64,000 bases of DNA, from assembly GCF_916700565.1 (NCBI RefSeq), contig NZ_CAKAKO010000001.1, positions 124,001-188,000 on the forward strand, in the 5' to 3' direction. Positions 1-64,000 of this stretch are shown here, one piece after another (position 1 is the stretch's first letter; each line of letters starts with the position of its first letter). This DNA comes from Xenophilus sp. Marseille-Q4582. Its GTDB lineage: Bacteria > Pseudomonadota > Gammaproteobacteria > Burkholderiales > Burkholderiaceae_C. The notes beneath the pieces are model-generated. The model did not search any database and was not told the DNA's origin. It saw only the letters and a program-made list of their open reading frames with translations. Both the position numbers and the translations under genes were made by a program.

Positions 1-134
1 TGTCCAAGATCCCGATGGGCCGCTTCGGTACAGTCGACGAGGTGGCCGCGATGGTCGGTTGGCTCTGTTCCGAAGAATGTTCATTCTCGACCGGCGCGGT
101 GTTCGACCTCTCGGGCGGCCGTTCTACCTACTGA
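1..134 (+). CDS. SDR family oxidoreductase, C-terminal end (partial)
   Basis: Only the last 43 residues are present; the gene begins before the window. The tail reads PMGRFGTVDEVA, then a run ending in LSGGRSTY, which is the typical C-terminal segment of a classical short-chain dehydrogenase (cofactor-loop region and final glycine-rich strand). It lies 22 nt upstream of an FAH-family hydrolase. An SDR next to an FAH hydrolase is the arrangement known for the diketo-hydrolase branch of L-fucose and L-rhamnose oxidation, so a 2-keto-3-deoxy-sugar-acid 4-dehydrogenase is a plausible role. The substrate is inferred from this context only. Confidence 0.8.
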   Translation, partial: SKIPMGRFGTVDEVAAMVGWLCSEECSFSTGAVFDLSGGRSTY

Positions 135-156
135 ATCTCCAAAAGGAAAACAAGAC

Positions 157-1005
157 ATGAAACTCGTCCGCTATGGCAACCCCGGCAAGGAGAAGCCCGG
201 CCTGATCGACGCCAACGGCCAGCTGCGCGATCTCTCGTCCGTGGTGCCTGACATCGGCGCGGCCCAGCTCGGCGACGCGGTTTTGGCCAGGATCCGCAAG
301 GTCAAGACCGACAAGCTGCCGCTGGTGCGCGGCAAGCCGCGCTTCGGCAGCCCGGTGGCCAACGTGGGCAAGTTCATCGCCATCGGCCTGAACTATGCCG
401 ACCACGCGGCCGAATCCAACATGCCGATCCCGGCCGAGCCCGTGGTCTTCACCAAGGCCAACAGCTGCATCCAGGGCCCGAACGATCCCATCATGCTGCC
501 CAAGGGCTCGGTCAAGACCGACTGGGAGGTGGAGCTGGGCGTGGTCATCGGCACGCGCGCGCACTATGTCTCGCAGAAGGACGCGTTGAACTACGTGGCC
601 GGGTACTGCGTGGTCAACGACGTCAGCGAACGCGCCTGGCAGCTCGAGCACGGGCTGACCTGGGACAAGGGCAAGGGCTTCGACACCTTCGGCCCGATCG
701 GCCCCTGGCTGGTCACGCGCGACGAGATCGCCAATGTGCAAAAGCTCGGCATGTGGCTGGACGTGAACGGCCAGCGCATGCAGACCGGCAACACCAAAAC
801 CATGATCTTCAACGTGGCCAAGCTGGTCAGCTACGTGAGCCAGCTCAACACGCTGATGCCGGGCGACGTGATCACCACGGGCACGCCGCCCGGCGTGGGC
901 ATGGGCATGAAGCCGCCCGTGTTCCTCAAGAAGGGCGACGTGATCACGCTGGGCATCGAAGGCCTGGGCGAGCAGCGCCAGGAAGTGGTGCCGTTCAAGC
1001 CCTGA
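157..1005 (+). CDS. Fumarylacetoacetate hydrolase family protein
   Basis: This 282-aa protein has the full FAH catalytic fold. A conserved GLNYADHAAE segment lies near residue 78. The metal-binding acidic pair sits in DWEVELGVVIG (E124 and E126), with the following Asp in NDVSER (D155). A late TGTPPGVGMG loop is also typical. Family members cleave C-C bonds in diketo acids; close relatives are often labelled ureidoglycolate lyase, but the SDR immediately upstream suggests a 2,4-diketo-3-deoxy-sugar-acid hydrolase making pyruvate and a short acid. The start follows an AAAAGGAAAA ribosome-binding stretch. A strong terminator follows 39 nt after the stop, so this is the last gene of its operon. 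Confidence 0.88.
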   Translation: MKLVRYGNPGKEKPGLIDANGQLRDLSSVVPDIGAAQLGDAVLARIRKVKTDKLPLVRGKPRFGSPVANVGKFIAIGLNYADHAAESNMPIPAEPVVFTKANSCIQGPNDPIMLPKGSVKTDWEVELGVVIGTRAHYVSQKDALNYVAGYCVVNDVSERAWQLEHGLTWDKGKGFDTFGPIGPWLVTRDEIANVQKLGMWLDVNGQRMQTGNTKTMIFNVAKLVSYVSQLNTLMPGDVITTGTPPGVGMGMKPPVFLKKGDVITLGIEGLGEQRQEVVPFKP

Positions 1006-1044
1006 AGCCGCGCTGACGCGCGCCACGCGGCGGCTTCACCGCGC

Positions 1045-1084
1045 AGGCCCCGACCGCCTCCGACTAGAGGCGGATCGGGGCCTT
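1045..1084 (+). terminator. Rho-independent terminator
   Basis: A long GC-rich hairpin: AGGCCCCGA and CCGCCTC pair with GAGGCGG and TCGGGGCCT around a six-base loop, with a single bulged A, and the sequence continues CTTCTTG. It ends the SDR/FAH operon and insulates the nickel unit downstream. Confidence 0.85.
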
Positions 1085-1146
1085 CTTGCTGGGCCGGCGT
1101 TCCTGCGAAAGCGCGTCATTCCCGCCGCGTACGGCAGATGGCGTAT

Positions 1147-1173
1147 GTATGAAGAAATGGATAAACTTCATAC
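1147..1173. promoter_or_regulatory. NikR-box-like operator
   Basis: A perfect 8-bp inverted repeat, GTATGAAG-N11-CTTCATAC, lies 60 nt before nikR. Its outer halves are GTATGA and TCATAC, identical to the half-sites of the E. coli nik operator, here separated by 15 rather than 16 bases. Placement directly ahead of nikR suggests nickel-dependent autoregulation of nikR and the two genes after it. The site is seen in the sequence; function is inferred. Confidence 0.7.
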
Positions 1174-1233
1174 TGGCGGCGCCATCTCCGCACGGCCTGC
1201 GAGCCGGGCAGAGGTCGGCATGACCGACGCCGC

Positions 1234-1719
1234 ATGGAACGCTTCACCATCTCCCTCGACGACGAACTGGCCCACGAGTTCGACCACCTCATCGCCACGC
1301 GCGGCTACGGCAACCGCTCGGAAGCCGTGCGCGACATCCTTCGCGGGCAGCTGGCGCGGCTGCGGGAGGACGACGATGGCGAGGCGGCCTGCGTGGCCAG
1401 CCTGTCCTATGTGTATGCGCATCACGAGCGCGAACTTTCCGAGCGCCTGGCGCGCCACCAGCATGCGCAGCACGAACTCACCATCGCGGCGGTGCATGCG
1501 CACCTCGACCCCCACCGGTGCCTGGAAACGGTGTTGCTCAAGGGGCCGGCCCGCCAGGTGCGGCAGTTCGCCGACGCCCTGATGGCCGAACGGGGCGTGC
1601 ACCATGGGCAGCTCAACCTGGTTCCGACGGCCCTGCCTGCGGATGAGCGCGCGCGGCGCCTGGCGCGCGAGTCCCGCGCTTTGCAGCCGCCGCACGCGCC
1701 TCGCCCGCGCCGCGGCTGA
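1234..1719 (+). CDS. nikR: Nickel-responsive transcriptional regulator NikR
   Basis: This 161-aa protein has an N-terminal ribbon-helix-helix DNA-binding domain (MERFTISLDDELAHEFD, residues 1-17) and a C-terminal ACT-like nickel domain. The nickel ligands of E. coli NikR are all retained: H77 in the HQHAQHEL segment, then H88, H90 and C96 in VHAHLDPHRC. It is about 25 residues longer than E. coli NikR because of a low-complexity Arg/Ala tail. NikR represses nickel uptake genes when nickel is plentiful. The next genes encode a TonB-dependent receptor and a DUF4198 protein, both typical NikR targets, and a NikR-box-like palindrome precedes the gene. Confidence 0.93.
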   Translation: MERFTISLDDELAHEFDHLIATRGYGNRSEAVRDILRGQLARLREDDDGEAACVASLSYVYAHHERELSERLARHQHAQHELTIAAVHAHLDPHRCLETVLLKGPARQVRQFADALMAERGVHHGQLNLVPTALPADERARRLARESRALQPPHAPRPRRG

Positions 1720-1756
1720 GGCCGCGGCACGCGCCCCGGCCCGCCAAGGCGGGTGC

Positions 1757-1778
1757 CACTTCACTCATTTGCGAAGTG
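1757..1778. promoter_or_regulatory. Short inverted repeat before the TonB receptor gene
   Basis: CACTTC-N10-GAAGTG ends 4 nt before the receptor start codon, so it could affect translation initiation or bind a protein. It does not match the nearby NikR-like site, and no function can be assigned from sequence alone. Confidence 0.3.
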
Positions 1779-1782
1779 ATCG

Positions 1783-3839
1783 ATGACCCAGACCCCGTGG
1801 CGGCGTCCCCGTCTGGCGGCCCTGCCCGCCCTCCTGGCCATGGCCGCCGCAGTCGCGCCGACGCTGCTGCGGGCCCAGCATGCGGCGCAGCCCGAGGCGG
1901 CGGCGCCAACCCTGCCGCCAGTCGAAGTCAAAGGCGAGGCGCTGGGCCAGGGGGCCGCTGCCTTCCCGGCCACCACCTTCGAAGCCGACGACCTGCGCCA
2001 ACTGCACCCGAGCCGCCCGCAGGAGCTGTTCCGCCACGTGCCGGGCATGAACGTGCAGGACTACCAGCTCTCCGGCGTGGCAGATGCGTTCGTGCTGCGC
2101 GGCTTCGGCGGCGGGGGTCATGGCGGCGACCTGGGCGTGGTGCTCGACGGCATTCCGCTGAACGAAGCCATGTCGCATGCCGACGGCTACGTGGACTTCA
2201 ACGTCATCGTGCCGCTGGAGATCGAGCGCCTGCGGGTGTTCCGCGGGCCGGTCTCGGCCCTGTACGGCAACTTCAACCGCGCCGGCCTGGTGGCGGTGGA
2301 AACGCGCAAGCGGGGCAGTGACAAGGACCTGGATGTGAGCGTCGGATCGCACGGCGCGCTGGACGTGCAGGCGGCGTTGGGCTTCCAGCTCCGCGAGGGC
2401 GAGTCCCTTCACCTGGCTGCGCAGCACGTGCGCACCGACGGCTTCCGTGCCCATTCGCAAGCCGAGCGCAGCACGCTGGCCGGCCGCTGGGCCAAGGTCG
2501 TGACCGCCGACCTGGAGGTGGCGCTGTCGGCACGGCTGCACACGGCCCATGGCGATTCGCCCGGCTACCTCACGGAGAACCAGTTCGCCGTCGATCCCTA
2601 TGGCCAGGATCCGCGCGCCATGAACGACGGGGCCCGCAAGCACTTCGGTACCGTGCGCGCCGATGTGAACCACAGCCTGGCCCCCGGTCTGCGGCTGCTC
2701 AGCTTCGTCTATCACACGCGGCAGGATTTCACGCGCTACTTCTCGCGGCCCGTCGGCGGCACGGCCTGGCGCCAGCGCGAAGAGACCTACGACCGCCAGG
2801 TGTTCGGCGCCGGCACCAGCCTCAACGGCCGCACCGCCGCGGCCTGGGGGCCGCTGAACTGGGTGGCCGGCATCGAGACCTTCCGGGAGAGCACCGGCTA
2901 CCAGTATTTCGACGGCCTGTTTCGGCGCGTGCGGCTGAACCCGGCCATCAGCGACCGCACGTCCGACCTGAACAGCCTGTCGGCTTTCGCAGAGGTGGAG
3001 GCGCCGATCCATCGGCTCTTCAAACCTTCGCTGGGTCTGCGCTGGGACCGCTTTTCAGGCGGCTGTGAGCGCAACGGGCCGGAGACGGCCACGGATCCCT
3101 GCGGGTCGCTGGCGCGCGTCAGCCACACCAGCCCCAAGCTGGGCGTGCGTTCCGAGGTGCTGCCGCAGTTGGAGTTGCGCGCCAGCTGGGCGGAAGGCTT
3201 CGCGCCAACACCTTCGCCAAGTACGCGCTGGGCGCCTCGCAGCTCGACCCCAACGTGTTCCGGCAGACCGAGGTGGGGGCGCTGTGGAGGCCGCGCCCGG
3301 GCGTGGCCGTGGACCTGGCGGCCTATCGCCTCACGTCCTCCGACGAGATCCGCACGGTCGCACCGGGCGTGTACGAGAACGACGGCGCCACGCGCCGCAC
3401 CGGCGTCGAGGCCAGTGCGCTGTGGGCCGTGCGCAAGGACCTGGCGCTGTCGCTGACCTACGGCAGCGCGAATTCCCGCGTGACCGAGAACGGCAACGCG
3501 GCGCTGATCGGCAAGCGCGTGGCAGGCGTGCCACGCTCCATGACCACCGCCACGGCCGCCTGGACGCCGGTGCCGAACTGGACCGCTTCGCTGACCTGGC
3601 GCCGCGTGGGCCGCTACGCCGTGAATGCCGACAACAGCCTGCATGACGGCGGCTATGCCACCGTGGACCTGGGCCTGCGCTACCGCGCCAGCGGCGCCCG
3701 GCCGGACGAACTGCATGCCACGCTCGCCAATGCGGCTGACAAGGCCTATGCCACCTCGGTCTCCGTCATCGGGGGCATGCCGCTCTTCGCACCGGGCGCG
3801 CCGCGCACGCTGAAGCTGGGCGCCCGTTTCTCTTTCTGA
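1783..3839 (+). pseudogene. TonB-dependent outer-membrane receptor with internal frameshift
   Basis: A signal peptide is followed by a plug domain (RPQELFRHVPGMNVQDYQ, then the VLRGFGGGG region and a YGNFNRAG segment) and a beta-barrel ending in the outer-membrane signature KLGARFSF. The first reading frame is receptor-like to about position 3204, where SWAEGF is reached. Receptor-like sequence (NTFAKYALGA, then DPNVFRQTEVGALW) continues from 3204-3209 in the other frame to the stop at 3839. One base is missing around 3202-3207 relative to an intact gene of about 685 codons. The context between nikR and a DUF4198 gene suggests a nickel-chelate receptor. The lesion may be real or a sequencing error; there is no homopolymer at the site. 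Confidence 0.85.
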
Positions 3840-3849
3840 AAGGAATCCC

Positions 3850-4563
3850 ATGGGGGTCTGCGTCATCCGTGCCGCGCTGTGCGGGCTGGGCCTGGGCCTG
3901 ATGCTGGGCGCGGCCCAGGCCCACAACGTCTGGCTGATGCCCGAGGCGGACGGCAGCTACCTCGTGCAGTTCGGCGGCCACCAGGGCCGGCTCGAGGCCT
4001 ACCCGGCCGAGAAGCTGACATCGGTCGCCGCCTACGACACGCGCGCCCATCCGATCGCCGTGCAATCGCGCACGACGGCCCAGGGCGTGAAAGTGCGGCC
4101 CGAAGGCAAGGCCGCGCTGCTGGTCGCGGCCTTCGACAACGGCTACTTCAGCGGCACCGACGCCGGCCCGCTGGTGAACCGGCCCATGAACGAAAACCCC
4201 GGCGCCACGCGCGGCGTGCGCGCGCTCAAGTTCCACAAGTCGGTCATCGAATGGGGCTACGTGGCGCGCATGGTCGTGGGGCAGCCCTTCGAGATCGTGG
4301 CCGCCCGTGCGGACCACCCGCACGCGGGTGCGCCGATGCGCGTGCGCGTGCTCAAGGACGGCCGGCCCGTCGCCGGCGTGCGTCTGTCCATCGGCGAGCA
4401 CGGCATACCCGTCCACACCGGCAAGGACGGGACCGCGACCGTGACCCCGGCGCAGGGGCGCAACGAGCTGATGGCGATCCTGCGCCTGCCGGTCACCGGC
4501 GATCCGCGGACCACGAGCCTCAGCTACGAATACCTCTACGCCTTCGAGGCGCACGCCCATTGA
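3850..4563 (+). CDS. DUF4198 periplasmic protein, probable nickel-uptake accessory
   Basis: This 237-aa protein has a cleavable signal peptide (hydrophobic stretch ending GAAQA before HNVWLM). The mature region carries the DUF4198 pattern, beginning HNVWLMPEADGSY and containing a carboxypeptidase-regulatory-like beta-sandwich in its second half (MRVRVLKDGRPVAGVRL). Several His residues (AHN at the mature N-terminus, DHPHAG, terminal HAH) could bind metal. DUF4198 proteins are recurrently encoded with NikR and nickel transporters. It starts 10 nt after the receptor stop behind GAAAGGAAT, so it is co-transcribed with nikR and the receptor. The exact role is inferred. Confidence 0.8.
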   Translation: MGVCVIRAALCGLGLGLMLGAAQAHNVWLMPEADGSYLVQFGGHQGRLEAYPAEKLTSVAAYDTRAHPIAVQSRTTAQGVKVRPEGKAALLVAAFDNGYFSGTDAGPLVNRPMNENPGATRGVRALKFHKSVIEWGYVARMVVGQPFEIVAARADHPHAGAPMRVRVLKDGRPVAGVRLSIGEHGIPVHTGKDGTATVTPAQGRNELMAILRLPVTGDPRTTSLSYEYLYAFEAHAH

Positions 4564-4743
4564 GCGGCGGCGCCGGGGGCACGGCGGTCATCGCGCCTCG
4601 TACCAGCGGCGTGAGCGGTTGACGACGGCCACCCCTGGGGTTTCGACAGTGACCTCGGGCATGGCCAGGAGACGCTGGTGGAAATCACGAATTTCCTGGC
4701 TGGCGTGGGCTGACAGGAACGAGGCCGCCAAGGCGGCCGGTCA

Positions 4744-4775
4744 AAGAGAAGCAGCCTTTGGGCGGCTTTTCTCTT
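4744..4775 (+). terminator. Probable terminator of the nickel operon
   Basis: AAGAGAAGCAGCC and GGCGGCTTTTCTCTT form an imperfect hairpin around TTTG, with T-rich sequence in the 3' arm. It lies about 180 nt downstream of the DUF4198 gene, with no gene between. Confidence 0.45.
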
Positions 4776-4854
4776 GCGTCTCGCGTTTAACTGTCCAATC
4801 CAGGGAGTGGCGTGATGCGTTCAGTTATCCACAGACCCACTGGAAAGCAGAATC

Positions 4855-4906
4855 GCGCCAAAACCGGCGTCGAAAAGCGCCAAAGGCGGCGTGAAAACGT
4901 GCCAAA
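4855..4906. repeat. Tandem degenerate 21-22-nt repeat
   Basis: Three consecutive units begin GCGCCAAA, GCGCCAAA and CGTGCCAAAG at 4855, 4877 and 4898. The first two end with CGAAAA or TGAAAA before the next unit. Such short direct repeats are reminiscent of multi-repeat termini of IS21-family elements, which is an inference only; no transposase lies nearby. Confidence 0.4.
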
Positions 4907-4991
4907 GCGCGCGGCGCACCATTCGCGCCATTCGCATAACCTGCTCACGCACTAGGTCTTTGCATGGCAGGGTCTGTGGGTCTCCTGCAAA

Positions 4992-5012
4992 ATAGAACGA
5001 CCGTTCGTTTTA
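4992..5012. promoter_or_regulatory. TetR-type operator ahead of the beta-oxidation cluster
   Basis: An AT-flanked palindrome centred on GAACG-AC-CGTTC (4995-5006), with the overlapping alternative AACGA-CCGT-TCGTT, lies 16 nt before the tetR start. This is the usual place for an autoregulatory TetR/AcrR-family operator overlapping the promoter. Confidence 0.6.
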
Positions 5013-5028
5013 TTCAAAACCTTCGACC

Positions 5029-5721
5029 ATGGCATCGTCCCTTTCCGCCAAGACCGGCCGCGCCGCGCCCAAGGGGCAGCAGACCAAGGCCGTGATCGTG
5101 GACGCCGCGCTCGCGCTGGCCGCGCAGATCGGGCTCGAAGGCCTGTCCATCGGCGCCGTGGCCGAGCTCACGCAGATGAGCAAGTCGGGCGTGTTCGCGC
5201 ACTTCGGCTCGCGCGAGGAACTGCAGATCTCGGTGGTGCGCGAATACCACCACCGCTTCGAGCAGGAAGTCTTCTTTCCGGCGCTGAAGGCGCCGCGCGG
5301 CCTGCCGCGCCTGCGCGCGATGTTCGCCAACTGGATGAGGCGCACCTCGACCGAGATCGACTCGGGCTGCATCTACATCAGCGGGGCGTCCGAATTCGAC
5401 GACCGGCCCGGCCCGGTGCGCGACGCGCTGGTGGAGTCGGTCAGCATCTGGCAGGCGGCCGTGCTGCGCGCCATCGAGCAGTCGCAGTCCGAAGGGCATC
5501 TGGAGGCGCAGTCCGATGCGCGCCAGCTGGCTTTCGAGATCCACGGCCTGATCCTCGCCCTGCATTACGAAGCCCGCTTCCTGCGCGTGCCCGGCTCGAT
5601 CGCGCGCGCCAACACGGGCTTCGCCAACATCCTCGCGCGCGTGGCCACCGATGCCGCGCCGCCCGCTTCGACCGCTGACGGCGGCAGAACGGCCGCGCGC
5701 CGGCTCAAGCCGGTGCGCTGA
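5029..5721 (+). CDS. TetR/AcrR family transcriptional regulator
   Basis: This 230-aa protein has a standard TetR helix-turn-helix near residues 20-70 (IGAVAELTQMSKSGVFAHFG) and a larger ligand-binding C-terminal domain. It heads a same-strand run of acyl-CoA metabolism genes that begins 61 nt later, so it most likely represses that run in the absence of a fatty acyl- or aryl-CoA ligand. The palindrome at 4992-5012 just upstream is the likely autoregulatory site. The C-terminus is an Arg/Ala-rich low-complexity tail. The ligand cannot be told from sequence. Confidence 0.88.
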   Translation: MASSLSAKTGRAAPKGQQTKAVIVDAALALAAQIGLEGLSIGAVAELTQMSKSGVFAHFGSREELQISVVREYHHRFEQEVFFPALKAPRGLPRLRAMFANWMRRTSTEIDSGCIYISGASEFDDRPGPVRDALVESVSIWQAAVLRAIEQSQSEGHLEAQSDARQLAFEIHGLILALHYEARFLRVPGSIARANTGFANILARVATDAAPPASTADGGRTAARRLKPVR

Positions 5722-5782
5722 TCCGCCGTTGCGTCTTCCTTTCCTTCGTTTTTCCAGCAACCTCTCTCCAGGAGACTCCCGG

Positions 5783-7579
5783 ATGCCCAGCTATACCCCC
5801 CCGCTTCGCGACATGCAATTCGTGCTGCACGAAGTCCTCCAGGTCACCGAGGAGTTCAAGGCGCTGCCCGCGCATGCCGAGACCGATGCCGACACGATCA
5901 ATGCCGTGCTCGAGGAGGCCGGCAAGTTCGCGTCCGAAGTCACCTTCCCGCTGAACATCAGCGGCGACACCGAGGGCTGCGTACTCGACAAGGAAACGCA
6001 CGCCGTCACCACGCCCAAGGGCTTCAAGGAGGCCTACGCGAAATACGTCGAAGGCGGCTGGGCGGCGCTTTCGTGCGATCCGCAGTACGGCGGCCAGGGC
6101 CTGCCCTTCGTGGTGAACCAGTGTGTCTACGAGATGCTCAACAGCGCCAACCAGGCCTGGACCATGTACCCGGGCCTGTCGCACGGCGCGTACGAGGCGC
6201 TGGTGGCACACGGCACCGAGGAACAGAAGAAGACCTATCTGCCCAAGCTGACCAGCGGTGAATGGACCGGCACCATGTGCCTGACCGAGCCGCATTGCGG
6301 CACCGACCTGGGCCTGCTGCGCACCAAGGCCGAACCGCAGGCCGACGGCACGTACAAGCTCACGGGCAGCAAGATCTTCATCTCGGCCGGCGAGCACGAC
6401 TTCACCGACAACATCATCCACCTGGTGCTGGCCCGCCTGCCCGACGCGCCCAAGGGCAGCAAGGGCATCAGCCTGTTCGTGGTGCCCAAGTTCCTCGTGA
6501 ACGCCGATGGCTCGCTGGGCGCGCGCAACCCCATCTTCTGCACCGGCCTGGAGCACAAGATGGGCATCCATGGCAACGCCACAGCGCAGATCAGCCTGGA
6601 CGGCGCGGTGGGCACGCTGGTGGGCGAGCCGAACAAGGGCCTGGCCGCCATGTTCGTGATGATGAATGCCGCCCGCCTGGGCGTGGGCAACCAGTCGCTG
6701 GGCCTGACCGAAGTGGCCTTCCAGAACGCACTGGCCTATGCCAAGGACCGCATCCAGATGCGCTCGCTTTCGGGCGTGAAGGCCAAGGACAAGGAGGCCG
6801 ACCCGATCATCGTGCACCCCGACGTGCGCAAGATGCTGCTGACGGCCAAGGCCTATGCCGAAGGCGGCCGCGCGCTGCAGATCTTCTGCACCTTGCTGCT
6901 GGACAAGGCACACAACCACCCCGACGAGAAGGTGCGCAAGGACAGCGATGAACTGGTCGCGCTGCTCACGCCCATCGTCAAGGCCTTCATCACCGACAAC
7001 GGCCACATCAGCACCAACGCGTGCATGCAGGTCTTCGGCGGCCACGGCTTCATCAAGGAATGGGGCATGGAGCAGTTCGTGCGGGACAACCGCATCAACA
7101 TGATCTACGAAGGCACCAACACCATCCAGTCGCTGGACCTGCTGGGCCGCAAGGTGCTGGGCAACAACGGCGCGTCGCTCAAGAAGTTCGGCAAGCTGGT
7201 GGCGAAGCTGGTCGAAGAAGAAGGCGTGAACGAGAGGATGGCCGAGTTCATCAACCCGATCGCGGGCCTGGGCGACCAGCTCACCAAGTTCACCACCGAG
7301 ATCGGTTTCAAGGGCTTCCAGAACCCGGACGAGGTGGGTGCGGCCGCCGTGGACTACCTGCGTGTGGCGGGCCATTTCGTGTTCGGCTACCTGTTCGCGC
7401 GCATGGCGCAGGTGGCGCTGCGCGAGATCGCGGCCGGCAACACCGATCCGTTCTACACGGCCAAGCTGCAGACCGCGCGCTTCTACTTCGCCAAGCTGTT
7501 CCCGGAGACGGCGACGCTGATGCGCACCGCGCGTGCCGGCAGCAAGGTGCTGATGGACACGGACGCGGCGCTGGCCTGA
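5783..7579 (+). CDS. Acyl-CoA dehydrogenase
   Basis: This 598-aa FAD enzyme catalyses alpha,beta-dehydrogenation of an acyl-CoA, the first step of beta-oxidation. It belongs to the long FadE-like class with an extra C-terminal domain (about 600 aa instead of about 380). Visible signatures are MCLTEPHCGTDLG in the FAD-binding mid-domain, QVFGGHGFIKEWGMEQFVRD, and the catalytic-loop region YEGTNTIQSLDLLGRKVL. An upstream in-frame start exists, but the ATG at 5783 is preceded by CAGGAGAC and begins the conserved N-terminus MPSYTPPLRDM. It is the first enzyme gene of the TetR-headed cluster. Confidence 0.93.
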   Translation: MPSYTPPLRDMQFVLHEVLQVTEEFKALPAHAETDADTINAVLEEAGKFASEVTFPLNISGDTEGCVLDKETHAVTTPKGFKEAYAKYVEGGWAALSCDPQYGGQGLPFVVNQCVYEMLNSANQAWTMYPGLSHGAYEALVAHGTEEQKKTYLPKLTSGEWTGTMCLTEPHCGTDLGLLRTKAEPQADGTYKLTGSKIFISAGEHDFTDNIIHLVLARLPDAPKGSKGISLFVVPKFLVNADGSLGARNPIFCTGLEHKMGIHGNATAQISLDGAVGTLVGEPNKGLAAMFVMMNAARLGVGNQSLGLTEVAFQNALAYAKDRIQMRSLSGVKAKDKEADPIIVHPDVRKMLLTAKAYAEGGRALQIFCTLLLDKAHNHPDEKVRKDSDELVALLTPIVKAFITDNGHISTNACMQVFGGHGFIKEWGMEQFVRDNRINMIYEGTNTIQSLDLLGRKVLGNNGASLKKFGKLVAKLVEEEGVNERMAEFINPIAGLGDQLTKFTTEIGFKGFQNPDEVGAAAVDYLRVAGHFVFGYLFARMAQVALREIAAGNTDPFYTAKLQTARFYFAKLFPETATLMRTARAGSKVLMDTDAALA

Positions 7580-7628
7580 TCCGCTGCGGCGCTTCGCTGC
7601 GCCCGGACCTTTCTTCTTCGGAGACGTC

Positions 7629-8072
7629 ATGACAACTCGAATCGCTGTGCTGGCCCTCCTTGCCGTCGCCGCACCGGCGTGGGCGCAGATGAGCCCGGTG
7701 GGCCTGTGGCGCAATGTCGATGACAAGACCGGCGAGGCGAAGGCGGAGATCCGCATCGACGACGTCGGCAGCGGGCGGCAGGCGCTGTCCGGCCGCATCG
7801 CCAAGACGCTGAAGAAGGATGCCAAGCCCGACGCCACCTGCGACGAGTGCCCGGACGACCGCAAGGGCCAGCCCGTCACCGGCCTGGAAATCATCCGCGG
7901 CGGCACGAAGGCCGAGGGCAAGGACGTCTGGGAAGGCGGCCGCATCCTCGATCCGGAGAACGGCAAGGAGTACCGCGCCAGCTTCACGCCCATCGAGGGC
8001 GGCAAGAAGCTGGAAGTGCGCGGCTACCTCGGCCCTTTCTGGCGCACGCAGACCTGGATCCGCATCCAGTAA
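7629..8072 (+). CDS. DUF2147 family secreted protein
   Basis: This 147-aa protein has a clear signal peptide (MTTRIAVLALLAVAAPAWA) and a single DUF2147 domain: PVGLWRNVDDKTGEAKAEI, a Cys pair in CDECPDD, and a C-terminal LGPFWRTQTWIR segment. The family is periplasmic, small and beta-rich; its biochemical role is unknown. It recurs beside acyl-CoA dehydrogenase and FadB genes in this bacterial group. It starts 49 nt after the dehydrogenase behind CTTCGGAGAC and lies 23 nt before the bifunctional enzyme, so it is part of the same operon. Confidence 0.85.
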   Translation: MTTRIAVLALLAVAAPAWAQMSPVGLWRNVDDKTGEAKAEIRIDDVGSGRQALSGRIAKTLKKDAKPDATCDECPDDRKGQPVTGLEIIRGGTKAEGKDVWEGGRILDPENGKEYRASFTPIEGGKKLEVRGYLGPFWRTQTWIRIQ

Positions 8073-8095
8073 CCCATTCAACGGAATTTTTTTCC

Positions 8096-10591
8096 ATGTC
8101 CCAGTTCAATGTGAAGAAGGTCGCCGTGCTCGGCGCCGGCGTGATGGGCGCGCAGATTGCGGCCCACCTCGTCAACGTGCGCGTGCCGGTCGTGCTGTTC
8201 GACCTCCCCGATAACAAGACCCCCACGCTCCCCGCTTCGCGTGGTTCGCTGCCCCCCGAGGGGGCTGGTGCCGCCTTGGGGCGGCCCGGCGTCGGCACCG
8301 AAGGCCCCAAGAACGGCATCGTCCTCAAGGCCATCGACAACCTCAAGAAGCTCAAGCCCGCGCCGCTGGGCGTGCCGGAAGACGCCGAGCTGATCCAGGC
8401 GGCCAACTACGAAGAGCACCTCGCGCTGCTGGGCGAGTGCGACCTCGTGATCGAGGCCATCGCCGAGCGCATGGACTGGAAGCTCGACCTGTACAAAAAG
8501 ATCGCGCCGCATGTCGCGCCGCACGCGATCCTGGCCTCCAACACCTCGGGCCTGTCGATCACGAAGCTGGCAGAAGCCGTGCCTGAGAGCATCCGCCCGC
8601 GTTTTTGCGGCATCCACTTCTTCAACCCGCCGCGCTACATGACGCTGGTGGAACTGATCCCCACGCCCACCACCAACGCGCAGGTGCTCGACGACCTCGA
8701 GACCTTCGCCGTCAGCGTGCTGGGCAAGGGCGTGGTGCGCGCCAAGGACACGCCCAACTTCATCGCCAACCGCATCGGCATCGCCGGCATGCTGGCCACG
8801 CTCAAGGAGGTCGAGAAGTTCGATCTGAGCTTCGACGTGGTGGACGACCTGACCGGCAAGCGCCTGGGCCGCGCCAGCAGCGGCACCTTCCGCACGGCCG
8901 ACGTGGTGGGCCTGGACACGCTCGCCCACGTGGTCAAGACGCTGCAGGACAACCTGAGCGAGGCGACCGATCCGTTCTACCCGAACTTCGCCACGCCGCC
9001 TGTGCTGGCGAAGCTGCTGGAACTCGGAAACCTGGGCAACAAGACCAAAGCCGGCTTCTACAAGAAGGCGGGCCGCGACATCCTGCGTTTCGACTTGGCC
9101 AAGGGTGACTACGTGCCCGCGGGCGCCAAGGCCGACGAGGTCTACGGCCGCATGCTCAAGAAGCCGGCCGGCGAACGCCTGAAGCTGCTGCGCAACGCCG
9201 AAGGCCTGAACGGGCAGAACCAAGGCCAGTTCCTCTGGGCCATCCTGCGCGACGGCTTCCACTACGCGGCCGTGCACCTGGCCGACATCGCCGAGAGCGC
9301 GCGCGACGTGGACCTGGCGATGCGCTGGGGCTTCGGCATGCAGCAAGGCCCCTTCGAGCTGTGGCAGGAAGCCGGCTGGTCGCAGGTCGCGCAGTGGATC
9401 CAGGAAGACATCGATGCCGGCAAGGCGCTCTCGAAGGCGCCTCTGCCCGCGTGGGTGTTCAATGGTCCGGTGGCCGAGGCCGGTGGCGTGCACACGCCCG
9501 AAGGCTCGTGGAGCGCCGCCGAGCAGCGCTTCGTGCCCGAGCGCCGTCTGCCCGTGCATGCACGCCAGCTCTTCCCTGAATCCGTGCGCGGCAGCGGCGC
9601 GAAGCGGGCCGAAGAGGCAGGCACCACGATCAGCGATGAAGGCGACGTGCGCGTGTGGACGCTGGATGGCGAAGTGCTGATCGCCAGCCTGCATTCGAAG
9701 ATGAACGCCATCAGCCCCGACGTGGCCGAAGCGCTGGGTGAGGCTGTGGCGCTGGCCGAGCGCGAGTACAAGGGCTTGGTGATCTGGTCGCCGGACGACA
9801 AGTTCTCCGTCGGCGCCGACCTGCAGGCCATGCTGCCCGCCTTCGTGGTGGCCGGCATCGACGCCGTGGAAGGGGCCGAGCAGGCGCTGCAGGACGTGAT
9901 GCTGCGCATCCGCTATGCCCACGTGCCCGTGGTGGCCGCCGTGCGCGGCCTGGCGCTGGGTGGCGGCTGCGAGCTGGCTATCTACAGCGCGCGCCGCGTG
10001 GCCGCGATGGAAAGCTACATCGGCCTGGTGGAAGTGGGCGTGGGCCTGGTGCCCGGCGCCGGCGGCCTGACCTACATCGCGCGCCGCGCCGCCGAGAACG
10101 CGGCGGCCTCGACGGGCACCGACCTGCTGCCCTTCCTCACTGAAGGTTTCACGGCCGCGGCCATGGCCAAGGTCGGCACCAGCGCGCTGGAATCGAAGAA
10201 GCTCGGCTACCTGGTCGAGGGCGACGTGATCGTGCCGCACAAGGACGAACTGCTGTACGTCGCCATCCAGCAGGCCAAGGCGATGCAGGAGGCCGGCTGG
10301 CGCCCGCCCATGAAGCGCCCCTTCCGCGTGGCGGGCCGCAGCGGCGCCGCCACCATCCGTGGCCAGCTGGTCAACATGCGCGACGGCGGCTTCATCAGCG
10401 CGCACGACTTCCACATCGCGAGCCTGATCGCGAACGTGGTCACGGGCGGCGACGTTGATGCCGGCACCCTCGTCACCGAGGAGTACCTGATGGGCCTGGA
10501 GCGCGCCGCCTTCTGCGCGCTGGTGCAGCACCCCAAGACCCAGGAACGGATCATGGGCATGCTCTCGACCGGCAAGCCGGTCCGCAACTGA
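8096..10591 (+). CDS. 3-Hydroxyacyl-CoA dehydrogenase / enoyl-CoA hydratase, with an in-frame repeat insertion
   Basis: This 831-aa bifunctional beta-oxidation enzyme carries the NAD-binding 3-hydroxyacyl-CoA dehydrogenase half first (VAVLGAGVMGAQIAAHL near residue 9) and the crotonase-type hydratase half at the C-terminus (ADLQAMLPAF, then RGLALGGGCELAIYSARR). This is the FadN-like domain order. Between FDLP and EGPKNGIVLKAI the family normally has only a couple of residues. Here about 30 Gly/Pro/Ala-rich residues are inserted, encoded by a 73-nt repeat (8219-8291) that also occurs at 29261-29333. The insert lies in the Rossmann domain, so activity may be affected. Start chosen at the MSQFNVKKVAV methionine. 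Confidence 0.93.
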   Translation: MSQFNVKKVAVLGAGVMGAQIAAHLVNVRVPVVLFDLPDNKTPTLPASRGSLPPEGAGAALGRPGVGTEGPKNGIVLKAIDNLKKLKPAPLGVPEDAELIQAANYEEHLALLGECDLVIEAIAERMDWKLDLYKKIAPHVAPHAILASNTSGLSITKLAEAVPESIRPRFCGIHFFNPPRYMTLVELIPTPTTNAQVLDDLETFAVSVLGKGVVRAKDTPNFIANRIGIAGMLATLKEVEKFDLSFDVVDDLTGKRLGRASSGTFRTADVVGLDTLAHVVKTLQDNLSEATDPFYPNFATPPVLAKLLELGNLGNKTKAGFYKKAGRDILRFDLAKGDYVPAGAKADEVYGRMLKKPAGERLKLLRNAEGLNGQNQGQFLWAILRDGFHYAAVHLADIAESARDVDLAMRWGFGMQQGPFELWQEAGWSQVAQWIQEDIDAGKALSKAPLPAWVFNGPVAEAGGVHTPEGSWSAAEQRFVPERRLPVHARQLFPESVRGSGAKRAEEAGTTISDEGDVRVWTLDGEVLIASLHSKMNAISPDVAEALGEAVALAEREYKGLVIWSPDDKFSVGADLQAMLPAFVVAGIDAVEGAEQALQDVMLRIRYAHVPVVAAVRGLALGGGCELAIYSARRVAAMESYIGLVEVGVGLVPGAGGLTYIARRAAENAAASTGTDLLPFLTEGFTAAAMAKVGTSALESKKLGYLVEGDVIVPHKDELLYVAIQQAKAMQEAGWRPPMKRPFRVAGRSGAATIRGQLVNMRDGGFISAHDFHIASLIANVVTGGDVDAGTLVTEEYLMGLERAAFCALVQHPKTQERIMGMLSTGKPVRN
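8219..8291 (+). repeat. 73-nt dispersed repeat, copy 1 (inside the bifunctional enzyme gene)
   Basis: It starts ACCCCCACGCT, has a central hairpin GCCCCC-CGA-GGGGGC, and ends CCTTGGGGCGGCCCGGCG. The same ends and length are found at 29261-29333. It is translated as part of the enzyme. The composition is unlike the surrounding codons. Confidence 0.8.
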
Positions 10592-10598
10592 GCCGCGC

Positions 10599-11036
10599 AT
10601 GACCGCCAGCAGCAGCGCCGCCAGTCCCCTCTCCCGCGAGCGGGAGAGGGTTAGGGTGAGGGCAAGAGCACTCCGCTCCGACCCCACCGAGGCAGAGTCG
10701 CTGCTGTGGTTTCACCTGCGCGATCGCCGGCTCGGCGGGTTCAAGTTCCGACGTCAACGACCCATCGGCCCGTACTTTGCGGATTTCGTATGCGTCGAAG
10801 AAAAGCTCGTCATCGAACTGGACGGCGGGCAGCACGTCGAGCGGGCCGAGCGCGATGCCGTGCGAACTGCATGTCTCGAGCGCGAAGGGTTTCGCGTGCT
10901 GCGCTTCTGGAACAACGAGGTGCTGACGCAGACGCCTGCGGTGCTCGAACAGATCCTTCGCGCTTGCACGCACCCTCACCCCAACCCTCTCCCGCCAGCG
11001 GGAGAGGGAGAAAGTCAACAAGGACCCCTGACATGA
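10599..11036 (+). CDS. DUF559 (Vsr-like) endonuclease-domain protein
   Basis: This 145-aa protein contains a complete DUF559 domain: ALRSDPTEAESLLWFHLRDR, GFKFRRQRPIGPYFADFVC, KLVIELDGGQH and RFWNNEVL. The family is related to very-short-patch-repair endonucleases of the PD-(D/E)XK type, and the Asp/Glu positions in ADFVC and IELDG are present. Its first 25 and last 20 residues are not family sequence: they are translations of palindromic repeats at 10627-10662 and 10973-11008. It sits between the bifunctional enzyme and the thiolase, with its stop overlapping the thiolase start by ATGA. No beta-oxidation role is expected; it looks like an inserted cassette. Confidence 0.85.
   Translation: MTASSSAASPLSRERERVRVRARALRSDPTEAESLLWFHLRDRRLGGFKFRRQRPIGPYFADFVCVEEKLVIELDGGQHVERAERDAVRTACLEREGFRVLRFWNNEVLTQTPAVLEQILRACTHPHPNPLPPAGEGESQQGPLT
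10627..10662 (+). repeat. Palindromic repeat flanking DUF559, left copy
   Basis: An 11-bp perfect stem CCCTCTCCCGC / GCGGGAGAGGG with a 2-nt loop (10627-10650) is followed by TTAGGGTGAGGG. The 36-nt unit is an inverted copy of 10973-11008, differing at three positions. It resembles widespread REP-type palindromes of proteobacteria. Confidence 0.85.
10973..11008 (-). repeat. Palindromic repeat flanking DUF559, right copy
   Basis: CCCTCACCCCAA (10973-10984) is followed by the same 11-bp stem-loop (10985-11008, loop CA). It is oriented opposite to the left copy, so the two face each other across the DUF559 gene. The ribosome-binding site of the thiolase gene lies just past it. Confidence 0.85.
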
Positions 11037-12229
11037 AACAGATCCAGGACGCCTACATCGTCGCCGCCACGCGCACCCCCATCGGCAAGTCGCACCGCGG
11101 CTTCTTCCGCAACACCCGGCCCGACGACCTGCTGGCCACCACGCTGAAGGCGGCGCTGGCGCAGGTGCCGCGGCTCGATCCGCAGACCATCGAGGACATC
11201 GTCTGCGGCTGCGCCATCCCCGAGGCGCAGCAGGGCCTCAACGTCGCGCGCATCGGCGCCGTGCTGGCCGGCCTGCCCACCAGCGTGGGCGGCATCACCG
11301 TCAACCGCTTCTGCGCCTCGGGGCTGTCGGCGGTGCAGATGGCGGCCGACCGCATCCGCGTGGGCGAGGCCGAGGTGATGATCGCCGCCGGCGTGGAAAG
11401 CATGAGCATGGTGCCGATGATGGGCAACGCGCCTTCGCTGTCGCCGTCCATCTTCGAACGCGACGGCGACGTGGGCATCGCCTACGGCATGGGCCTCACC
11501 GCCGAGAAGGTGGCGCAGCAGTGGAAGGTGAGCCGCGAGGCGCAGGACGCCTTCGCGCTGCAGTCGCACCAGCGTGCGCTCGCGGCGCAGCAGGCCGGTG
11601 AGTTCGCCGACGAGATCACGCCCATCGAGGTGACCGACCGCGGCTTCGACGCCGCGACCGGCGAGGCCACGTCGAAGACGCGCACGGTGAGCCTGGACGA
11701 AGGCCCGCGGCTGGACACCAGCCTCGAAGGACTGGCCAAGCTGCGCACCGTGTTCGCCGCGCGCGGCAGCGTCACGGCGGGCAACAGTTCGCAGACCTCC
11801 GACGGCGCGGGCGCGCTGATCCTTGCCAGCGAGGCGGCCTGCCAGAAGTACGACCTGCAGCCGCTGGCGCGCTTCGTGAGCTTCGCGAGCAAGGGCGTGC
11901 CGCCGTCCATCATGGGCATCGGTCCCATCGAGGCGATTCCCGCCGCGCTGCGCTATGCCGGGCTGAAGCAGGACGACATCGACTGGATCGAACTGAACGA
12001 GGCTTTCGCCGCCCAGTCGCTGGCGGTGCTGAACACGCTGAAGCTGGACCCGGCCAAGGTCAACCCGATGGGCGGCGCGATCGCGCTGGGCCACCCGCTG
12101 GGCGCGACCGGCGCTATCCGATCGGCGACAGTGGTTCACGCCCTGCGCCGCAAGAATCTGAAGTACGGCATGGTCACCATGTGCGTGGGCATGGGGCAGG
12201 GCGCTGCCGGCATCTTCGAGCGCGTGTAG
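11033..12229 (+). CDS. Acetyl-CoA C-acyltransferase (thiolase)
   Basis: This 398-aa thiolase completes beta-oxidation by thiolytic cleavage of 3-ketoacyl-CoA. The nucleophilic Cys lies in VNRFCASGLSAVQMAADRI. The C-terminal active-site motifs are LNEAFAAQSLAVL, GGAIALGHPLGATGAI and the final CVGMGQGAAGIFE. The start ATG at 11033 overlaps the DUF559 stop and is preceded by CAAGGA; the protein begins MKQIQDAYIVAATRTPIGK as usual for the family. In related operons this gene directly follows the bifunctional enzyme; here a repeat-bracketed DUF559 gene separates them. Confidence 0.94.
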   Translation: MKQIQDAYIVAATRTPIGKSHRGFFRNTRPDDLLATTLKAALAQVPRLDPQTIEDIVCGCAIPEAQQGLNVARIGAVLAGLPTSVGGITVNRFCASGLSAVQMAADRIRVGEAEVMIAAGVESMSMVPMMGNAPSLSPSIFERDGDVGIAYGMGLTAEKVAQQWKVSREAQDAFALQSHQRALAAQQAGEFADEITPIEVTDRGFDAATGEATSKTRTVSLDEGPRLDTSLEGLAKLRTVFAARGSVTAGNSSQTSDGAGALILASEAACQKYDLQPLARFVSFASKGVPPSIMGIGPIEAIPAALRYAGLKQDDIDWIELNEAFAAQSLAVLNTLKLDPAKVNPMGGAIALGHPLGATGAIRSATVVHALRRKNLKYGMVTMCVGMGQGAAGIFERV

Positions 12230-12271
12230 CCCACCCGGCCCGGCGCCGTGCCCACCAGGAGACAGAACCAC

Positions 12272-13108
12272 ATGAACAAAGAGGTGCACATCTTCGATCA
12301 GGCGCTGGCGCTGGAACACAGCGACACGCAGTCCGGCCTGTTTGCGGGCACGGCCAGCGCGGACTACTGGAACATGGTGGGGCCCTTCGGCGGCACCACC
12401 GCGGCCCTGATGCTGCGCGCTGTGCTCCAGCACCCCGACCTGCTGGGCACGCCCATCGCGCTGACGGTGAACTATGCCTCGGCCATCGGGCCGGGGGCGC
12501 TCGAGGTGCTGGCCATTCCGGTGCGCACCAACCGCTCCACGCAGCACTGGCGCATGGAAATCCGCCAGCCCGGCGAAGACGGGCGCATGCAGGTCAACAC
12601 CACGGCCACGGCTGTGACGGCGGCCCGCCGCGACACCTGGAGCGGCCATGACCTGCCCATGCCCGCCGTGCCCCGGCCCGCCGACGTGGCCCGCTTCGAC
12701 ATGGGCCCCAAGGGCGTGGCCTGGTTCAACAAGTACGAGATGCGGCCCGTCCGTGGCCCGATCCCGTCGCGCTGGGAAGGCGAAGAGAGCCCGAGCGAGA
12801 CCCTGCTGTGGCTGCGCGACGCGCAACCGCGTGCGCTGGACTTCTGCGCGCTGGCCGCGATGAGCGACCTGTTCTACCCGCGCGTGTGGCTGCGCCGCGC
12901 GAAGCACGTGCCGGCCGGCACGGTGTCCATCACCACCTATTTCCATGCCGGCGAAGCCGAGCTGGCCGAGGCGGGCACGGGCTACCTGCTGGGCCGCGCG
13001 CAGGGCCAGCAGTTCTTCAACGGCTTCTTCGATCAGGCGGCGCAGCTGTGGAGCGAGGGCGGGCGGCTGCTCGCCACCAGCAGCCAGATCGTCTACTTCA
13101 AAGAATAG
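12272..13108 (+). CDS. Acyl-CoA thioesterase-like protein (double hot-dog)
   Basis: This 278-aa protein resembles TesB/thioesterase-superfamily double hot-dog proteins: GPFGGTTAALMLRAVLQHP in the first half and FCALAAMSDLFYPRVW with SITTYFHA in the second. It would hydrolyse acyl-CoA to free acid and CoA, relieving CoA sequestration during beta-oxidation. The chosen ATG follows CAGGAGACAGAACC; a GTG 24 nt earlier is less likely. It is 42 nt downstream of the thiolase and 8 nt upstream of the SDR gene. Substrate chain length is unknown. Confidence 0.8.
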   Translation: MNKEVHIFDQALALEHSDTQSGLFAGTASADYWNMVGPFGGTTAALMLRAVLQHPDLLGTPIALTVNYASAIGPGALEVLAIPVRTNRSTQHWRMEIRQPGEDGRMQVNTTATAVTAARRDTWSGHDLPMPAVPRPADVARFDMGPKGVAWFNKYEMRPVRGPIPSRWEGEESPSETLLWLRDAQPRALDFCALAAMSDLFYPRVWLRRAKHVPAGTVSITTYFHAGEAELAEAGTGYLLGRAQGQQFFNGFFDQAAQLWSEGGRLLATSSQIVYFKE

Positions 13109-13116
13109 GGCTCCTC

Positions 13117-13869
13117 ATGACGGCGACTTCCCGCAAGGCGGCGCTGATCGTCGGCGCCGGCGATGCCACCGGCGGCGCCATTGCGCGGGCTTTCGCGCGC
13201 GAAGGCTATGTGGCCTGCGTCACGCGGCGCAGCGCCGACAAGCTGCAGCCGCTGGTCGCGCAGATCGAGGCCGAGGGCGGCCAGGCGCGCGCCTTCGGCA
13301 GCGACGCGCGCAAGGAAGAGGAGGTGGTCGCGCTCGTCGAGCAGATCGAGACCACCGTCGGCCCGATCGAGGTGATGGTGTTCAACATCGGCGCCAACGT
13401 GCCCGAAAGCATCCTCACCGAAACGGCGCGCAAGTACTTCAAGGTGTGGGAGATGGCCTGCTTCTCGGGCTTTCTCAATGCGCGCGAAGTGGCCAAACGC
13501 ATGGTGGCGCGCGAAATGCCCGCCAGCGGCCACCGCGGCACGATCCTGTTCACCGGCGCCACGGCCTCGCTGCGCGGCGGCGCCAACTTCGCGGCCTTCT
13601 CGGGCGCCAAGATGGCGCTGCGCGCATTGGCCCAGAGCATGGCGCGCGAGCTGGGGCCGCAGGGCGTGCACGTGGCGCACACGATCATCGACGGGGCCAT
13701 CGACACCGAGTTCATCCGCAGCAACTTCCCCGAGCGCTATGCGCTCAAGGCGCAGGATGGCATCCTCAACCCCGACCACATCGCGCAGAGCTATGTGATG
13801 CTGCACCGCCAGCCGCGCGATGCGTGGACCCACGAGCTGGACCTGCGGCCGTGGATGGAGAAGTTCTGA
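13117..13869 (+). CDS. SDR family oxidoreductase with Phe in place of the catalytic Tyr
   Basis: This 250-aa protein has a modified Rossmann motif, VGAGDATGGAIARAFAREG, at residues 11-29. The active-site segment reads ATASLRGGANFAAFSGAK: the Ser/Thr and Lys positions of the classical S-Y-K set are recognisable, but the Tyr of YxxxK is Phe. This may be a subfamily trait and could mean altered or no dehydrogenase chemistry. It lies inside the acyl-CoA operon, so it may act on a hydroxyacyl intermediate or serve another role. The start is preceded by AGGGCTCCTC. Confidence 0.82.
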   Translation: MTATSRKAALIVGAGDATGGAIARAFAREGYVACVTRRSADKLQPLVAQIEAEGGQARAFGSDARKEEEVVALVEQIETTVGPIEVMVFNIGANVPESILTETARKYFKVWEMACFSGFLNAREVAKRMVAREMPASGHRGTILFTGATASLRGGANFAAFSGAKMALRALAQSMARELGPQGVHVAHTIIDGAIDTEFIRSNFPERYALKAQDGILNPDHIAQSYVMLHRQPRDAWTHELDLRPWMEKF

Positions 13870-13948
13870 TGCGCGGCATGCGCGGCATGCGCGGAACACC
13901 GCCGTCCGGCCCACGCACCCGAGCCTTTCAAAAGAACCGGAGACAACC

Positions 13949-14548
13949 GTGACCCAGACCGTCGACTTCTTCTTTGATGTGGGCAGCTCTGCCGCTTACC
14001 TGGCCTGGACGCAGCTGCCCCGGCTGCGCACGGACACGGGCGCGCAGATCGTCCACAAGCCGATGCTGCTGGGTGCCGTGTTCCAGGCCATCGGCAACCG
14101 TTCGCCGGCCGAGGTGAAGGCCAAGGGCGACTACATGCTGCAGGACTTCGGCCGCTTCGCCCAGCGCTACGGCGTGCCCTTCGCGTTCAACCCGCATTTC
14201 CCGGTCAACACCCTGACGCTGATGCGCGGCGCCACCGCCTTGCTGATGAAGCAGCCCGAGCGCTTCGAGGCCTACGTCGCCGCCGTGTTCCAGGCGATGT
14301 GGGTCGACGGCGTGAACATGGGCGATGCGGCCCAGGTGGGCGCCGTGCTGCACCGGGCCGGCTTCGATCCGCAGGCCGTGCTGGCGCTCGCGGCCGAGCC
14401 GGAGGTCAAGGAGCAGCTCAAGGCCGTGACCACCGAAGCCATCGAGCGTGGCGTGTTCGGCGCGCCCACCTTCTTCGTCGGCGACCAGATGTTCTGGGGC
14501 CAGGACCGGCTCGATTTCGTGCGCGAAACTCTCGCGTCCTCTTCCTAA
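13949..14548 (+). CDS. 2-Hydroxychromene-2-carboxylate isomerase-like (DsbA/GST-kappa fold) protein
   Basis: This 199-aa thioredoxin-fold protein begins TVDFFFDVGSSAAYLAW, the HCCA-isomerase/GST-kappa N-terminal pattern, with GVPFAFNPHFPVNTL and a late GVFGAPTFFVGDQMFWGQDRL segment. Family members isomerise hydroxychromene carboxylates in aromatic degradation or act as glutathione-dependent enzymes. The GTG start is placed 7 nt after CCGGAGACA. Presence in this operon hints that some substrates are aromatic- or ring-derived acyl-CoAs, an inference only. Confidence 0.82.
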   Translation: MTQTVDFFFDVGSSAAYLAWTQLPRLRTDTGAQIVHKPMLLGAVFQAIGNRSPAEVKAKGDYMLQDFGRFAQRYGVPFAFNPHFPVNTLTLMRGATALLMKQPERFEAYVAAVFQAMWVDGVNMGDAAQVGAVLHRAGFDPQAVLALAAEPEVKEQLKAVTTEAIERGVFGAPTFFVGDQMFWGQDRLDFVRETLASSS

Positions 14549-14563
14549 CCTTCGCATCCGACC

Positions 14564-15328
14564 ATGAGCGACATCCTGCAGCACACCGAAGCCGGTGTGA
14601 GCACCCTGACCTTCAACCGCCTGGACAAGAAGAATTCCATCACCAGCGCCATGTACGCGCAGCTGGCCGACGCTCTGGAGCAGGCGAAGGACGACGCGGC
14701 CGTGCGCTGCGTGCTCATCCAGGGCGACGCGACCATCTTCTCGGCCGGCAACGACATCGGCGACTTCCTCAACGCCCCGCCCTCGACGCAGGACTCGCCG
14801 GTGTTCCGCTTCCTGCGCAACATCGCGCAGTTCCCCAAGCCCATCGTGGCAGCGGTTTGCGGGCCGGCCGTGGGCATCGGCACCACGCTGCTCTTCCACT
14901 GCGACCTGGTCTATGCCGGCGACAACGCGGCCTTCTCGATGCCCTTCGTGAACCTGGGCCTGTGCCCCGAGGCGGCGTCGAGCCTGCTGGTGCCGCAGAT
15001 GTTCGGCTATCACCGCGCCGCCGAGGCGCTGCTGCTGGGCGAGCCCTTCATGGCCGAGGCGGCGCTCGAAGTGGGCCTGGTCAACCGCGTGGTGCCGCCC
15101 ACGGAATGCAACGGCATCGCGCAGCAGCAGGCGCGCAAGCTCGCGGCCAAGCCGCTGTCAGCACTGGTTGAGACCAAGCGCCTGATGAAGAAGGGCCAGA
15201 CCGCCGTGGTGCTGGAACGCATGGCGGAAGAAGGCGCGAGCTTCGGCCGCATGCTGCGCGAGCCCGCCGCGCGCGAGGCCTTCACGGCCTTCATGGAAAA
15301 GCGCAAGCCCGACTTCAGCAAGGTCTGA
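14564..15328 (+). CDS. Enoyl-CoA hydratase/isomerase family protein
   Basis: This 254-aa crotonase-fold protein has the two oxyanion-hole regions FSAGNDIGDFLN (near residue 63) and AAVCGPAVGIGTTLLFHCDL, then the FSMPFVNLGLCPEAASS segment. The Glu expected in hydratase catalysis is not clearly in the standard place, so an isomerase or other crotonase activity is possible. The start is 15 nt after the isomerase-like gene. It is a second crotonase in the cluster besides the domain of the bifunctional enzyme, suggesting specialised substrates. Confidence 0.88.
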   Translation: MSDILQHTEAGVSTLTFNRLDKKNSITSAMYAQLADALEQAKDDAAVRCVLIQGDATIFSAGNDIGDFLNAPPSTQDSPVFRFLRNIAQFPKPIVAAVCGPAVGIGTTLLFHCDLVYAGDNAAFSMPFVNLGLCPEAASSLLVPQMFGYHRAAEALLLGEPFMAEAALEVGLVNRVVPPTECNGIAQQQARKLAAKPLSALVETKRLMKKGQTAVVLERMAEEGASFGRMLREPAAREAFTAFMEKRKPDFSKV

Positions 15329-15382
15329 GGGCCTGTGCTGTTGTTGCCCTGCTTTCCCAACGCCCGACCTTTCTGACGATCC

Positions 15383-15892
15383 GTGCTGTCCCCTGCCATC
15401 GCCAATCCTGCCGCCACGGCCCCCGTTGCTGCGGCGGCCTTCGAGCCTGAGTTCATCCAGTTGGTGAGAGATGTCATCGAGCAGCACGTGCCTTTCAACC
15501 GGGTGCTGGGCCTGGAGGCCACCGAGATCACGCCCGCCGGGGTGGCGGGCCGCATCGCGATGCGGCCTGAACTGGTCGGCAGCGTGGCGCACCAGCGGCT
15601 GCATGGCGGCGTCATCAGCGCGGCGCTCGATTCGATGGCCGGTCTGGCCATCATGGCGGCCATCGCCGCCCGCCATCTGGACGAGCCGCCCGCCAGGCGC
15701 CTGCAGCGCTTCGGACGCCTGGGCACCATCGACCTGCGGGTCGACTACCTGCGCCAGGGCATCGGCACCGAGTTCCGGCTGACGGCGCGCGTCCTTCGCC
15801 TGGGCTCGCGGGTGGCCAGCACGCAGATGGAGTGCCTGGGCGCGGAGGGCGAGCTGATCGCGACCGGCGCTGCGGCTTATATCGTGTCCTGA
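15383..15892 (+). CDS. PaaI/YigI-like thioesterase (hot-dog fold)
   Basis: This 169-aa single hot-dog protein carries the typical LHGGVISAALDSMAGLAIM active-site helix (residues 73-91), with RVDYLRQG and ASTQMECLG strands following. It probably hydrolyses medium- or long-chain or aryl acyl-CoA. The GTG at 15383 gives the expected N-terminus; no strong ribosome-binding site is seen before it. It is the last gene of the acyl-CoA cluster and faces the convergent ABC operon. Confidence 0.82.
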   Translation: MLSPAIANPAATAPVAAAAFEPEFIQLVRDVIEQHVPFNRVLGLEATEITPAGVAGRIAMRPELVGSVAHQRLHGGVISAALDSMAGLAIMAAIAARHLDEPPARRLQRFGRLGTIDLRVDYLRQGIGTEFRLTARVLRLGSRVASTQMECLGAEGELIATGAAAYIVS

Positions 15893-15893
15893 T

Positions 15894-15930
15894 GCCGATA
15901 GGCCGCAAGGGCCATGCGGCGGCCATCGGC
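15894..15930. terminator. Possible terminator between convergent operons
   Basis: GCCGAT-A-GGCCGC pairs with GCGGC-GGCC-ATCGGC around a short loop just after the thioesterase stop. No T-tract follows, so the call is tentative. Confidence 0.35.
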
Positions 15931-15992
15931 GCCACCGCGGCGTCGGAAGGCGGGGCCCTTCGGAGCCGCGCGCCCGCAGGGCCGGCTGCGCG

Positions 15993-16763
15993 CTACTCCA
16001 CGCCCAGCAGGTCGTAGACCCGGCTCACATGCTGGCCGAAGGCCGGGCTGGTCTTCAGGTGCAGCTTGCGCGGCGCCGGGAGTTCGATCGGGAAGAAGTC
16101 GGCCATGCGCGCCGGGCCGGCCGTGAGCACGGCGCAGTGCGTGCCCAGGAACACGGCTTCCTGGATGCTGTGGGTGACGACGATGAAGGTCTTGCCTGTC
16201 TCTTCCCAGATGCGCAGCATCTCCAGGTTCATCTTCTCGCGCGTCAATGCATCCAGCGCGCCGAAGGGCTCGTCCATCAGCACCAGCTTGGGATCGTGCA
16301 CCAGGGCGCGTGCGATGGCGGCGCGCTGCTGCATGCCGCCCGACAGCTCGTAGGGCAGCTTGTCCGAGAAGCCCGCCAAGCCGACCATGTCGAGCAAGGC
16401 CAGCGCGCGGGTGCGGGCGGCTTTCAGGTCCAGGCCCAGGATCTCGGCCGGCAGCAGCACGTTCTCGAGGATGGTGCGCCACTTGAGCAGCAGCGGCTGC
16501 TGGAACACCATGCCGACGTCGCGGCCGGGCTGGAAGGCCTGGCCGTCGCCCGCGCCGCCGATCTCCAGCGTGCCGCCGTCATGGCCGTGCAGCCCGGCCA
16601 GGATCTTGAGCAGCGTGGACTTGCCGCAGCCCGAGGGGCCGACCAGCGACACCATGTCGCCCGCGTGGATGTCCATCGACACGTCGGAGACCGCGAGGAA
16701 CTCCTCGTTCTTCTTGCGGTAGACCTTGCGCAGCTGGCGCATGCGGATCAGCGGTTCGCTCAT
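15993..16763 (-). CDS. ABC transporter ATP-binding protein (nitrate/sulfonate/taurine type)
   Basis: This 256-aa ATPase has Walker A GPSGCGKST (residues 42-50), signature LSGGMQQR and Walker B LVLMDEPFGALD, and the H-loop in VVTHSIQEAVFLG. It is of the SsuB/TauB/ThiZ class that powers NMT1-type importers. Here it is the last gene of a minus-strand operon whose permease is the first gene (19828-20649), with three enzyme genes between. The matching binding protein is encoded divergently at 21579. The start is the ATG before SEPLIRMRQL. Confidence 0.92.
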   Translation of the reverse strand: MSEPLIRMRQLRKVYRKKNEEFLAVSDVSMDIHAGDMVSLVGPSGCGKSTLLKILAGLHGHDGGTLEIGGAGDGQAFQPGRDVGMVFQQPLLLKWRTILENVLLPAEILGLDLKAARTRALALLDMVGLAGFSDKLPYELSGGMQQRAAIARALVHDPKLVLMDEPFGALDALTREKMNLEMLRIWEETGKTFIVVTHSIQEAVFLGTHCAVLTAGPARMADFFPIELPAPRKLHLKTSPAFGQHVSRVYDLLGVE

Positions 16764-16819
16764 GGGATTCGAGCCTGTGGTGTTCGGCGGGTGGGGCGTG
16801 GCGGATGCAGTGAGCCGGC

Positions 16820-17890
16820 TCAGGCCAGCCAGCGGTCCAGGTTCTGGCGCACGAAGGCATCGTCCGACAGGTCGGCCCCGTGCTGGCGGTAGACGCGGTC
16901 GATCTCGGCGGCCTGGCCGGCCCCCAGGCCCTCGGCCGGGTCCAGGCACCAGATGCCTTCGAGCAGGCCCTGGCGGCGCAGCACCTCGTGGCAGCCGGCG
17001 ATGCAGCCATGGAAGTTGTTGCGCACGTCGAAAAAGGCTGAATTGCAGTCGGTCACGCGGGCGTCCAGCGCCAGCAGCTCCGGCGACAGGTGGCCACCGG
17101 CCGCTGCCAGCTCCGCCTTGATGCGCGCCAGTTGCTCCACCGCGCGCGCCGTCCACACCGACCAGTGGCCCAGCAGGCCGCCGCGGAATCGCAGGTCCAC
17201 CGGCTGGCCGTCGCGCTGGGCGCGAAAGGGCAGGGCCAGGTCCAGCACGATGTGGTCGTCGTTGCCGGTGTAGAGGAACACGCGCTCCTCGGCCCGCGCG
17301 TCGACCACGCCGCGCACCACGTCCAGCGTGCGGTAGCGGTTGAAGGGCGCGACCTTGATGGCCAGCGCGTTGGGAATGCTGGCGAAGCGGCGCCAGAAGT
17401 CGCTGGACAGGATCGGGCCGCCCACCACGGTCTGCAGGTAGAAGCCGATCAGCGGAATCTCCTGCGCCACGGCTTCGCAATGCGCGATGAGTTCATCCTC
17501 GGAGGCGGACGCGAGGGCCGCCAGGCTCAGCAGGCCGGCGTGGTAGCCCAGGCCGACGGCGGTCTGCGCCTCGGCCCGCGCCTGCGCCGTGGGGCCGCAC
17601 AGGCCGGCCACCATCGCCATCGGCCGCTGCGTCCACGCGGCGCGGTCCTCGGCCGCGGCGCGCAGCACGGTCTCGTACAGGCCGCGTTCGCGGATCGCGA
17701 ACTGCGTGGTGTGCACGCCGACGGCCAGGCCGCCGGCGCCCGCGTCCACGTAGTAGCGCGTGAGTGCGCGCTGGCGCCGGCGGTCGAACTGGCGTTCGGC
17801 GTTCAGGGCCAGCGGATGCGCGGGGATCACCGTGCCCTGCGCCAGCAGGTTCAGCACGTCGGCGGGAAGGTCGTTGCGATGCAGGGCCAT
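16820..17890 (-). CDS. Dihydrodipicolinate synthase (DapA)-like aldolase family protein
   Basis: This 356-aa TIM-barrel protein is related to the DapA/N-acetylneuraminate lyase superfamily. The GLAVGVHTTQF segment matches the substrate-loop region and IPNALAIKVAPFN holds the likely Schiff-base Lys. It is about 60 residues longer than DapA and lacks the usual YNxP motif (GFYLQT instead), so it is not lysine biosynthesis. It lies between an ATPase and a GNAT gene of an uptake operon, so it may cleave or hydrate the imported compound. The substrate is unknown. The start MALHRNDLPADV follows a 32-nt gap from the acetyltransferase. Confidence 0.75.
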   Translation of the reverse strand: MALHRNDLPADVLNLLAQGTVIPAHPLALNAERQFDRRRQRALTRYYVDAGAGGLAVGVHTTQFAIRERGLYETVLRAAAEDRAAWTQRPMAMVAGLCGPTAQARAEAQTAVGLGYHAGLLSLAALASASEDELIAHCEAVAQEIPLIGFYLQTVVGGPILSSDFWRRFASIPNALAIKVAPFNRYRTLDVVRGVVDARAEERVFLYTGNDDHIVLDLALPFRAQRDGQPVDLRFRGGLLGHWSVWTARAVEQLARIKAELAAAGGHLSPELLALDARVTDCNSAFFDVRNNFHGCIAGCHEVLRRQGLLEGIWCLDPAEGLGAGQAAEIDRVYRQHGADLSDDAFVRQNLDRWLA

Positions 17891-17922
17891 GGGATTCCTG
17901 GGGGGCGTGGAAGGTGCCGTGC

Positions 17923-18780
17923 TCAGCCGTACTCGGGGCCGGCGATGGCGTGGATGAAAGCGGTTTGCCCGCGCGCGGGGCCGACGGCGCGGCGCATGCG
18001 CGCAAAGGGACGCTGCTCGGTGAAGCCGGCCTGCGCCAGGCGCGCGCGCAGCGCCTCGCGTGCGTCCGGCACGTCGATGAAGACGCGGCCGTCCAGCGCG
18101 GCGCAGGCCTGGTCGAACAGGCGCAGGGCCGCGGCGGCGTCGGTCGCGATCAGCGGGCCGATGTGATGCGCCACGCGGCCGTGCCGCACGACGGCAAAGC
18201 CCTGCGCGTCGCGCAGCAGATGGCTGCCTTCGCGCTGGGCCAGGTCGTGCAGCACGGCCGGCCGGGGCTGGCCCAGGGCCTGCGCGTCCAGCTCGGCCAG
18301 GGGCGCCAGCGTGTCCGCGCGGGCAGGGCCAACTGCGCGCAGCGTGGCGGTCGCCGCGCGCGCCTCGCGCTGCCAGCGCGCCAGCCGCCACAGCGGCTCG
18401 AAGCCGTATTGCCGGTACAGCGCTTCACCGGCGGGGGTGGCGTCCAGCCAGGGCGTGCGGCTTTCGCCTTCGAGGTCCTGCAGGCAGGCCTCGAACACCG
18501 TGCGGCCCAGCCCGCGGCCCCGGCAGGCTGGGTCGACCAGGATCATGCTGATCCAGGCGTCGTGCGCGCCCATGGGCAGCACGGCGCCACTGGCCACGAT
18601 GCGCTGCTGCGCATCGCGCACGACATGGATGCGGCCTTCGCGGGCAAAGAGCTGCCAGTCCTGCGCGGTCTGGTTCCACTGGCTCTGCACCACCAATTGC
18701 TCCAGAGCGGCCAGCGCTGCGGCGTCGAGCCCCTGCAGGCGCTCGGCGCGCCCAGGCGCATCGGCTTCAGTACTTGCCAT
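17923..18780 (-). CDS. GNAT family N-acetyltransferase
   Basis: This 285-aa protein has an N-terminal GNAT domain with acetyl-CoA loop [13 protein letters not shown] (about residues 87-100) and WISMILVD before it. The C-terminal half reads like a second, degenerate GNAT domain ([18 protein letters not shown]), as in two-domain members. The target is unknown. Its start overlaps the upstream epimerase-like gene by 14 bp, so the two are translationally coupled in the same minus-strand operon. An acetyl-transfer step on a taken-up amine is possible. Confidence 0.8.
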
Positions 18781-19831
18781 CGCGCTTCTCGAACTTGGTC
18801 GGCTTGCCGTACAGCCGCTGTTCGCGCGCGATCCAGTCGGCCACCCAGCCGATCTGCTGCGAGAGCGGCACGCGCGGGTAGCCGAACAGGCGCTCGGCCT
18901 CGCCCGTGTTCATGAGCCAGGCGGTGGGCGCCTCTTCGCCCGTGATCTGCACCGGCTTGCCGAAGCGCCGGCCGAATTCCTCGGCCAGCCAGCGGATGGA
19001 GGTGGTCTCGGGGCCGGTCACGTTCAGCGGCGAGGTGGGCACCGTGGCCGCGGCCAGGCAGCGCAGCGCCTGCGCGTTGGCGTCGCCCTGCCAGATCACG
19101 TTCACATGGCCCATGGTCACGTCGACCGGCTCGCCGCGCCACACCTTCTGCGCCACGTCGGCCAGCACGCCGTAGCGCAGGTCGATGGCGTAGCTCAGGC
19201 GGTACAGCCGGCCCGGCGTGCCGTGCTGCTGCGAGAAGTACTCGAACATGCGCTCGCGGCCCACGCAGGAATTCGCGTACTCGCCGGGCGGGTCGGGCGG
19301 CAGGTCTTCGCTGGCGCCCTGGCCGTTGACTGGCACGAAGGGGTACACGCAGGCGGTGGAGAAGGCCACGATGCGCGAGTGGCGGAAGGTCTGTGCCACC
19401 AGCGCGGGCACGTGCACGTTCATGGCCCAGGTCAGCGAGTTGTTGCCCTCGCCGCCGAACTTGCGCCCGGCCATGAAGATGACGTTGGGGCACTGCGGCA
19501 GGCGGGCCAGGGCGTCGGCGTCGAGCAGGTCGCAGGGCAGCGTTTCGACGCCGTGGCGGGCCAGCGTTTCGCGCACGCCGGCTTCGCTGAAGCGCGCCAC
19601 GGCGATCACGCGGTGCTCGGGCGCCATCGCGTTGCGCGCCAGGCGCGCCAGCGTGGGCCCCATCTTGCCGCCGGCGCCGAGGATCAGCAGGTCGCCCGGC
19701 ACGCGCTTCAGGTCGTCGATCAGCGCCTGCGAGGGCAGGGCCAGGAAGTCTTCGAGCGCCTCTTCGGTCTCGAAGCGCGAAGGGAAGGGGGTGGTGTCGA
19801 GCGTCATGGCGGAGGCAGCGGGGGCGGTCAT
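18767..19831 (-). CDS. NAD-dependent epimerase/dehydratase family protein
   Basis: This 354-aa extended-SDR-like protein has the dinucleotide motif [16 protein letters not shown] (near residue 49) and [10 protein letters not shown]. The usual YxxxK pair is altered: the segment reads [16 protein letters not shown], with Tyr present but Cys where Lys is expected. Activity may therefore differ from a true epimerase. Its ATG overlaps the permease stop by 4 bp (ATGA), and its end overlaps the GNAT gene, so it is tightly embedded in the transporter operon. Confidence 0.82.
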
Positions 19832-20649
19832 TGGATGCGGGCGTCCTGGGTGATGAAGCGGCGTTCCAGCAGCAGCACCAGCAGGTACAGCAGCACGCCG
19901 ATGCCGGTGATCAGCAGCACGGCCATGAACACGGCCGCGGTGTCGAGCGAGGCCTGCACCTGGATCATCAGGTAGCCCAGGCCCTTGTCGGAGGCGATGA
20001 ATTCGCCGACCACGGCGCCGGCCACGGCCAGCACGGTGGCCACCTTCATGCCCGAGAACACGTAGGGCAGCGAACCCGGCAGCTGGATGTAGCGGAACAG
20101 CTGCCAGCGCGAACCCTTGAGTGCATGCACCAGGTTCAGCAGGTCGGGCTCGGTCTCGTTCAGGCCGCGGATGGTGGTCAGCAGGATCGGGAAGAAGCAC
20201 AGGCTGAAGGTGATCAGGATGTTGGGCCCGATGCCGTAGCTGAACCACACGATGATCAGCGGCCCCAGCGCCACCTTGGGGATCATGTTGAGCGTCACCA
20301 GCAAGGGGAAGAGCAGCACGGTGAGCCAGCGGCTGGTGATGAACAGCAGCGCGCCCAGGATGCCCAGCACCAGGCCCAGGGCGTAGCCGCCGAAGACCTC
20401 GACGGCCGTGACGGCCGTGTTGGCCAGCCAGCGGTGGTTCTCGTTGGCCAGCGTGGCCAGCACCGCCGAGGGCGCCGGCAGCACGAAGGGCTGGATGGCG
20501 AACAGGCGCACCGCCGCTTCCCACAGCAGCACGCAGCCCACGTGCACGACCGCCACCAGGGTCCAGCGGCGCCACAGGCCGCGGTCAGCGTCGACGGGCG
20601 GGGCGTCCGGGGCGGAGAGCGCCGCCGTGGCGGTGGCAGGGGCCGTCAT
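19828..20649 (-). CDS. ABC transporter permease (NMT1/SsuC type)
   Basis: This 273-aa inner-membrane protein has about six hydrophobic segments and the BPD_transp_1 coupling region ([22 protein letters not shown]). It is the first gene of the minus-strand operon to the ATPase at 15993. It carries the membrane channel for the substrate bound by the NMT1-like protein encoded at 21579. The region upstream holds a near-perfect palindrome at 20710-20725 that resembles the site before the binding-protein gene. Confidence 0.9.
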
Positions 20650-20709
20650 GTGCAGGTTCCTTCGTCGAAGCCGTGTTGCACGGAATCATAGAAGTGGCCT
20701 GCGTGCTAG

Positions 20710-20725
20710 TCAACCAACTGGTTGA
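20710..20725. promoter_or_regulatory. TetR-type operator, site A
   Basis: TCAACCA-AC-TGGTTGA, a perfect 7-bp inverted repeat, is 60 nt upstream of the permease gene. The same half-site TCAACCA recurs at 21514. It lies between the permease start and the tetR stop. Confidence 0.7.
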
Positions 20726-20757
20726 TAAGAGTGTGCGGCGGGCTGCCGCCGTGTGCG

Positions 20758-21477
20758 TCAGGGCCGCAGGGCGTTGAGCGCGAAGTCGATCACGTGCCGG
20801 CGCCGCTGCACCAGCGCGCCGCGCGAGCCCAGCGGCTTGCCGAAGATGGCCGACAGCGTGTGGTTGTTGGAGAAGAAGAAGTAGGAGATGCCGGCGATCG
20901 AGATGTAGAGGTGGATGGCGTCGATGTCACGCCGGAACACGCCCTGGGCCACGCCGCGCTCCAGCGTGGATTCGAGCATCTCGATGAAGGGCGAATGCAT
21001 GCGCTTGAGCCGCTCCGAGGCCAGGATGTGCTGGCCCTGGTTGCGGTTCTCGTCCGCGAGCAGCGCGATGAATTCGGGGTGCTCGGCCAGGTAGTCGAAG
21101 GAAAAGCCGATGAGCTGCGTCATGGCCTCCACGGGCTCCAGCGCGCCCAGCGACAGCGCCTGTTCCTTCTCGCGGATCTGCGCGTAGACCGATTCGAGTG
21201 CGACCAGGTACAGCCCCTGCTTGCTCTCGAAGTAGTGGTACACGAGCTGCTTGTTGACGCCGGCGGCGCGGGCGATCTCGTCCACGCGCGCGCCGGCGAA
21301 GCCGTTGCGCGAGAACTCCTCGACCGCGGCCTGGACCAGCGCCTCCTGCGTGGCGGCGGCGTCGCGCCGCGCGCCCGTGCGGGCGCCTGTGCGCGCCGGG
21401 GCCCGTGGCGCGGCGGGAGCCGCCGCTTTCTTGGTGGCCGGTGCCGGCTTCGGCCGGGCCGTGGCAGGAGGGGCCAT
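20758..21477 (-). CDS. TetR/AcrR family transcriptional regulator of the NMT1-type uptake cluster
   Basis: This 239-aa protein starts with a Lys/Ala/Pro-rich extension of about 40 residues, then a TetR helix-turn-helix (ARVDEIARAAGVNKQLVYHYFE), then a ligand domain of the TetR_C type with a GISYFFFSNN segment. It is placed between the transporter operon (same strand, downstream) and the divergent binding-protein gene. Palindromes sharing the TCAACCA half-site occur upstream of both transcription units, so it probably represses both. Its ligand is presumably the transported compound or a product of it. Confidence 0.88.
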   Translation of the reverse strand: MAPPATARPKPAPATKKAAAPAAPRAPARTGARTGARRDAAATQEALVQAAVEEFSRNGFAGARVDEIARAAGVNKQLVYHYFESKQGLYLVALESVYAQIREKEQALSLGALEPVEAMTQLIGFSFDYLAEHPEFIALLADENRNQGQHILASERLKRMHSPFIEMLESTLERGVAQGVFRRDIDAIHLYISIAGISYFFFSNNHTLSAIFGKPLGSRGALVQRRRHVIDFALNALRP

Positions 21478-21513
21478 GCGTTGTCCTTGTGCAGAAACGG
21501 AAGCGATTGCTTG

Positions 21514-21531
21514 TCAACCAAACAGTTGGTA
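21514..21531. promoter_or_regulatory. TetR-type operator, site B
   Basis: TCAACCAA-ACAG-TTGGT, with ACCAA and TTGGT arms at 21517-21521 and 21526-21530, lies between divergent tetR and the binding-protein gene. It shares the TCAACCA half with site A at 20710. Confidence 0.68.
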
Positions 21532-21578
21532 GTATGAATTCTAGTCTTGCGAATCCGCCCTCATTCTGGAGTGATCCC

Positions 21579-22583
21579 ATGCCCCGTGCCGCGTCGACCC
21601 GTCTTCTTCCCTGGCTCTGCGCCGCCGGCCTGTCGCTGGCCGCGGGCGTCGCGCAGGCGGCGGACAACGTCAGCCTGATGCTGAACTGGACGCCCACCGC
21701 GGACCATGCGCCGCTGTACTTCGCGCGCGCCAAGGGCTGGTACAAGGAGGCGGGCATCGACCTGAACATCGAGGCCGGCAAGGGCTCGGCCCTGTCGGCC
21801 CAGCGCGTGGGCGTGGGCGGCGCCAACCTCGGCATCGCCGACCTGCCGACTGCCATGCAGGCGGTGGGCAAGGGCGCGGACCTCAAGGCCGTGATGGTGA
21901 TCTACGCCAACAGCCCGCAGGGCTTCTACTGGCTCAAGTCCTCGGGCATCCAGGGGCCGAAGGATTTCGCGGGCCGCAAGATCGGCAACCCGCCGGGTGA
22001 CGCCGCGCGCCTGATGTGGCCGGCCTTCGCCAAGAAGAACGGCATCGACGCCGGCGGCGTGAACTTCGTCAACGTGAGCCCGCCGGCCAAGGTGGGGGCG
22101 CTCAAGAGCAAGTCGGTGGACATCATCAGCGACTTCTACAACGAGCATGACCTCAAGGTGCGCGAGTTCGGCGACGACCTGGGCTTCGTCTCGTGGCGCA
22201 GCGTGGGCGTGAACGTGTACGGCAACTCCCTCGTGGTCAACGGCGCCTTCCTCAAGTCCAAGCCCGAGGCGGTGCGCAAGTTCATGGCCGTGACGCAGCG
22301 CGCCTACGATGCCTGCGTGAAGGACTTCACCCCCTGCCTGGAAGCGCTCACGGCCTCGGTCAGCGGGCTGTCGCCCGACAACCAGCGCGACCAGTGGGAG
22401 CGCATCAAGCAGCTGATGCGCGACGACACCACGACCAAGGTGGCGCTGGGCGCCTTCGACCCGGCGCGCGTGAAGGCCGACTACGAGCTGGTGCGCGAGC
22501 TCATCGGCATCGAGAAGGCCTTCGATCCGGCCGCCCTGGTGACCAACGAATACCTGGACAAGGGCGTGCGGATGGCCCCTTGA
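21579..22583 (+). CDS. NMT1/THI5-like ABC transporter substrate-binding protein
   Basis: This 334-aa periplasmic protein has a signal peptide (LPWLCAAGLSLAAGVAQA) and the NMT1 core: SLMLNWTPTADHAPLYFARA, a GKGSALSAQRVG stretch, and LGIADLPTAMQAVGKG. Relatives bind pyrimidine-type thiamine precursors, riboflavin, sulfonates or aromatic acids. It completes the importer with the permease at 19828 and ATPase at 15993. The ATG at 21579 follows TCTGGAGTGATCCC. It is expressed divergently from tetR through the site-B promoter region. The substrate cannot be assigned. Confidence 0.9.
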   Translation: MPRAASTRLLPWLCAAGLSLAAGVAQAADNVSLMLNWTPTADHAPLYFARAKGWYKEAGIDLNIEAGKGSALSAQRVGVGGANLGIADLPTAMQAVGKGADLKAVMVIYANSPQGFYWLKSSGIQGPKDFAGRKIGNPPGDAARLMWPAFAKKNGIDAGGVNFVNVSPPAKVGALKSKSVDIISDFYNEHDLKVREFGDDLGFVSWRSVGVNVYGNSLVVNGAFLKSKPEAVRKFMAVTQRAYDACVKDFTPCLEALTASVSGLSPDNQRDQWERIKQLMRDDTTTKVALGAFDPARVKADYELVRELIGIEKAFDPAALVTNEYLDKGVRMAP

Positions 22584-22625
22584 GGCGGGCCCCAGGCCGC
22601 GCGGTGCGCCGGATGCGCCGCCCGG

Positions 22626-23045
22626 TCAGGCGCGCGGCGGCAGCGGGCGCGGGCGGCCGTTGTCGTCGATGGCCACGTAGGTCAGCGTGGCCTCGGTCAC
22701 CTTCACGTACTCGCCCTGCAGGCGGATGCGCTCGGCGAACACCTCGACCTTCACGGTGATCGAGGTGCGCCCCACGCGCGTGACGGCCGCGTAGAAGGAC
22801 AGGATGTCGCCCACCTTCACGGGCTGCTTGAAGATGAACTCGTTGACCGCCACCGTGGCCATGCGGCCGGCGGTGTAGCGTGCCGGCAGCACCGAGCCGG
22901 CCAGGTCCACCTGGGCCATCACCCAGCCGCCGAAGATGTCGCCGTTGCTGTTGGTGTCGGCCGGCATCGGGATCACCTTGAGCACCAGTTCCATGTCGGC
23001 GGGCAGGCTCTTGAGCGGGGCGCTCGGGCTCGTGGAGGCGGTCAT
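22626..23045 (-). CDS. Acyl-CoA thioesterase, YciA-type hot-dog
   Basis: This 139-aa protein matches the YciA/BFIT class: PMPADTNSNGDIFGGWVMAQVD holds the conserved Asn-Gly-Asp active-site loop, followed by VAVNEFIFKQPVKVGDI and RVGRTSITVKVEVF. Such enzymes hydrolyse a broad range of acyl-CoAs in the cytosol. A GTG-starting extension to 23108 is possible, but the ATG at 23045 gives the family-typical N-terminus and avoids a non-conserved leader. It is convergent with the binding-protein gene and divergent from the Atm1-type exporter. Confidence 0.9.
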   Translation of the reverse strand: MTASTSPSAPLKSLPADMELVLKVIPMPADTNSNGDIFGGWVMAQVDLAGSVLPARYTAGRMATVAVNEFIFKQPVKVGDILSFYAAVTRVGRTSITVKVEVFAERIRLQGEYVKVTEATLTYVAIDDNGRPRPLPPRA

Positions 23046-23106
23046 CGGCACAATCGTGAGTAAAACAACAGGGCCGCGATTGTCACGCAGGTGACGGCCC
23101 CTTCCC

Positions 23107-24975
23107 ATGTCCCGCGCCTACGCCTCCTCCACTGCCGATCTTCCTGTGGCGCCGCCCCCGGTGGCCCGGGCCGCCCCGCGTTCTGACGCCGCCACGCTGC
23201 GGCGCCTGTTCCCCTACCTGTGGCGCTACAAGTGGCGCGTGCTGGCGGCGCTGGCCTTCATGGTGGGCGCCAAGCTGGCCAACGTGGGGGTGCCGGTGCT
23301 GCTCAAGCACCTGGTGGACGCGATGAACCTGAAGGCCGGCGATGCGCAGGCCCTGCTGGTGGTGCCCGTGGCGCTGCTGCTGGCCTATGGGCTGCTGCGC
23401 TTTTCCACCTCGCTGTTCACCGAGCTGCGCGAACTGGTCTTCGCCAAGGCGACCGAGGGCGCCTCGCGCAGCATCGCGCTGGAGGTGTTCCGCCACCTGC
23501 ACAGCCTGAGCCTGCGCTTTCACCTGGAGCGCCAGACCGGCGGCATGACGCGCGACATCGAGCGCGGCACGCAGGCCGTGCATTCGCTGATCTCGTACTC
23601 GCTCTATAGCATCGTGCCCACGCTGATCGAGCTGCTGCTGGTGCTGGGCATCCTGGCGGTGCGCTTCGATCTCTGGTTCGCGGTCATCACCGGCGTGGCG
23701 CTGGTGCTGTACATCGCCTTCACCGTCTTCGTGACCGAATGGCGCACCCAGTTCCGCAAGGCCATGAACGAGCTGGGCGCGCGGGCACAGAGCCGGGCCA
23801 TCGATTCGCTGCTGAACTACGAGACGGTCAAGTACTTCGGCAACGAGGCCTTCGAGGCGAAGCGCTACGACGAACAGCTGGAGCGCTACCGCCGCGCCGC
23901 GGTCAAGAGCCAGACCACGCTGTCGCTGCTCAACACCGGGCAGCAGCTGCTGATCGCCGTCAGCCTGGTGGCCATGCTGTGGCGCGCCACGCAGGGCGTG
24001 GTCGATGGACGCCTCACGCTGGGCGACCTGGTGATGATCAATGCCTTCATGATCCAGCTGTACATCCCGCTCAACTTCCTGGGCGTGCTGTACCGCGAGA
24101 TCAAGCAGAACCTGGTCGATCTGGAGAAGATGTTCGCGCTGCTGGAGCGCGAGCGCGAGGTGGCCGATGCGCCCGGTGCGTTGCCGCTGCGCACCGAAGA
24201 CACGACCGTGCGTTTCGAGGACGTGCATTTCGCCTACGACCCGGCGCGGCCCATCCTGCGCGGGCTGAGCTTCGAGATTCCCGCCGGGCAGACGGTGGCG
24301 GTGGTCGGGCCGTCCGGCTCGGGCAAGTCCACGCTGGCTCGGCTGCTCTACCGCTTCTATGACGTCTCGCCGGGGCAGGCGGATGCGCACAGCGGTCGCA
24401 TCACGATCGGCGGCCAGGACATCCGCAACGTGACCCAGGCCAGCCTGCGCGCGGCCATCGGCATCGTGCCGCAGGACACGGTGCTGTTCAACGACAGCAT
24501 CGGCTACAACATCGCCTACGGCCGGCCCGGCGCCACGCAGGCCGAGATCGAGGCCGCCGCCAAGGCGGCGCGCATCCATGATTTCGTGGCCGGCCTGCCG
24601 CAGGGCTACGAGACGCCGGTGGGCGAGCGCGGCCTCAAGCTCTCGGGCGGCGAGAAGCAGCGCGTGGCCATCGCGCGCACCCTGCTCAAGAACCCGCCGA
24701 TCCTGATCTTCGACGAGGCCACCTCGGCCCTTGATTCCGCCAACGAGCGCGCGATCCAGGCCGAACTGGAAAGCGCGGCCCAGGGCAAGACCACGCTGCT
24801 GATCGCGCACCGCCTGTCGACCGTGGTCCATGCGCAGCAGATCCTGGTCCTGGACGCGGGCCGCATCGTCGAGCGCGGCACGCACGCGCAACTGCTGGCT
24901 GCCGGCGGCCGCTATGCGCAGATGTGGGCCCTGCAGCGCAGCGAGCCGCAGGCCCCTGCGCCAGCCCTGTCCTGA
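23107..24975 (+). CDS. ABC transporter, Atm1/HMT1 type (fused permease-ATPase)
   Basis: This 622-aa half-transporter has a six-helix membrane domain ([21 protein letters not shown] and further spans to about residue 340) and a C-terminal nucleotide-binding domain with Walker [10 protein letters not shown] (near residue 400), signature LSGGEKQR and Walker [13 protein letters not shown]. The residues [20 protein letters not shown] are characteristic of the Atm1/ABCB7 group, which exports glutathione-sulfur or metal-thiol species. It would act as a homodimer in the inner membrane. It shares an intergenic region with the divergent thioesterase and is followed 24 nt later by a dehydrogenase. Confidence 0.93.
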
Positions 24976-24999
24976 ACCGATGTCCTTCCGGAGTTTCAC

Positions 25000-25938
25000 G
25001 TGACCGACAAGATTCCGCTGCTCGTCCTCAACAGCCTGCTGCCGAAGCACCAGGCGCAGATCGGCGCCGTGTACGAGCTGCACTACGCGCCCACCGACGC
25101 CGAGCGCGCCGCGGCCATCGCCGCGCACGGCGCGCGCATCCGGGCGCTGCTGACCATTGGCGTCACGGGCATCCGCGAAGACGAACTGGCCCGTCTGCCC
25201 CGGCTGGAGCTGGCCTGCTGCCTGGGCGCCGGCTTCGAACTGCTGCCCATGGACGCCCTGCGCGCACGCGGCATCGTGACCGCCAACGGCGCCGGCACCA
25301 ACGACGACTGCGTGGCCGACCATGCCTTCGGCCTCTTGATCGGCAGCGTGCGCGGCATGCGCATGCTCGACCGGCTGTGCCGCGAAGGCGTGCGGCGCGA
25401 GCAGATCGCGCAGCAGCGCAACGTCTCGGGCAAGAAGCTGGGCATCCTCGGCCTGGGCACCATCGGGCAGAAGATCGCGAAGCGGGCGGCGGGCTTCGAC
25501 ATGGCGATCGGCTATCACAACCGCAGCCCCAAGGCCGATGTGCCGCACCGCTATTTCGATTCGCCGCGCGCGCTGGCGCAATGGTGCGACTTCCTGGTCT
25601 GCGCCACGCCCGGCGGGCCGGCCACGAAGCACCTGGTGAATGCCGAGGTGCTGCAGGCGCTGGGGCCGGACGGCTTCCTGGTGAACATCGGGCGCGGCAG
25701 CGTGGTCGACACCGAGGCCCTGGCCAGCGCGCTGCGCGAAGGCCGCATCGCCGGCGCCGGGCTGGACGTGTACGAAAGCGAGCCCCACCCGCCCGAGCCG
25801 CTGATCGGGCTGGACAACCTGCTGATCACGCCGCATGTGGCTGGCTGGTCTCCCGAGGCCACGCAGGCCAGCGTCGACCGCTTCCTGGCCAATGCCGAAG
25901 GGCATTTCTCGGGCCGCGGCGTCATATCGCCGATCTGA
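25000..25938 (+). CDS. D-isomer-specific 2-hydroxyacid dehydrogenase
   Basis: This 312-aa NAD(P) enzyme has the dinucleotide motif LGILGLGTIGQKIAKRA (near residue 147) and the 2-hydroxyacid signatures LVNIGRGSVVDTEALASAL and LITPHVAGWSPEAT, giving the expected Arg/Glu/His catalytic set. It is in the glyoxylate/hydroxypyruvate reductase group by sequence; the natural substrate is not certain. The GTG start follows TCCGGAGTTTCAC. It is co-directional with the exporter gene and ends 81 nt before the LysR gene. Confidence 0.9.
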   Translation: MTDKIPLLVLNSLLPKHQAQIGAVYELHYAPTDAERAAAIAAHGARIRALLTIGVTGIREDELARLPRLELACCLGAGFELLPMDALRARGIVTANGAGTNDDCVADHAFGLLIGSVRGMRMLDRLCREGVRREQIAQQRNVSGKKLGILGLGTIGQKIAKRAAGFDMAIGYHNRSPKADVPHRYFDSPRALAQWCDFLVCATPGGPATKHLVNAEVLQALGPDGFLVNIGRGSVVDTEALASALREGRIAGAGLDVYESEPHPPEPLIGLDNLLITPHVAGWSPEATQASVDRFLANAEGHFSGRGVISPI

Positions 25939-26019
25939 AGCGCTCGGCCCTGGCGGCGCGTCTTCCGGGCGGGTTCCCCCGGCCACCCCGGGCAGGGCGC
26001 CGCCTGATAATCGCCGGCC

Positions 26020-27009
26020 ATGGAAACCAAATGGCTCGAAGATTTCGTGAGCCTGGCCGAAACCCGCAGCTTCAGCCGATCGGCGCAGCTGCGGCACGTG
26101 ACGCAGCCGGCCTTCTCAAGACGGATCCAGGCGCTGGAGGGATGGGCCGGCACGGACCTGGTGGACCGAAGCTCCTACCCCACGCGGCTCACGCCCGCGG
26201 GACAGACCCTCTACACGCAGGCGCTGGAAATGCTGCAGGCGCTGCAGAGCACGCGCGCCATGCTGCGCGGCCATTCGGCCGTGGCGCAGGACGTGATCGA
26301 GTTCGCCGTGCCGCACACGCTGGCCTTCACCTTCTTCCCGGCCTGGGTCACCTCGCTGCGCGAGCCCTTCGGTCCCATCAAGAGCCGGCTGATCGCCCTC
26401 AACGTGCATGACGCCGTGCTGCGCCTGGTGGAAGGCAGCTGCGACCTGCTGATCGCTTACCACCACCCGTCGCAGCCGCTTCCGCTGGACGCCAACCGGT
26501 ACGAGATGGTGAGCCTGGGCGAGGAAGTGGTGGCCCCCTGGGTGCGGCCCGAGGCCGACGGCTCGCCGCGCTACCTGCTGCCGGGCCAGCCGGGCCGCCC
26601 CCTGCCGTACCTGGGCTATGCGCCCGGCGCCTACCTGGGGCGGGTGGTCGACCAGTTGCTCAAGGACTCGGGCCGCCCTGTGCACCTGGACCGGGTCTAT
26701 GAAACCGACATGGCCGAGGGCCTGAAGGTCATGGCGCTCGAAGGGCATGGCATCGCCTTCCTGCCCGAAAGCGCGGTGCGCCGCGACGTGCGCGCCCGCA
26801 AGCTGGTGAGTGCATTGCCGCCGGAGATGGCCGGCCTGGTCGCGACCATGGAAATCCGCGCCTACCGCGAGCGGCCGGTGCCGCTGCCGGCCAAGGCCGG
26901 GTCGCGCTCACCGTCGTCGCGGACCGAGGAATTCGAAGGCCTGCAGCCCAAGCGGGCGGCCGATGCACTGTGGGCCTTCCTGGCCGAAGCGTCCGCCGCC
27001 TTGCGCTGA
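26020..27009 (+). CDS. LysR family regulator, HypT/YjiE-like
   Basis: This 329-aa LysR-type regulator has an N-terminal winged helix (METKWLEDFVSLAETRSFSR, then HVTQPAFSRRIQALE) and a periplasmic-binding-like effector domain. The METKWL-xDF start and the overall pattern resemble HypT (YjiE), the hypochlorite-responsive LysR of E. coli. The next genes on the same strand, after a 496-nt gap, are the gltI transporter operon, a possible target. Whether it senses oxidants here is unknown. Confidence 0.85.
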   Translation: METKWLEDFVSLAETRSFSRSAQLRHVTQPAFSRRIQALEGWAGTDLVDRSSYPTRLTPAGQTLYTQALEMLQALQSTRAMLRGHSAVAQDVIEFAVPHTLAFTFFPAWVTSLREPFGPIKSRLIALNVHDAVLRLVEGSCDLLIAYHHPSQPLPLDANRYEMVSLGEEVVAPWVRPEADGSPRYLLPGQPGRPLPYLGYAPGAYLGRVVDQLLKDSGRPVHLDRVYETDMAEGLKVMALEGHGIAFLPESAVRRDVRARKLVSALPPEMAGLVATMEIRAYRERPVPLPAKAGSRSPSSRTEEFEGLQPKRAADALWAFLAEASAALR

Positions 27010-27505
27010 CGCCAGGGCGGCCTGCGCCCGGGATGACAAAGTCATGACCGTCGCGCATGCCAAGCTGCGCATACGGCATTGGAAACGGTCCCACGTCGCC
27101 CCTACAGTGCGGCCTGCCCGGCCGGCGCCGCTTTCGCTGCCCGTGCCGGGCCGGAAGTTGAGACGACCCCACAAGGCCACGGCCCGGAGACGCACCCTGA
27201 AGCTCGCGCACCCGCTCCTGCACCGCTTTCCCTGCCGCGCCGGCGCGCAGCAGATGCCCCGGGGCGGCAGGGCAGCGGCGGGCTTGCGTGCATTCTTGCC
27301 GGATCTCGTGTCCGTCTGGGCACAAAGGCTGCTTGAGTGCTTGTTTTCGCAACGAGATGCCGCAGGGTGCGCCAGAATGGTGAACGCCCCTGAAAGGCGC
27401 CGGCGCGGAGCTTGCTTCGTGCACCGGGGTGATGCGGGTAATCCCGTGAAACGTCTGTGTCTAGAATTTCGTCGTATTTCCTCAGTCCATTCCCAAGGAG
27501 TCCCT
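27010..27505. other. Long intergenic region before gltI
   Basis: No supported gene or RNA is seen. The last 60 bases include a TAGAAT hexamer near 27472 that could be a -10 element for gltI, followed by the AAGGAG ribosome-binding site. The remainder is GC-rich without clear dyads; a short coding remnant cannot be excluded. Confidence 0.4.
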
Positions 27506-28405
27506 ATGAAGAAACAAGCACTGGTTCTGGCCGTGGCCGCACTGGCTGCGGGCGGCGCTTTTGCCCAGGCCGGTGACACGCTGGCCAAGATCAAGTCCAG
27601 CGGCACCATCAGCCTGGGCGTGCGTGACTCGTCCGCGCTGTCGTACACGCTGGGCAATGGCAAGTACGTGGGCTTCCACACCGAAATGGCCGAGCGCATC
27701 ATTGCCGATCTGTCCAAGGCGGCCGGCAAGGAGATCAAGATCACCTACACCCCGGTGACCTCGCAGAACCGCATTCCGCTGGTGCAGAACGGCACCGTGG
27801 ACATCGAGTGCGGCTCCACCACCAACAACGCCACCCGCGCCAAGGACGTCGACTTCGCCCACAACACCTACATGGAAGTGGTGCGCACCGCCGTCAAGGC
27901 CAACTCCGGCATCAAGGACCTGAAGGACCTGAACGGCAAGACCGTGGCCGTGACCACCGGCACCACCTCGGTGCAGCTGCTGCGCAAGAACAAGCGCGCC
28001 GAAGGCGTGAACTTCAAGGAAATCATGGGCAAGGACCACGCCGACAGCTTCCTGCTGCTCGAATCGGGCCGTGCCGACGCCTTCGTGATGGACGCCTCCA
28101 TCCTGGCGGCCAACATCTCCAAGTCGCGCAATCCGAAGGATTACGAGATCGTCGGCCCCGAACTGTCGGTCGAGCCCATCGCCTGCATGGTCCGCAAGGG
28201 CGACACGGCCTTCCTGAAGGCGGTCAACGACAGCATCGAGCGCCAGATCAAGGACGGCTCGCTGGCCAAGCTGTACGACAAGTGGATGGTGCAGCCGGTG
28301 CCGCCGACCAACACGCCGCTGGGCCTGCCGCTGTCCGACGCGACCAAGGCCGCCTGGGCGAACCCCAACAACAAGCCGGCTGAAGAGTTCGTCAGCAAGG
28401 AATAA
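27506..28405 (+). CDS. gltI: Glutamate/aspartate-type ABC transporter substrate-binding protein
   Basis: This 299-aa periplasmic protein has a signal peptide (LVLAVAALAAGGAFAQA) and the family-3 amino-acid-binding fold: GTISLGVRDSSALSYTLGNG, VDIECGSTTNNATRAKDVDF and DLNGKTVAVTTGTTSVQLL. The CGSTTNN segment is typical of the glutamate/aspartate binding group. It starts after CCAAGGAGTCCC and is followed by a hairpin, then the two permeases and the ATPase, the usual gltIJKL order. Confidence 0.92.
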   Translation: MKKQALVLAVAALAAGGAFAQAGDTLAKIKSSGTISLGVRDSSALSYTLGNGKYVGFHTEMAERIIADLSKAAGKEIKITYTPVTSQNRIPLVQNGTVDIECGSTTNNATRAKDVDFAHNTYMEVVRTAVKANSGIKDLKDLNGKTVAVTTGTTSVQLLRKNKRAEGVNFKEIMGKDHADSFLLLESGRADAFVMDASILAANISKSRNPKDYEIVGPELSVEPIACMVRKGDTAFLKAVNDSIERQIKDGSLAKLYDKWMVQPVPPTNTPLGLPLSDATKAAWANPNNKPAEEFVSKE

Positions 28406-28428
28406 TCGCCGGCCGGCCCATCGACGCC

Positions 28429-28455
28429 CGCCCGCCGTGGCGGGCGTTTGTTGTT
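28429..28455 (+). terminator. Hairpin between gltI and gltJ (attenuating terminator)
   Basis: CGCCCGCC-GT-GGCGGGCG (28429-28446) is followed by TTTGTTGTTT. A partial terminator here would give more binding protein than permease, as is common for such operons. Confidence 0.75.
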
Positions 28456-28495
28456 TCTGGCGCCGCAAATCCGACATCAACAGCGAGGAAAGCCC

Positions 28496-29254
28496 ATGGG
28501 AAATTGGGATTGGCAGGTGTTCTGCAAGGACACCATCGAGGGAGAGGTCGTCCCCCGGTGCTTCGGCTCCGGCGGAAGCGTGACCTATCTGGACTGGATG
28601 CTGTCCGCCTGGGGCTGGACCGTTTCGGTGGCGCTGTGCGCCCTCGCCGTGGCGCTGGTGGTGGGCTCCATCGTGGGCGTGCTGCGCACGCTGCCCGACA
28701 GCCCCTGGCTCGTGCGCCTGGGCAATGCCTGGGTCGAGCTGTTCCGCAACATCCCGCTGCTGGTGCAGATCTTCCTCTGGTACTACGTGGTGCCGGCGCT
28801 GGTGCCGCCGATGCGCGACTTCCCGCCCTTCATCCTCGTGGTGATCGCCCTGGGCCTGTTCACCTCGGCGCGCATCGCCGAGCAGGTGCGCTCGGGCATC
28901 CAGGCCCTGCCCAAGGGGCAGCGCTATGCGGGCATGGCGGTGGGCTTCACCACCGCCCAGACCTACCGCTACGTGATCCTGCCGATGGCCTACCGGATCA
29001 TCATTCCGCCGCTCACGAGCGAATCGATGAACATCTTCAAGAACTCGTCGGTGGCTTTCGCCGTGTCGATCGCCGAGCTGACGCAGTTCTACCTGCAGGC
29101 CGGCGAGGAGACCTCGCGCCAGATCGAGATCTACATCGGCGTCGTGGCCCTGTACGTGATCTCGGCCATGGCGATCAACCGCATCATGGCCTTCGTGGAG
29201 AAGAAGGCGCGCGTGCCCGGTTTCGTGGCCGCGGGCACGGGCGGAGGACACTGA
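28496..29254 (+). CDS. gltJ: Amino-acid ABC transporter permease
   Basis: This 252-aa inner-membrane permease has hydrophobic segments beginning near residue 35 and the amino-acid permease (HisM/GltJ) coupling loop ALPKGQRYAGMAVGFTTAQTYR. It pairs with GltK to form the channel for glutamate/aspartate-type uptake. The start follows AGCGAGGAAAGCCC, 90 nt after gltI. A 73-nt repeat at 29261-29333 separates it from gltK, in place of the short gap normally found. Confidence 0.92.
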   Translation: MGNWDWQVFCKDTIEGEVVPRCFGSGGSVTYLDWMLSAWGWTVSVALCALAVALVVGSIVGVLRTLPDSPWLVRLGNAWVELFRNIPLLVQIFLWYYVVPALVPPMRDFPPFILVVIALGLFTSARIAEQVRSGIQALPKGQRYAGMAVGFTTAQTYRYVILPMAYRIIIPPLTSESMNIFKNSSVAFAVSIAELTQFYLQAGEETSRQIEIYIGVVALYVISAMAINRIMAFVEKKARVPGFVAAGTGGGH

Positions 29255-29260
29255 CCATGA

Positions 29261-29333
29261 ACCCCCACGCTCATCACCTTGTGTATTCGCTGCCCTCCGA
29301 GGGCGCGCAGGCCTGCCTTGGGGCGGCCCGGCG
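29261..29333 (+). repeat. 73-nt dispersed repeat, copy 2 (between gltJ and gltK)
   Basis: The ends are identical to copy 1 at 8219-8291: ACCCCCACGCT at the start and CCTTGGGGCGGCCCGGCG at the end. The central hairpin is GCCCTC-C-GAGGGC. It creates a short spurious reading frame that ends at the gltK start. Confidence 0.8.
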
Positions 29334-29344
29334 GGAGGCCTGAC

Positions 29345-30010
29345 ATGAATCTCGACTTCGGTTTCTACAGCTGGGACGTCATCAGCAGCTACGTCCTCAA
29401 GGGTCTGTACTTCAGCGTTTTCCTGACCTTCGTGGCCACATTGGGCGGCGTGTTCTTCGGCACGCTGCTGGCGCTGATGCGCCTGTCGGGCAAGAAGTGG
29501 CTGGACCTGCCGGCCGCCGTGTACGTCAACGGCATGCGCTCGGTGCCGCTGGTGATGGTGATCCTGGGCTTCTTCCTGCTGGTGCCCTTCGTCATCGGCC
29601 GGCCCATCGGCGCCGAGACCTCGGCCATCATTACCTTCATCGCCTTCGAGGCGGCCTACTTCTCCGAGATCATGCGCGCCGGCATCCAGTCGATCCCGCG
29701 CGGCCAAGTCTTCGCCGGACAGGCGATGGGCATGACCTACAAGCAGAACATGACCCTCGTGATCCTGCCGCAGGCCTTCCGCAACATGCTGCCGGTGCTG
29801 CTCACGCAGACCATCATCCTGTTCCAGGACACCTCGCTGGTCTATGCCATCGGCGCCTATGACCTGCTCAAGGGCTTCGAGACGGCCGGCAAGAACTTCG
29901 GCCGGCCGACCGAAAGCTACCTGCTGGCCGCCATCGTGTACTTCGTGATCTGCTTCTCGCTGTCCTACGTGGTCAAGCGGATTCACAAGAAGATCGCCAT
30001 CATCCGCTGA
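29345..30010 (+). CDS. gltK: Amino-acid ABC transporter permease
   Basis: This 221-aa permease has four or more hydrophobic segments and the conserved coupling loop [23 protein letters not shown], followed by [13 protein letters not shown]. It is the second channel subunit with GltJ. The ATG at 29345 begins [13 protein letters not shown]. An earlier in-frame start would read through repeat-derived sequence and is rejected. It is 26 nt upstream of gltL. Confidence 0.92.
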
Positions 30011-30036
30011 ACAACCGATCCAGGAAGGAAAGTTCC

Positions 30037-30786
<750 letters not shown>

Positions 30787-30862
30787 GCCGCGCGCCGCCG
30801 GCCCGTCGATTGCACCGGGCTGGTGCATTTGTATATAGCAAAGCGGTCTGAAGGTCGCGGGT

Positions 30863-30883
30863 TTATGCAGATATGCTGCATAA
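30863..30883. promoter_or_regulatory. Dyad upstream of the MetQ-like gene
   Basis: TTATGCAG-ATATG-CTGCATAA, a perfect 8-bp inverted repeat, extends imperfectly into CGCGG / CCGCG flanks. It lies about 80 nt before the start codon, in a leader that also contains TATATAGCAAA. It may be a regulator site or an RNA hairpin. Confidence 0.5.
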
Positions 30884-30965
30884 CTCGCGGCCTTCGGCGT
30901 TGCTTCGGCATGGAGGAGGGAAACCCGTTTCGGAGGCCGTTCTTCATTCCCAAGGAACCGCTTCG

Positions 30966-31763
30966 ATGTCTTTTCGCCCTCTGCTGCGCGCCCTGTCGGC
31001 CGCCACCCTTTCCTTCGCCGCGCTCGGCGCCAGCGCCCAGACGCTCACCGTCGCAGCCTCGCCCGTGCCGCATGCCGAGATCCTCGAGTTCGTGAAGCCG
31101 CAGCTCAAGGCGCAGGGCGTGGACCTGCAGGTGCGGGTCTACACGGACTACGTGCAGCCCAACCTCGTGGTCCATGACAAGGGCGCCGACGCCAACTACT
31201 TCCAGCATCGGCCCTACCTGACGAGCTTCAACAAGGACCGCAAGACCGCGGTCGCCGAAGTGCCGAACAGCGGCGTGCACATCGAGCCCTTCGGCGCCTA
31301 CTCGACCCGGATCAAGTCGCTCCAGGACCTGAAGGAAGGCGCCGTGGTGGCCATTCCGAATGACCCGACCAACTCCGGCCGTGCGCTGTCGCTGCTGGCG
31401 CAGCAGGGCCTGATCCAGCTCAAGGACCCGAAGAGCATCCAGGCCACCGCGCGCGACGTGGTGGACAACCCGCGCAAGCTGCGCTTTCGCGAACTGGAAG
31501 CCGCGCAACTGCCGCGTTCGCTGCCCGACGTGGACCTGGCGCTGATCAACACCAACTATGCGCTGGAGGCCAAGCTGAACCCGGGCAAGGACGCGCTGGC
31601 CCTCGAGGATGCGCTGAAATCGGAGTACGCGAATTTCATCCCCGCGCGCAGCGAGCGCGTGAATGCCCCCGAGATCCAGAAGCTGGTCGCGGCGCTGCGC
31701 TCGCCCGAGACGAAGAAGTTCATCCAGGAGAAGTACAAAGGCGCGGTGATCCCGGCCTTCTGA
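30966..31763 (+). CDS. MetQ/NlpA family substrate-binding protein
   Basis: This 265-aa protein has a signal peptide (ALSAATLSFAALGASAQ; no lipobox Cys is obvious) and the MetQ/NlpA core: AASPVPHAEILEFVKPQL, GADANYFQHRPYL, AIPNDPTNSGRALSLL, and ALINTNYAL. Family members bind methionine for the MetNI importer. No metN or metI gene lies nearby, so its partner genes are elsewhere or another importer is used. The start follows CCCAAGGAACCGCTTCG. Confidence 0.88.
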   Translation: MSFRPLLRALSAATLSFAALGASAQTLTVAASPVPHAEILEFVKPQLKAQGVDLQVRVYTDYVQPNLVVHDKGADANYFQHRPYLTSFNKDRKTAVAEVPNSGVHIEPFGAYSTRIKSLQDLKEGAVVAIPNDPTNSGRALSLLAQQGLIQLKDPKSIQATARDVVDNPRKLRFRELEAAQLPRSLPDVDLALINTNYALEAKLNPGKDALALEDALKSEYANFIPARSERVNAPEIQKLVAALRSPETKKFIQEKYKGAVIPAF

Positions 31764-31845
31764 GGCGGTGGCGCAGCGCCTCTGGGAAAGCCGTCGGGCA
31801 ACGCGGCGGCCGCCGCGCACGGGGCTTGGGCCGCATCGTGCAGGG

Positions 31846-31864
31846 CGGCCCCGGGCCGGGGCCG
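31846..31864. terminator. Possible bidirectional hairpin between convergent genes
   Basis: CGGCCCCGG-G-CCGGGGCCG, two 9-nt arms, lies between the MetQ-like stop and the E1 beta stop. No clear T-tract follows on either strand. Confidence 0.4.
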
Positions 31865-31868
31865 GCCT

Positions 31869-32870
31869 TCATTTCTCCAGCAGCTGCCGGGCGGCCTGCA
31901 CGATCTGGGCCGTGCCGACGCGGGACTCGGCCTCCAGGGTCTGTGCATAGCCCACCGGGATGCGCGGCGCGCCCAGCCGGGCGACGCGTGCGCCGGTGTG
32001 TTCCGCCACGGTGGCGGCCACTTCGGCGCCGAAACCGGCCGCCTGCACCGCTTCATGCACCACCAGCAGGCGACCGGTGCGGCCGGCGCTGCCCAGCACC
32101 GCCTCGCGGTCCCAGGGCCAGATGGTGCGCAGGTCCAGCACCTCGGCCTGGATGCCTTGCGCCGCCAGTGCGTGCGCGGCTTCCACGCAGGCATGCACCT
32201 GCCGGGACCATGAGACGAGGGTGAGATCGCCTCTCCCGCTGCAGCCATGCGCGATGCGGCAGGGGCCCAGCGGCACGGGCGTGCCATCCACCTCTCCCTG
32301 CACGCCCCACAGTTCCTTGTGCTCCATGTAGACCACGGGGTCGCCGCAGGCCAGGGCCGCCTTCAGCAGGCCATGGTTGTCGGCGGGCGTGCCGGGGGCC
32401 ACGACGACCAGGCCGGGCACGTGGGCGAACCACGATTCGAAGGACTGCGAGTGCTGTGCGGCCGAAGCCGTCCAGATGCCGATGGGCAGCCGTGCGACCA
32501 GTGGCACACGGCCCTGCCCGCCGAACATGTAGCGGTTCTTGGCCGCCTGATTGACCAGTTCGTCGATGGCGCACAGCGCGAAATCGGCCACGCGCATCTC
32601 GACCACGGGCCGCAGGCCGGCCAGCGCCATGCCCACGCCGGCGCCCATGATGGTGGCTTCGGAGATCGGCGTGTCGATCACGCGCTCGGCGCCGAACAGC
32701 TCGGCCAGCGGGCGCCCGTCGGGCGTGCGGTACTGCCCGAAGACGCCGCCGCGCCCCAGGTCCTCGCCCATGGCGATCACGCGCGGGTCGTCCTGCATGG
32801 CCTCCTGCAAGGCCACGGCGGCCGCCTGGGCATAGGTGAGGGTGCGCTTGTGCATTGCGGTGCTCGTCAT
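31869..32870 (-). CDS. 2-Oxoacid dehydrogenase-type E1 component, beta subunit
   Basis: This 333-aa transketolase-like protein has the E1 beta hallmarks: VIAMGEDLGRGGVFGQYR, VIDTPISEATIMGAGVGMALAG, and LLVVHEAVQAAGFGAEVAA. With the alpha subunit upstream (4-bp ATGA overlap), it forms the thiamine-diphosphate enzyme that decarboxylates a 2-oxo acid or cleaves acetoin. No lipoyl E2 or E3 gene follows, which is unusual. It is the last gene of the TRAP-transporter operon. Confidence 0.9.
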   Translation of the reverse strand: MTSTAMHKRTLTYAQAAAVALQEAMQDDPRVIAMGEDLGRGGVFGQYRTPDGRPLAELFGAERVIDTPISEATIMGAGVGMALAGLRPVVEMRVADFALCAIDELVNQAAKNRYMFGGQGRVPLVARLPIGIWTASAAQHSQSFESWFAHVPGLVVVAPGTPADNHGLLKAALACGDPVVYMEHKELWGVQGEVDGTPVPLGPCRIAHGCSGRGDLTLVSWSRQVHACVEAAHALAAQGIQAEVLDLRTIWPWDREAVLGSAGRTGRLLVVHEAVQAAGFGAEVAATVAEHTGARVARLGAPRIPVGYAQTLEAESRVGTAQIVQAARQLLEK

Positions 32871-33874
32871 TTCCAGAACCCCTCGCCGAGGGTCAGGACA
32901 TCGGTGTACGCGGCGCTGGCCGCCGGCAGGGGCGCCGCGGCAGCGGCCGTGAGTGCGGCATCGATCTCCGCGCGGGCCTCGGCCTCGATGCGGGCCGCCG
33001 GCTCGGCCTGGCCGCGCGCATGCAGGCGTTCGCGGGCGCGCGCGATGGGGTCGTCCTTGAGGGCTTGCGCCACCTCGCGCGGATCGCGGTAGGTCGCGGG
33101 ATCGACCGACACATGGCCTTTCTGGCGATAGGTGAGGGCATGCAGCAGGCGCGGTCCGCCGCCGGCTCGCACCTCGGCGATGAGCGCCCGGGCGGCCTCG
33201 CTCACGGCTTCCACGTCATTGCCGTCCACGCGCGTGGCGGCAATGCCCAGGCTTTCGGCGCGCGCGCTCGCGGCCTGCGTGCCGGCCGTCATGGGCGCGG
33301 AGCGGGTGGTGGCGGAAATGCGGTTGTCCTCGCACACGAAGAGCACGGGCAACTGGTAGACCTGCGCCCAGTTCAGGGCCTCGAGGAAAGGGCCGCGGTT
33401 GATGGCCCCGTCGCCGAAGAAGCTGACGGCGATGGCGTCGATGCGCTGGAGCTTGAGCGCGTGGGCCGCGCCCACGGCAATGGGCAGGCCGGCGGTGACC
33501 ACGCCGTTGGCGCCCAGCATGCCCACGGAGAAATCGGCGATGTGCATGGAGCCGCCCTTGCCGCCGTTGTAGCCGCTGGCGCGGCCGAACAGCTCGCACA
33601 TCATGCGCGTGGCATCGGCGCCCTTGGCCAGCGTGTGGCCGTGGCCGCGGTGCGTGGAGGTGAGCAGGTCGCGCGCCGTGAGATGCTGGCAGACGCCGGC
33701 GGCCACGGCTTCCTGACCGGTCGACAGGTGCAGCGGGCCTTTGACATGCACCGGCGAGGCCTGGTCGGTCGCGGCGCCGCCCCAGCTCACGCCCCCCTGG
33801 CTGGCGGCCTCCGCGGCGTCCTCGAACGCGCGGATGCGCACCATGGTGCGATACAGATCCAGTAATTCAGTCAT
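32867..33874 (-). CDS. 2-Oxoacid dehydrogenase-type E1 component, alpha subunit
   Basis: This 335-aa protein has the thiamine-diphosphate motif FFGDGAINRGPFLEALNWAQ (ending near EDNRIS) and the active-site HRGHGHTLAKG region. It forms the heterotetrameric E1 with the beta subunit. The acetoin-dehydrogenase E1 (AcoA-like) group is the nearest match by eye, but pyruvate or branched-chain types cannot be excluded. A GTG start at 33895 would add seven residues; MTELLDLYRTMVR is preferred. It follows the TRAP binding-protein gene by 78 nt. Confidence 0.9.
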   Translation of the reverse strand: MTELLDLYRTMVRIRAFEDAAEAASQGGVSWGGAATDQASPVHVKGPLHLSTGQEAVAAGVCQHLTARDLLTSTHRGHGHTLAKGADATRMMCELFGRASGYNGGKGGSMHIADFSVGMLGANGVVTAGLPIAVGAAHALKLQRIDAIAVSFFGDGAINRGPFLEALNWAQVYQLPVLFVCEDNRISATTRSAPMTAGTQAASARAESLGIAATRVDGNDVEAVSEAARALIAEVRAGGGPRLLHALTYRQKGHVSVDPATYRDPREVAQALKDDPIARARERLHARGQAEPAARIEAEARAEIDAALTAAAAAPLPAASAAYTDVLTLGEGFWK

Positions 33875-33952
33875 GACGGACAGTGGAAATGACACTGCCC
33901 GCGCCAGGCACGGGCAGTGGGAGTCGGTGCAAGGACGAGCAGGAAGAAGGGC

Positions 33953-34990
33953 TTACTTCTTGCGCGCCGCGATGGACTTCTCGGCCAGGTCCACGAGCTT
34001 GTTGCCGATCTGCGGCTTCCACTTGTCGTACACCGGGCGCGTGGCCTTCACGAAGGCTTCGCGCTCGGCCGGCGTGAGCTGGGTGACGGTGACGCCCATG
34101 CCCGCGATCTCCTTGAGCAGCGGCTTGTCGGCCTCCACCAGGCCCTTGCGTGCCAGCGCGATCTCTTCCTTGCCGGCGTCGATGGCCGCCTGGCGGACGA
34201 TGGCCTGGTCGGCCGGCGTCCAGGAGTTCCAGATCTCCTTGTTCACCACGAAGACCAGCGGGTCGGCCACATAGCCCCAGGTGGTCACGTATTTCTGCCC
34301 CACGTTGTGCATCTTCAGCACGGTGAACAGGAACAGCGGGTTCTCCTGGCCGTCGACCGCGCCGCTGGCCAGCGCGGGCTGCGCATCGGCCCAGCTCATC
34401 TGCGTGGGGTTGGCGCCCAGGGCGCTGAACATGTCCGAGTAGATCGGCGAGCCCACCACGCGCAGCTTCATGCCTTTCATGTCCGCCGGCGACTTGATCG
34501 GGCGCTTGGAGTTGGTCACTTCACGGTAGCCGTTCTCGCCCCAGGCCAGCGGCACCACGCCCGCCTTGTCCAGCCGCTCGAACAGCGCCTTGCCCACCTC
34601 GCCCTGCGTCAGCGCATCGATGGCGGCGTAGTCGGGCATCAGGAAGGGCAGCGAGAACAGGTTCAGTTCCTTGACCTGCGGCGACCAGTTGATGGTGGAG
34701 CCCACGGCCATGTCGATCACGCCCTGGCGCAGCGCGCTGAACTCGCGCGTCTGGTCGCCCTGGATCAGCGAGACGCCGGGGTACAGCTTGATGTTGATGC
34801 GGCCCTGCGTGCGCTCCTTGACCATGTCGGCCCACAGCTTGCCGGCCATGCCCCAGGGCGTGGGCGGGCCCAGCACCAGCGACATCTTGTATTCGGCCTT
34901 GTAGTTGGCCTGCGCCAGGGCGCTGCCCGAGAAGCTGGCCAGGGCCGTGGCCACGGCGGCCAGGCCCAGCAGGGTGCGGCGGAATTTCAT
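33953..34990 (-). CDS. TRAP transporter substrate-binding protein, DctP family
   Basis: This 345-aa periplasmic protein has a signal peptide (GLAAVATALASFSGSALA) and the DctP pattern: WADMVKERTQGRINIKLYPG, PADMKGMKLRVVGSPIY with the conserved Arg for carboxylate binding, and ALASGAVDGQENPLF. It delivers a carboxylate substrate to the DctQM membrane subunits encoded just upstream (minus-strand order Q, M, P). Adjacent E1 alpha/beta genes suggest a 2-oxo acid as a possible substrate. The start follows AAGGAGACC. Confidence 0.92.
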   Translation of the reverse strand: MKFRRTLLGLAAVATALASFSGSALAQANYKAEYKMSLVLGPPTPWGMAGKLWADMVKERTQGRINIKLYPGVSLIQGDQTREFSALRQGVIDMAVGSTINWSPQVKELNLFSLPFLMPDYAAIDALTQGEVGKALFERLDKAGVVPLAWGENGYREVTNSKRPIKSPADMKGMKLRVVGSPIYSDMFSALGANPTQMSWADAQPALASGAVDGQENPLFLFTVLKMHNVGQKYVTTWGYVADPLVFVVNKEIWNSWTPADQAIVRQAAIDAGKEEIALARKGLVEADKPLLKEIAGMGVTVTQLTPAEREAFVKATRPVYDKWKPQIGNKLVDLAEKSIAARKK

Positions 34991-35037
34991 CTTCAGGTCT
35001 CCTTGGGTGATGAGCGTCAAAAAGCAGGGCTGCGGAA

Positions 35038-36336
35038 TCAGTAGCCGAGGTATTCGGGCAGCCACAGCGCCAGCTGCGGCCAGGCGATCACGGCCACCAT
35101 GACCAGGAACATGGCGAACAGCATCCAGCCGACCCAGCGCACGGTTTCTTCCATGCGCACGCCGGCGATGCGGCAGGACACCATCAGGTTCACGGCCAGC
35201 GGCGGCGTGAACTGGCCCAGCGCCACCTTGAGCGTGAGGATGACGCCGAACCACACCGGATCCCACTGGTAGTGCTGCATGATGGGCCACAGCAGCGGCA
35301 CGAAGATCAGGAAGATGGACACGCCGTCGAGGAACATGCCCACCGTGATCAGCAGCAGGATCAGGAGCGCCAGCACGCCGTACTCGCCCAGGCCCGAATT
35401 CACGATCGCCCGGGCCACCGGATCGATCACGCCCAGCGTGGACAGCGAGTAGGCGAAGATGCCGGCCAGCGACACCACCAGCAGGATCACGGCCGACAGC
35501 TCGCCCGCCTCGCGCAGGATCGGGAACAGGTCGCGCACCGTGATGGTCCTGTGGATCACCATGCCGACGAAGAGCCCGTAGAACACGGCCACCACCGCGG
35601 CCTCGGTGGGCGTGAACCAGCCCATGCGCATGCCGCCCAGGATCAGCACCGGCGCCGCCAGGCCCCAGATCGCCTCGCGCAGGCTCTTCCAGAAGGGCGG
35701 ACGCGGCAGCGTGGCCTCCAGCGCGCCCATGCGGTGGCTGCGCGCCATCCACACCGCGGGCACGATCAGTGCCAGCCCGGCCAGGATGCCCGGGACCATG
35801 CCCGCCGCGAACAGCGCCGGCACCGAGGCGCCCGGCACCAGCACCGAATAGACGATGAAAGCCACCGAGGGCGGGATCAGGATGTCGGTGGCCGCCGCGG
35901 CGCCCACCACGCTGGCCGAATAGGCCTTGGGGTAGCCCGCGCGCGACATGGCCGCGATCATCACGGCGCCCACCGCCGCCGCGTTGGCCGGGCCCGACCC
36001 CGAGATGCCGCCCAAGAACATGGCCACCACGATGGCCACCAGCGGCAGCATGCCCGGGCCGCGGCCCACGATGGCGATGGCGAAGTTCACCAGCCGCAGC
36101 GCCACGCCCGAGCGGTCGAAGATCGAGCCCACCAGCACGAACATGGGGATCGCCAGCAGCGGGTACTTGCCCAGCCCGGCGTAGAAGTTCTGCGGCACGG
36201 CCAGCAGGCCGAACCATTGCGCGTCGGCATTGGCCAGCGCGATGCAGGCGGCGCCGGCCAGGCCAAGCGCGGCGCCGATGGGCACGCCCAGCAGCATCAG
36301 GGCCAGGAAGCCGACGAAGAGCAGCGTCGCGATCAT
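35038..36336 (-). CDS. TRAP transporter large permease, DctM family
   Basis: This 432-aa membrane protein has about 12 hydrophobic segments and the DctM signatures PLLAIPMFVLVGSIFDRSG and GGISGSGPANAAAVGAVMI. It catalyses sodium-coupled transport of the substrate bound by the DctP protein. Its ATG overlaps the DctQ stop by 4 bp. The C-terminal WLPEYLGY tail is complete. The earlier in-frame extension is a non-coding overlap of dctQ and is rejected. Confidence 0.93.
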   Translation of the reverse strand: MIATLLFVGFLALMLLGVPIGAALGLAGAACIALANADAQWFGLLAVPQNFYAGLGKYPLLAIPMFVLVGSIFDRSGVALRLVNFAIAIVGRGPGMLPLVAIVVAMFLGGISGSGPANAAAVGAVMIAAMSRAGYPKAYSASVVGAAAATDILIPPSVAFIVYSVLVPGASVPALFAAGMVPGILAGLALIVPAVWMARSHRMGALEATLPRPPFWKSLREAIWGLAAPVLILGGMRMGWFTPTEAAVVAVFYGLFVGMVIHRTITVRDLFPILREAGELSAVILLVVSLAGIFAYSLSTLGVIDPVARAIVNSGLGEYGVLALLILLLITVGMFLDGVSIFLIFVPLLWPIMQHYQWDPVWFGVILTLKVALGQFTPPLAVNLMVSCRIAGVRMEETVRWVGWMLFAMFLVMVAVIAWPQLALWLPEYLGY

Positions 36337-36899
36337 GCTTGCGCGTCCGTGGCGGTGTCGGGGGTGGCGCGGCTGCGGCGGATGAACAGGCCCACGGCGC
36401 GCAGGCCGATGCCCGTGCACACGATGGGCAGCCAGATCGAGTACCACCACTGCGGCAGGCCGAGGCCGGGCGAGGTTTCCTCGAAACGGTAGTCGTCCCA
36501 CACCACGCGCAGGCTCAACGCGGCGATCAGGAAGAACAGCGCCGCCACCATCAGCGCGCCCAGCTGCGCCAGCCGCTTGCGCCGCAGCGCCGAGCCGCGC
36601 TCGGTGAAGTACTCGATGCGGATGTGGCGGTCGCGCGCGACCGCCGCGCTGCCGGCCACCATGGCCAGCAGGATCATGAGGAAGACCGAGAACTCCTCGG
36701 TCCAGGCGAAGGACTGGTCGCTCAGGTAGCGCACCAGCACGTTGGCGAAGGTGATGCAGGCCAGCAGGGCCATGATGATCACCGTGGCCCAGTCCTCGAT
36801 GGCGAGCGGCACCTTGACGGGCTCGTCGGCGGCGGGAAGGTCGGAGGGGAGGGGGCTGGCAGCGTCCAGCTGGGCGCCGGACTCGGGCGGAGTGGTCAT
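36333..36899 (-). CDS. TRAP transporter small permease, DctQ family
   Basis: This 188-aa inner-membrane protein has four hydrophobic segments and the DctQ pattern: DWATVIIMALLACITFANVL, FAWTEEFSVFLMILLAM, then RDRHIRIEYF. It is the first gene of the five-gene minus-strand operon (dctQ, dctM, dctP, E1 alpha, E1 beta). A 10-bp palindrome AAAGCGCTTT lies 136 nt upstream. Confidence 0.9.
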   Translation of the reverse strand: MTTPPESGAQLDAASPLPSDLPAADEPVKVPLAIEDWATVIIMALLACITFANVLVRYLSDQSFAWTEEFSVFLMILLAMVAGSAAVARDRHIRIEYFTERGSALRRKRLAQLGALMVAALFFLIAALSLRVVWDDYRFEETSPGLGLPQWWYSIWLPIVCTGIGLRAVGLFIRRSRATPDTATDAQA

Positions 36900-37034
36900 C
36901 GGAACAAGGGCAACAAGAGGCGCAGGCTCTGTCGCCGGCAGGCCGCTGCCTGGCGCGGGCCCTGCGCCTGGACAGGAAAGCAGCGGCGGATGCTACGGGC
37001 GCAACGCCCTGCCGGCCATGGGGGCTTTCCTTAG

Positions 37035-37044
37035 AAAGCGCTTT
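37035..37044. promoter_or_regulatory. LacI-family-like operator ahead of the TRAP operon
   Basis: AAAGCGCTTT, a perfect 10-bp palindrome with TTAG and GGGC flanks, lies upstream of dctQ. The central CG with A/T arms matches the general LacI/PurR/GalR operator form. No LacI-family gene is present in the window. Confidence 0.4.
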
Positions 37045-37130
37045 GGGCGACAGCGCTGGATGACCGCTGCAGGACAGCAAAAGACAGCGCGAAGGCCCCG
37101 CAGGCGGGGCGCGACCGCGATAGTATCTGT

Positions 37131-37138
37131 ACATGCAT
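37131..37138 (+). repeat. IS target-site duplication, left
   Basis: ACATGCAT, identical to 38227-38234, flanks the IS. An 8-bp duplication is typical of the IS1595 family. Confidence 0.9.
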
Positions 37139-37173
37139 ATGGGGTATCCTGTTAGCTCCAGGATGCCCAAAAA

Positions 37174-38169
37174 GTGCTGGATAAATATACAGCAATCGAC
37201 TCCGGCGGAGTCAACCCCTATCCGCGCACGTGGAGCGAATTTCTCGCCCGCTTTCCGACTGAGGAGGCCTGCCTCACCTACCTGGAGGCGTTGCGTTGGC
37301 CGCAGGGGTTCGTCTGCCCGCGTTGCGCAGTCGCATCCTCGCCTTCACGCGTCAGTCGCGGTCGGCTGCTGTGCAAAGACTGTGGCCATCAGAGTACGGT
37401 CACCGCAGGCACGATCTTCGACAAGACGCGCACGCCACTGCGGGTGTGGCTGGCTGGCGCCTGGTACGTGACCAACCAGAAGCTGGGGGTCAGCGCGCTT
37501 GGCCTACAGCGGGTGCTGGGGCTGGGTGGCTATCAGACAGCGTGGACGATGCTGCATCGGTTCCGCAAGGCGATGGTCCGCCTGGATCGGGAGCGGCTGG
37601 GCGGATTGGTCGAGGTCGACGAAACCTACCTGGCGATCACCGACCGTGAAGCGCCCATCTCCAAGGCCAAGCGCAAGAACAACACCAGCAAGGTGCTCAT
37701 CGCCATAGCCGTGGAGGTGCATGAGCCCAAGGGGTTCGGCCGCATCCGGCTGCAGCGCGTCGACAGCGACGCGGACGTCTGCGTCGTGCCATTCGTCGAG
37801 GCGAACATCGAACCAGGCTCCGTGGTGAGGACCGACGGCTCGGCGGCTTACCGTTCGTTGACGCAGCGCGGCTACACCCACCAGCGCACCGTCATGCTGG
37901 GCTCCGACGTTCCCGCTCACGTCTCCATGGTCGGCGTCCATCGCGTGGCATCGCTGGTCAAGCGATGGATCCTCGGAACCCACCATGGCGCTGTCCAGCC
38001 GGGCCATCTCGACGCCTACCTGGACGAGTTCGTCTTCCGCTTCAACCGGCGGACCTCCGGCTCTCGTGGTCTGCTGTTCTACCGGCTGCTGCAGCAAGCC
38101 GTCATCACCGATCCGCTCACTTACAACGATGTCGTCAGTCGGCAACCCGTGGTTGCCAACTCGGAGTAG
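37174..38169 (+). CDS. IS1595-family transposase
   Basis: This 331-aa transposase has an N-terminal zinc ribbon (CPRC near residue 48 and CKDC near residue 68) and an ISXO2-type DDE domain. The acidic residues appear in GLVEVDETYLA and VVRTDGSAAYRSL, and the third catalytic region is near FVFRFNRRTSG. GTG is used as start, 14 nt inside the left inverted repeat. No frameshift or stop interrupts the gene, so the element is probably still active. It points toward the radical SAM gene and could supply read-through transcription. Confidence 0.92.
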   Translation: MLDKYTAIDSGGVNPYPRTWSEFLARFPTEEACLTYLEALRWPQGFVCPRCAVASSPSRVSRGRLLCKDCGHQSTVTAGTIFDKTRTPLRVWLAGAWYVTNQKLGVSALGLQRVLGLGGYQTAWTMLHRFRKAMVRLDRERLGGLVEVDETYLAITDREAPISKAKRKNNTSKVLIAIAVEVHEPKGFGRIRLQRVDSDADVCVVPFVEANIEPGSVVRTDGSAAYRSLTQRGYTHQRTVMLGSDVPAHVSMVGVHRVASLVKRWILGTHHGAVQPGHLDAYLDEFVFRFNRRTSGSRGLLFYRLLQQAVITDPLTYNDVVSRQPVVANSE

Positions 38170-38204
38170 GATGGCTGTATGAACATCCAGCAGTTGGCTC
38201 GAAT

Positions 38205-38226
38205 TGGAGCTAATTGGATACCCCAT
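38205..38226 (-). repeat. IS right terminal inverted repeat
   Basis: Reads inward as ATGGGGTATCCAATTAGCTC and matches the left end (37139-37160) at 20 of 22 positions. Confidence 0.9.
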
Positions 38227-38234
38227 ACATGCAT
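38227..38234 (+). repeat. IS target-site duplication, right
   Basis: ACATGCAT, identical to the left copy and followed directly by ACAG, the right half of the LexA-type box. Confidence 0.9.
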
Positions 38235-38256
38235 ACAGTAATTCCGCGCTGAGGCC

Positions 38257-39516
38257 ATGGAGCTGCGCGACAAGCTGGCGATCCTGGCGGACGCCGCCAA
38301 GTACGACGCCTCGTGCGCGTCCAGCGGCACGAACGCGCGCGACTCGCGCGGCGGGCGCGGCATCGGCTCCACCGAAGGCATGGGCATCTGCCACAGCTAC
38401 GCGCCCGACGGGCGCTGCATCTCGCTGCTCAAGATCCTGCTGACCAACCATTGCCAGTACGACTGCCTGTACTGCGTGAACCGGGCGTCGAGCAACGTGC
38501 CGCGCGCCCGGCTGCGCGCGCACGAGGTGGTGCAGCTCACGCTGGACTTTTACCGCCGCAACTGCATCGAGGGCCTGTTCCTCTCCAGCGGCATCGTCAA
38601 GTCGCCCGACCACACGATGGAGCAGGTGGTGGAGGTGGCGCGCTCGCTGCGCGAAGACCATGACTTCCGTGGCTACATCCACTTGAAGACCATCCCGGAC
38701 GCCAGCCCCGAGCTGATCGCGCGCGCCGGCCTTTATGCCGACCGGCTCAGCATCAACGTCGAGATGCCCACCACCGAAGGGCTGCGGTCGCTCGCGCCCG
38801 AGAAGGACGAAAGCGCGATCCGCCGCTCGATGGCGCGGCTGCGCCTGCAGATCGACGCCACGCGCGAAGAGCGGCGGCGGATGGTGCCGATCCGCGCCTT
38901 GCCCGGCGCCCCGGCCGTGGCTGCGAAGCCGCAGCCCTTCGCGCCCGCCGGCCAGAGCACGCAGATGATCGTGGGCGCCGACGCCACGGACGACCGCCGC
39001 ATCCTGGCCACCAGCGCCACGCTCTACGGCGCCTACCGGCTGCGCCGGGTGTACTACTCGGCCTTCAGCCCCATTCCCGACGCGGCGCGGGCGCTGCCGC
39101 TGGTCGCGCCGCCGCTGATGCGCGAGCACCGGCTGTACCAGGCCGACTGGCTCATGCGCTTCTACGGCTTCGAGCACCAGGAGATCGTGCCGGCCGCCGA
39201 TGGACTGCTGCGCCTGGATGTGGACCCGAAGATGGCCTGGGCGTTGGCGCATGCCGAGCGCTTTCCGGTCGACCTGAACCGCGCGCCGCGCGAGATGCTG
39301 CTGCGCGTGCCGGGCCTCGGCGTGACCGCCGTGGAGCGCCTGCTGCAGGCGCGCCGGGTGCGCCGCCTGCGCGCCGACGACCTGCGCGCGCTGCGCGTGC
39401 CCACGCGCAAGGTGCTGCCCTTCGTGGTCGCGGACGGGCACCGGCCGGCAGCGGGCGATGCGAACCGGGTGGCACGGCTGGCGGCGGCGGCGCCCCGGCA
39501 AGCCTCGCTGTTCTGA
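38257..39516 (+). CDS. Putative DNA modification/repair radical SAM protein
   Basis: This 419-aa radical SAM enzyme has the iron-sulfur motif CxxxCxxC in NHCQYDCLYCVN (C66, C70, C73). A C-terminal helix-hairpin-helix region (MLLRVPGLGVTAVERLLQAR) would contact DNA. It matches the family of radical SAM proteins that is encoded beside UdgX and DUF4130 proteins; the reaction is not known, but DNA repair or modification is the family prediction. The next gene, 9 nt later, is such a UdgX protein. A reconstructed LexA box lies directly upstream, now interrupted by an IS. Confidence 0.9.
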   Translation: MELRDKLAILADAAKYDASCASSGTNARDSRGGRGIGSTEGMGICHSYAPDGRCISLLKILLTNHCQYDCLYCVNRASSNVPRARLRAHEVVQLTLDFYRRNCIEGLFLSSGIVKSPDHTMEQVVEVARSLREDHDFRGYIHLKTIPDASPELIARAGLYADRLSINVEMPTTEGLRSLAPEKDESAIRRSMARLRLQIDATREERRRMVPIRALPGAPAVAAKPQPFAPAGQSTQMIVGADATDDRRILATSATLYGAYRLRRVYYSAFSPIPDAARALPLVAPPLMREHRLYQADWLMRFYGFEHQEIVPAADGLLRLDVDPKMAWALAHAERFPVDLNRAPREMLLRVPGLGVTAVERLLQARRVRRLRADDLRALRVPTRKVLPFVVADGHRPAAGDANRVARLAAAAPRQASLF

Positions 39517-39525
39517 GGGGGGCTG

Positions 39526-40998
39526 ATGCAGGTGCGCCTGATCGATCCCATCGATCTCGAAGGCTTTCGGCAACGGGCGCGGCGACTGCTCGCGGCGCGC
39601 GTGCCGCCGCAGGAGGTGCATTGGTGCGAGGGGGCGGGGGAAGGAGGGTTCGAGGCTGATGCGCCCGACGATCTGTGGGCTTCCGGGCCCGCGGCGGCCA
39701 CGACCGCGGCTGCGCGCGACGTCGCCCCGCGTGTGCCCGCCGCCTTCCTCGACCTGTGCCGCCGCGTCATCCTGCACCGCGACCCGCAGCGGCTGGATTT
39801 GCTCTACCGCTTGCTCTGGCGGCTGGTGCACGAACCCGCGCTGCGCCACGACCCGCTCGACGCCGACCGGCTGCTGGCGCAGCGCATGGCCCGCGCCGTC
39901 GGCCGCGACATGCACAAGATGCGCGCCTTCGTGCGTTTCACGACCGTGCAGGAGGAGGGCGGCGCCACGCGGCACGTGGCCTGGTTCGAGCCCGAGCACC
40001 GCATCGTCGAAGCCAACGCGCCCTTCTTCGCGCGCCGCTTCGCCCAGATGCGCTGGGCGATCCTCACGCCGCAGCGCTGCGTGGCCTGGGACGGCCAGGC
40101 GCTGCGCTTCGAGCCGGGCGCCGACCGGTCCGCGAAGCCGCCGCCCGATGCCGGCGAGGCGCTGTGGCTCACCTACTACGAACACATCTTCAACCCCGCG
40201 CGCCTCAAGCTGGCCATGATGCGGCGCGAGATGCCGGTGCGCTACTGGAAGAACCTGCCCGAGGCGGCGCTGATCGCCCCGCTGTCGGCGGCGGCGCAGG
40301 CGCGCAGCCAGCAGATGATCGAGGCGCCCGCCACCGCGCCGCGCCGCATCCGCGCACCGCAGCAGATCCATGTCGTGCCCGCCGCCGGCGTGGCGCCCGT
40401 CAGCCTGGACGAGCTGCGCGCCGCCGCCCATGCCTGCCGCGCCTGCCCGATCGGCGCGCTGGCCACCCAGGCCGTGTGCGGGGAAGGGCCGCTGGCGCCG
40501 GCCCACATGCTGGTCGGCGAGCAGCCGGGCGACCAGGAAGACCTGTCGGGCCGCCCCTTCGTCGGCCCGGCCGGCCAGTTGCTGGACCGGGCCATGGCCG
40601 AACTGGGCTGGCCGCGCGAGAGCGTCTACCTGGCCAATGCCGTCAAGCATTTCAAGTTCGAGCTGCGCGGCAAGCGGCGCATGCACAAGACGGCCGGCCA
40701 GCGCGAGGCCCTGGCCTGTGCGCCCTGGCTCGCGCAGGAGATCGATCTGGTGCAGCCGCAGGCGCTGGTGGCGCTGGGCGCCACGGCGGCACGCACGCTG
40801 CTGGGCCGGCCCGTCGCCGTGCAGGCCGAGCGCGGCCGCTGGCTGCGCGAGCGCGCCGATGGCCGCCCCGTGTGGGTCACGCTGCATCCGTCGGCCCTGC
40901 TGCGCCTGCCCGACCCCGAGCGGCCCCAGGCCTGGCGGCAGTGGCTGGCGGACCTGGCGCGGGCCCGTGAAGGGGCCGCGCCCCTGCAGCCGGCCTGA
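39526..40998 (+). CDS. UdgX-family uracil-DNA glycosylase fused to a DUF4130 domain
   Basis: This 490-aa protein joins an N-terminal DUF4130 domain (residues 1 to about 280: [20 protein letters not shown], then WAILTPQRC and [16 protein letters not shown]) to a UdgX domain. UdgX motifs are [21 protein letters not shown] (near residue 330), the R-loop KRRMHKTA with His387, and [11 protein letters not shown] (near 454). In characterised UdgX the R-loop His forms a covalent bond with the sugar after uracil removal. CRAC plus later Cys residues suit an iron-sulfur cluster. Co-transcribed with the radical SAM gene. Confidence 0.92.
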
Positions 40999-41044
40999 AC
41001 GCGGCGCCGCACGGGCCGGGGTGGCGATGGGACAATCGCCCGCC

Positions 41045-42082
41045 ATGACCGACACCCTCACGATCACCCGACCCGACGACTGGCACCTGCATGTGCGCGA
41101 TGGCGCGCCCCTGAAGGACGTGGTGCCGCATTCCGCACGCCAGATGGGCCGCGCGCTGATCATGCCCAACCTGCGTCCGCCCGTGATCACGGCGCAGATG
41201 GCCGCCGACTACCGCGAGCGCATCCGGGCCGCCCTGCCGGAAGATGCCCGCTTCGAGCCCGTGATGTCGCTCTACCTCACCGACAGGCTGCCGCCCGAGG
41301 AGATCGCGCGCGCCGCGGCGGCGGGCGTGAAGGCGCTCAAGCTCTATCCGGCCGGCGCCACCACCAACAGCGATGCCGGCGTGACCGACATCCGCAAGAC
41401 CTACGCCACGCTGGAGGCCATGCAGAAGCACGGCCTGCTGCTGCTGGTGCACGGCGAGGTGACGGACCCCGCCGTGGACCTGTTCGACCGCGAGGCCGTG
41501 TTCATCGACCGCGTGCTGATCCCGCTGCGCCGCGACTTCCCCGAACTGAAGATCGTCTTCGAGCACCTGACCACGAAGGAAGGCGCGCACTATGTGCGCG
41601 ATGAAGGCGGCGACGTCACGGCCGCCACCCTCACGGCCCACCACCTGCTCTACAACCGCAACGCCCTCTTCACCGGCGGCATCCGCCCGCACTACTACTG
41701 CCTGCCCGTGCTCAAGCGCGAAACGCATCGCCTGGCCCTGGTCGAGGCGGCCACCAGCGGCAGCCCGCGCTTCTTCCTGGGCACCGACAGCGCCCCGCAC
41801 CCGGCCCACCTGAAGGAGCATGCGCTGGGCTGCGCCGGCTGCTACACCGCGCTCACGGCCATCGAGCTGTATGCCGAAGCCTTCGACAAGGCCGGCGCGC
41901 TCGACAAGCTGGAAGGCTTTGCCAGCTTCCACGGCCCCGACTTCTACGGCCTGCCGCGCAACAGCGACACCCTCACCCTGAAGCGCGAAGCCTGGACCGT
42001 GCCCGAAACCGTGCCCTTCGGCGAGGCGACGCTCAAGCCGTTGCGCGGAGGCGAGACACTGAACTGGAAGGTGTTGGTGTGA
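41045..42082 (+). CDS. pyrC: Dihydroorotase (class II)
   Basis: This 345-aa amidohydrolase forms dihydroorotate from carbamoyl aspartate in pyrimidine synthesis. The zinc ligands lie in [10 protein letters not shown], the carboxylated Lys in [16 protein letters not shown], and further His in LLVHGEV and VFEHLTT. The catalytic Asp is in [10 protein letters not shown]. The length and the short N-terminus are those of the E. coli-like class. The ATG follows GGGACAATCGCCCGCC; a strong ribosome-binding site is not visible. Its stop overlaps the next gene's GTG start. Confidence 0.95.
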
Positions 42083-42867
42083 ATGCGGCTCTCGATCGTG
42101 CCGGGGCGCGCATTGCTTTGCTCATCGATGCGGACAACTCGCCAAGCAGCAAGATCGAAGTGATCTTGGCGGAGTTGTCCACTTTCGGCGAAACCAATGT
42201 GCGACGCGCGTACGGAAACTGGAAGAAAAGCGAGCTCAAGGGCTGGGAGGAAAAGCTGCATGAGCATGCGATCCGGCCCATGCAACAGTTCGACTACAGC
42301 AAGGGAAAGAACGCGAGCGACATGGCCATGGTCATCGATGCACTGGATCTTCTCTATACCGACCGCCCTCATGCTTTCGGCATCGTTTCCTCCGATGCGG
42401 ACTTCACCCCGCTGGTGATGCATCTGCGCGCGAAGGGCGCAGCGGTCTATGGGTTCGGCGCGCAGAAGACGCCAGAGCCTTTTGTCAACGCATGCTCGCG
42501 CTTCCTCTTCTTGGACAAACTGGGGGCGCCTTCCAATGGCGACCTCCATGAAGCGGGCGCTCCTGCGGGAGAAGCCGCGCCGGCCGTACCCTTGCGCGTA
42601 CCGACGGCGCAACTGAAGCAAGACACCAAGCTGGTGACGCTGCTGCGAAATGCCGTGCAGGCCGCCGTGGACGAAAGTGGATGGGCGCGCGTGGGCGCGG
42701 TGGGGCAGCAGATCGCGAATCAAGCCTCTTTCGATGCTCGGAACTATGGCTATGCCACTTTGAGCAAACTGCTCGTGGCCTCCCAGTTGTTTGAACTCGC
42801 GCACGAGGGGACTTCGCAGGTGTCGGTGCGCGACAAGCGCGCAGCCAAGGCGAACAAGTCCGCATGA
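42079..42867 (+). CDS. NYN-domain and OST-HTH/LOTUS-domain protein
   Basis: This 262-aa protein has an NYN/PIN-like ribonuclease domain: [37 protein letters not shown] and [18 protein letters not shown] supply the clustered Asp residues expected for metal binding. A C-terminal LOTUS/OST-HTH domain ([20 protein letters not shown] to [10 protein letters not shown]) is a predicted RNA-binding module. It resembles the LabA/MARF1 arrangement found in many bacteria; targets are unknown. GTG start overlaps pyrC (GTGA). Base composition and codon use are a little less GC-rich than neighbours. Confidence 0.85.
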
Positions 42868-43694
42868 GCCCCCCGGCGCGCCTGACGACACCCGGACAGG
42901 CAGGCTGGTCGCACGCTCCTTGGGTACTCGATGCTGACATTGCTCATGCGTCGTGCACGCTCGCACAGACGATGCCTGTGTATGCGGCCCTGAGCGCGCA
43001 GGCGAGGGAGCGAGCGATTCGATTCGTTGCCCACGACTGCCTGCCCGCTGGGGAAGCCTACGAATCCTTCATCGCCCGCACCGGCACCATCCCCACGCGC
43101 GACAACCCGCACGATTTCTTCAACGGCCTCGTGTGGCTGGCCTTCCCGCAGGCCAAGCGGCGGCTCAATGACCTGCAGGCGGCGGAGATCGCACGGCGCG
43201 GCGTCGGGCCCACGCGCGGGCCGCTGCGCGATGCGCTGACGCTGTTCGACGAGAACGGCGCCGTGCTCGACGCGCCGCCGGCGCTGTGGGAGGCCCTGCT
43301 CGCGCGCGAATGGCAGCGGCTCTTCATCGAGCAGCGCGCGCTGTGGCGACAGGCGCGGCTGCTGGTCTTCGGCCACGCGCTGATGGAAAAGCTGCTGGCC
43401 GGCCGCAAGGACGCCACTGCCCACGTGCTCCTGGCGCCGCCGGGCGGCGGCGCTGCGGCGCAGGCGCCATCCGCGCCCTCCCTCGCACCCGAAGACGCCG
43501 CCATCGCCACTGCCCTGCAGCCCGCGCACCTGGCCCAAAAACCCTTCACGCCGCTGCCCATCCTCGGTGTTCCGGGGTGGTGCAAAAGCAATGAAGACTT
43601 TTGCTTTTATGATGATCCGCAGGTCTTCAGACCGCGCCGGACACCAGAAAGAACAACTCCAAAAACCTCCGCGCGCGACCGCTGCGCCGCTTGA
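42864..43694 (+). CDS. DUF3025 domain-containing protein
   Basis: This 276-aa protein fits DUF3025: FVAHDCLPAGEAYESFIAR, RDNPHDFFNGLVWLAFPQAK, LTLFDENGAVL, LIFxxALW-type segment LFIEQRALW, and VFGHALMEKLLAGRKD. The family is common in Beta- and Gammaproteobacteria and has no known function. The start overlaps the NYN gene by 4 bp. The last 30 residues after LPILGVPGWC are basic and not conserved-looking. It lies 54 nt before htpX. Confidence 0.85.
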   Translation: MSPPARLTTPGQAGWSHAPWVLDADIAHASCTLAQTMPVYAALSAQARERAIRFVAHDCLPAGEAYESFIARTGTIPTRDNPHDFFNGLVWLAFPQAKRRLNDLQAAEIARRGVGPTRGPLRDALTLFDENGAVLDAPPALWEALLAREWQRLFIEQRALWRQARLLVFGHALMEKLLAGRKDATAHVLLAPPGGGAAAQAPSAPSLAPEDAAIATALQPAHLAQKPFTPLPILGVPGWCKSNEDFCFYDDPQVFRPRRTPERTTPKTSARDRCAA

Positions 43695-43748
43695 AGCGGG
43701 CCATCCGGCCCCCATCTGCGCGGCAATTCCTCCCACGGAGAAATCCCC

Positions 43749-44627
43749 TTGAAACGCATTTTTCTCTTTGTCCTGACCAACGTGATGGTGGTGGCGGTGC
43801 TGGGCATCGTCGCCAGCCTGCTGGGTGTCAACCGCTTCCTGACCCAGAACGGACTCAACCTCGGCGCGCTGCTGGGTTTCGCGCTCATCATGGGCTTCGG
43901 CGGCGCGACCATCTCGCTGCTGATGTCCAAGTTCATGGCCAAGCGCGGCACGCCGGGCTTTCGCCTGATCAACGAGCCGCAATCGCCCGACGAGGCCTGG
44001 ATCGTGGCCACCGTGCGCAAGTTCGCCGACCAGGCCGGCATCGGCATGCCCGAAGTCGGCATCTTCGAGGGCGAGCCCAATGCCTTCGCCACCGGCGCGT
44101 TCAAGAACTCGGCGCTGGTGGCGGTGTCCACGGGCCTCTTGCAGAACATGACGCGCGAGGAAGTCGAGGCCGTGATCGGCCACGAGGTGGCGCACATCGC
44201 CAACGGCGACATGGTGACGATGACGCTGATCCAGGGCGTGATGAACACCTTCGTGGTGTTCCTGTCGCGCGTGATCGGCTACGCGGTGGACGCCTTCCTG
44301 CGCCGCGGCGACGACCGCGAGTACAGCGGCCCGGGCATCGGCTACTACGTGAGCACCATCGTGCTGGACATCGTGCTGGGCTTCGCCGCCGCCATCGTGG
44401 TGGCCTGGTTCTCGCGCCAGCGCGAGTTCCGCGCCGACGCCGGTGCCGCGCAGCTGATGGGCCGCAAGCAGCCCATGATCAACGCGCTGGCCCGCCTGGG
44501 CGGCCTGCCGGCCGGCGAGCTGCCCAAGAGCGTGGAAGCCATGGGCATCACGGGCAAGCTGGGCAGCCTGTTTGCCACCCACCCGCCCATCGAACAGCGC
44601 ATCGCGGCGCTGCAGAACGCGCAGTGA
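43749..44627 (+). CDS. htpX: Zinc metalloprotease HtpX (M48B)
   Basis: This 292-aa membrane protease has the zinc motif HEVAH (residues 145-149), in [19 protein letters not shown], and the third ligand region [14 protein letters not shown]. Hydrophobic segments flank the catalytic domain. It degrades misfolded inner-membrane proteins in stress quality control. It uses a TTG start behind CACGGAGAAATCCCC; this codon begins the conserved [11 protein letters not shown] sequence. A strong terminator follows. Confidence 0.94.
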
Positions 44628-44658
44628 CCCGCTGCACCCCTGCGGTGCGATGACGCGA

Positions 44659-44682
44659 CAAGGCCCGCTTCTGCGGGCCTTG
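44659..44682 (+). terminator. Rho-independent terminator after htpX
   Basis: CAAGGCCCGC-TTCT-GCGGGCCTTG, a perfect 10-bp stem, is followed by TGCTTTTC. Confidence 0.9.
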
Positions 44683-44745
44683 TGCTTTTCGGCCCTGCCC
44701 CCGCGCGCAACAGGTCTCATGTGTCCTCTGCGGCATCGCCGTGGT

Positions 44746-46431
44746 TCAGGCAGCCTCGCGGAGGCGCTCGGTCTGCTGGCCTTGCAGGATGGATTGCAGC
44801 GCATCCGCTAGCTGCAAAGCGGCGTCCGCGACATGGTGACGCTGGCGCCATCCGACGTATCCGTCCGGGCGCACCAGAACCGCGCCCGAAGCTTCGATGC
44901 CGTAAGCGGTCCAGAACGGGACCGAGAAATCCCCATGCAGGTCGACGAGTTCACCCACCGTGGCGCCGCGGTTGATCAGATGCGCCATGACCGGAACACC
45001 ACTGCGCGCGGACGCGTCGCGCGCTGCCTGCAGCCATGGGTGACCCTCGGGCCCGACCAACAGGACGAAGTCCCGTCCCAGAAGGTCGAGGGTCGAGATC
45101 ACCTGCTGCCCCTGCAGGAGTTCCATATGCGGTGCGCGCGTGCCCGGAAGACCGAATGAACCACGGGGATCGATGTCCGGCTTGCCGTCGTCGACATAGT
45201 CTGCCTCGGCCCGCACGGCATGTGATCGGTAGCGGTTGAACTCGATGTGCATGTCTGGCACGGCCGCTTGCATGCCGTCGGTCCCCAGGTCCGGGTCAGA
45301 GCGCAGCACATAGCGGTTGTAGGCCTGCTCGATCGCCAGTTCGCCGACGGGTTGCCGTTCCGCTTCGTAGGTGTCCAGCAACGAAGGGTCGGCCAGTCCC
45401 CGGTGCACGAACGCCAGCTTCCAGGCGAGGTTGTGCGCGTCCTGGATGCCGGTGTTGCCACCGAAGCCCCCCGTGGGCGTCATCGTGTGCGCGGCATCCC
45501 CGGCAATGAAGACGCGACCGTGCTGGTACTGCTCGGCCACTTCGCAGACCGCTCGCCATTTGGCGACATCCAGGACCTGCACCTCCAGATCGTCTTCCCC
45601 GACCGCCTTGCGCACCAGTTCGGCCGCGCCTTCGGTCGTGATGCTGTCGGCAACCCAGCGCGCGGCGGGATCGGTCTTGATGTCGCCGACATTGAAGACC
45701 ACGAGGAAGCCTCCCAGTCCGGTCTTCTCCAATCGAAAGAAGCCGCGCACGTGGGCGTTGTTGACGTAGATGACACCCAGGTTGCGTCCGCGCAGCGCAC
45801 GCGAACAGTCCGCGCGAAAGTAGATGGTGATGCTGCGCGACATCAGGCCATGCCCCTGCATCGCGATGCCCAGCTTCTCGCGGACCGGGCTGCGGTTGCC
45901 ATCGCAGGCGACCATGTAGCGCGCCCGGATGCGGCGTGTCTCGCCGCTGTCGACCTGGCGCACCGTCGCGGTGACGCAGGACGCATCCTGCTCGAAATCG
46001 ATCAGCTCCGTCGCATGCAGGAACTGCGCACCGAGTTCGCGCGCACGCTCCAGCATCAGAGGTTCCAGGACCTGCTGGGGCATGAACAGGCGGCGCGCCG
46101 GACTCACATCGGCCACGCCATGATTGATGTTGGGGATGTAGTTGGCGATCTCGCGCCCCGCCAGCGTCTCGACCGCATTCATGCTGCCATCGGCATCGTA
46201 GAGCGCCAGCGCGGCAGCACGCACCTGGTGCTCGATGCCCGCTTCGCGCATCAACTCCATCGTGCGCAACTGGAAGTAGCCCGCGCGCGGATGGATCGCG
46301 GTGCCGCGGTGCTTCTCCACCACGAGGCATGGGACGCCATGGCGCGCCAGGAACATCGCCGACGCAAGGCCGACCAGACTGCCACCGACGATGAGGACCG
46401 GAACGTCCTGGAGATCCAGGGAGGAATTCAT
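44746..46431 (-). CDS. FAD-dependent aromatic hydroxylase-like monooxygenase
   Basis: This 561-aa flavoprotein has the FAD/NADPH class-A hydroxylase motifs: VLIVGGSLVGLASAMFLARH near the N-terminus (GxGxxG variant), RARYMVACDGNRSPVREKLG (DG fingerprint) and VFIAGDAAHTMTPTGGFGGN (GD fingerprint). A C-terminal thioredoxin-like domain (LLGRDFVLLVGPEGHPWL) is the type seen in phenol hydroxylases. It likely hydroxylates an aromatic acid or phenol. It is transcribed away from an AraC regulator; a Liv-type transporter follows. The start MNSSLDLQDVP was chosen over a longer non-conserved leader. Confidence 0.9.
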   Translation of the reverse strand: MNSSLDLQDVPVLIVGGSLVGLASAMFLARHGVPCLVVEKHRGTAIHPRAGYFQLRTMELMREAGIEHQVRAAALALYDADGSMNAVETLAGREIANYIPNINHGVADVSPARRLFMPQQVLEPLMLERARELGAQFLHATELIDFEQDASCVTATVRQVDSGETRRIRARYMVACDGNRSPVREKLGIAMQGHGLMSRSITIYFRADCSRALRGRNLGVIYVNNAHVRGFFRLEKTGLGGFLVVFNVGDIKTDPAARWVADSITTEGAAELVRKAVGEDDLEVQVLDVAKWRAVCEVAEQYQHGRVFIAGDAAHTMTPTGGFGGNTGIQDAHNLAWKLAFVHRGLADPSLLDTYEAERQPVGELAIEQAYNRYVLRSDPDLGTDGMQAAVPDMHIEFNRYRSHAVRAEADYVDDGKPDIDPRGSFGLPGTRAPHMELLQGQQVISTLDLLGRDFVLLVGPEGHPWLQAARDASARSGVPVMAHLINRGATVGELVDLHGDFSVPFWTAYGIEASGAVLVRPDGYVGWRQRHHVADAALQLADALQSILQGQQTERLREAA

Positions 46432-46651
46432 AGCGCAACACTCCAAAAGGTCAAAGGGATGCAGCAAGTGTTGCCGTGCGTGGCGGCCACGTATTTCAAG
46501 AAACGCGTGCGTTTTTCCATCTCCGTGCATGGCATGTTTCATGCGACCGCCGGGCTGCGATAACGATCCCTGCGCGGCTCGACACTGCGATGGTGCAGCG
46601 AAGGGCAACAGCTGTGCATCCATCTGTAGAGTCGATCAAGAACGGAGCCCC

Positions 46652-47584
46652 ATGCACCCACCCGTTTCACCGCCACGCGCCCGCGGCGAGTTCCCGATGC
46701 ATGAGACCCATGGCATCGCACTGTGGCCGCAGCATCGGTTTCTCGCCGACAGCCGTGGCCGCGGCTGGCACGACGTCTACACCTCCCTGGCCACGGAGCA
46801 TTCGTGGAACCAGACATTGCACGCCGTGCCGCATCTGTGCCTGGCCTATTGCAGGAACCGTCCCGCCCACATACGCCGGGTCATCGACGACGAGGGGGAC
46901 CGCATCAATGTGCAGTTGCGTCCCCGCCTGCTCGGCATGGTGCCGGCGGACCGCGACTCGCATTGGCAGTTGCAGGGCACGCCCGAGATTCAGCTGATCT
47001 ACCTGCGCCGCGCGATGGTGGAGCAGGTGGCCATGGAGGCCTGCGACGCCGACCCTGCGCGCATCGAGATCCAGCCGAGCCTGGGTTTCGCAGATCCCTT
47101 CATCGAACAGTTGGCGATCGAACTGCTCGAACTGGCGCGCCACGACGCGGGCTTCTCGGATGGCCTGCATGCCGATGCGATCGCGCGGCTACTGGTGCTG
47201 CATCTGCTGCGTCGACATGGCACGCGAGTGCGCAGCGGCGGCCCGGTGGAACGCACCGAAAGGCTGGCCGATGCCCGCATCCGCCATGTCCGCGACCTCA
47301 TCGAGAGCGCGCTCGACGAAGACCTGAGTCTGGCGCGCCTGGCGGGTGAAGCCGGCATCGGCAGCCACGCCTTCTCGGCCGCCTTCACCCGGGCGATGGG
47401 CATGACGCCGCACCGCTATGTGCTGCAGCGTCGGATCGAGAAGGCCAAGCGGCTGCTGCGCGAGGGCACGCTGCCCATGGTCGATGTCGCGCTGCAAACG
47501 GGCTTCTCCAGCCAGAGCCATCTCACCACGGCGTTCCGCCAGGCCACCGGCGTGACGCCGCGCGCCTACCAGCGCAGTCAGTGA
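46652..47584 (+). CDS. AraC family transcriptional regulator
   Basis: This 310-aa regulator has a C-terminal double helix-turn-helix (DLSLARLAGEAGIGSHAF, then FSAAFTRAMGMTPHRYVLQRRI, and DVALQTGFSSQSHLTTAFRQ). The N-terminal half is an effector domain without a clear cupin signature. The ATG follows AACGGAGCCCC; an alternative start is at 46697. It is divergent from the hydroxylase and convergent with the Liv operon, so it probably controls the hydroxylase in response to an aromatic substrate. The 220-nt intergenic region holds CATGC-rich repeats but no definite operator. Confidence 0.88.
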   Translation: MHPPVSPPRARGEFPMHETHGIALWPQHRFLADSRGRGWHDVYTSLATEHSWNQTLHAVPHLCLAYCRNRPAHIRRVIDDEGDRINVQLRPRLLGMVPADRDSHWQLQGTPEIQLIYLRRAMVEQVAMEACDADPARIEIQPSLGFADPFIEQLAIELLELARHDAGFSDGLHADAIARLLVLHLLRRHGTRVRSGGPVERTERLADARIRHVRDLIESALDEDLSLARLAGEAGIGSHAFSAAFTRAMGMTPHRYVLQRRIEKAKRLLREGTLPMVDVALQTGFSSQSHLTTAFRQATGVTPRAYQRSQ

Positions 47585-47603
47585 CCTGGCATCAGAATCA
47601 GAA

Positions 47604-47626
47604 GCGCCGGGCGCAATGCCCGGCGC
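47604..47626. terminator. Bidirectional terminator between AraC gene and livF
   Basis: GCGCCGGGC-GCAAT-GCCCGGCGC, a perfect 9-bp stem, lies between the convergent stops at 47584 and 47634. Confidence 0.7.
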
Positions 47627-47633
47627 CTGCGGG

Positions 47634-48335
47634 TCAGGCGCCCAGGAAGGCCTTCTGCACCGCGGCATCCGCCCTGAGCGATGCCGCCGGGCCCTCCCCG
47701 ACGACCTGGCCAGCCGCCAGCAGATAGCCTCGGTCCGCAATCGCCAGCGCCTGGCGTGCGTTCTGCTCGACCAGCATCACGGCGATGCCGAGATCACGGA
47801 CCTTGCGAATGGCCACGAACAGCTCCTGGCACATCAGTGGGGACAGCCCCAGCCCCGGTTCGTCCAGCAGCAGCAGGCTGGGTGCGCTCATCATGGCCCG
47901 ACCGATGGCGACCATCTGCTGCTCGCCGCCGCTCATGGTGCCGACCAACTGGCGCTGCCGCTCCGCCAGCCGCGGGAACAGGCCGAGCACCGTCGCAAGG
48001 GTCTGTGCCTCCGACTGGCGCGCGCGGCGTGGCAGCGCGCCCAGGCGCAGGTTCTCGGCCACGCTCAGGCTGCCGAAGACGCCGCGCCCCTCCGGCACGA
48101 TGGCCAGGCCGGCCTCCACGACCTGATGCGGCGCCATGGCATGCAGCGCCTGACCTTGCAGGACGATGTGGCCGCTGTAGGGGGTCAGCCCGGCCAGGCT
48201 CCGGAGCAGGGAGCTCTTGCCCGCGCCGTTGGCCCCGAGCACAACGACGATCTCGCCGCAGCGTACGTCCAGGGAAATGTCTTGCAAAGCCTGGTGGCGC
48301 CCGTAGCGCACCGCGAGTCCACGGACTTCAAACAT
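47634..48335 (-). CDS. livF: Branched-chain-amino-acid-type ABC transporter ATPase (LivF)
   Basis: This 233-aa ATPase has Walker A GANGAGKSS (near residue 36), signature MSGGEQQM and Walker B LLLLDEPGLGLSP, with the LivF-type short length. The ATG at 48335 follows GGTGAGGAGG; a GTG 18 nt earlier would overlap livG more. It is the last gene of the Liv operon. By context with a hydroxylase and AraC regulator, the importer may take up an aromatic acid rather than leucine. Confidence 0.9.
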   Translation of the reverse strand: MFEVRGLAVRYGRHQALQDISLDVRCGEIVVVLGANGAGKSSLLRSLAGLTPYSGHIVLQGQALHAMAPHQVVEAGLAIVPEGRGVFGSLSVAENLRLGALPRRARQSEAQTLATVLGLFPRLAERQRQLVGTMSGGEQQMVAIGRAMMSAPSLLLLDEPGLGLSPLMCQELFVAIRKVRDLGIAVMLVEQNARQALAIADRGYLLAAGQVVGEGPAASLRADAAVQKAFLGA

Positions 48336-49074
48336 CGGCTGTGACCTCCTCACCCAGATAGCAGCGCAACACCTCGGGATCGGCCAGCACCTGCGCCGTC
48401 GGACCCTGGGCGATGACGCGCCCGTGGTGCATCACCACGGCGCGCGAGCACAGTGCTCGGACGGCTTCCATGACGTGCTCGACCATCAGGATGGCGATGC
48501 CCTCGGCCGCCAGCGAACGCACCAGCGCGATAGCCTGCTGCAACTCGGTGGGATTGAGGCCCGCCAGCCATTCGTCCAGCATCAGCAGGCGCGGTTGCAG
48601 CGCCAGCGCGCGCGCCAGTTCCAGGCGCTTCTGGTCGATGTAAGTCAGCTCGCTGGGTTGCGACTGCGCCTTGTCTGCCAGGCCGACGCGCTTGAGCCAG
48701 TCGCGTGCGTTCGCACCCGTCTGGCGGGCCCCGCCAGCATGGAAGGCCACCGCCAACTGCACGTTCTCCGCGAGCGTGAGCGAGGGCAGTACGCGCACCA
48801 ACTGGAACGTGCGCGCGATGCCGGCACGCGCCACGCGGTGTGGCGCCCAGCCAGTGATGGGCTGGCCGTCCAGCAGCACGGCGCCCGCATCCGGCGCGAA
48901 CACGCCTGAAATCAGGTTGATCGCGGTGCTCTTGCCTGAACCGTTGGGACCCAGCAGTCCCACCAGCTCACCGGCGCCGACGGTGAAAGACAGGCCGTCG
49001 ACGGCCACCAGGCCGCCGAAGCGCCGGACCAGCCCCCGGACCTGCAGCAGCGGCTGCTCCAGACGGTCGTTCAT
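48328..49074 (-). CDS. livG: Branched-chain-amino-acid-type ABC transporter ATPase (LivG)
   Basis: This 248-aa ATPase has Walker A GPNGSGKST (near residue 40), the Liv-type signature region LTYIDQKRLELARALALQP (LSxGQ replaced by a degenerate form, as in LivG), and Walker B LLMLDEWLAGLNPTE. The Q-loop and H-loop (MVEHVMEAV) are present. It overlaps livF by 8 bp downstream and livM by 4 bp upstream. It forms the heterodimeric motor with LivF. Confidence 0.9.
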   Translation of the reverse strand: MNDRLEQPLLQVRGLVRRFGGLVAVDGLSFTVGAGELVGLLGPNGSGKSTAINLISGVFAPDAGAVLLDGQPITGWAPHRVARAGIARTFQLVRVLPSLTLAENVQLAVAFHAGGARQTGANARDWLKRVGLADKAQSQPSELTYIDQKRLELARALALQPRLLMLDEWLAGLNPTELQQAIALVRSLAAEGIAILMVEHVMEAVRALCSRAVVMHHGRVIAQGPTAQVLADPEVLRCYLGEEVTADV

Positions 49075-50012
49075 GCGGCGCTCCTGTCGGGTGGGACGCG
49101 ACGCGCCAGCCGCAGCCGCCAGGTGCCGATCCAGCCGGCGATCCCCTGCGGCAAGGCGTACACGATCAGCATGAACAGCAGGCCCAGCAGCAGGCTGAAG
49201 GCATTCGGCGCCGTCGCCATCAGCAGCTCGAACAGCAGCGCCAGCGGCACGACGCCCAGCAACGGCCCCAACAAGCGCGCCGCGCCGCCGAAGAGCGCCA
49301 TCGCCAGCACCTGGAACGAGACGTTCGGATTGAACGCGATGCCCGGGTCGATATAGGTCCAGCGCGTGGCCATGAGCGCACCGGTGCAGCCGATGCAGGT
49401 GGCGCTGAACACGAAGGCCAGCAACTTCACGCGCGTCAACGGCACGCCGCAGTGCGCGGCCGCCAGTTCGTCATCGCCCACGGCGCGCAACGCCAGGCCC
49501 CAGCGCGAGCGCATCAGCAGCGCCCGCGCTCCGATGACAAGCGCGCACAGTGCCAGCAACTGCCAGTAGATGGCGGCGGCCGACAGATCGCTGAATACGT
49601 AGCGGCTCAGCGTCTGCGTGTAGTTGACCTCGAACCAGGTCACGCACTGGCGCAGCAGTTCGGACAGGCCGAAGGTGAACGCCACGAAGTAGATGCCCGA
49701 CAGACGCAGCGTCGACAGGCCGACCACCAGTGCCAGCAACAGGCTGATGGCACCGGCCGCCGCCAGCACCAGCGGCCAGGGCATGGCTTCATGGAGCACG
49801 GCCGTGGCATAGGCACCCACACCGAAGAAGGCCGAGGTGGCCAGCGAGACATAGCGCGTCGGCCCGGAGAACAGGGCCCAGGCCGACGCGAGCGTGCCCC
49901 AACTGGCCAGGGCGATGCCGAGCGACAGGTGGTAGTCACTGGTCCACAGCGGTGCCGAGACGGCCAGCAGGCCCACCAGGAGGCCGGCGACGCAGATGGC
50001 TGGTGACTTCAT
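49071..50012 (-). CDS. livM: Branched-chain-amino-acid-type ABC transporter permease (LivM)
   Basis: This 313-aa membrane protein has about nine hydrophobic segments and the LivM EAA-like region (RSRWGLALRAVGDDELAAAHCG). TRWTYIDPGIAFNPNVSFQVL and ALFGGAARLLGPLLG are typical. The ATG at 50012 overlaps the livH stop by 4 bp. Earlier in-frame codons run through livH in another frame and were discarded. Confidence 0.9.
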   Translation of the reverse strand: MKSPAICVAGLLVGLLAVSAPLWTSDYHLSLGIALASWGTLASAWALFSGPTRYVSLATSAFFGVGAYATAVLHEAMPWPLVLAAAGAISLLLALVVGLSTLRLSGIYFVAFTFGLSELLRQCVTWFEVNYTQTLSRYVFSDLSAAAIYWQLLALCALVIGARALLMRSRWGLALRAVGDDELAAAHCGVPLTRVKLLAFVFSATCIGCTGALMATRWTYIDPGIAFNPNVSFQVLAMALFGGAARLLGPLLGVVPLALLFELLMATAPNAFSLLLGLLFMLIVYALPQGIAGWIGTWRLRLARRVPPDRSAA

Positions 50013-50878
50013 CGCGTGCGCCCTCCGAACAGGCCCGTGGGCCGCCACAGCAGCACCACGGTGAACAGCGCGAAGGTCACCGCCATCGCCAAGCCGGGGT
50101 CGACATAGGTGGCGACCAGGCTCTCGGACAAGCCCAGCAGCAAGGCCGCGACCAGGCAGCCCTGCACATGGCCCACCCCGCCCATGATGACGATGACCAG
50201 CGCCTTGGCCGTGAAGACGATGCCTGAATTGGCATTGAAGGTCTGGAACAGGCTGACCAGCACACCGGCGAGCGCCACCAGCGCGCCGCCGACCCCGAAC
50301 ACCAGAGCGCTCACGCGCGGCCCGTCCACACCGACCAGTGGAGCCAGCGACGGGTCGGCCGCCACGGCGCGCAGCGCCACCCCCCAGCGGCTGCGCGTCA
50401 GTCCGAGGTACAGCGCGATACAGGCGGCCACGGCCAGGCCCAGCGCCAGCAGTCGGTTGGCCGCGACGATCTCGCCGGCCAGCGACACCGGCCATGCCAT
50501 GAACGTGTAGCTGTGATAGGCGCCCCCGAAGATCAGAAGCATCATGCCCTGGAAGACGAACATGAACCCGAACGTTGCCAGGAGGCTGCTGACCTCCAGC
50601 TCGGAGCGGTCCCGCGCACGCCGGACCAGTGGATGCAGGCCGACACGGTACAGCCACACGCTGACCGCAAAACCCGCGGGCACCACGAGCAGGGAGACCC
50701 ACAGGGGACTGATGCCCGCATGGGTGGTGGCCCACCAGGCCGCGAACGCCGCCATCACCAGCCCCTCGCCGTACGAGAGGTTCATGATGCGCGCCACGCC
50801 GTATTGCAGGGTGAGGCCGATGGACATCAGCGCATACATGCCGCCGAGCAACAGGCCATTGAGAAGAGCCGCAGCCAT
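50009..50878 (-). CDS. livH: Branched-chain-amino-acid-type ABC transporter permease (LivH)
   Basis: This 289-aa permease starts LLNGLLLGGMYALMSIGLTL, the typical LivH opening, and contains SRWGVALRAVAADPSLAPLVG and VIMGGVGHVQGCLVAALLLG. It forms the channel with LivM. It begins 15 nt after the binding-protein stop. Start at the MAAALLNGL ATG; the longer open frame upstream overlaps the binding-protein gene and is not coding. Confidence 0.9.
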   Translation of the reverse strand: MAAALLNGLLLGGMYALMSIGLTLQYGVARIMNLSYGEGLVMAAFAAWWATTHAGISPLWVSLLVVPAGFAVSVWLYRVGLHPLVRRARDRSELEVSSLLATFGFMFVFQGMMLLIFGGAYHSYTFMAWPVSLAGEIVAANRLLALGLAVAACIALYLGLTRSRWGVALRAVAADPSLAPLVGVDGPRVSALVFGVGGALVALAGVLVSLFQTFNANSGIVFTAKALVIVIMGGVGHVQGCLVAALLLGLSESLVATYVDPGLAMAVTFALFTVVLLWRPTGLFGGRTR

Positions 50879-50892
50879 CCGTGCGTCTCCGA

Positions 50893-52107
50893 TCAGTTGG
50901 CCGCGGGCCAGGGGGCCTTGGGCACGGTCAGCGCGGCGGCGCCGGGATGGTGTGCGGGCGCCACGCCGACAAACTCGTCGCCGCGCCACTGGCCCAGGGT
51001 CCAGGGCCGCGCCGGCAGGTTGTTCTCGAACTTCCAGGGGCCGAAGATGGTGTCGAAAGTGCCGGTCTGCAGTTCCCGGATGATGGCGGGGCGGTCCAGG
51101 CGACCCACCCGTTCGATGGCCTGCTGCAGCATCTGCAGGCTGGCCCAGGTGGTCAGGCTGCCCATGCGGTCGGGCTCCGCGCCGGTCATCTCGCGGTGCT
51201 GCTTCAGATAGTCTCGCGCCGCTGGAATGTCCGGATTCCACCCACCGGTGCCGATAACGCCTTCGGCGGCAGCGCCGAACCGCTTCTTGAACTGCGGGAA
51301 CGCCGTGCCGACGCCGGTGATGAACACCTTCGGCGAGAGGCCTGTGAGCCGGGCCTGCTCGGTCAGCGCGAAGGTGTCGGGCGGATAGCTGAAGGCCAGC
51401 AGCACATCGGGTGCCTGCGCCTTGATCTCGGAGACGATGGGAGCAACGTCCTGCGTGCCGATGGGGTAGGTCTTGTCATACACCAGCTTGAAGCCGGCCT
51501 TGGGCAGTTCCTGGCGGGCCACGCTGGTGCCGGCAACGCCCCAGGCGTCGGCGATTCCCACCAGGGCGACGGTGTTGCCGATGCGGCCCTGGTCGCGCAG
51601 TTGCACCAGCATCTTCGCGATGTTCTGCGCGCCGATCTCGATGGGGCCGAGGGGCCAGAAGCTGCCGGGCCAGCGTTTGACGAAGTCGGCCGTGCGCGTG
51701 GTCATGGCGGTGGCGGCCAGGTGCGGATAGCCGGCCCGGTGCAGCACGGGAGCCACAGCCATGTTCAAGGCCGTGCCCCAGGGCGCCAGTACAAGGTCGA
51801 CCTTGTCCTGCGAGATCAGCCGTTCGACGGCACGCACCGCTTCCTCCGGGCTGCTGCGGTCGTCGTACTGCACGACCTCGACGGGGACCCGCCGTTCACC
51901 CAGCTTCAGGCCTCCGGCGGCCTGGAGTTGGCGAATCCAGAGATCGTAGTTCGGTGCCGATGACACGGCAGCACCGCCGGCGTTCGGGCCGGTCTTGGAC
52001 AAGGCCCAGCCGATCCGGACCACCTGCTGCTGGGCCAGCGCGGGCAAAGAGGGGATGGCTAGACCGAGGGCGAACCGGGACAGCACCCGGCGACGAGACA
52101 AAGACAT
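50893..52107 (-). CDS. Liv-type ABC transporter substrate-binding protein
   Basis: This 404-aa periplasmic protein has a signal peptide with an RR pair (SRRRVLSRFALGLAIPSLPALA, Tat-like) and the type-I periplasmic-binding fold: IGWALSKTGPNAGGAA, RLISQDKVDLVLAPWGTALN and AQAPDVLLAFSYPPDT. It is the first gene of the Liv operon (binding protein, livH, livM, livG, livF). The relatively low similarity to leucine-binding segments and the context suggest an aromatic or other organic acid ligand. Confidence 0.9.
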   Translation of the reverse strand: MSLSRRRVLSRFALGLAIPSLPALAQQQVVRIGWALSKTGPNAGGAAVSSAPNYDLWIRQLQAAGGLKLGERRVPVEVVQYDDRSSPEEAVRAVERLISQDKVDLVLAPWGTALNMAVAPVLHRAGYPHLAATAMTTRTADFVKRWPGSFWPLGPIEIGAQNIAKMLVQLRDQGRIGNTVALVGIADAWGVAGTSVARQELPKAGFKLVYDKTYPIGTQDVAPIVSEIKAQAPDVLLAFSYPPDTFALTEQARLTGLSPKVFITGVGTAFPQFKKRFGAAAEGVIGTGGWNPDIPAARDYLKQHREMTGAEPDRMGSLTTWASLQMLQQAIERVGRLDRPAIIRELQTGTFDTIFGPWKFENNLPARPWTLGQWRGDEFVGVAPAHHPGAAALTVPKAPWPAAN

Positions 52108-52170
52108 GGCGAAGCTCCTGAAGGATCAAGCGAGTTCGCCGAGTCTGTCCAGCACCGTCGCAACCGTCTT

Positions 52171-52374
52171 TCAGTATTCGTGCGACGCGTTGCAGGAAAT
52201 GGGATTGGACACGGCCCGCGTGACATCACGCCCCGTGGCCTGCTCCATGTCGCGCACCTGGCGGCTCAGGGCCGACTGTGCGATCAACAGGCGCTCGACC
52301 GCCTGGCTGAAGCCGCCGGTGTCCACGATCTCCACGGAGTAGCGCAGTTGGCGGTGCGGGAGCATGTCGAGCAC
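52171..52374 (-). pseudogene. LysR-family regulator remnant (N-terminal helix-turn-helix only)
   Basis: The first 45 or so residues are an unmistakable LysR DNA-binding start: LPHRQLRYSVEIVDTGGFSQA, then IAQSALSRQVRDMEQATG. After ATG the reading continues into unrelated RDVTRAVSNPISCN and stops at 67 residues, whereas a LysR regulator has about 300. The effector domain is missing, so this is a decayed gene. It lies upstream of the Liv operon, on the same strand, and may be the relic of its former regulator. Confidence 0.75.
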
Positions 52375-52401
52375 CTGGACCCCCCGTGCCGGGGGGGCGG
52401 G

Positions 52402-53328
52402 TCAGGCGGCAGAGGACGGCGCCGCCGCCTTCAGAAAGCGCCGCGCCTCACCCAGCGGAATGCCGTACATGTCGGCAAAGGCATCCACATCGGTCTGGCC
52501 GCTGGCGGCAAAGGCGCGCTGCAGGGCCTCGCGCCGCGCGGTCACGCGGCCGTGCTCGGCGAAGGCATCGTCGATCAGCGCCAGCGCTTCGGGCTTGGAC
52601 ACGCGCGCCTGCTCGGTATAGGCCGCGCGGTCCAGGCCCGAGGCCTCGATGGCTTCGGCCAGGCGGGCGATCAGCTTGGGGCGCAGGTCTTCCTGCGTGC
52701 GGCCCTGGCGGCGGCGGTGCAGTTCGACGATGGCGTGGTGCACATGCTCGGGCGCCACGGCTTCCACCACCTCGCCATCCAGGCTGTGGCGCGGCAGGCG
52801 TTGCGCGATGGCGTCCAGGTAGCGGCCCGAGCGCGCATGCAGGCCCAGCGCCACCTTCAGTTCGGCTTCGGGCAGCTCTTCAGGGTGGCGCTCGCGCAGC
52901 GCTTCGTAGATGCCGCGCTGCAGCGGCAGGAAGCGCGCGCCGAAGAGGTTCGGGTACAGCTCGGCCAGCTTTTCGAGCATCGGATGCACCTGCCGTTCGG
53001 GCTTGGCGGCCGGCTTGTTCGCGGGCTTCCTGCCGCGGCCGCTGTCGGCGCGCGCGTCTTCGTTCTGCGGCCGGCGTTCGCCGCGCGTGGTGCCCGGCGC
53101 CGGCGCGGCGGTGCCGGCCGCATCGCTGCCACCACGCCGGCCCCGGCCACCGCGTCCGCGTCGTGGGCGCGGCGGCGGCGTGCCTGTGGCGGGGCCGCTG
53201 CCATCGGCGTTGCCGGTGGGGGCGTTGTCAGGCGTGGCGGGCGCCGCGGTCGACGGTGCCGCGTCGGACGCTGGCACAGGTGCGGGCGTCGCGGGGCGGG
53301 CTTCGGAGTTCACGTCGGTGTCGGTCAT
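52402..53328 (-). CDS. ProQ/FINO-family RNA chaperone
   Basis: This 308-aa protein has a disordered N-terminus (Pro/Ala-rich, then the RGRGGRGRRGG basic stretch) and a ProQ/FinO domain from about residue 125: VHPMLEKLAELYPNLFGARF, PLQRGIYEAL and LHARSGRYLDAIAQ. FinO-domain proteins bind structured small RNAs and mRNA 3' ends. A C-terminal extension of about 90 residues beyond the domain is acidic/basic mixed. The ATG at 53328 begins MTDTDVNSEARP. The Arg/Gly-rich linker is typical of the betaproteobacterial form. Confidence 0.88.
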   Translation of the reverse strand: MTDTDVNSEARPATPAPVPASDAAPSTAAPATPDNAPTGNADGSGPATGTPPPRPRRGRGGRGRRGGSDAAGTAAPAPGTTRGERRPQNEDARADSGRGRKPANKPAAKPERQVHPMLEKLAELYPNLFGARFLPLQRGIYEALRERHPEELPEAELKVALGLHARSGRYLDAIAQRLPRHSLDGEVVEAVAPEHVHHAIVELHRRRQGRTQEDLRPKLIARLAEAIEASGLDRAAYTEQARVSKPEALALIDDAFAEHGRVTARREALQRAFAASGQTDVDAFADMYGIPLGEARRFLKAAAPSSAA

Positions 53329-53383
53329 GTCGGACAGGAAACTGGAGAAAAGGATCAAACGTGGCGTTGCCGGTCGGCGCGTT

Positions 53384-54007
53384 TCAGCGCGGACGGAACA
53401 TGTGGAAGCGGTTGTCGGGCGTGACCGCGAAATAGTCGGCCGGGCCACCGGCCCGCAGAATGGGCTCGGCCGCAGCGGTGTCGTAGATCCCGTCCTTGAG
53501 CAGTCGGCGCGCGATGTGCACGCCCACCACCTCGCCCAGCACCAGCCAGGTGTCGACGCGCTGGCCGTCCGCGCCCTGCAGCTGCAGCAGTTGCGTGAGC
53601 CGGCATTCGAAGGACACGGGGCTCTCGGCCACGCGCGGCGCGCCGATGCGGCGCGAGGCCACGGGCGTGAGGCCGGCCAGCGCGAACTCGTCCACCTCGG
53701 GCGGCACGGCCGCGCAGCTGGCGTTCATGGCTTCGGCCAGCGGGCGGGTCGCCAGGTTCCAGCCGAATTCGCCGGTGGCCTGGATGTTGCGCAGCGTGTC
53801 CTTGGCGCCGATGCTGGCGAAGCCGACGATCGGCGGCACGTAGTTGAAGGCGTTGAAGAAGCTGTAGGGCGCCAGGTTCAGGCGGCCCTGGCCGTCGCGC
53901 GTCGAAATCCAGCCGATGGGCCGCGGCCCGACCATCGCGTTGAACGGGTCGTGCGGCAGGCCGTGGCCCTGCGCGGGCTCGTAGAAATGGACGTCGGCTT
54001 CGATCAT
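53384..54007 (-). CDS. Flavin reductase-like (FMN-binding split-barrel) protein
   Basis: This 207-aa protein has the flavin-reductase-like core: FNAMVGPRPIGWISTRDGQGR, LAPYSFFNAFNYVPPIVGF and NASCAAVPPEVDEFALAG. Family members bind FMN and reduce flavins or act as oxidoreductases of unknown substrate. Start overlaps the transporter gene upstream by 4 bp. It lies 55 nt upstream of proQ, on the same strand. Confidence 0.88.
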   Translation of the reverse strand: MIEADVHFYEPAQGHGLPHDPFNAMVGPRPIGWISTRDGQGRLNLAPYSFFNAFNYVPPIVGFASIGAKDTLRNIQATGEFGWNLATRPLAEAMNASCAAVPPEVDEFALAGLTPVASRRIGAPRVAESPVSFECRLTQLLQLQGADGQRVDTWLVLGEVVGVHIARRLLKDGIYDTAAAEPILRAGGPADYFAVTPDNRFHMFRPR

Positions 54008-54582
54008 GGTCGCTGGAGGACGCTGTCGGGGCGCGCGGCCAGGCTGCGCGCGATCAGCAGACGGAAGGGCAGCAGCATGGCGGCACCCACGGCCAGCTTC
54101 ACGGCGAGGTCGCCCAGCGCCCAGGTGATCCACGGCCCGCCGGTGCCGGCGAAGCCAATGCCCCAGAACACGGCGCTGTCCAGCACCGCCGCGGCCAGCG
54201 TGGCCACCAGCGGTGCACGCCACCAGAGGCCGGCGCGCAGGCGGTCGAACACGCGGATGTCCAGCAGCTGCGAGGCGATGAAGGCCGCGCCCGAGGCGAG
54301 CGCGATGCGCGCCGGCGCGAGCCACAGCGAGGCCAGCACCGCCACCGCGAAGCCGACCCAGGCCACGCGCCGCGCCAGAGCGGGCCCGAAGCGGCGGTTG
54401 ACCAACTCGCTGACCAGGAAGGCCACGGGGTAGGTGAAGGCGCCCCAGGTCAGCCAGTCGTTGATCGCGAACTGCACCAGGATATTGGAGCCCAGCACCA
54501 CGGCCGCCATGGCGGCGATGGCCAGGGCGAACCAGCCCGCAGTCGGCCGGGCGAAAGCGTTGCGTGAAGGCTGTGGGTTCAT
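54004..54582 (-). CDS. VUT family protein, queuosine-precursor transporter-like
   Basis: This 192-aa membrane protein has about six hydrophobic segments and the VUT/YhhQ pattern: AINDWLTWGAFTYPVAFLVSELVNRRFGP, then ASGAAFIASQLLDIRVFDRL. E. coli YhhQ transports queuosine precursors (preQ0, preQ1) into the cell. It overlaps both neighbours by 4 bp, so the FAD protein, transporter and flavin reductase form one operon. Function by family only. Confidence 0.85.
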   Translation of the reverse strand: MNPQPSRNAFARPTAGWFALAIAAMAAVVLGSNILVQFAINDWLTWGAFTYPVAFLVSELVNRRFGPALARRVAWVGFAVAVLASLWLAPARIALASGAAFIASQLLDIRVFDRLRAGLWWRAPLVATLAAAVLDSAVFWGIGFAGTGGPWITWALGDLAVKLAVGAAMLLPFRLLIARSLAARPDSVLQRP

Positions 54583-56294
54583 GCCGGCACCCGCTGCGCT
54601 TCCTGCTCGGCCGCCAGGGCGCGCGCCACGGCTTCGCCCACCTTGATGCCGTCCACGCCGGCCGACAGGATGCCGCCCGCGTAGCCCGCGCCTTCGCCGG
54701 CCGGGTACAGGCCGGCCATGCCCGGGCATTGCAGCGTGTCGGCATCGCGCGCGATGCGGATGGGCGAGGAGGTGCGCGTCTCCACGCCCGTGAGCACCGC
54801 GTCGTGGCGATCGAAGCCGGGGATCTTCCTGCCGAAGGCCGGGAAGGCTTCGCGCAGCGCGTCGATGGCGTAGGCGGGCAGGGCGCCGTGCAGGTCCCCC
54901 AGGCGCACGCCCGGCTTGTAGCTCGGCTGCACCTCGCCGAACTCCTTCGAGGGCGTGCCGGCCACGAAGTCGCCCACCAGCTGGCCCGGCGCGCAGTAGT
55001 CGCCGCCGCCGAGCACGAAGGCCTGCGATTCCAGCCGCCGCTGCAGCTCGATGCCCGCCAGCGGATGCGGCCGGCCCTGCACGCGTTCCAGCGTTTCGGG
55101 CGACAGGTCGAGGTGCTGGTAGTCGGTCGGGTAGTCCTCGGGCGTGATGCCGACCACGATGCCGGCGTTTGCGTTGCGCTCGGCGCGTGAATACTGGCTC
55201 ATGCCGTTGGTCACCACGCGGTTGGGCTCGCTGGTGGCGGCCACCACGGTGCCGCCGGGGCACATGCAGAAGCTGTAGACCGAGCGGCCGTTGCTGGCGT
55301 GGTGCACCAGCCGGTACTCGGCCGCGCCCAGCGCCGGATGGCCGGCATGGCGCCCCCAGCGCGCGCGGTCGATCAGGCCCTGCGGATGCTCGGCGCGAAA
55401 GCCGATGGAGAAGGGCTTGGCCTCGATGGGCGCGCCGCGTTCCCACAGCATGGCGAAGCTGTCGCGCGCGCTGTGGCCCAGGGCCATCACCACATGGTCG
55501 CAGCGCATCTCCTGCGTCTGGCCCGTGGCCTGGTCGCGCACCACCAGCCCGCGCAGGCGGCCGGCTTCCACGCGCACGTCCGTCACCTTCTGCTCGAAGC
55601 GGATCTCGCCGCCCAGCGACTCGATCTCGGCGCGCATGTTCTCGATCATCTTCACCAGGCGGAAGGTGCCGATGTGCGGGTGCGCCTCCCACAGGATTTC
55701 CTCGGGCGCACCGGCCTTCACGAACTCTTCGAGCACCTTGCGGCCCAGGAAGCGCGGGTCCTTGATCTGGCTGTAGAGCTTGCCGTCCGAGAAGGTGCCG
55801 GCGCCACCTTCGCCGAACTGCACGTTTGATTCGGGATGCAGCTCCTTCTTGCGCCACAGGCCCCAGGTGTCCTGGGTGCGCGCGCGCACGGTCTTGCCGC
55901 GCTCCAGCACGATGGGCCGGAAACCCATCTGCGCCAGCAGCAGCGCCGCGAACAGCCCGCAGGGGCCGAAGCCGACGACCACGGGGCGCAGGCCGCTTTC
56001 GGCGCCGCCGGCAGCCGCCCGCACCGGCGCGCGGTAGGCCATGTCGGGCGTGGGCTGGAGGTGCGGGTTCTTGGCGTTGGCGGCCAGCAGGGCCGCTTCC
56101 AGGGCCGGATCGGCGAGCGCCACGTCGGCGATGTAGACCACCAGCAGCTGCGGCTTGCGCGCATCGAAGCTGCGCTTGAAGACGGTATGGCTCGCGACCT
56201 GCGCGGGCGAAAGGCCCAGCGTCTGCGCGATCAGCGCGGGCAGCGCCTCGGGCGCGTGGTCGAGGGGGAGCTTGAGTTCGGAAAGTCGGATCAT
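54579..56294 (-). CDS. FAD-dependent oxidoreductase (uncharacterised dehydrogenase class)
   Basis: This 571-aa protein matches the family of uncharacterised FAD-dependent dehydrogenases. Following an N-terminal region of about 100 residues (residues 1-95, including VFKRSFDARKPQLLVVYI), the dinucleotide motif VVVGFGPCGLFAALLLAQMG appears, then FGEGGAGTFSDGKLYSQI and FCMCPGGTVVAATSEPN, with the C-terminal GLYPAGEGAGYAGGILSAG fingerprint. The substrate is unknown. The ATG at 56294 begins MIRLSELKLPLDH. It is the first gene of its operon. Confidence 0.88.
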   Translation of the reverse strand: MIRLSELKLPLDHAPEALPALIAQTLGLSPAQVASHTVFKRSFDARKPQLLVVYIADVALADPALEAALLAANAKNPHLQPTPDMAYRAPVRAAAGGAESGLRPVVVGFGPCGLFAALLLAQMGFRPIVLERGKTVRARTQDTWGLWRKKELHPESNVQFGEGGAGTFSDGKLYSQIKDPRFLGRKVLEEFVKAGAPEEILWEAHPHIGTFRLVKMIENMRAEIESLGGEIRFEQKVTDVRVEAGRLRGLVVRDQATGQTQEMRCDHVVMALGHSARDSFAMLWERGAPIEAKPFSIGFRAEHPQGLIDRARWGRHAGHPALGAAEYRLVHHASNGRSVYSFCMCPGGTVVAATSEPNRVVTNGMSQYSRAERNANAGIVVGITPEDYPTDYQHLDLSPETLERVQGRPHPLAGIELQRRLESQAFVLGGGDYCAPGQLVGDFVAGTPSKEFGEVQPSYKPGVRLGDLHGALPAYAIDALREAFPAFGRKIPGFDRHDAVLTGVETRTSSPIRIARDADTLQCPGMAGLYPAGEGAGYAGGILSAGVDGIKVGEAVARALAAEQEAQRVPA

Positions 56295-56382
56295 GGCGCG
56301 GGGCCCGTGGTGATCGGGCATTCGGCGGGCTGCATATTGTCCACGACCGGGCACTGCCGGCCAAACACGCAGGCCGGCGCGC

Positions 56383-57432
56383 TCAGCCCATCTGCCGCTG
56401 CGCCTTGACCCAGCGCTTGAACACGTCCGGGTCTTCCAGCATCCGCTGTTCGCGCTGCAGGTCACGCAGGGCGTTGTGGAGCTTCGCGATCTCGTGCCGC
56501 AGCCGGTCGGCCAGCAGCTCCGGGCGCAGTTTGCCGTGCGGGTTCAGGCCGTGGCGGGCCTTGAAGCCGGCTTCGACGGCGCGCACTTCCTGCTGGAGTT
56601 CGGCCAGCTGGCCTGCGAGCACCCGGTTGTAGTGCGCCAGCTGGGCGTCGGCCAGCCCCTGCAGGTGGCGGGCGTCGATCTGTTCGATTTCCAGTTGCAG
56701 CTGCAGCAGGTCCAGCAGGCGGTGGGCGGCATAGGCCTCGTTCACGCGCTGCATCAGCGCGGTCTTGCGCAGGCGCTCCTGTTCGTCGGGCTCGCGGTCG
56801 GGGTGCAGGGCGCTCACCAGCTGGCGGTACACCGCGCGCACGGACTGCGTGGCCTGCACCACTTCTTCCTTTTGCTGGTGGGCCTGCTGCGCGCGCGTGG
56901 TGCCCTTGCGCTGGCGCTCGGCGCGCCGCTTTTCGCGCGCGGCCTCGGCCTTGGCGCGGGCGGCGTCCATCTCGGCTTCCACGCGGCGCAGCAGGGCTTC
57001 AGTCTCGTCGTCGGCCTCGGTGCCGGGCGCCGCCGCTTCGTTGGCCGGCGCATAGCGCTCGTACATGCCCGCCAGGTGGCGGCGCCGCGCTTCGTCGTCT
57101 TCGCCCAACAGCAGGCTTTCGGCGATGCTCGCGATCAATGCGTGCAGCGCTTGCGCATCGGTGCGGCCCAGCCGCATGCCGCCCGAGGCGGCATGGTCCA
57201 GGAAGTCCAGCAGCGCCACATGCTGGTCGCGGTACTGGGCGTGCAGCGGCAGATAGTCCTGCAGGTAGCGCTGCTCGTAGGCGTCGATGGCGGCGCTCCA
57301 AGCATCGAGCAGGGCGCGCTGCGCAGCGATGTCGTCGTGCAGCCGGTGGAAGCGCTGCTGCTCGGCGCTCTGCGGGGCCGAGTTGCCGTCGCTCGGGCTC
57401 AGGTGGAGGCGGCGGGTCGGTGGGGTGGGCAT
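56383..57432 (-). CDS. J-domain (DnaJ-like) protein
   Basis: This 349-aa protein carries a J-domain-like segment near residues 195-250 (VRAVYRQLVSALHPDREPDE) with the diagnostic HPD at 210-212. This is unusual because DnaJ proteins have the J domain at the N-terminus. Preceding it is a long Glu/Arg/Ala-rich coiled-coil region (residues 145-192) and following it another helical region rich in Leu and Gln. It probably recruits DnaK (Hsp70) for a specific client. It starts at MPTPPTRRLHLSP; the longer frame upstream lies over the TSUP gene. Confidence 0.82.
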   Translation of the reverse strand: MPTPPTRRLHLSPSDGNSAPQSAEQQRFHRLHDDIAAQRALLDAWSAAIDAYEQRYLQDYLPLHAQYRDQHVALLDFLDHAASGGMRLGRTDAQALHALIASIAESLLLGEDDEARRRHLAGMYERYAPANEAAAPGTEADDETEALLRRVEAEMDAARAKAEAAREKRRAERQRKGTTRAQQAHQQKEEVVQATQSVRAVYRQLVSALHPDREPDEQERLRKTALMQRVNEAYAAHRLLDLLQLQLEIEQIDARHLQGLADAQLAHYNRVLAGQLAELQQEVRAVEAGFKARHGLNPHGKLRPELLADRLRHEIAKLHNALRDLQREQRMLEDPDVFKRWVKAQRQMG

Positions 57433-57457
57433 GGTCGCCACAGAGAGGGCGGCGCGC

Positions 57458-58240
57458 TCAGGCCGCGCTGAGCGCCTGCCAGGCGCTGAACAGCAGCGTG
57501 CCGCCGGCCAGGCACAGCAGTCCGCCCACGAGCAGCTTGAGCGTGCGCGGGTGGAACTGGTGCGGCAGCCAGCGATGGAAGCGCGACACCAGGTAGACGG
57601 CCGGAAAGGCCGCTGCCGTGAGCGCGGCGGCCTGCCACGAGAACTGGCCCGTGGGCAGCACCACGACCAGCCGCACCAGGCCGCTGAGCGCAAAGCTGAG
57701 CAGCAGCACGCGCCGGATCACGTCGGCGCCCAGCGGCTGGCGGTACATGTGGAAGACCAGCGGCGGCCCGCCGCTCGAAAAAAGGCCGCTGAGCAGGCCC
57801 GAGAGCACGCCGATGAAGGTGAAGCTGCCGCGGCCGGAGAGTTGGGCGCGGGCGCGGGTCTGCCGCATGAAGAGCAGCGCGCAGACCACGATGGCCGCGC
57901 CCAGCAGGCCCCGCAGCAGGTCCATGGCCGTGCCGCTGAGCCAGGCCAGCAGCATCAGCCCAGCCAGGACGCCGACGACACTGCCGTTGAGGATGGGGCG
58001 CAGCAGATGCCAGGGGTTCTGGCCCGGATGGTTGCGCAGGTAGGCCCAGGCATTGACCAGCGAGAGCACGGTGGCGGCATTGGCGGCGTCGTTGATCGAC
58101 GCGATGTGCAGCACCGACGACAGCCCGAGCAGGATCAGGCTGAAGGCGAAGCCCGTGAGGTTCTGTGCATAGGCGGCCAGCGCGGCGCAGCCGGCAAAGG
58201 CGAGGGCAGGCCCTGCCAGGGCCTGGAATTGAAGGGACAT
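57458..58240 (-). CDS. Sulfite exporter TauE/SafE (TSUP) family permease
   Basis: This 260-aa membrane protein has seven or eight hydrophobic segments and the TSUP pattern: NLTGFAFSLILLGLSSVLH and FTFIGVLSGLLSGLFSSGGPPLVFH. Members export sulfite, sulfoacetate or other small organosulfur anions, or import them. The start is the ATG before SLQFQALAGP. It is 25 nt upstream of the J-domain gene on the same strand and next to cysK, a weak hint of sulfur metabolism. Confidence 0.85.
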   Translation of the reverse strand: MSLQFQALAGPALAFAGCAALAAYAQNLTGFAFSLILLGLSSVLHIASINDAANAATVLSLVNAWAYLRNHPGQNPWHLLRPILNGSVVGVLAGLMLLAWLSGTAMDLLRGLLGAAIVVCALLFMRQTRARAQLSGRGSFTFIGVLSGLLSGLFSSGGPPLVFHMYRQPLGADVIRRVLLLSFALSGLVRLVVVLPTGQFSWQAAALTAAAFPAVYLVSRFHRWLPHQFHPRTLKLLVGGLLCLAGGTLLFSAWQALSAA

Positions 58241-58436
58241 GGGCAGGGTGGGAAGGCCGCCCGGCCCGGGGGCCGGTGCAGGGGCGCGCCCGGAGCGCAA
58301 GCGTGCCGTGGCGGGAGAGGTCGAAGGCTTGGAGAGCGGGGCTGCCCCGCATTGTCGGTGAGCCGCTCACCCCGCCGCCTCAGGGCGGCCCCGCGGCCCG
58401 GCTGTGCATGGGGCGAGCCGGACGCGGGCCGGTCCA

Positions 58437-59366
<930 letters not shown>

Positions 59367-59428
59367 GCAGGTCTCCGGCAAGGGGTGGGACAGACGGGTG
59401 AACCAGGCATTGTGGCGATAATCGCGGT

Positions 59429-59778
59429 GTGAAGCACGCCAGACCGCCGCTGGTGCAAGTGCCGAAAGGCCGCACTGGAGGAACGTCCGGACTGCACAGG
59501 GCAGCGCAGGAGCTAACGGCTCTCCACCGCGAGGTGAGGATCAGAGCAACAGAGACGAGTCCCGACGGGAGTGCCGCAAGGCCAACCGCCGGGGGTGAAA
59601 CGGGCAATCTCTGCGCGCAGCAATACCAAATAGGCCAGCGTTGATGTGGCCCGCGGAGCTGGCGGGTAGGTAGCACCGAGCCGTGCGGGTGACCCACGGC
59701 CCAGATGAATGGCGGTCACGCGGCGGCATCCGCAAGGAGGCTGCCGTGCACAGAATCCGGCGTATCGGCGCGCTTCAC
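59429..59778 (+). ncRNA. rnpB: RNase P RNA (bacterial type A)
   Basis: The conserved cores are present: GGAGGAACGTCCGGACTGCA followed by CAGGGCAG (P4/CR-I region) near 59474, and CAGATGAATGGCGG with CACAGAATCCGGCG (CR-V, P4 3' strand) near 59701 and 59750. The ends pair as helix P1: GTGAAGCACGCC (59429) against GGCGCGCTTCAC (59767-59778). Catalytic RNA that processes tRNA 5' ends. It lies divergent from cysK, with an intrinsic terminator just after it. Exact ends are estimated from P1. Confidence 0.93.
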
Positions 59779-59788
59779 ACTTCTTCCC

Positions 59789-59819
59789 AAGGCCCTCCCG
59801 GTGGAGGGCCTTGCTTCTT
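59789..59819 (+). terminator. Terminator of rnpB
   Basis: AAGGCCCTCC-CGGT-GGAGGGCCTT, a perfect 10-bp stem (59789-59812), is followed by GCTTCTT. Confidence 0.88.
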
Positions 59820-59837
59820 CTGCCTCGCCGGGCGTCC

Positions 59838-60545
59838 TCAGAACCGCTCTTGTGGCCGCAGGCAGCGCCAGTGGCCGGGCGCGAGGCCGGCCATGGGCAT
59901 CCGGCCGATGCGCAGGCGCCGCAGCGCGGTCGGCGCCAGGCCGGCATTGCGGCACAGCGCCGCGATCTGGCCCGGCTCCGGCCCGTGCAGCACCACGCGC
60001 AGGCCGGTCAGCGTCTCGGTCCGGCGGCTGATGCTGGCGCGCGCGGGGCGAAGGCGCTGCAACTGGGCCGCATCGACGGCGCCGTTCACCTCGATGCTGA
60101 ATTCATGTTCGACCAGCGGCGCATCGTCCAGCAGGCGGCGCGCCACGCCGGGCACCTGGCTGAAGACGACCAGGCCGCTTTCCTCGACCTCGAGCGAGGC
60201 CACGCAGCGCTGGTTCATGAACAGGCCGGGCACGGCGGGGCGGCCGTGCAGCGCGTCCTGGCCATCGCGCTGCAGCCGCGCCCAGAAACCCGGCGCACTC
60301 CAGTCCAGGCCGGCCGGCTTGTGCACCAGCAGGGTGGCGGGCGCCATGGCCTGCGGCCGGGCGCCCGGGGCCACGGCCACGCGCTGGTCGGCGCGCACGC
60401 GCTGCTGGGGCTGGGTGGCGAGCTCGCCGTCCACGGTCACGGCGCCCTGCGCCACCAGTTGCTCGGCTTCGCGGCGCGAGCAGTGCAGTTGGGCCGCCAC
60501 GCGCTTGGCCAGGCGCTCCCCAGGGTCAGTGTCTTCTTCGCTCAT
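59838..60545 (-). CDS. RsuA/RluF-family pseudouridine synthase with altered catalytic motif
   Basis: This 235-aa protein has an N-terminal S4 RNA-binding domain (RLAKRVAAQLHCSRREAEQL, then GAVTVDG) and a RsuA/RluF-type synthase domain (LLVHKPAGLDWS, CRNAGLAPTALRRLRIGRM). The catalytic motif normally reads RLDxxTxGL; here it is SLEVEESGLVVFS, so the catalytic Asp is Glu and the preceding Arg is Ser. The S4 domain and fold are otherwise intact. It may be inactive or bind RNA without modifying it. It is convergent with rnpB. Confidence 0.87.
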   Translation of the reverse strand: MSEEDTDPGERLAKRVAAQLHCSRREAEQLVAQGAVTVDGELATQPQQRVRADQRVAVAPGARPQAMAPATLLVHKPAGLDWSAPGFWARLQRDGQDALHGRPAVPGLFMNQRCVASLEVEESGLVVFSQVPGVARRLLDDAPLVEHEFSIEVNGAVDAAQLQRLRPARASISRRTETLTGLRVVLHGPEPGQIAALCRNAGLAPTALRRLRIGRMPMAGLAPGHWRCLRPQERF

Positions 60546-60597
60546 TCATTCCGTGCGGGCATGGGGCATGCCCGCGCCAAGAGCCGCGGCTGCTCTC

Positions 60598-62295
60598 CTA
60601 GATTGTGGTCCGGCGCGCATCGGCGCGCCGGGCTTCGAGCTCGCGCAGGCGTTCCACATGGGCCTGCAGCGAGCGCAGCGCCACCGGCCACAGCGCGCGC
60701 GGCGTGTCACCGTAGGCGATGGCCACCCAGTCCTCGGGCGTGCCGTGGGGATTCTGGCGCAGCGCGGCCGCCACCTTGGCCTCGCGCTGCAGGCGGTGTG
60801 CCTTGAGCCGCGCGATGGCCGTGCGCGCGAAGCCCAGCACGTGCCCGTGCGCGGGCAGGATGAATTCCGCCTGCAGCTCCTCGCAGGCCGCGTCCAGCCG
60901 GTCCAGCGATTCGAGGTAGTCGCTCATGTGGCCGTCGGGCGGGTCGATGACGGTGGTGCTGCCATTGAGGATGTGGTCGCCCGAGAAGAGCAGGCCGTCT
61001 TCCTCCAGGAACAGGCACAGGTGGTTGGCCGCGTGGCCCGGCGTGTGCAGCACGCGCAGCGTGTGCGTCACGCGGCGGCCCGGCTCGCCTTCCAGCGGCG
61101 CGCCTTCGAGCTGCAGCCGCTCGTGGTTCTCCAGCGCGCGGTCGGGCACGAAGCGCGCGCTGGCGCGGGCGGTGGGTGCCGAGGGCAGGCCGAGGATCGG
61201 CGGGCGCGCGGTCTGGCACAGGGCCTGCAGCGGCTGCGCGCCGGGCGAATGGTCGGCATGCGAATGGGTGCAGATGATGGCGCGGATGTCGCCATGGGTG
61301 GCGCGCCAGAGCCGGCCCACGTGGCCGAAGTCGTTCGGCCCGGGGTCGATGACGATGTAGCCGCTGTGCGCGTCGCCCACGATGTAGCTGTTGGTGCCCG
61401 GCCCGGTCATGGCGCTGGGGTTGGGCGCCGTCAGGCGGCGCACGTTGCGCAGCAGCGGCACGGGGGTGTGGGTCTGCCAGTCCAGGCTGTGCAGCAGCTG
61501 GCCGTCGGGGCAGGCCAGGGCCAGCTCGCCGTAGGGGCTGTCCTGCTCCATGAAGCGCGCCTCGCGGCCTTCCAGCCAGGCGCCGCGCGGGCAGCTGCTC
61601 CACAGCGGCTTTTCGCGCATGCAGGCCTGCAGCACGGCGTCGACGCGGTCGAAGGCGGCCAGCCGCTGCAGCGTGCGCACGGTGGGGAAGATCATCGGGA
61701 AGCGGTCGGCCTCGTGGCGCGCCAGGGCATCGGCCGGGCGCACCCAGGTGGGTTCGAACTGCTCGATCTCGTCGGCCTGGGGCGTCTGGCCCTCGGGCAT
61801 GCGCGCCACCATGAACAGCACGTCGAAGCGCTTGGGCAGGTCGCGGTCGGTCACCCAGTGCGCCAGCGCCCAGATGCGGTCGGTGGACAGGCGCAGGCCG
61901 CGCATCGCGCATTGCTCGGCAAAGGGCACGGCCGGGTGGTAGCCGCGGTCCAGCGCGGCGATCTCGTGCGGCAGCACCGGGCGGCCGTCGGGATGCTCGG
62001 CCAGCAGCACGCCCAGTTCCTCGAAGGTCTCGCGCACGGCGGCCACGGCATGGGCCAGGTGGTGGCGGCTCTGGGTGCGACGGCGCATCGCGATGGGGCG
62101 GGCCTGCACGTCGGCGTCTTCCACGCGCCCGCCCGGGAACACGTAGGCGCCGGGCGCGAAGCGGGCCACGGCGGCGCGGCGCGTCATCAGCACTTCCAGG
62201 CCGTCCGGTGTGTCGCGCAGCAGCAGCAGGGTGGCCGCGGCCTGGGCCGCCGCGGGTTCGCGGACGGCGTGAAGCTGTTGGGAAAGCCGGACCAT
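60598..62295 (-). CDS. Nudix hydrolase and metallo-beta-lactamase fusion protein
   Basis: This 565-aa protein fuses two hydrolase domains. Residues 1 to about 250 contain a Nudix region (FAPGAYVFPGGRVEDADV and the box AVAAVRETFEELGVLLAEHP). The C-terminal half is a metallo-beta-lactamase fold with the zinc motif ICTHSHADHSPGAQPL, the ligand His in HTPGHAANHLCLF, and LFSGDHILNGSTTVIDPP. LACTB2-like MBL proteins often act on RNA or acyl thioesters. The start is the MVRLSQQLHAVREP ATG. Confidence 0.9.
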   Translation of the reverse strand: MVRLSQQLHAVREPAAAQAAATLLLLRDTPDGLEVLMTRRAAVARFAPGAYVFPGGRVEDADVQARPIAMRRRTQSRHHLAHAVAAVRETFEELGVLLAEHPDGRPVLPHEIAALDRGYHPAVPFAEQCAMRGLRLSTDRIWALAHWVTDRDLPKRFDVLFMVARMPEGQTPQADEIEQFEPTWVRPADALARHEADRFPMIFPTVRTLQRLAAFDRVDAVLQACMREKPLWSSCPRGAWLEGREARFMEQDSPYGELALACPDGQLLHSLDWQTHTPVPLLRNVRRLTAPNPSAMTGPGTNSYIVGDAHSGYIVIDPGPNDFGHVGRLWRATHGDIRAIICTHSHADHSPGAQPLQALCQTARPPILGLPSAPTARASARFVPDRALENHERLQLEGAPLEGEPGRRVTHTLRVLHTPGHAANHLCLFLEEDGLLFSGDHILNGSTTVIDPPDGHMSDYLESLDRLDAACEELQAEFILPAHGHVLGFARTAIARLKAHRLQREAKVAAALRQNPHGTPEDWVAIAYGDTPRALWPVALRSLQAHVERLRELEARRADARRTTI

Positions 62296-62359
62296 GGGGG
62301 CGGATGATACGTAGCGTGTGTGATCGCTGCAGGGCAGGCCGCCGGGCGGCGCGGGCCGC

Positions 62360-63568
62360 TCAGGGCGGGCAGCCCTGGCCGGCACGCAAGGCCTGGGCCC
62401 GGCCGGCCGTGTCGGGGTGGCTGCTGAACCAGTCGGCCCCGGCGCTTTCCCCGGGGACGGGCGTGGCGCCGTCGGCGCCCGGCGCGCCGCCGGCCTTCTC
62501 CTTTGCGGGCCGCGGCGGGCCGTCGATGGTCTGCAGCAGGTCGGCCATGGGCGCCACCGGCAGCCCGGCCTGCCGCATCAAGGCGACGGCGAAGCAGTCG
62601 GCCTCGCGCTCGTGGTCGCGGCGGTACGCCAGGTGCGTGAGCACGGTGCTGGCCGTCGCCACCAGGCTGGAGACATCGCCCAGCGCCAGGCCGAGTCCGA
62701 CGTTGAGCACGCCTTGTTCCACCACCAGCCGCGTGCCGTGGCGGTGCACCACATGGCCCATCTCGTGCGCCAGCACGCCGGCCAGCGCGTCGTCGCCGAG
62801 CTTCGCGCGTTCGGCCGCGCGCACCAGCGCGTCGGTCATCACGATCTGGCCGCCGGGCAGCGCGAAGGCGTTGGCCGGCATGCCGCTGCGCAACGCGAGC
62901 TTCATGGGCGGCGCGTAGCCGCGGTAGCGTGCGAGCGGCCCGGGCCGCTCCTGCGCGAGGGCGGCGCGCCACTGGGCATCCAGCGCCTCGAAGCGCGCCT
63001 GCAGCGCGGCCTGGCGCTCGGCCGGCAGGCGGCTGGGGCGCAGGAAGCCGTCGTCCAGCTCGCGCATGGCCTCTTCGCTGAGCGTCTGCTCCCAGCCCAG
63101 CGGCACGAAGCGCGTGAGCTGGGTGGCCGCCCAGGGTGTGCCCCAGCGGTAGAAGGCCACCAGCCCCAGCACCGAGAGCAGCAGTACGGTGGCGAAGACC
63201 TGCCAGCGGGTCTGCATGCGCTGCGCCAGGCCGGGACGCGCACCGGCCGCCTGCAGCGCGGCCTGCCAGCGCGTGGCGTCCTCGATCTCCAGGCTGCCGT
63301 GCGGGCCCAGCCCCACCACCAGCCGGCGCGGTGCGTGGCGGCCGCTCCAGGTCTCGGGCCAGTCCACCGCGTCGTGCGCCAGGGCCGGCGGCGCGGGCGT
63401 GCGGGTGTTCAGCGGATGCACCTGCAGACCCGGGCCGCGCGCACCCGGCCGCAAACCCACGAGCACCGGCTGCGGCGTGCTGTGGATGCCGTCGAACCAG
63501 CGGGCCGGCACCAGCTCGGCGGGCGCGGCGGCAGGAGCGGGCGAGGCGGTCATGGACGCAGGCGCCAT
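62360..63568 (-). CDS. M48 family zinc metallopeptidase
   Basis: This 402-aa protein has a cytosolic-looking N-terminal part with a beta-sandwich-like region, one transmembrane helix (FATVLLLSVLGLVAFYRWG, residues 125-143) and a periplasmic peptidase domain with HExxH in GVLAHEMGHVVHRHG and the third ligand in HEREADCFAVAL. Such single-span M48 proteins are thought to act on envelope proteins. The ATG at 63568 starts 5 nt after the upstream stop; an alternative at 63553 gives MTASPAPAAAP. Confidence 0.88.
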   Translation of the reverse strand: MAPASMTASPAPAAAPAELVPARWFDGIHSTPQPVLVGLRPGARGPGLQVHPLNTRTPAPPALAHDAVDWPETWSGRHAPRRLVVGLGPHGSLEIEDATRWQAALQAAGARPGLAQRMQTRWQVFATVLLLSVLGLVAFYRWGTPWAATQLTRFVPLGWEQTLSEEAMRELDDGFLRPSRLPAERQAALQARFEALDAQWRAALAQERPGPLARYRGYAPPMKLALRSGMPANAFALPGGQIVMTDALVRAAERAKLGDDALAGVLAHEMGHVVHRHGTRLVVEQGVLNVGLGLALGDVSSLVATASTVLTHLAYRRDHEREADCFAVALMRQAGLPVAPMADLLQTIDGPPRPAKEKAGGAPGADGATPVPGESAGADWFSSHPDTAGRAQALRAGQGCPP

Positions 63569-63572
63569 CCGG

Positions 63573-64000
63573 TCAGCCGATCAGGTCCAGGCCGAGCGCA
63601 TCGGCCACGGCATCGCCGAAGCCCTGGTTCTGCTGTGCTTCCATGCGGCCCACGAGCTGGTCGAGCTCGCCCTTGATGTGCAGCGTCACCGATTCCGCCT
63701 TCATGCGGTACTCGGCCACGCGCGCGAAGGGCCGGTACAGCCCGAAGGTGATCAGCCCCAGCAGGATGTTCTTGAGCCGCAGGCCCACGAAGGCGCCCGG
63801 CCGCAGCCCGCTGCGAAAGCGTGCGACCGCGCCCAGGCCGACGTTGTTCCACATCAGCTGGAACATGCGCGCCTCGCGGTAGGCCAGCGCCGGCGAGCCG
63901 GCCAGGAAGAGCGCGAAAAAGCCGACGAAGAACAGCAGCATGATGAGCAGCACCATGCCGAAGCCGCGGCCACCGCCGCCGCCCAGCACGTTCAGCACGC
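63573..64000 (-). CDS. YjgN/DUF898 family membrane protein (partial)
   Basis: The sequence runs off the right edge, so only the C-terminal part (about 142 residues) is seen. It contains a hydrophobic segment (MVLLIMLLFFVGFFALFLAG) and the DUF898 signature AREARMFQLMW-type stretch YREARMFQLMWNNVGLG, then NILLGLITFGLYRPFARVAEYR. DUF898 proteins are polytopic inner-membrane proteins of unknown function, often next to M48 peptidases as here. The GTG at 63998 is probably internal, not the real start. Confidence 0.8.
   Translation of the reverse strand, partial: VLNVLGGGGGRGFGMVLLIMLLFFVGFFALFLAGSPALAYREARMFQLMWNNVGLGAVARFRSGLRPGAFVGLRLKNILLGLITFGLYRPFARVAEYRMKAESVTLHIKGELDQLVGRMEAQQNQGFGDAVADALGLDLIG

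Follow-up and report, generated by a model that had tools for sequence, protein, structure and literature searches.

An ISCsp2-like clade of IS1595-family insertion sequences probably site-specific for LexA operators

In the window (the whole stretch of 64,000 nucleotides analysed here, from Xenophilus sp. Marseille-Q4582), we detected a complete 1088-bp IS1595-family element that splits a predicted LexA operator and belongs to an ISCsp2-like clade. At a probability that we put at roughly 0.8, this clade is site-specific for the LexA operator, and the target dyad is most likely read directly by the transposase. The split site is exact. The left half-site CTGT (37127..37130), assigned from the coordinates and from the empty site in IS-free genus-mates, is followed by the left copy of an 8-bp target-site duplication, ACATGCAT (37131..37138), the element itself (37139..38226, plus strand), the right copy of the duplication (38227..38234) and the right half-site ACAG (38235..38238). 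The duplication is therefore the spacer of the predicted operator CTGT-ACATGCAT-ACAG, and the coordinates bear out the initial annotation, which had placed an IS1595 element exactly in the spacer of a LexA-type box. The ATG of a radical-SAM gene lies at 38257, 18 nt past ACAG of the split box. The gene encodes an intact putative DNA repair protein of 419 aa (TIGR03916; 38257..39516, plus strand) and is followed by an intact gene for a 490-aa fusion of TIGR03915 and UdgX (39526..40998, plus strand), profile matches that agree with the radical SAM/UdgX repair pair read there earlier.

The transposase (37174..38169, plus strand, listed with a GTG start) is intact at 331 aa and matches the IS1595 profile NF033547 at 182.7 bits (cut-off 75), PF12762 at 125 bits (cut-off 27) and the zinc ribbon PF12760 at 61.4 bits (cut-off 25.4). 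As characteristic of IS1595, the protein has an RNase H-like catalytic domain with conserved catalytic residues (the fold comparison concerned the catalytic domain only, not the N-terminal half); among solved structures, its best sequence match has an E value of 0.18. Equally characteristic are the 8-bp duplication on both sides and the matching terminal inverted repeats (left, 37139..37162, plus strand; right, 38203..38226, minus strand), which agree at 14 of the 16 outermost bases, each element end beginning with ATGGGGTATCC. The element had no blastn match at E 1e-5 in the E. coli genomes of the collection, and the transposase none in phage records at E 1e-30.

The box upstream of the radical-SAM gene was compared in relatives. 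Of 15 genus genomes compared, counting that of the window, 14 have the gene, and a box of the form CTGT-N8-CCAG lies upstream of it in each of the 13 IS-free genus-mates among them. According to the initial annotation, removal of the element restores CTGT-N8-ACAG 18 nt before the radical-SAM gene; in the nearest genus-mate (protein 91% identical), the empty site CTGT-TCATGCAT-CCAG likewise lies 18 nt before the ATG. Among more distant loci, a perfect CTGT-N8-ACAG occurs within 260 nt in 19 of 80, and CTGT-N8-[A/C]CAG within 110 nt in 27 of the first 49. The 22 box-less loci among these 49 are from 18 alpha- or gamma-proteobacteria, as judged by record title, and four beta-proteobacteria (L004, L014, L024, and L026). 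The LexA boxes of those alpha- and gamma-proteobacteria differ. CTGT-N8-ACAG is given as the beta/gamma-proteobacterial LexA consensus in the available passages of PMC13393415. At the level of sequence, these comparisons support the view that the site restored at the window locus would be a conserved LexA-type box.

Four copies of the element, 98-100% identical, and one 74%-identical relative are present in the host genome. All five lie in CTGT-N8-ACAG, with N8 being the duplication, while the uninterrupted motif is found at 26 places in the 5.54-Mb genome (9 for a backward-pattern control). Scored with a LexA matrix (built from 20 distinct boxes of relatives), the five split sites reach 17.1 to 24.4, and no site of at least 17 turned up in 5.5 Mb simulated from the dinucleotide content of the window. 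The location of the host copies in CTGT-N8-ACAG is far beyond chance. A single chance insertion, in line with the framing of the initial annotation, could have been kept later since a derepressed radical-SAM/UdgX operon was useful, and the box that is conserved in the IS-free genus-mates and split here speaks for that account; however, four further host copies, like those in other genomes, occupy sites of this kind. With all five host copies in boxes, we dropped this explanation, whose probability is practically negligible.

In a census that covered contigs C1-C4 and the first 140 kb of C6 by the pattern CTGKWN6WMCAG only and the remainder by the matrix, and that excluded boxes inside the element, five of the eight host boxes scoring at least 15 (a threshold of our own choice) are split. 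The pattern search gave 63 places, 50 of which were listed, and the backward control 34. The three whole boxes are those of lexA and of two genes named by reading, one ImuA-like and one parE-like. The ImuA-like ORF (L243, G000 C3:404138) is a second one in this genome and has an intact, very strong box, another ImuA locus being split by the 74%-identical IS; the parE-like ORF (L277, G000 C6, about 616 kb) reads like topoisomerase IV subunit B and lies about 50 nt after a LexA-like box scoring 15.5. The box of the recA-like gene is also whole and scores only 11.9. None of the five host copies is in the poorly scoring CTGT-N8-ACAG sites of the same genome, which would fit selection, an involvement of LexA, or a preference for AT-rich spacers. 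An unrelated repeat, made up of a block with CTGTGGTGGTGAACAG and a recurring ORF of at most about 500 aa, was seen at ten host places (G000 C2, C6, and C10; L088-L093, L095, and L100).

The same target was found across relatives. At identities of at least 60%, all 19 two-sided sites fit CTG-N10-CAG and 18 of the 19 fit the stricter CTG[T/G]-N8-[A/C]CAG, whereas none of the 16 sites of IS1595 elements below 60% fits CTG-N10-CAG (Fisher p = 4.2e-9), the 60% line having been drawn after the sites were seen. Each distinct insertion was counted once, with an exact 8-bp duplication and matching ends, and the host genome was included. Adding L085, which passes at a looser repeat threshold, gives 20 of 20 and, for the strict form, 19 of 20. 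One genome has three copies at 50% identity in three unrelated target sequences. A preference for AT-rich promoter palindromes, among which SOS boxes would merely be common, could in principle mimic LexA-box targeting. The IS1595-family ISApl4 favours A/T-rich 8-bp duplications (available passages of PMC12561309), and the mean A+T of the duplications is 0.82 in the clade vs 0.70 outside. Yet a pure AT preference gives no fixed flanks, whereas CTG and CAG flank every two-sided clade site and not one of those outside, and we regard this alternative as very improbable. Two clade members are at sites with poor LexA scores (6.9 and 5.7) that retain CTG...CAG.

These counts draw on 399 genomes of the family, 369 of the class, 398 of the phylum, and 399 of the order, each set a sample of a larger group and some genomes being in more than one, on 28 further-genus genomes (not a sample), and on plasmids and viral contigs. 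From the plasmids, 14 of the 36 matching records were taken in, including six of the nine at 60% identity or more. All listed genome places with at least 60% identity were covered, and those at lower identity in part (for G542, three of the four copies); the sites recovered are those that survived selection. Outside the two-sided count are 34 list entries at 60% or more without a passing duplication, many of them repeats of one place; they include L085 and the clade loci without a readable end (L122/L334, L125, L164, L189, and L230). Seven elements with one readable end have CTGT or CTGG adjoining (L119, L131, L184, L185, L187, L238, and L333). A rearranged plasmid copy (L194) has CTGT at both ends with differing spacers, and L121/L333, which are one place, have CTGG at one end and TTGT at the other, with a mismatched duplication. 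Three viral-contig ends (L237, L239, and L241), detected solely through the repeat motif, do not adjoin CTG. Of these, L237 and L241 appear to be the opposite flanks of a single insertion, and the L241 contig encodes a 23-residue piece of a transposase that is 74% identical to the window's (L343). The pair is probably a real exception within the clade, so that specificity is high and probably not absolute. Elsewhere in the family, a distant IS1595 copy on a Rhodococcus plasmid (L229) is flanked by the two arms of a perfect 10-bp inverted repeat that belongs to another sequence, a hint that palindromes are targeted there too.

A maximum-likelihood tree of 81 transposases placed all 18 target-labelled rows, including a few with a single readable end, in one clade with support of 100/98. 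This clade has 25 rows (18 target, 7 labelled unresolved, and 0 other), and the 15 rows with other targets, two of which (L139 and L145) rest on weaker repeat matches, are all outside. The tree program counted eight label changes for the target group because rows labelled unresolved were treated as another label; read from the content of the clade, targeting would have a single origin. W20, S251, and five more residues are fixed within the targeting clade and rare outside.

A repair- or SOS-type gene is next to the split box at 10 of the 20 two-sided sites, the other 10 being without such an assignment. In the host, the genes downstream of the split boxes encode the TIGR03916 protein, a radical-SAM protein of the PA0069 family, a DEAD_2 (DinG/Rad3-like) helicase, and ImuA, and the fifth box lies before an ORF with an Xre/ParS antitoxin domain. 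In other genomes, boxes are split upstream of recA, of lexA itself, of a Y-family polymerase gene, of two PA0069 radical-SAM genes, and of a fragment with a DnaE2-type PHP domain, on the other side of which is an ORF that reads like an IS91 transposase. Further split boxes lie upstream of a PrimPol gene, a DUF4007 gene, a tnpB-like ORF (L130), and an annotated IS91-family transposase gene, and one two-sided site, that with a LexA score of 6.9, is inside an ISL3-like reading frame (by reading). No neighbour gene was assignable at L159, L186, and L123; at L194, the adjoining gene encodes an SOS response-associated peptidase (SRAP).

Several of these loci have features of their own. At L128 (G377), the IS has split a perfect LexA-type box some 120 nt away from the DUF4007 gene; DUF4007 possibly belongs to a DNA-modification or defence island. 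In the same genome, which is from the host's family, two related copies (L124 and L130) occupy the same CTGG-N8-CCAG site upstream of tnpB-like ORFs (that of L124 recognised by eye), and the IS seems to be carried by, or repeatedly drawn to, an IS605-type element. On plasmids (L198, L199, L204, L205, and other copies), ISCsp2 adjoins a LexA-like half-site that immediately precedes an IS91-family transposase gene, which is ISPps1 where a name is given. The two seem to move as a unit, with the same junction recurring on several plasmids.

The two top LexA-matrix matches of the whole 64-kb window are both inside the element. The left palindrome, CTGGATAAATATACAG (37177..37192, score 22.5), is 38 bp from the tip, overlaps the start of the transposase gene and is partly coding; the right palindrome, CTGTATGAACATCCAG (38175..38190, score 20.9), is 36 bp from the tip and 66 nt before the radical-SAM ATG. 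Five checked relatives at 68-77% identity (L085, L118, L120 with its sister copies, L132, and L204) have similar palindromes at the same distance, scoring 5.4 to 18.2, with none at the right end of L132. Six checked relatives at 61-64% lack internal palindromes and keep the target, so targeting does not depend on the internal boxes. Their role may be that of LexA operators coupling the transposase to the SOS response, of a substitute operator for the downstream gene, or of transposase-binding sites. The initial annotation had missed both boxes, of which the right-end one may be a replacement operator for the radical-SAM gene. A possible, if tentative, extension is a double SOS wiring, in which the element would land in LexA operators and itself bear LexA operators near both ends, LexA silencing the transposase and shielding the targets. 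DNA damage, by destroying LexA, would then make transposase and vacant targets appear together, and the element's own end-box could return a disrupted repair gene to LexA, the element being a portable operator that rewires the SOS regulon.

LexA-like boxes near the element's own ends would also suit recruitment by LexA, in which operator-bound LexA tethers the intasome and insertions gather at occupied operators; the five host copies, found at high LexA scores and at no poor CTGT-N8-ACAG site, point in the same direction. We nevertheless consider recruitment unlikely. Insertions are in one exact register within the operator, where LexA itself would sit, whereas tethering would be expected to scatter them nearby, and two members use poor LexA sites, one of them inside the reading frame of another mobile element. 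We favour direct reading by the transposase because the insertion and operator dyads coincide to the base in every two-sided case, and because the two poor LexA sites used keep CTG...CAG; the lack of host copies at poor LexA sites leaves room for help from LexA or for selection. In the mechanism that we infer, a symmetric transposase assembly would read the dyad CTG[T/G]-N8-[A/C]CAG directly and join the element ends at both CTGT/N8 borders. Through the 8-bp staggered cut, the operator spacer would become the target duplication, and the operator would be left as two half-sites separated by 1.1 kb.

At the window locus, the radical-SAM/UdgX operon would thereby lose its LexA operator together with its former upstream sequence, which is now 1.1 kb off. 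Its transcription would then depend on readthrough that starts in the co-directional IS or further upstream, with the right-end LexA-like box as a possible control, and the operon may be silenced, constitutive, or newly LexA-controlled. A simple scan found no plus-strand terminator-like site within the element and no sigma-70 promoter in 36950-38300 (0.2 expected). The same scan finds no promoter in the old upstream region either, and is thus too insensitive to judge outward transcription.

For an IS, the operator of a global stress regulator would represent a new target class. It predicts that the SOS regulons of related bacteria are rewired piecemeal, as with the five of eight host boxes split and the recA and lexA boxes split elsewhere. 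The clade would also provide a natural system in which to ask how one DNA sequence came to be recognised by both a transposase and a repressor, and it offers a target-specific transposase.

Among the matches listed in the open-licence PMC literature, as far as their available passages go, none describes an insertion sequence with LexA boxes as its chosen target. A named relative is ISCsp2, which appears in the available part of a paper on a degradation pathway (PMC8406286). It shares with the window element the transposase family and the terminal repeat motif, and its copy with an 8-bp duplication in CTGT-N8-ACAG starts 17 nt from an annotated IS91-family transposase gene; it differs in that the proteins are 73% identical, and the name is taken from the annotation of plasmid copies at that identity. 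REP-recognising elements (ISPsy8, ISPa11, ISPpu9, ISPpu10, and others) select a specific palindromic extragenic sequence for insertion, according to the available text of PMC1525189. Their target is a repeat family, whereas that of the window element is the operator of a global regulator. ISAjo2-related elements of the IS1202 family target dif and pdif, as described in the accessible portion of PMC10132070. They resemble the window element in targeting a site to which a DNA-binding protein of the host binds, but as far as that portion goes they insert in one orientation, 5 bp from the XerC site, and are of another family, whereas the window element splits the operator itself, a symmetric site. 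ISCR1, ISCR2, and ISCR8 are akin to IS91. They have a CTGT-N8-ACAG LexA box at the transposase promoter, through which LexA regulates the transposase (available passages of PMC13393415, which are silent on target choice); there LexA is the regulator of the transposase, whereas here LexA boxes are the target. Judged by these partial sources, insertion sequences that choose palindromes or recombinase sites, and LexA control of a transposase, are already known.
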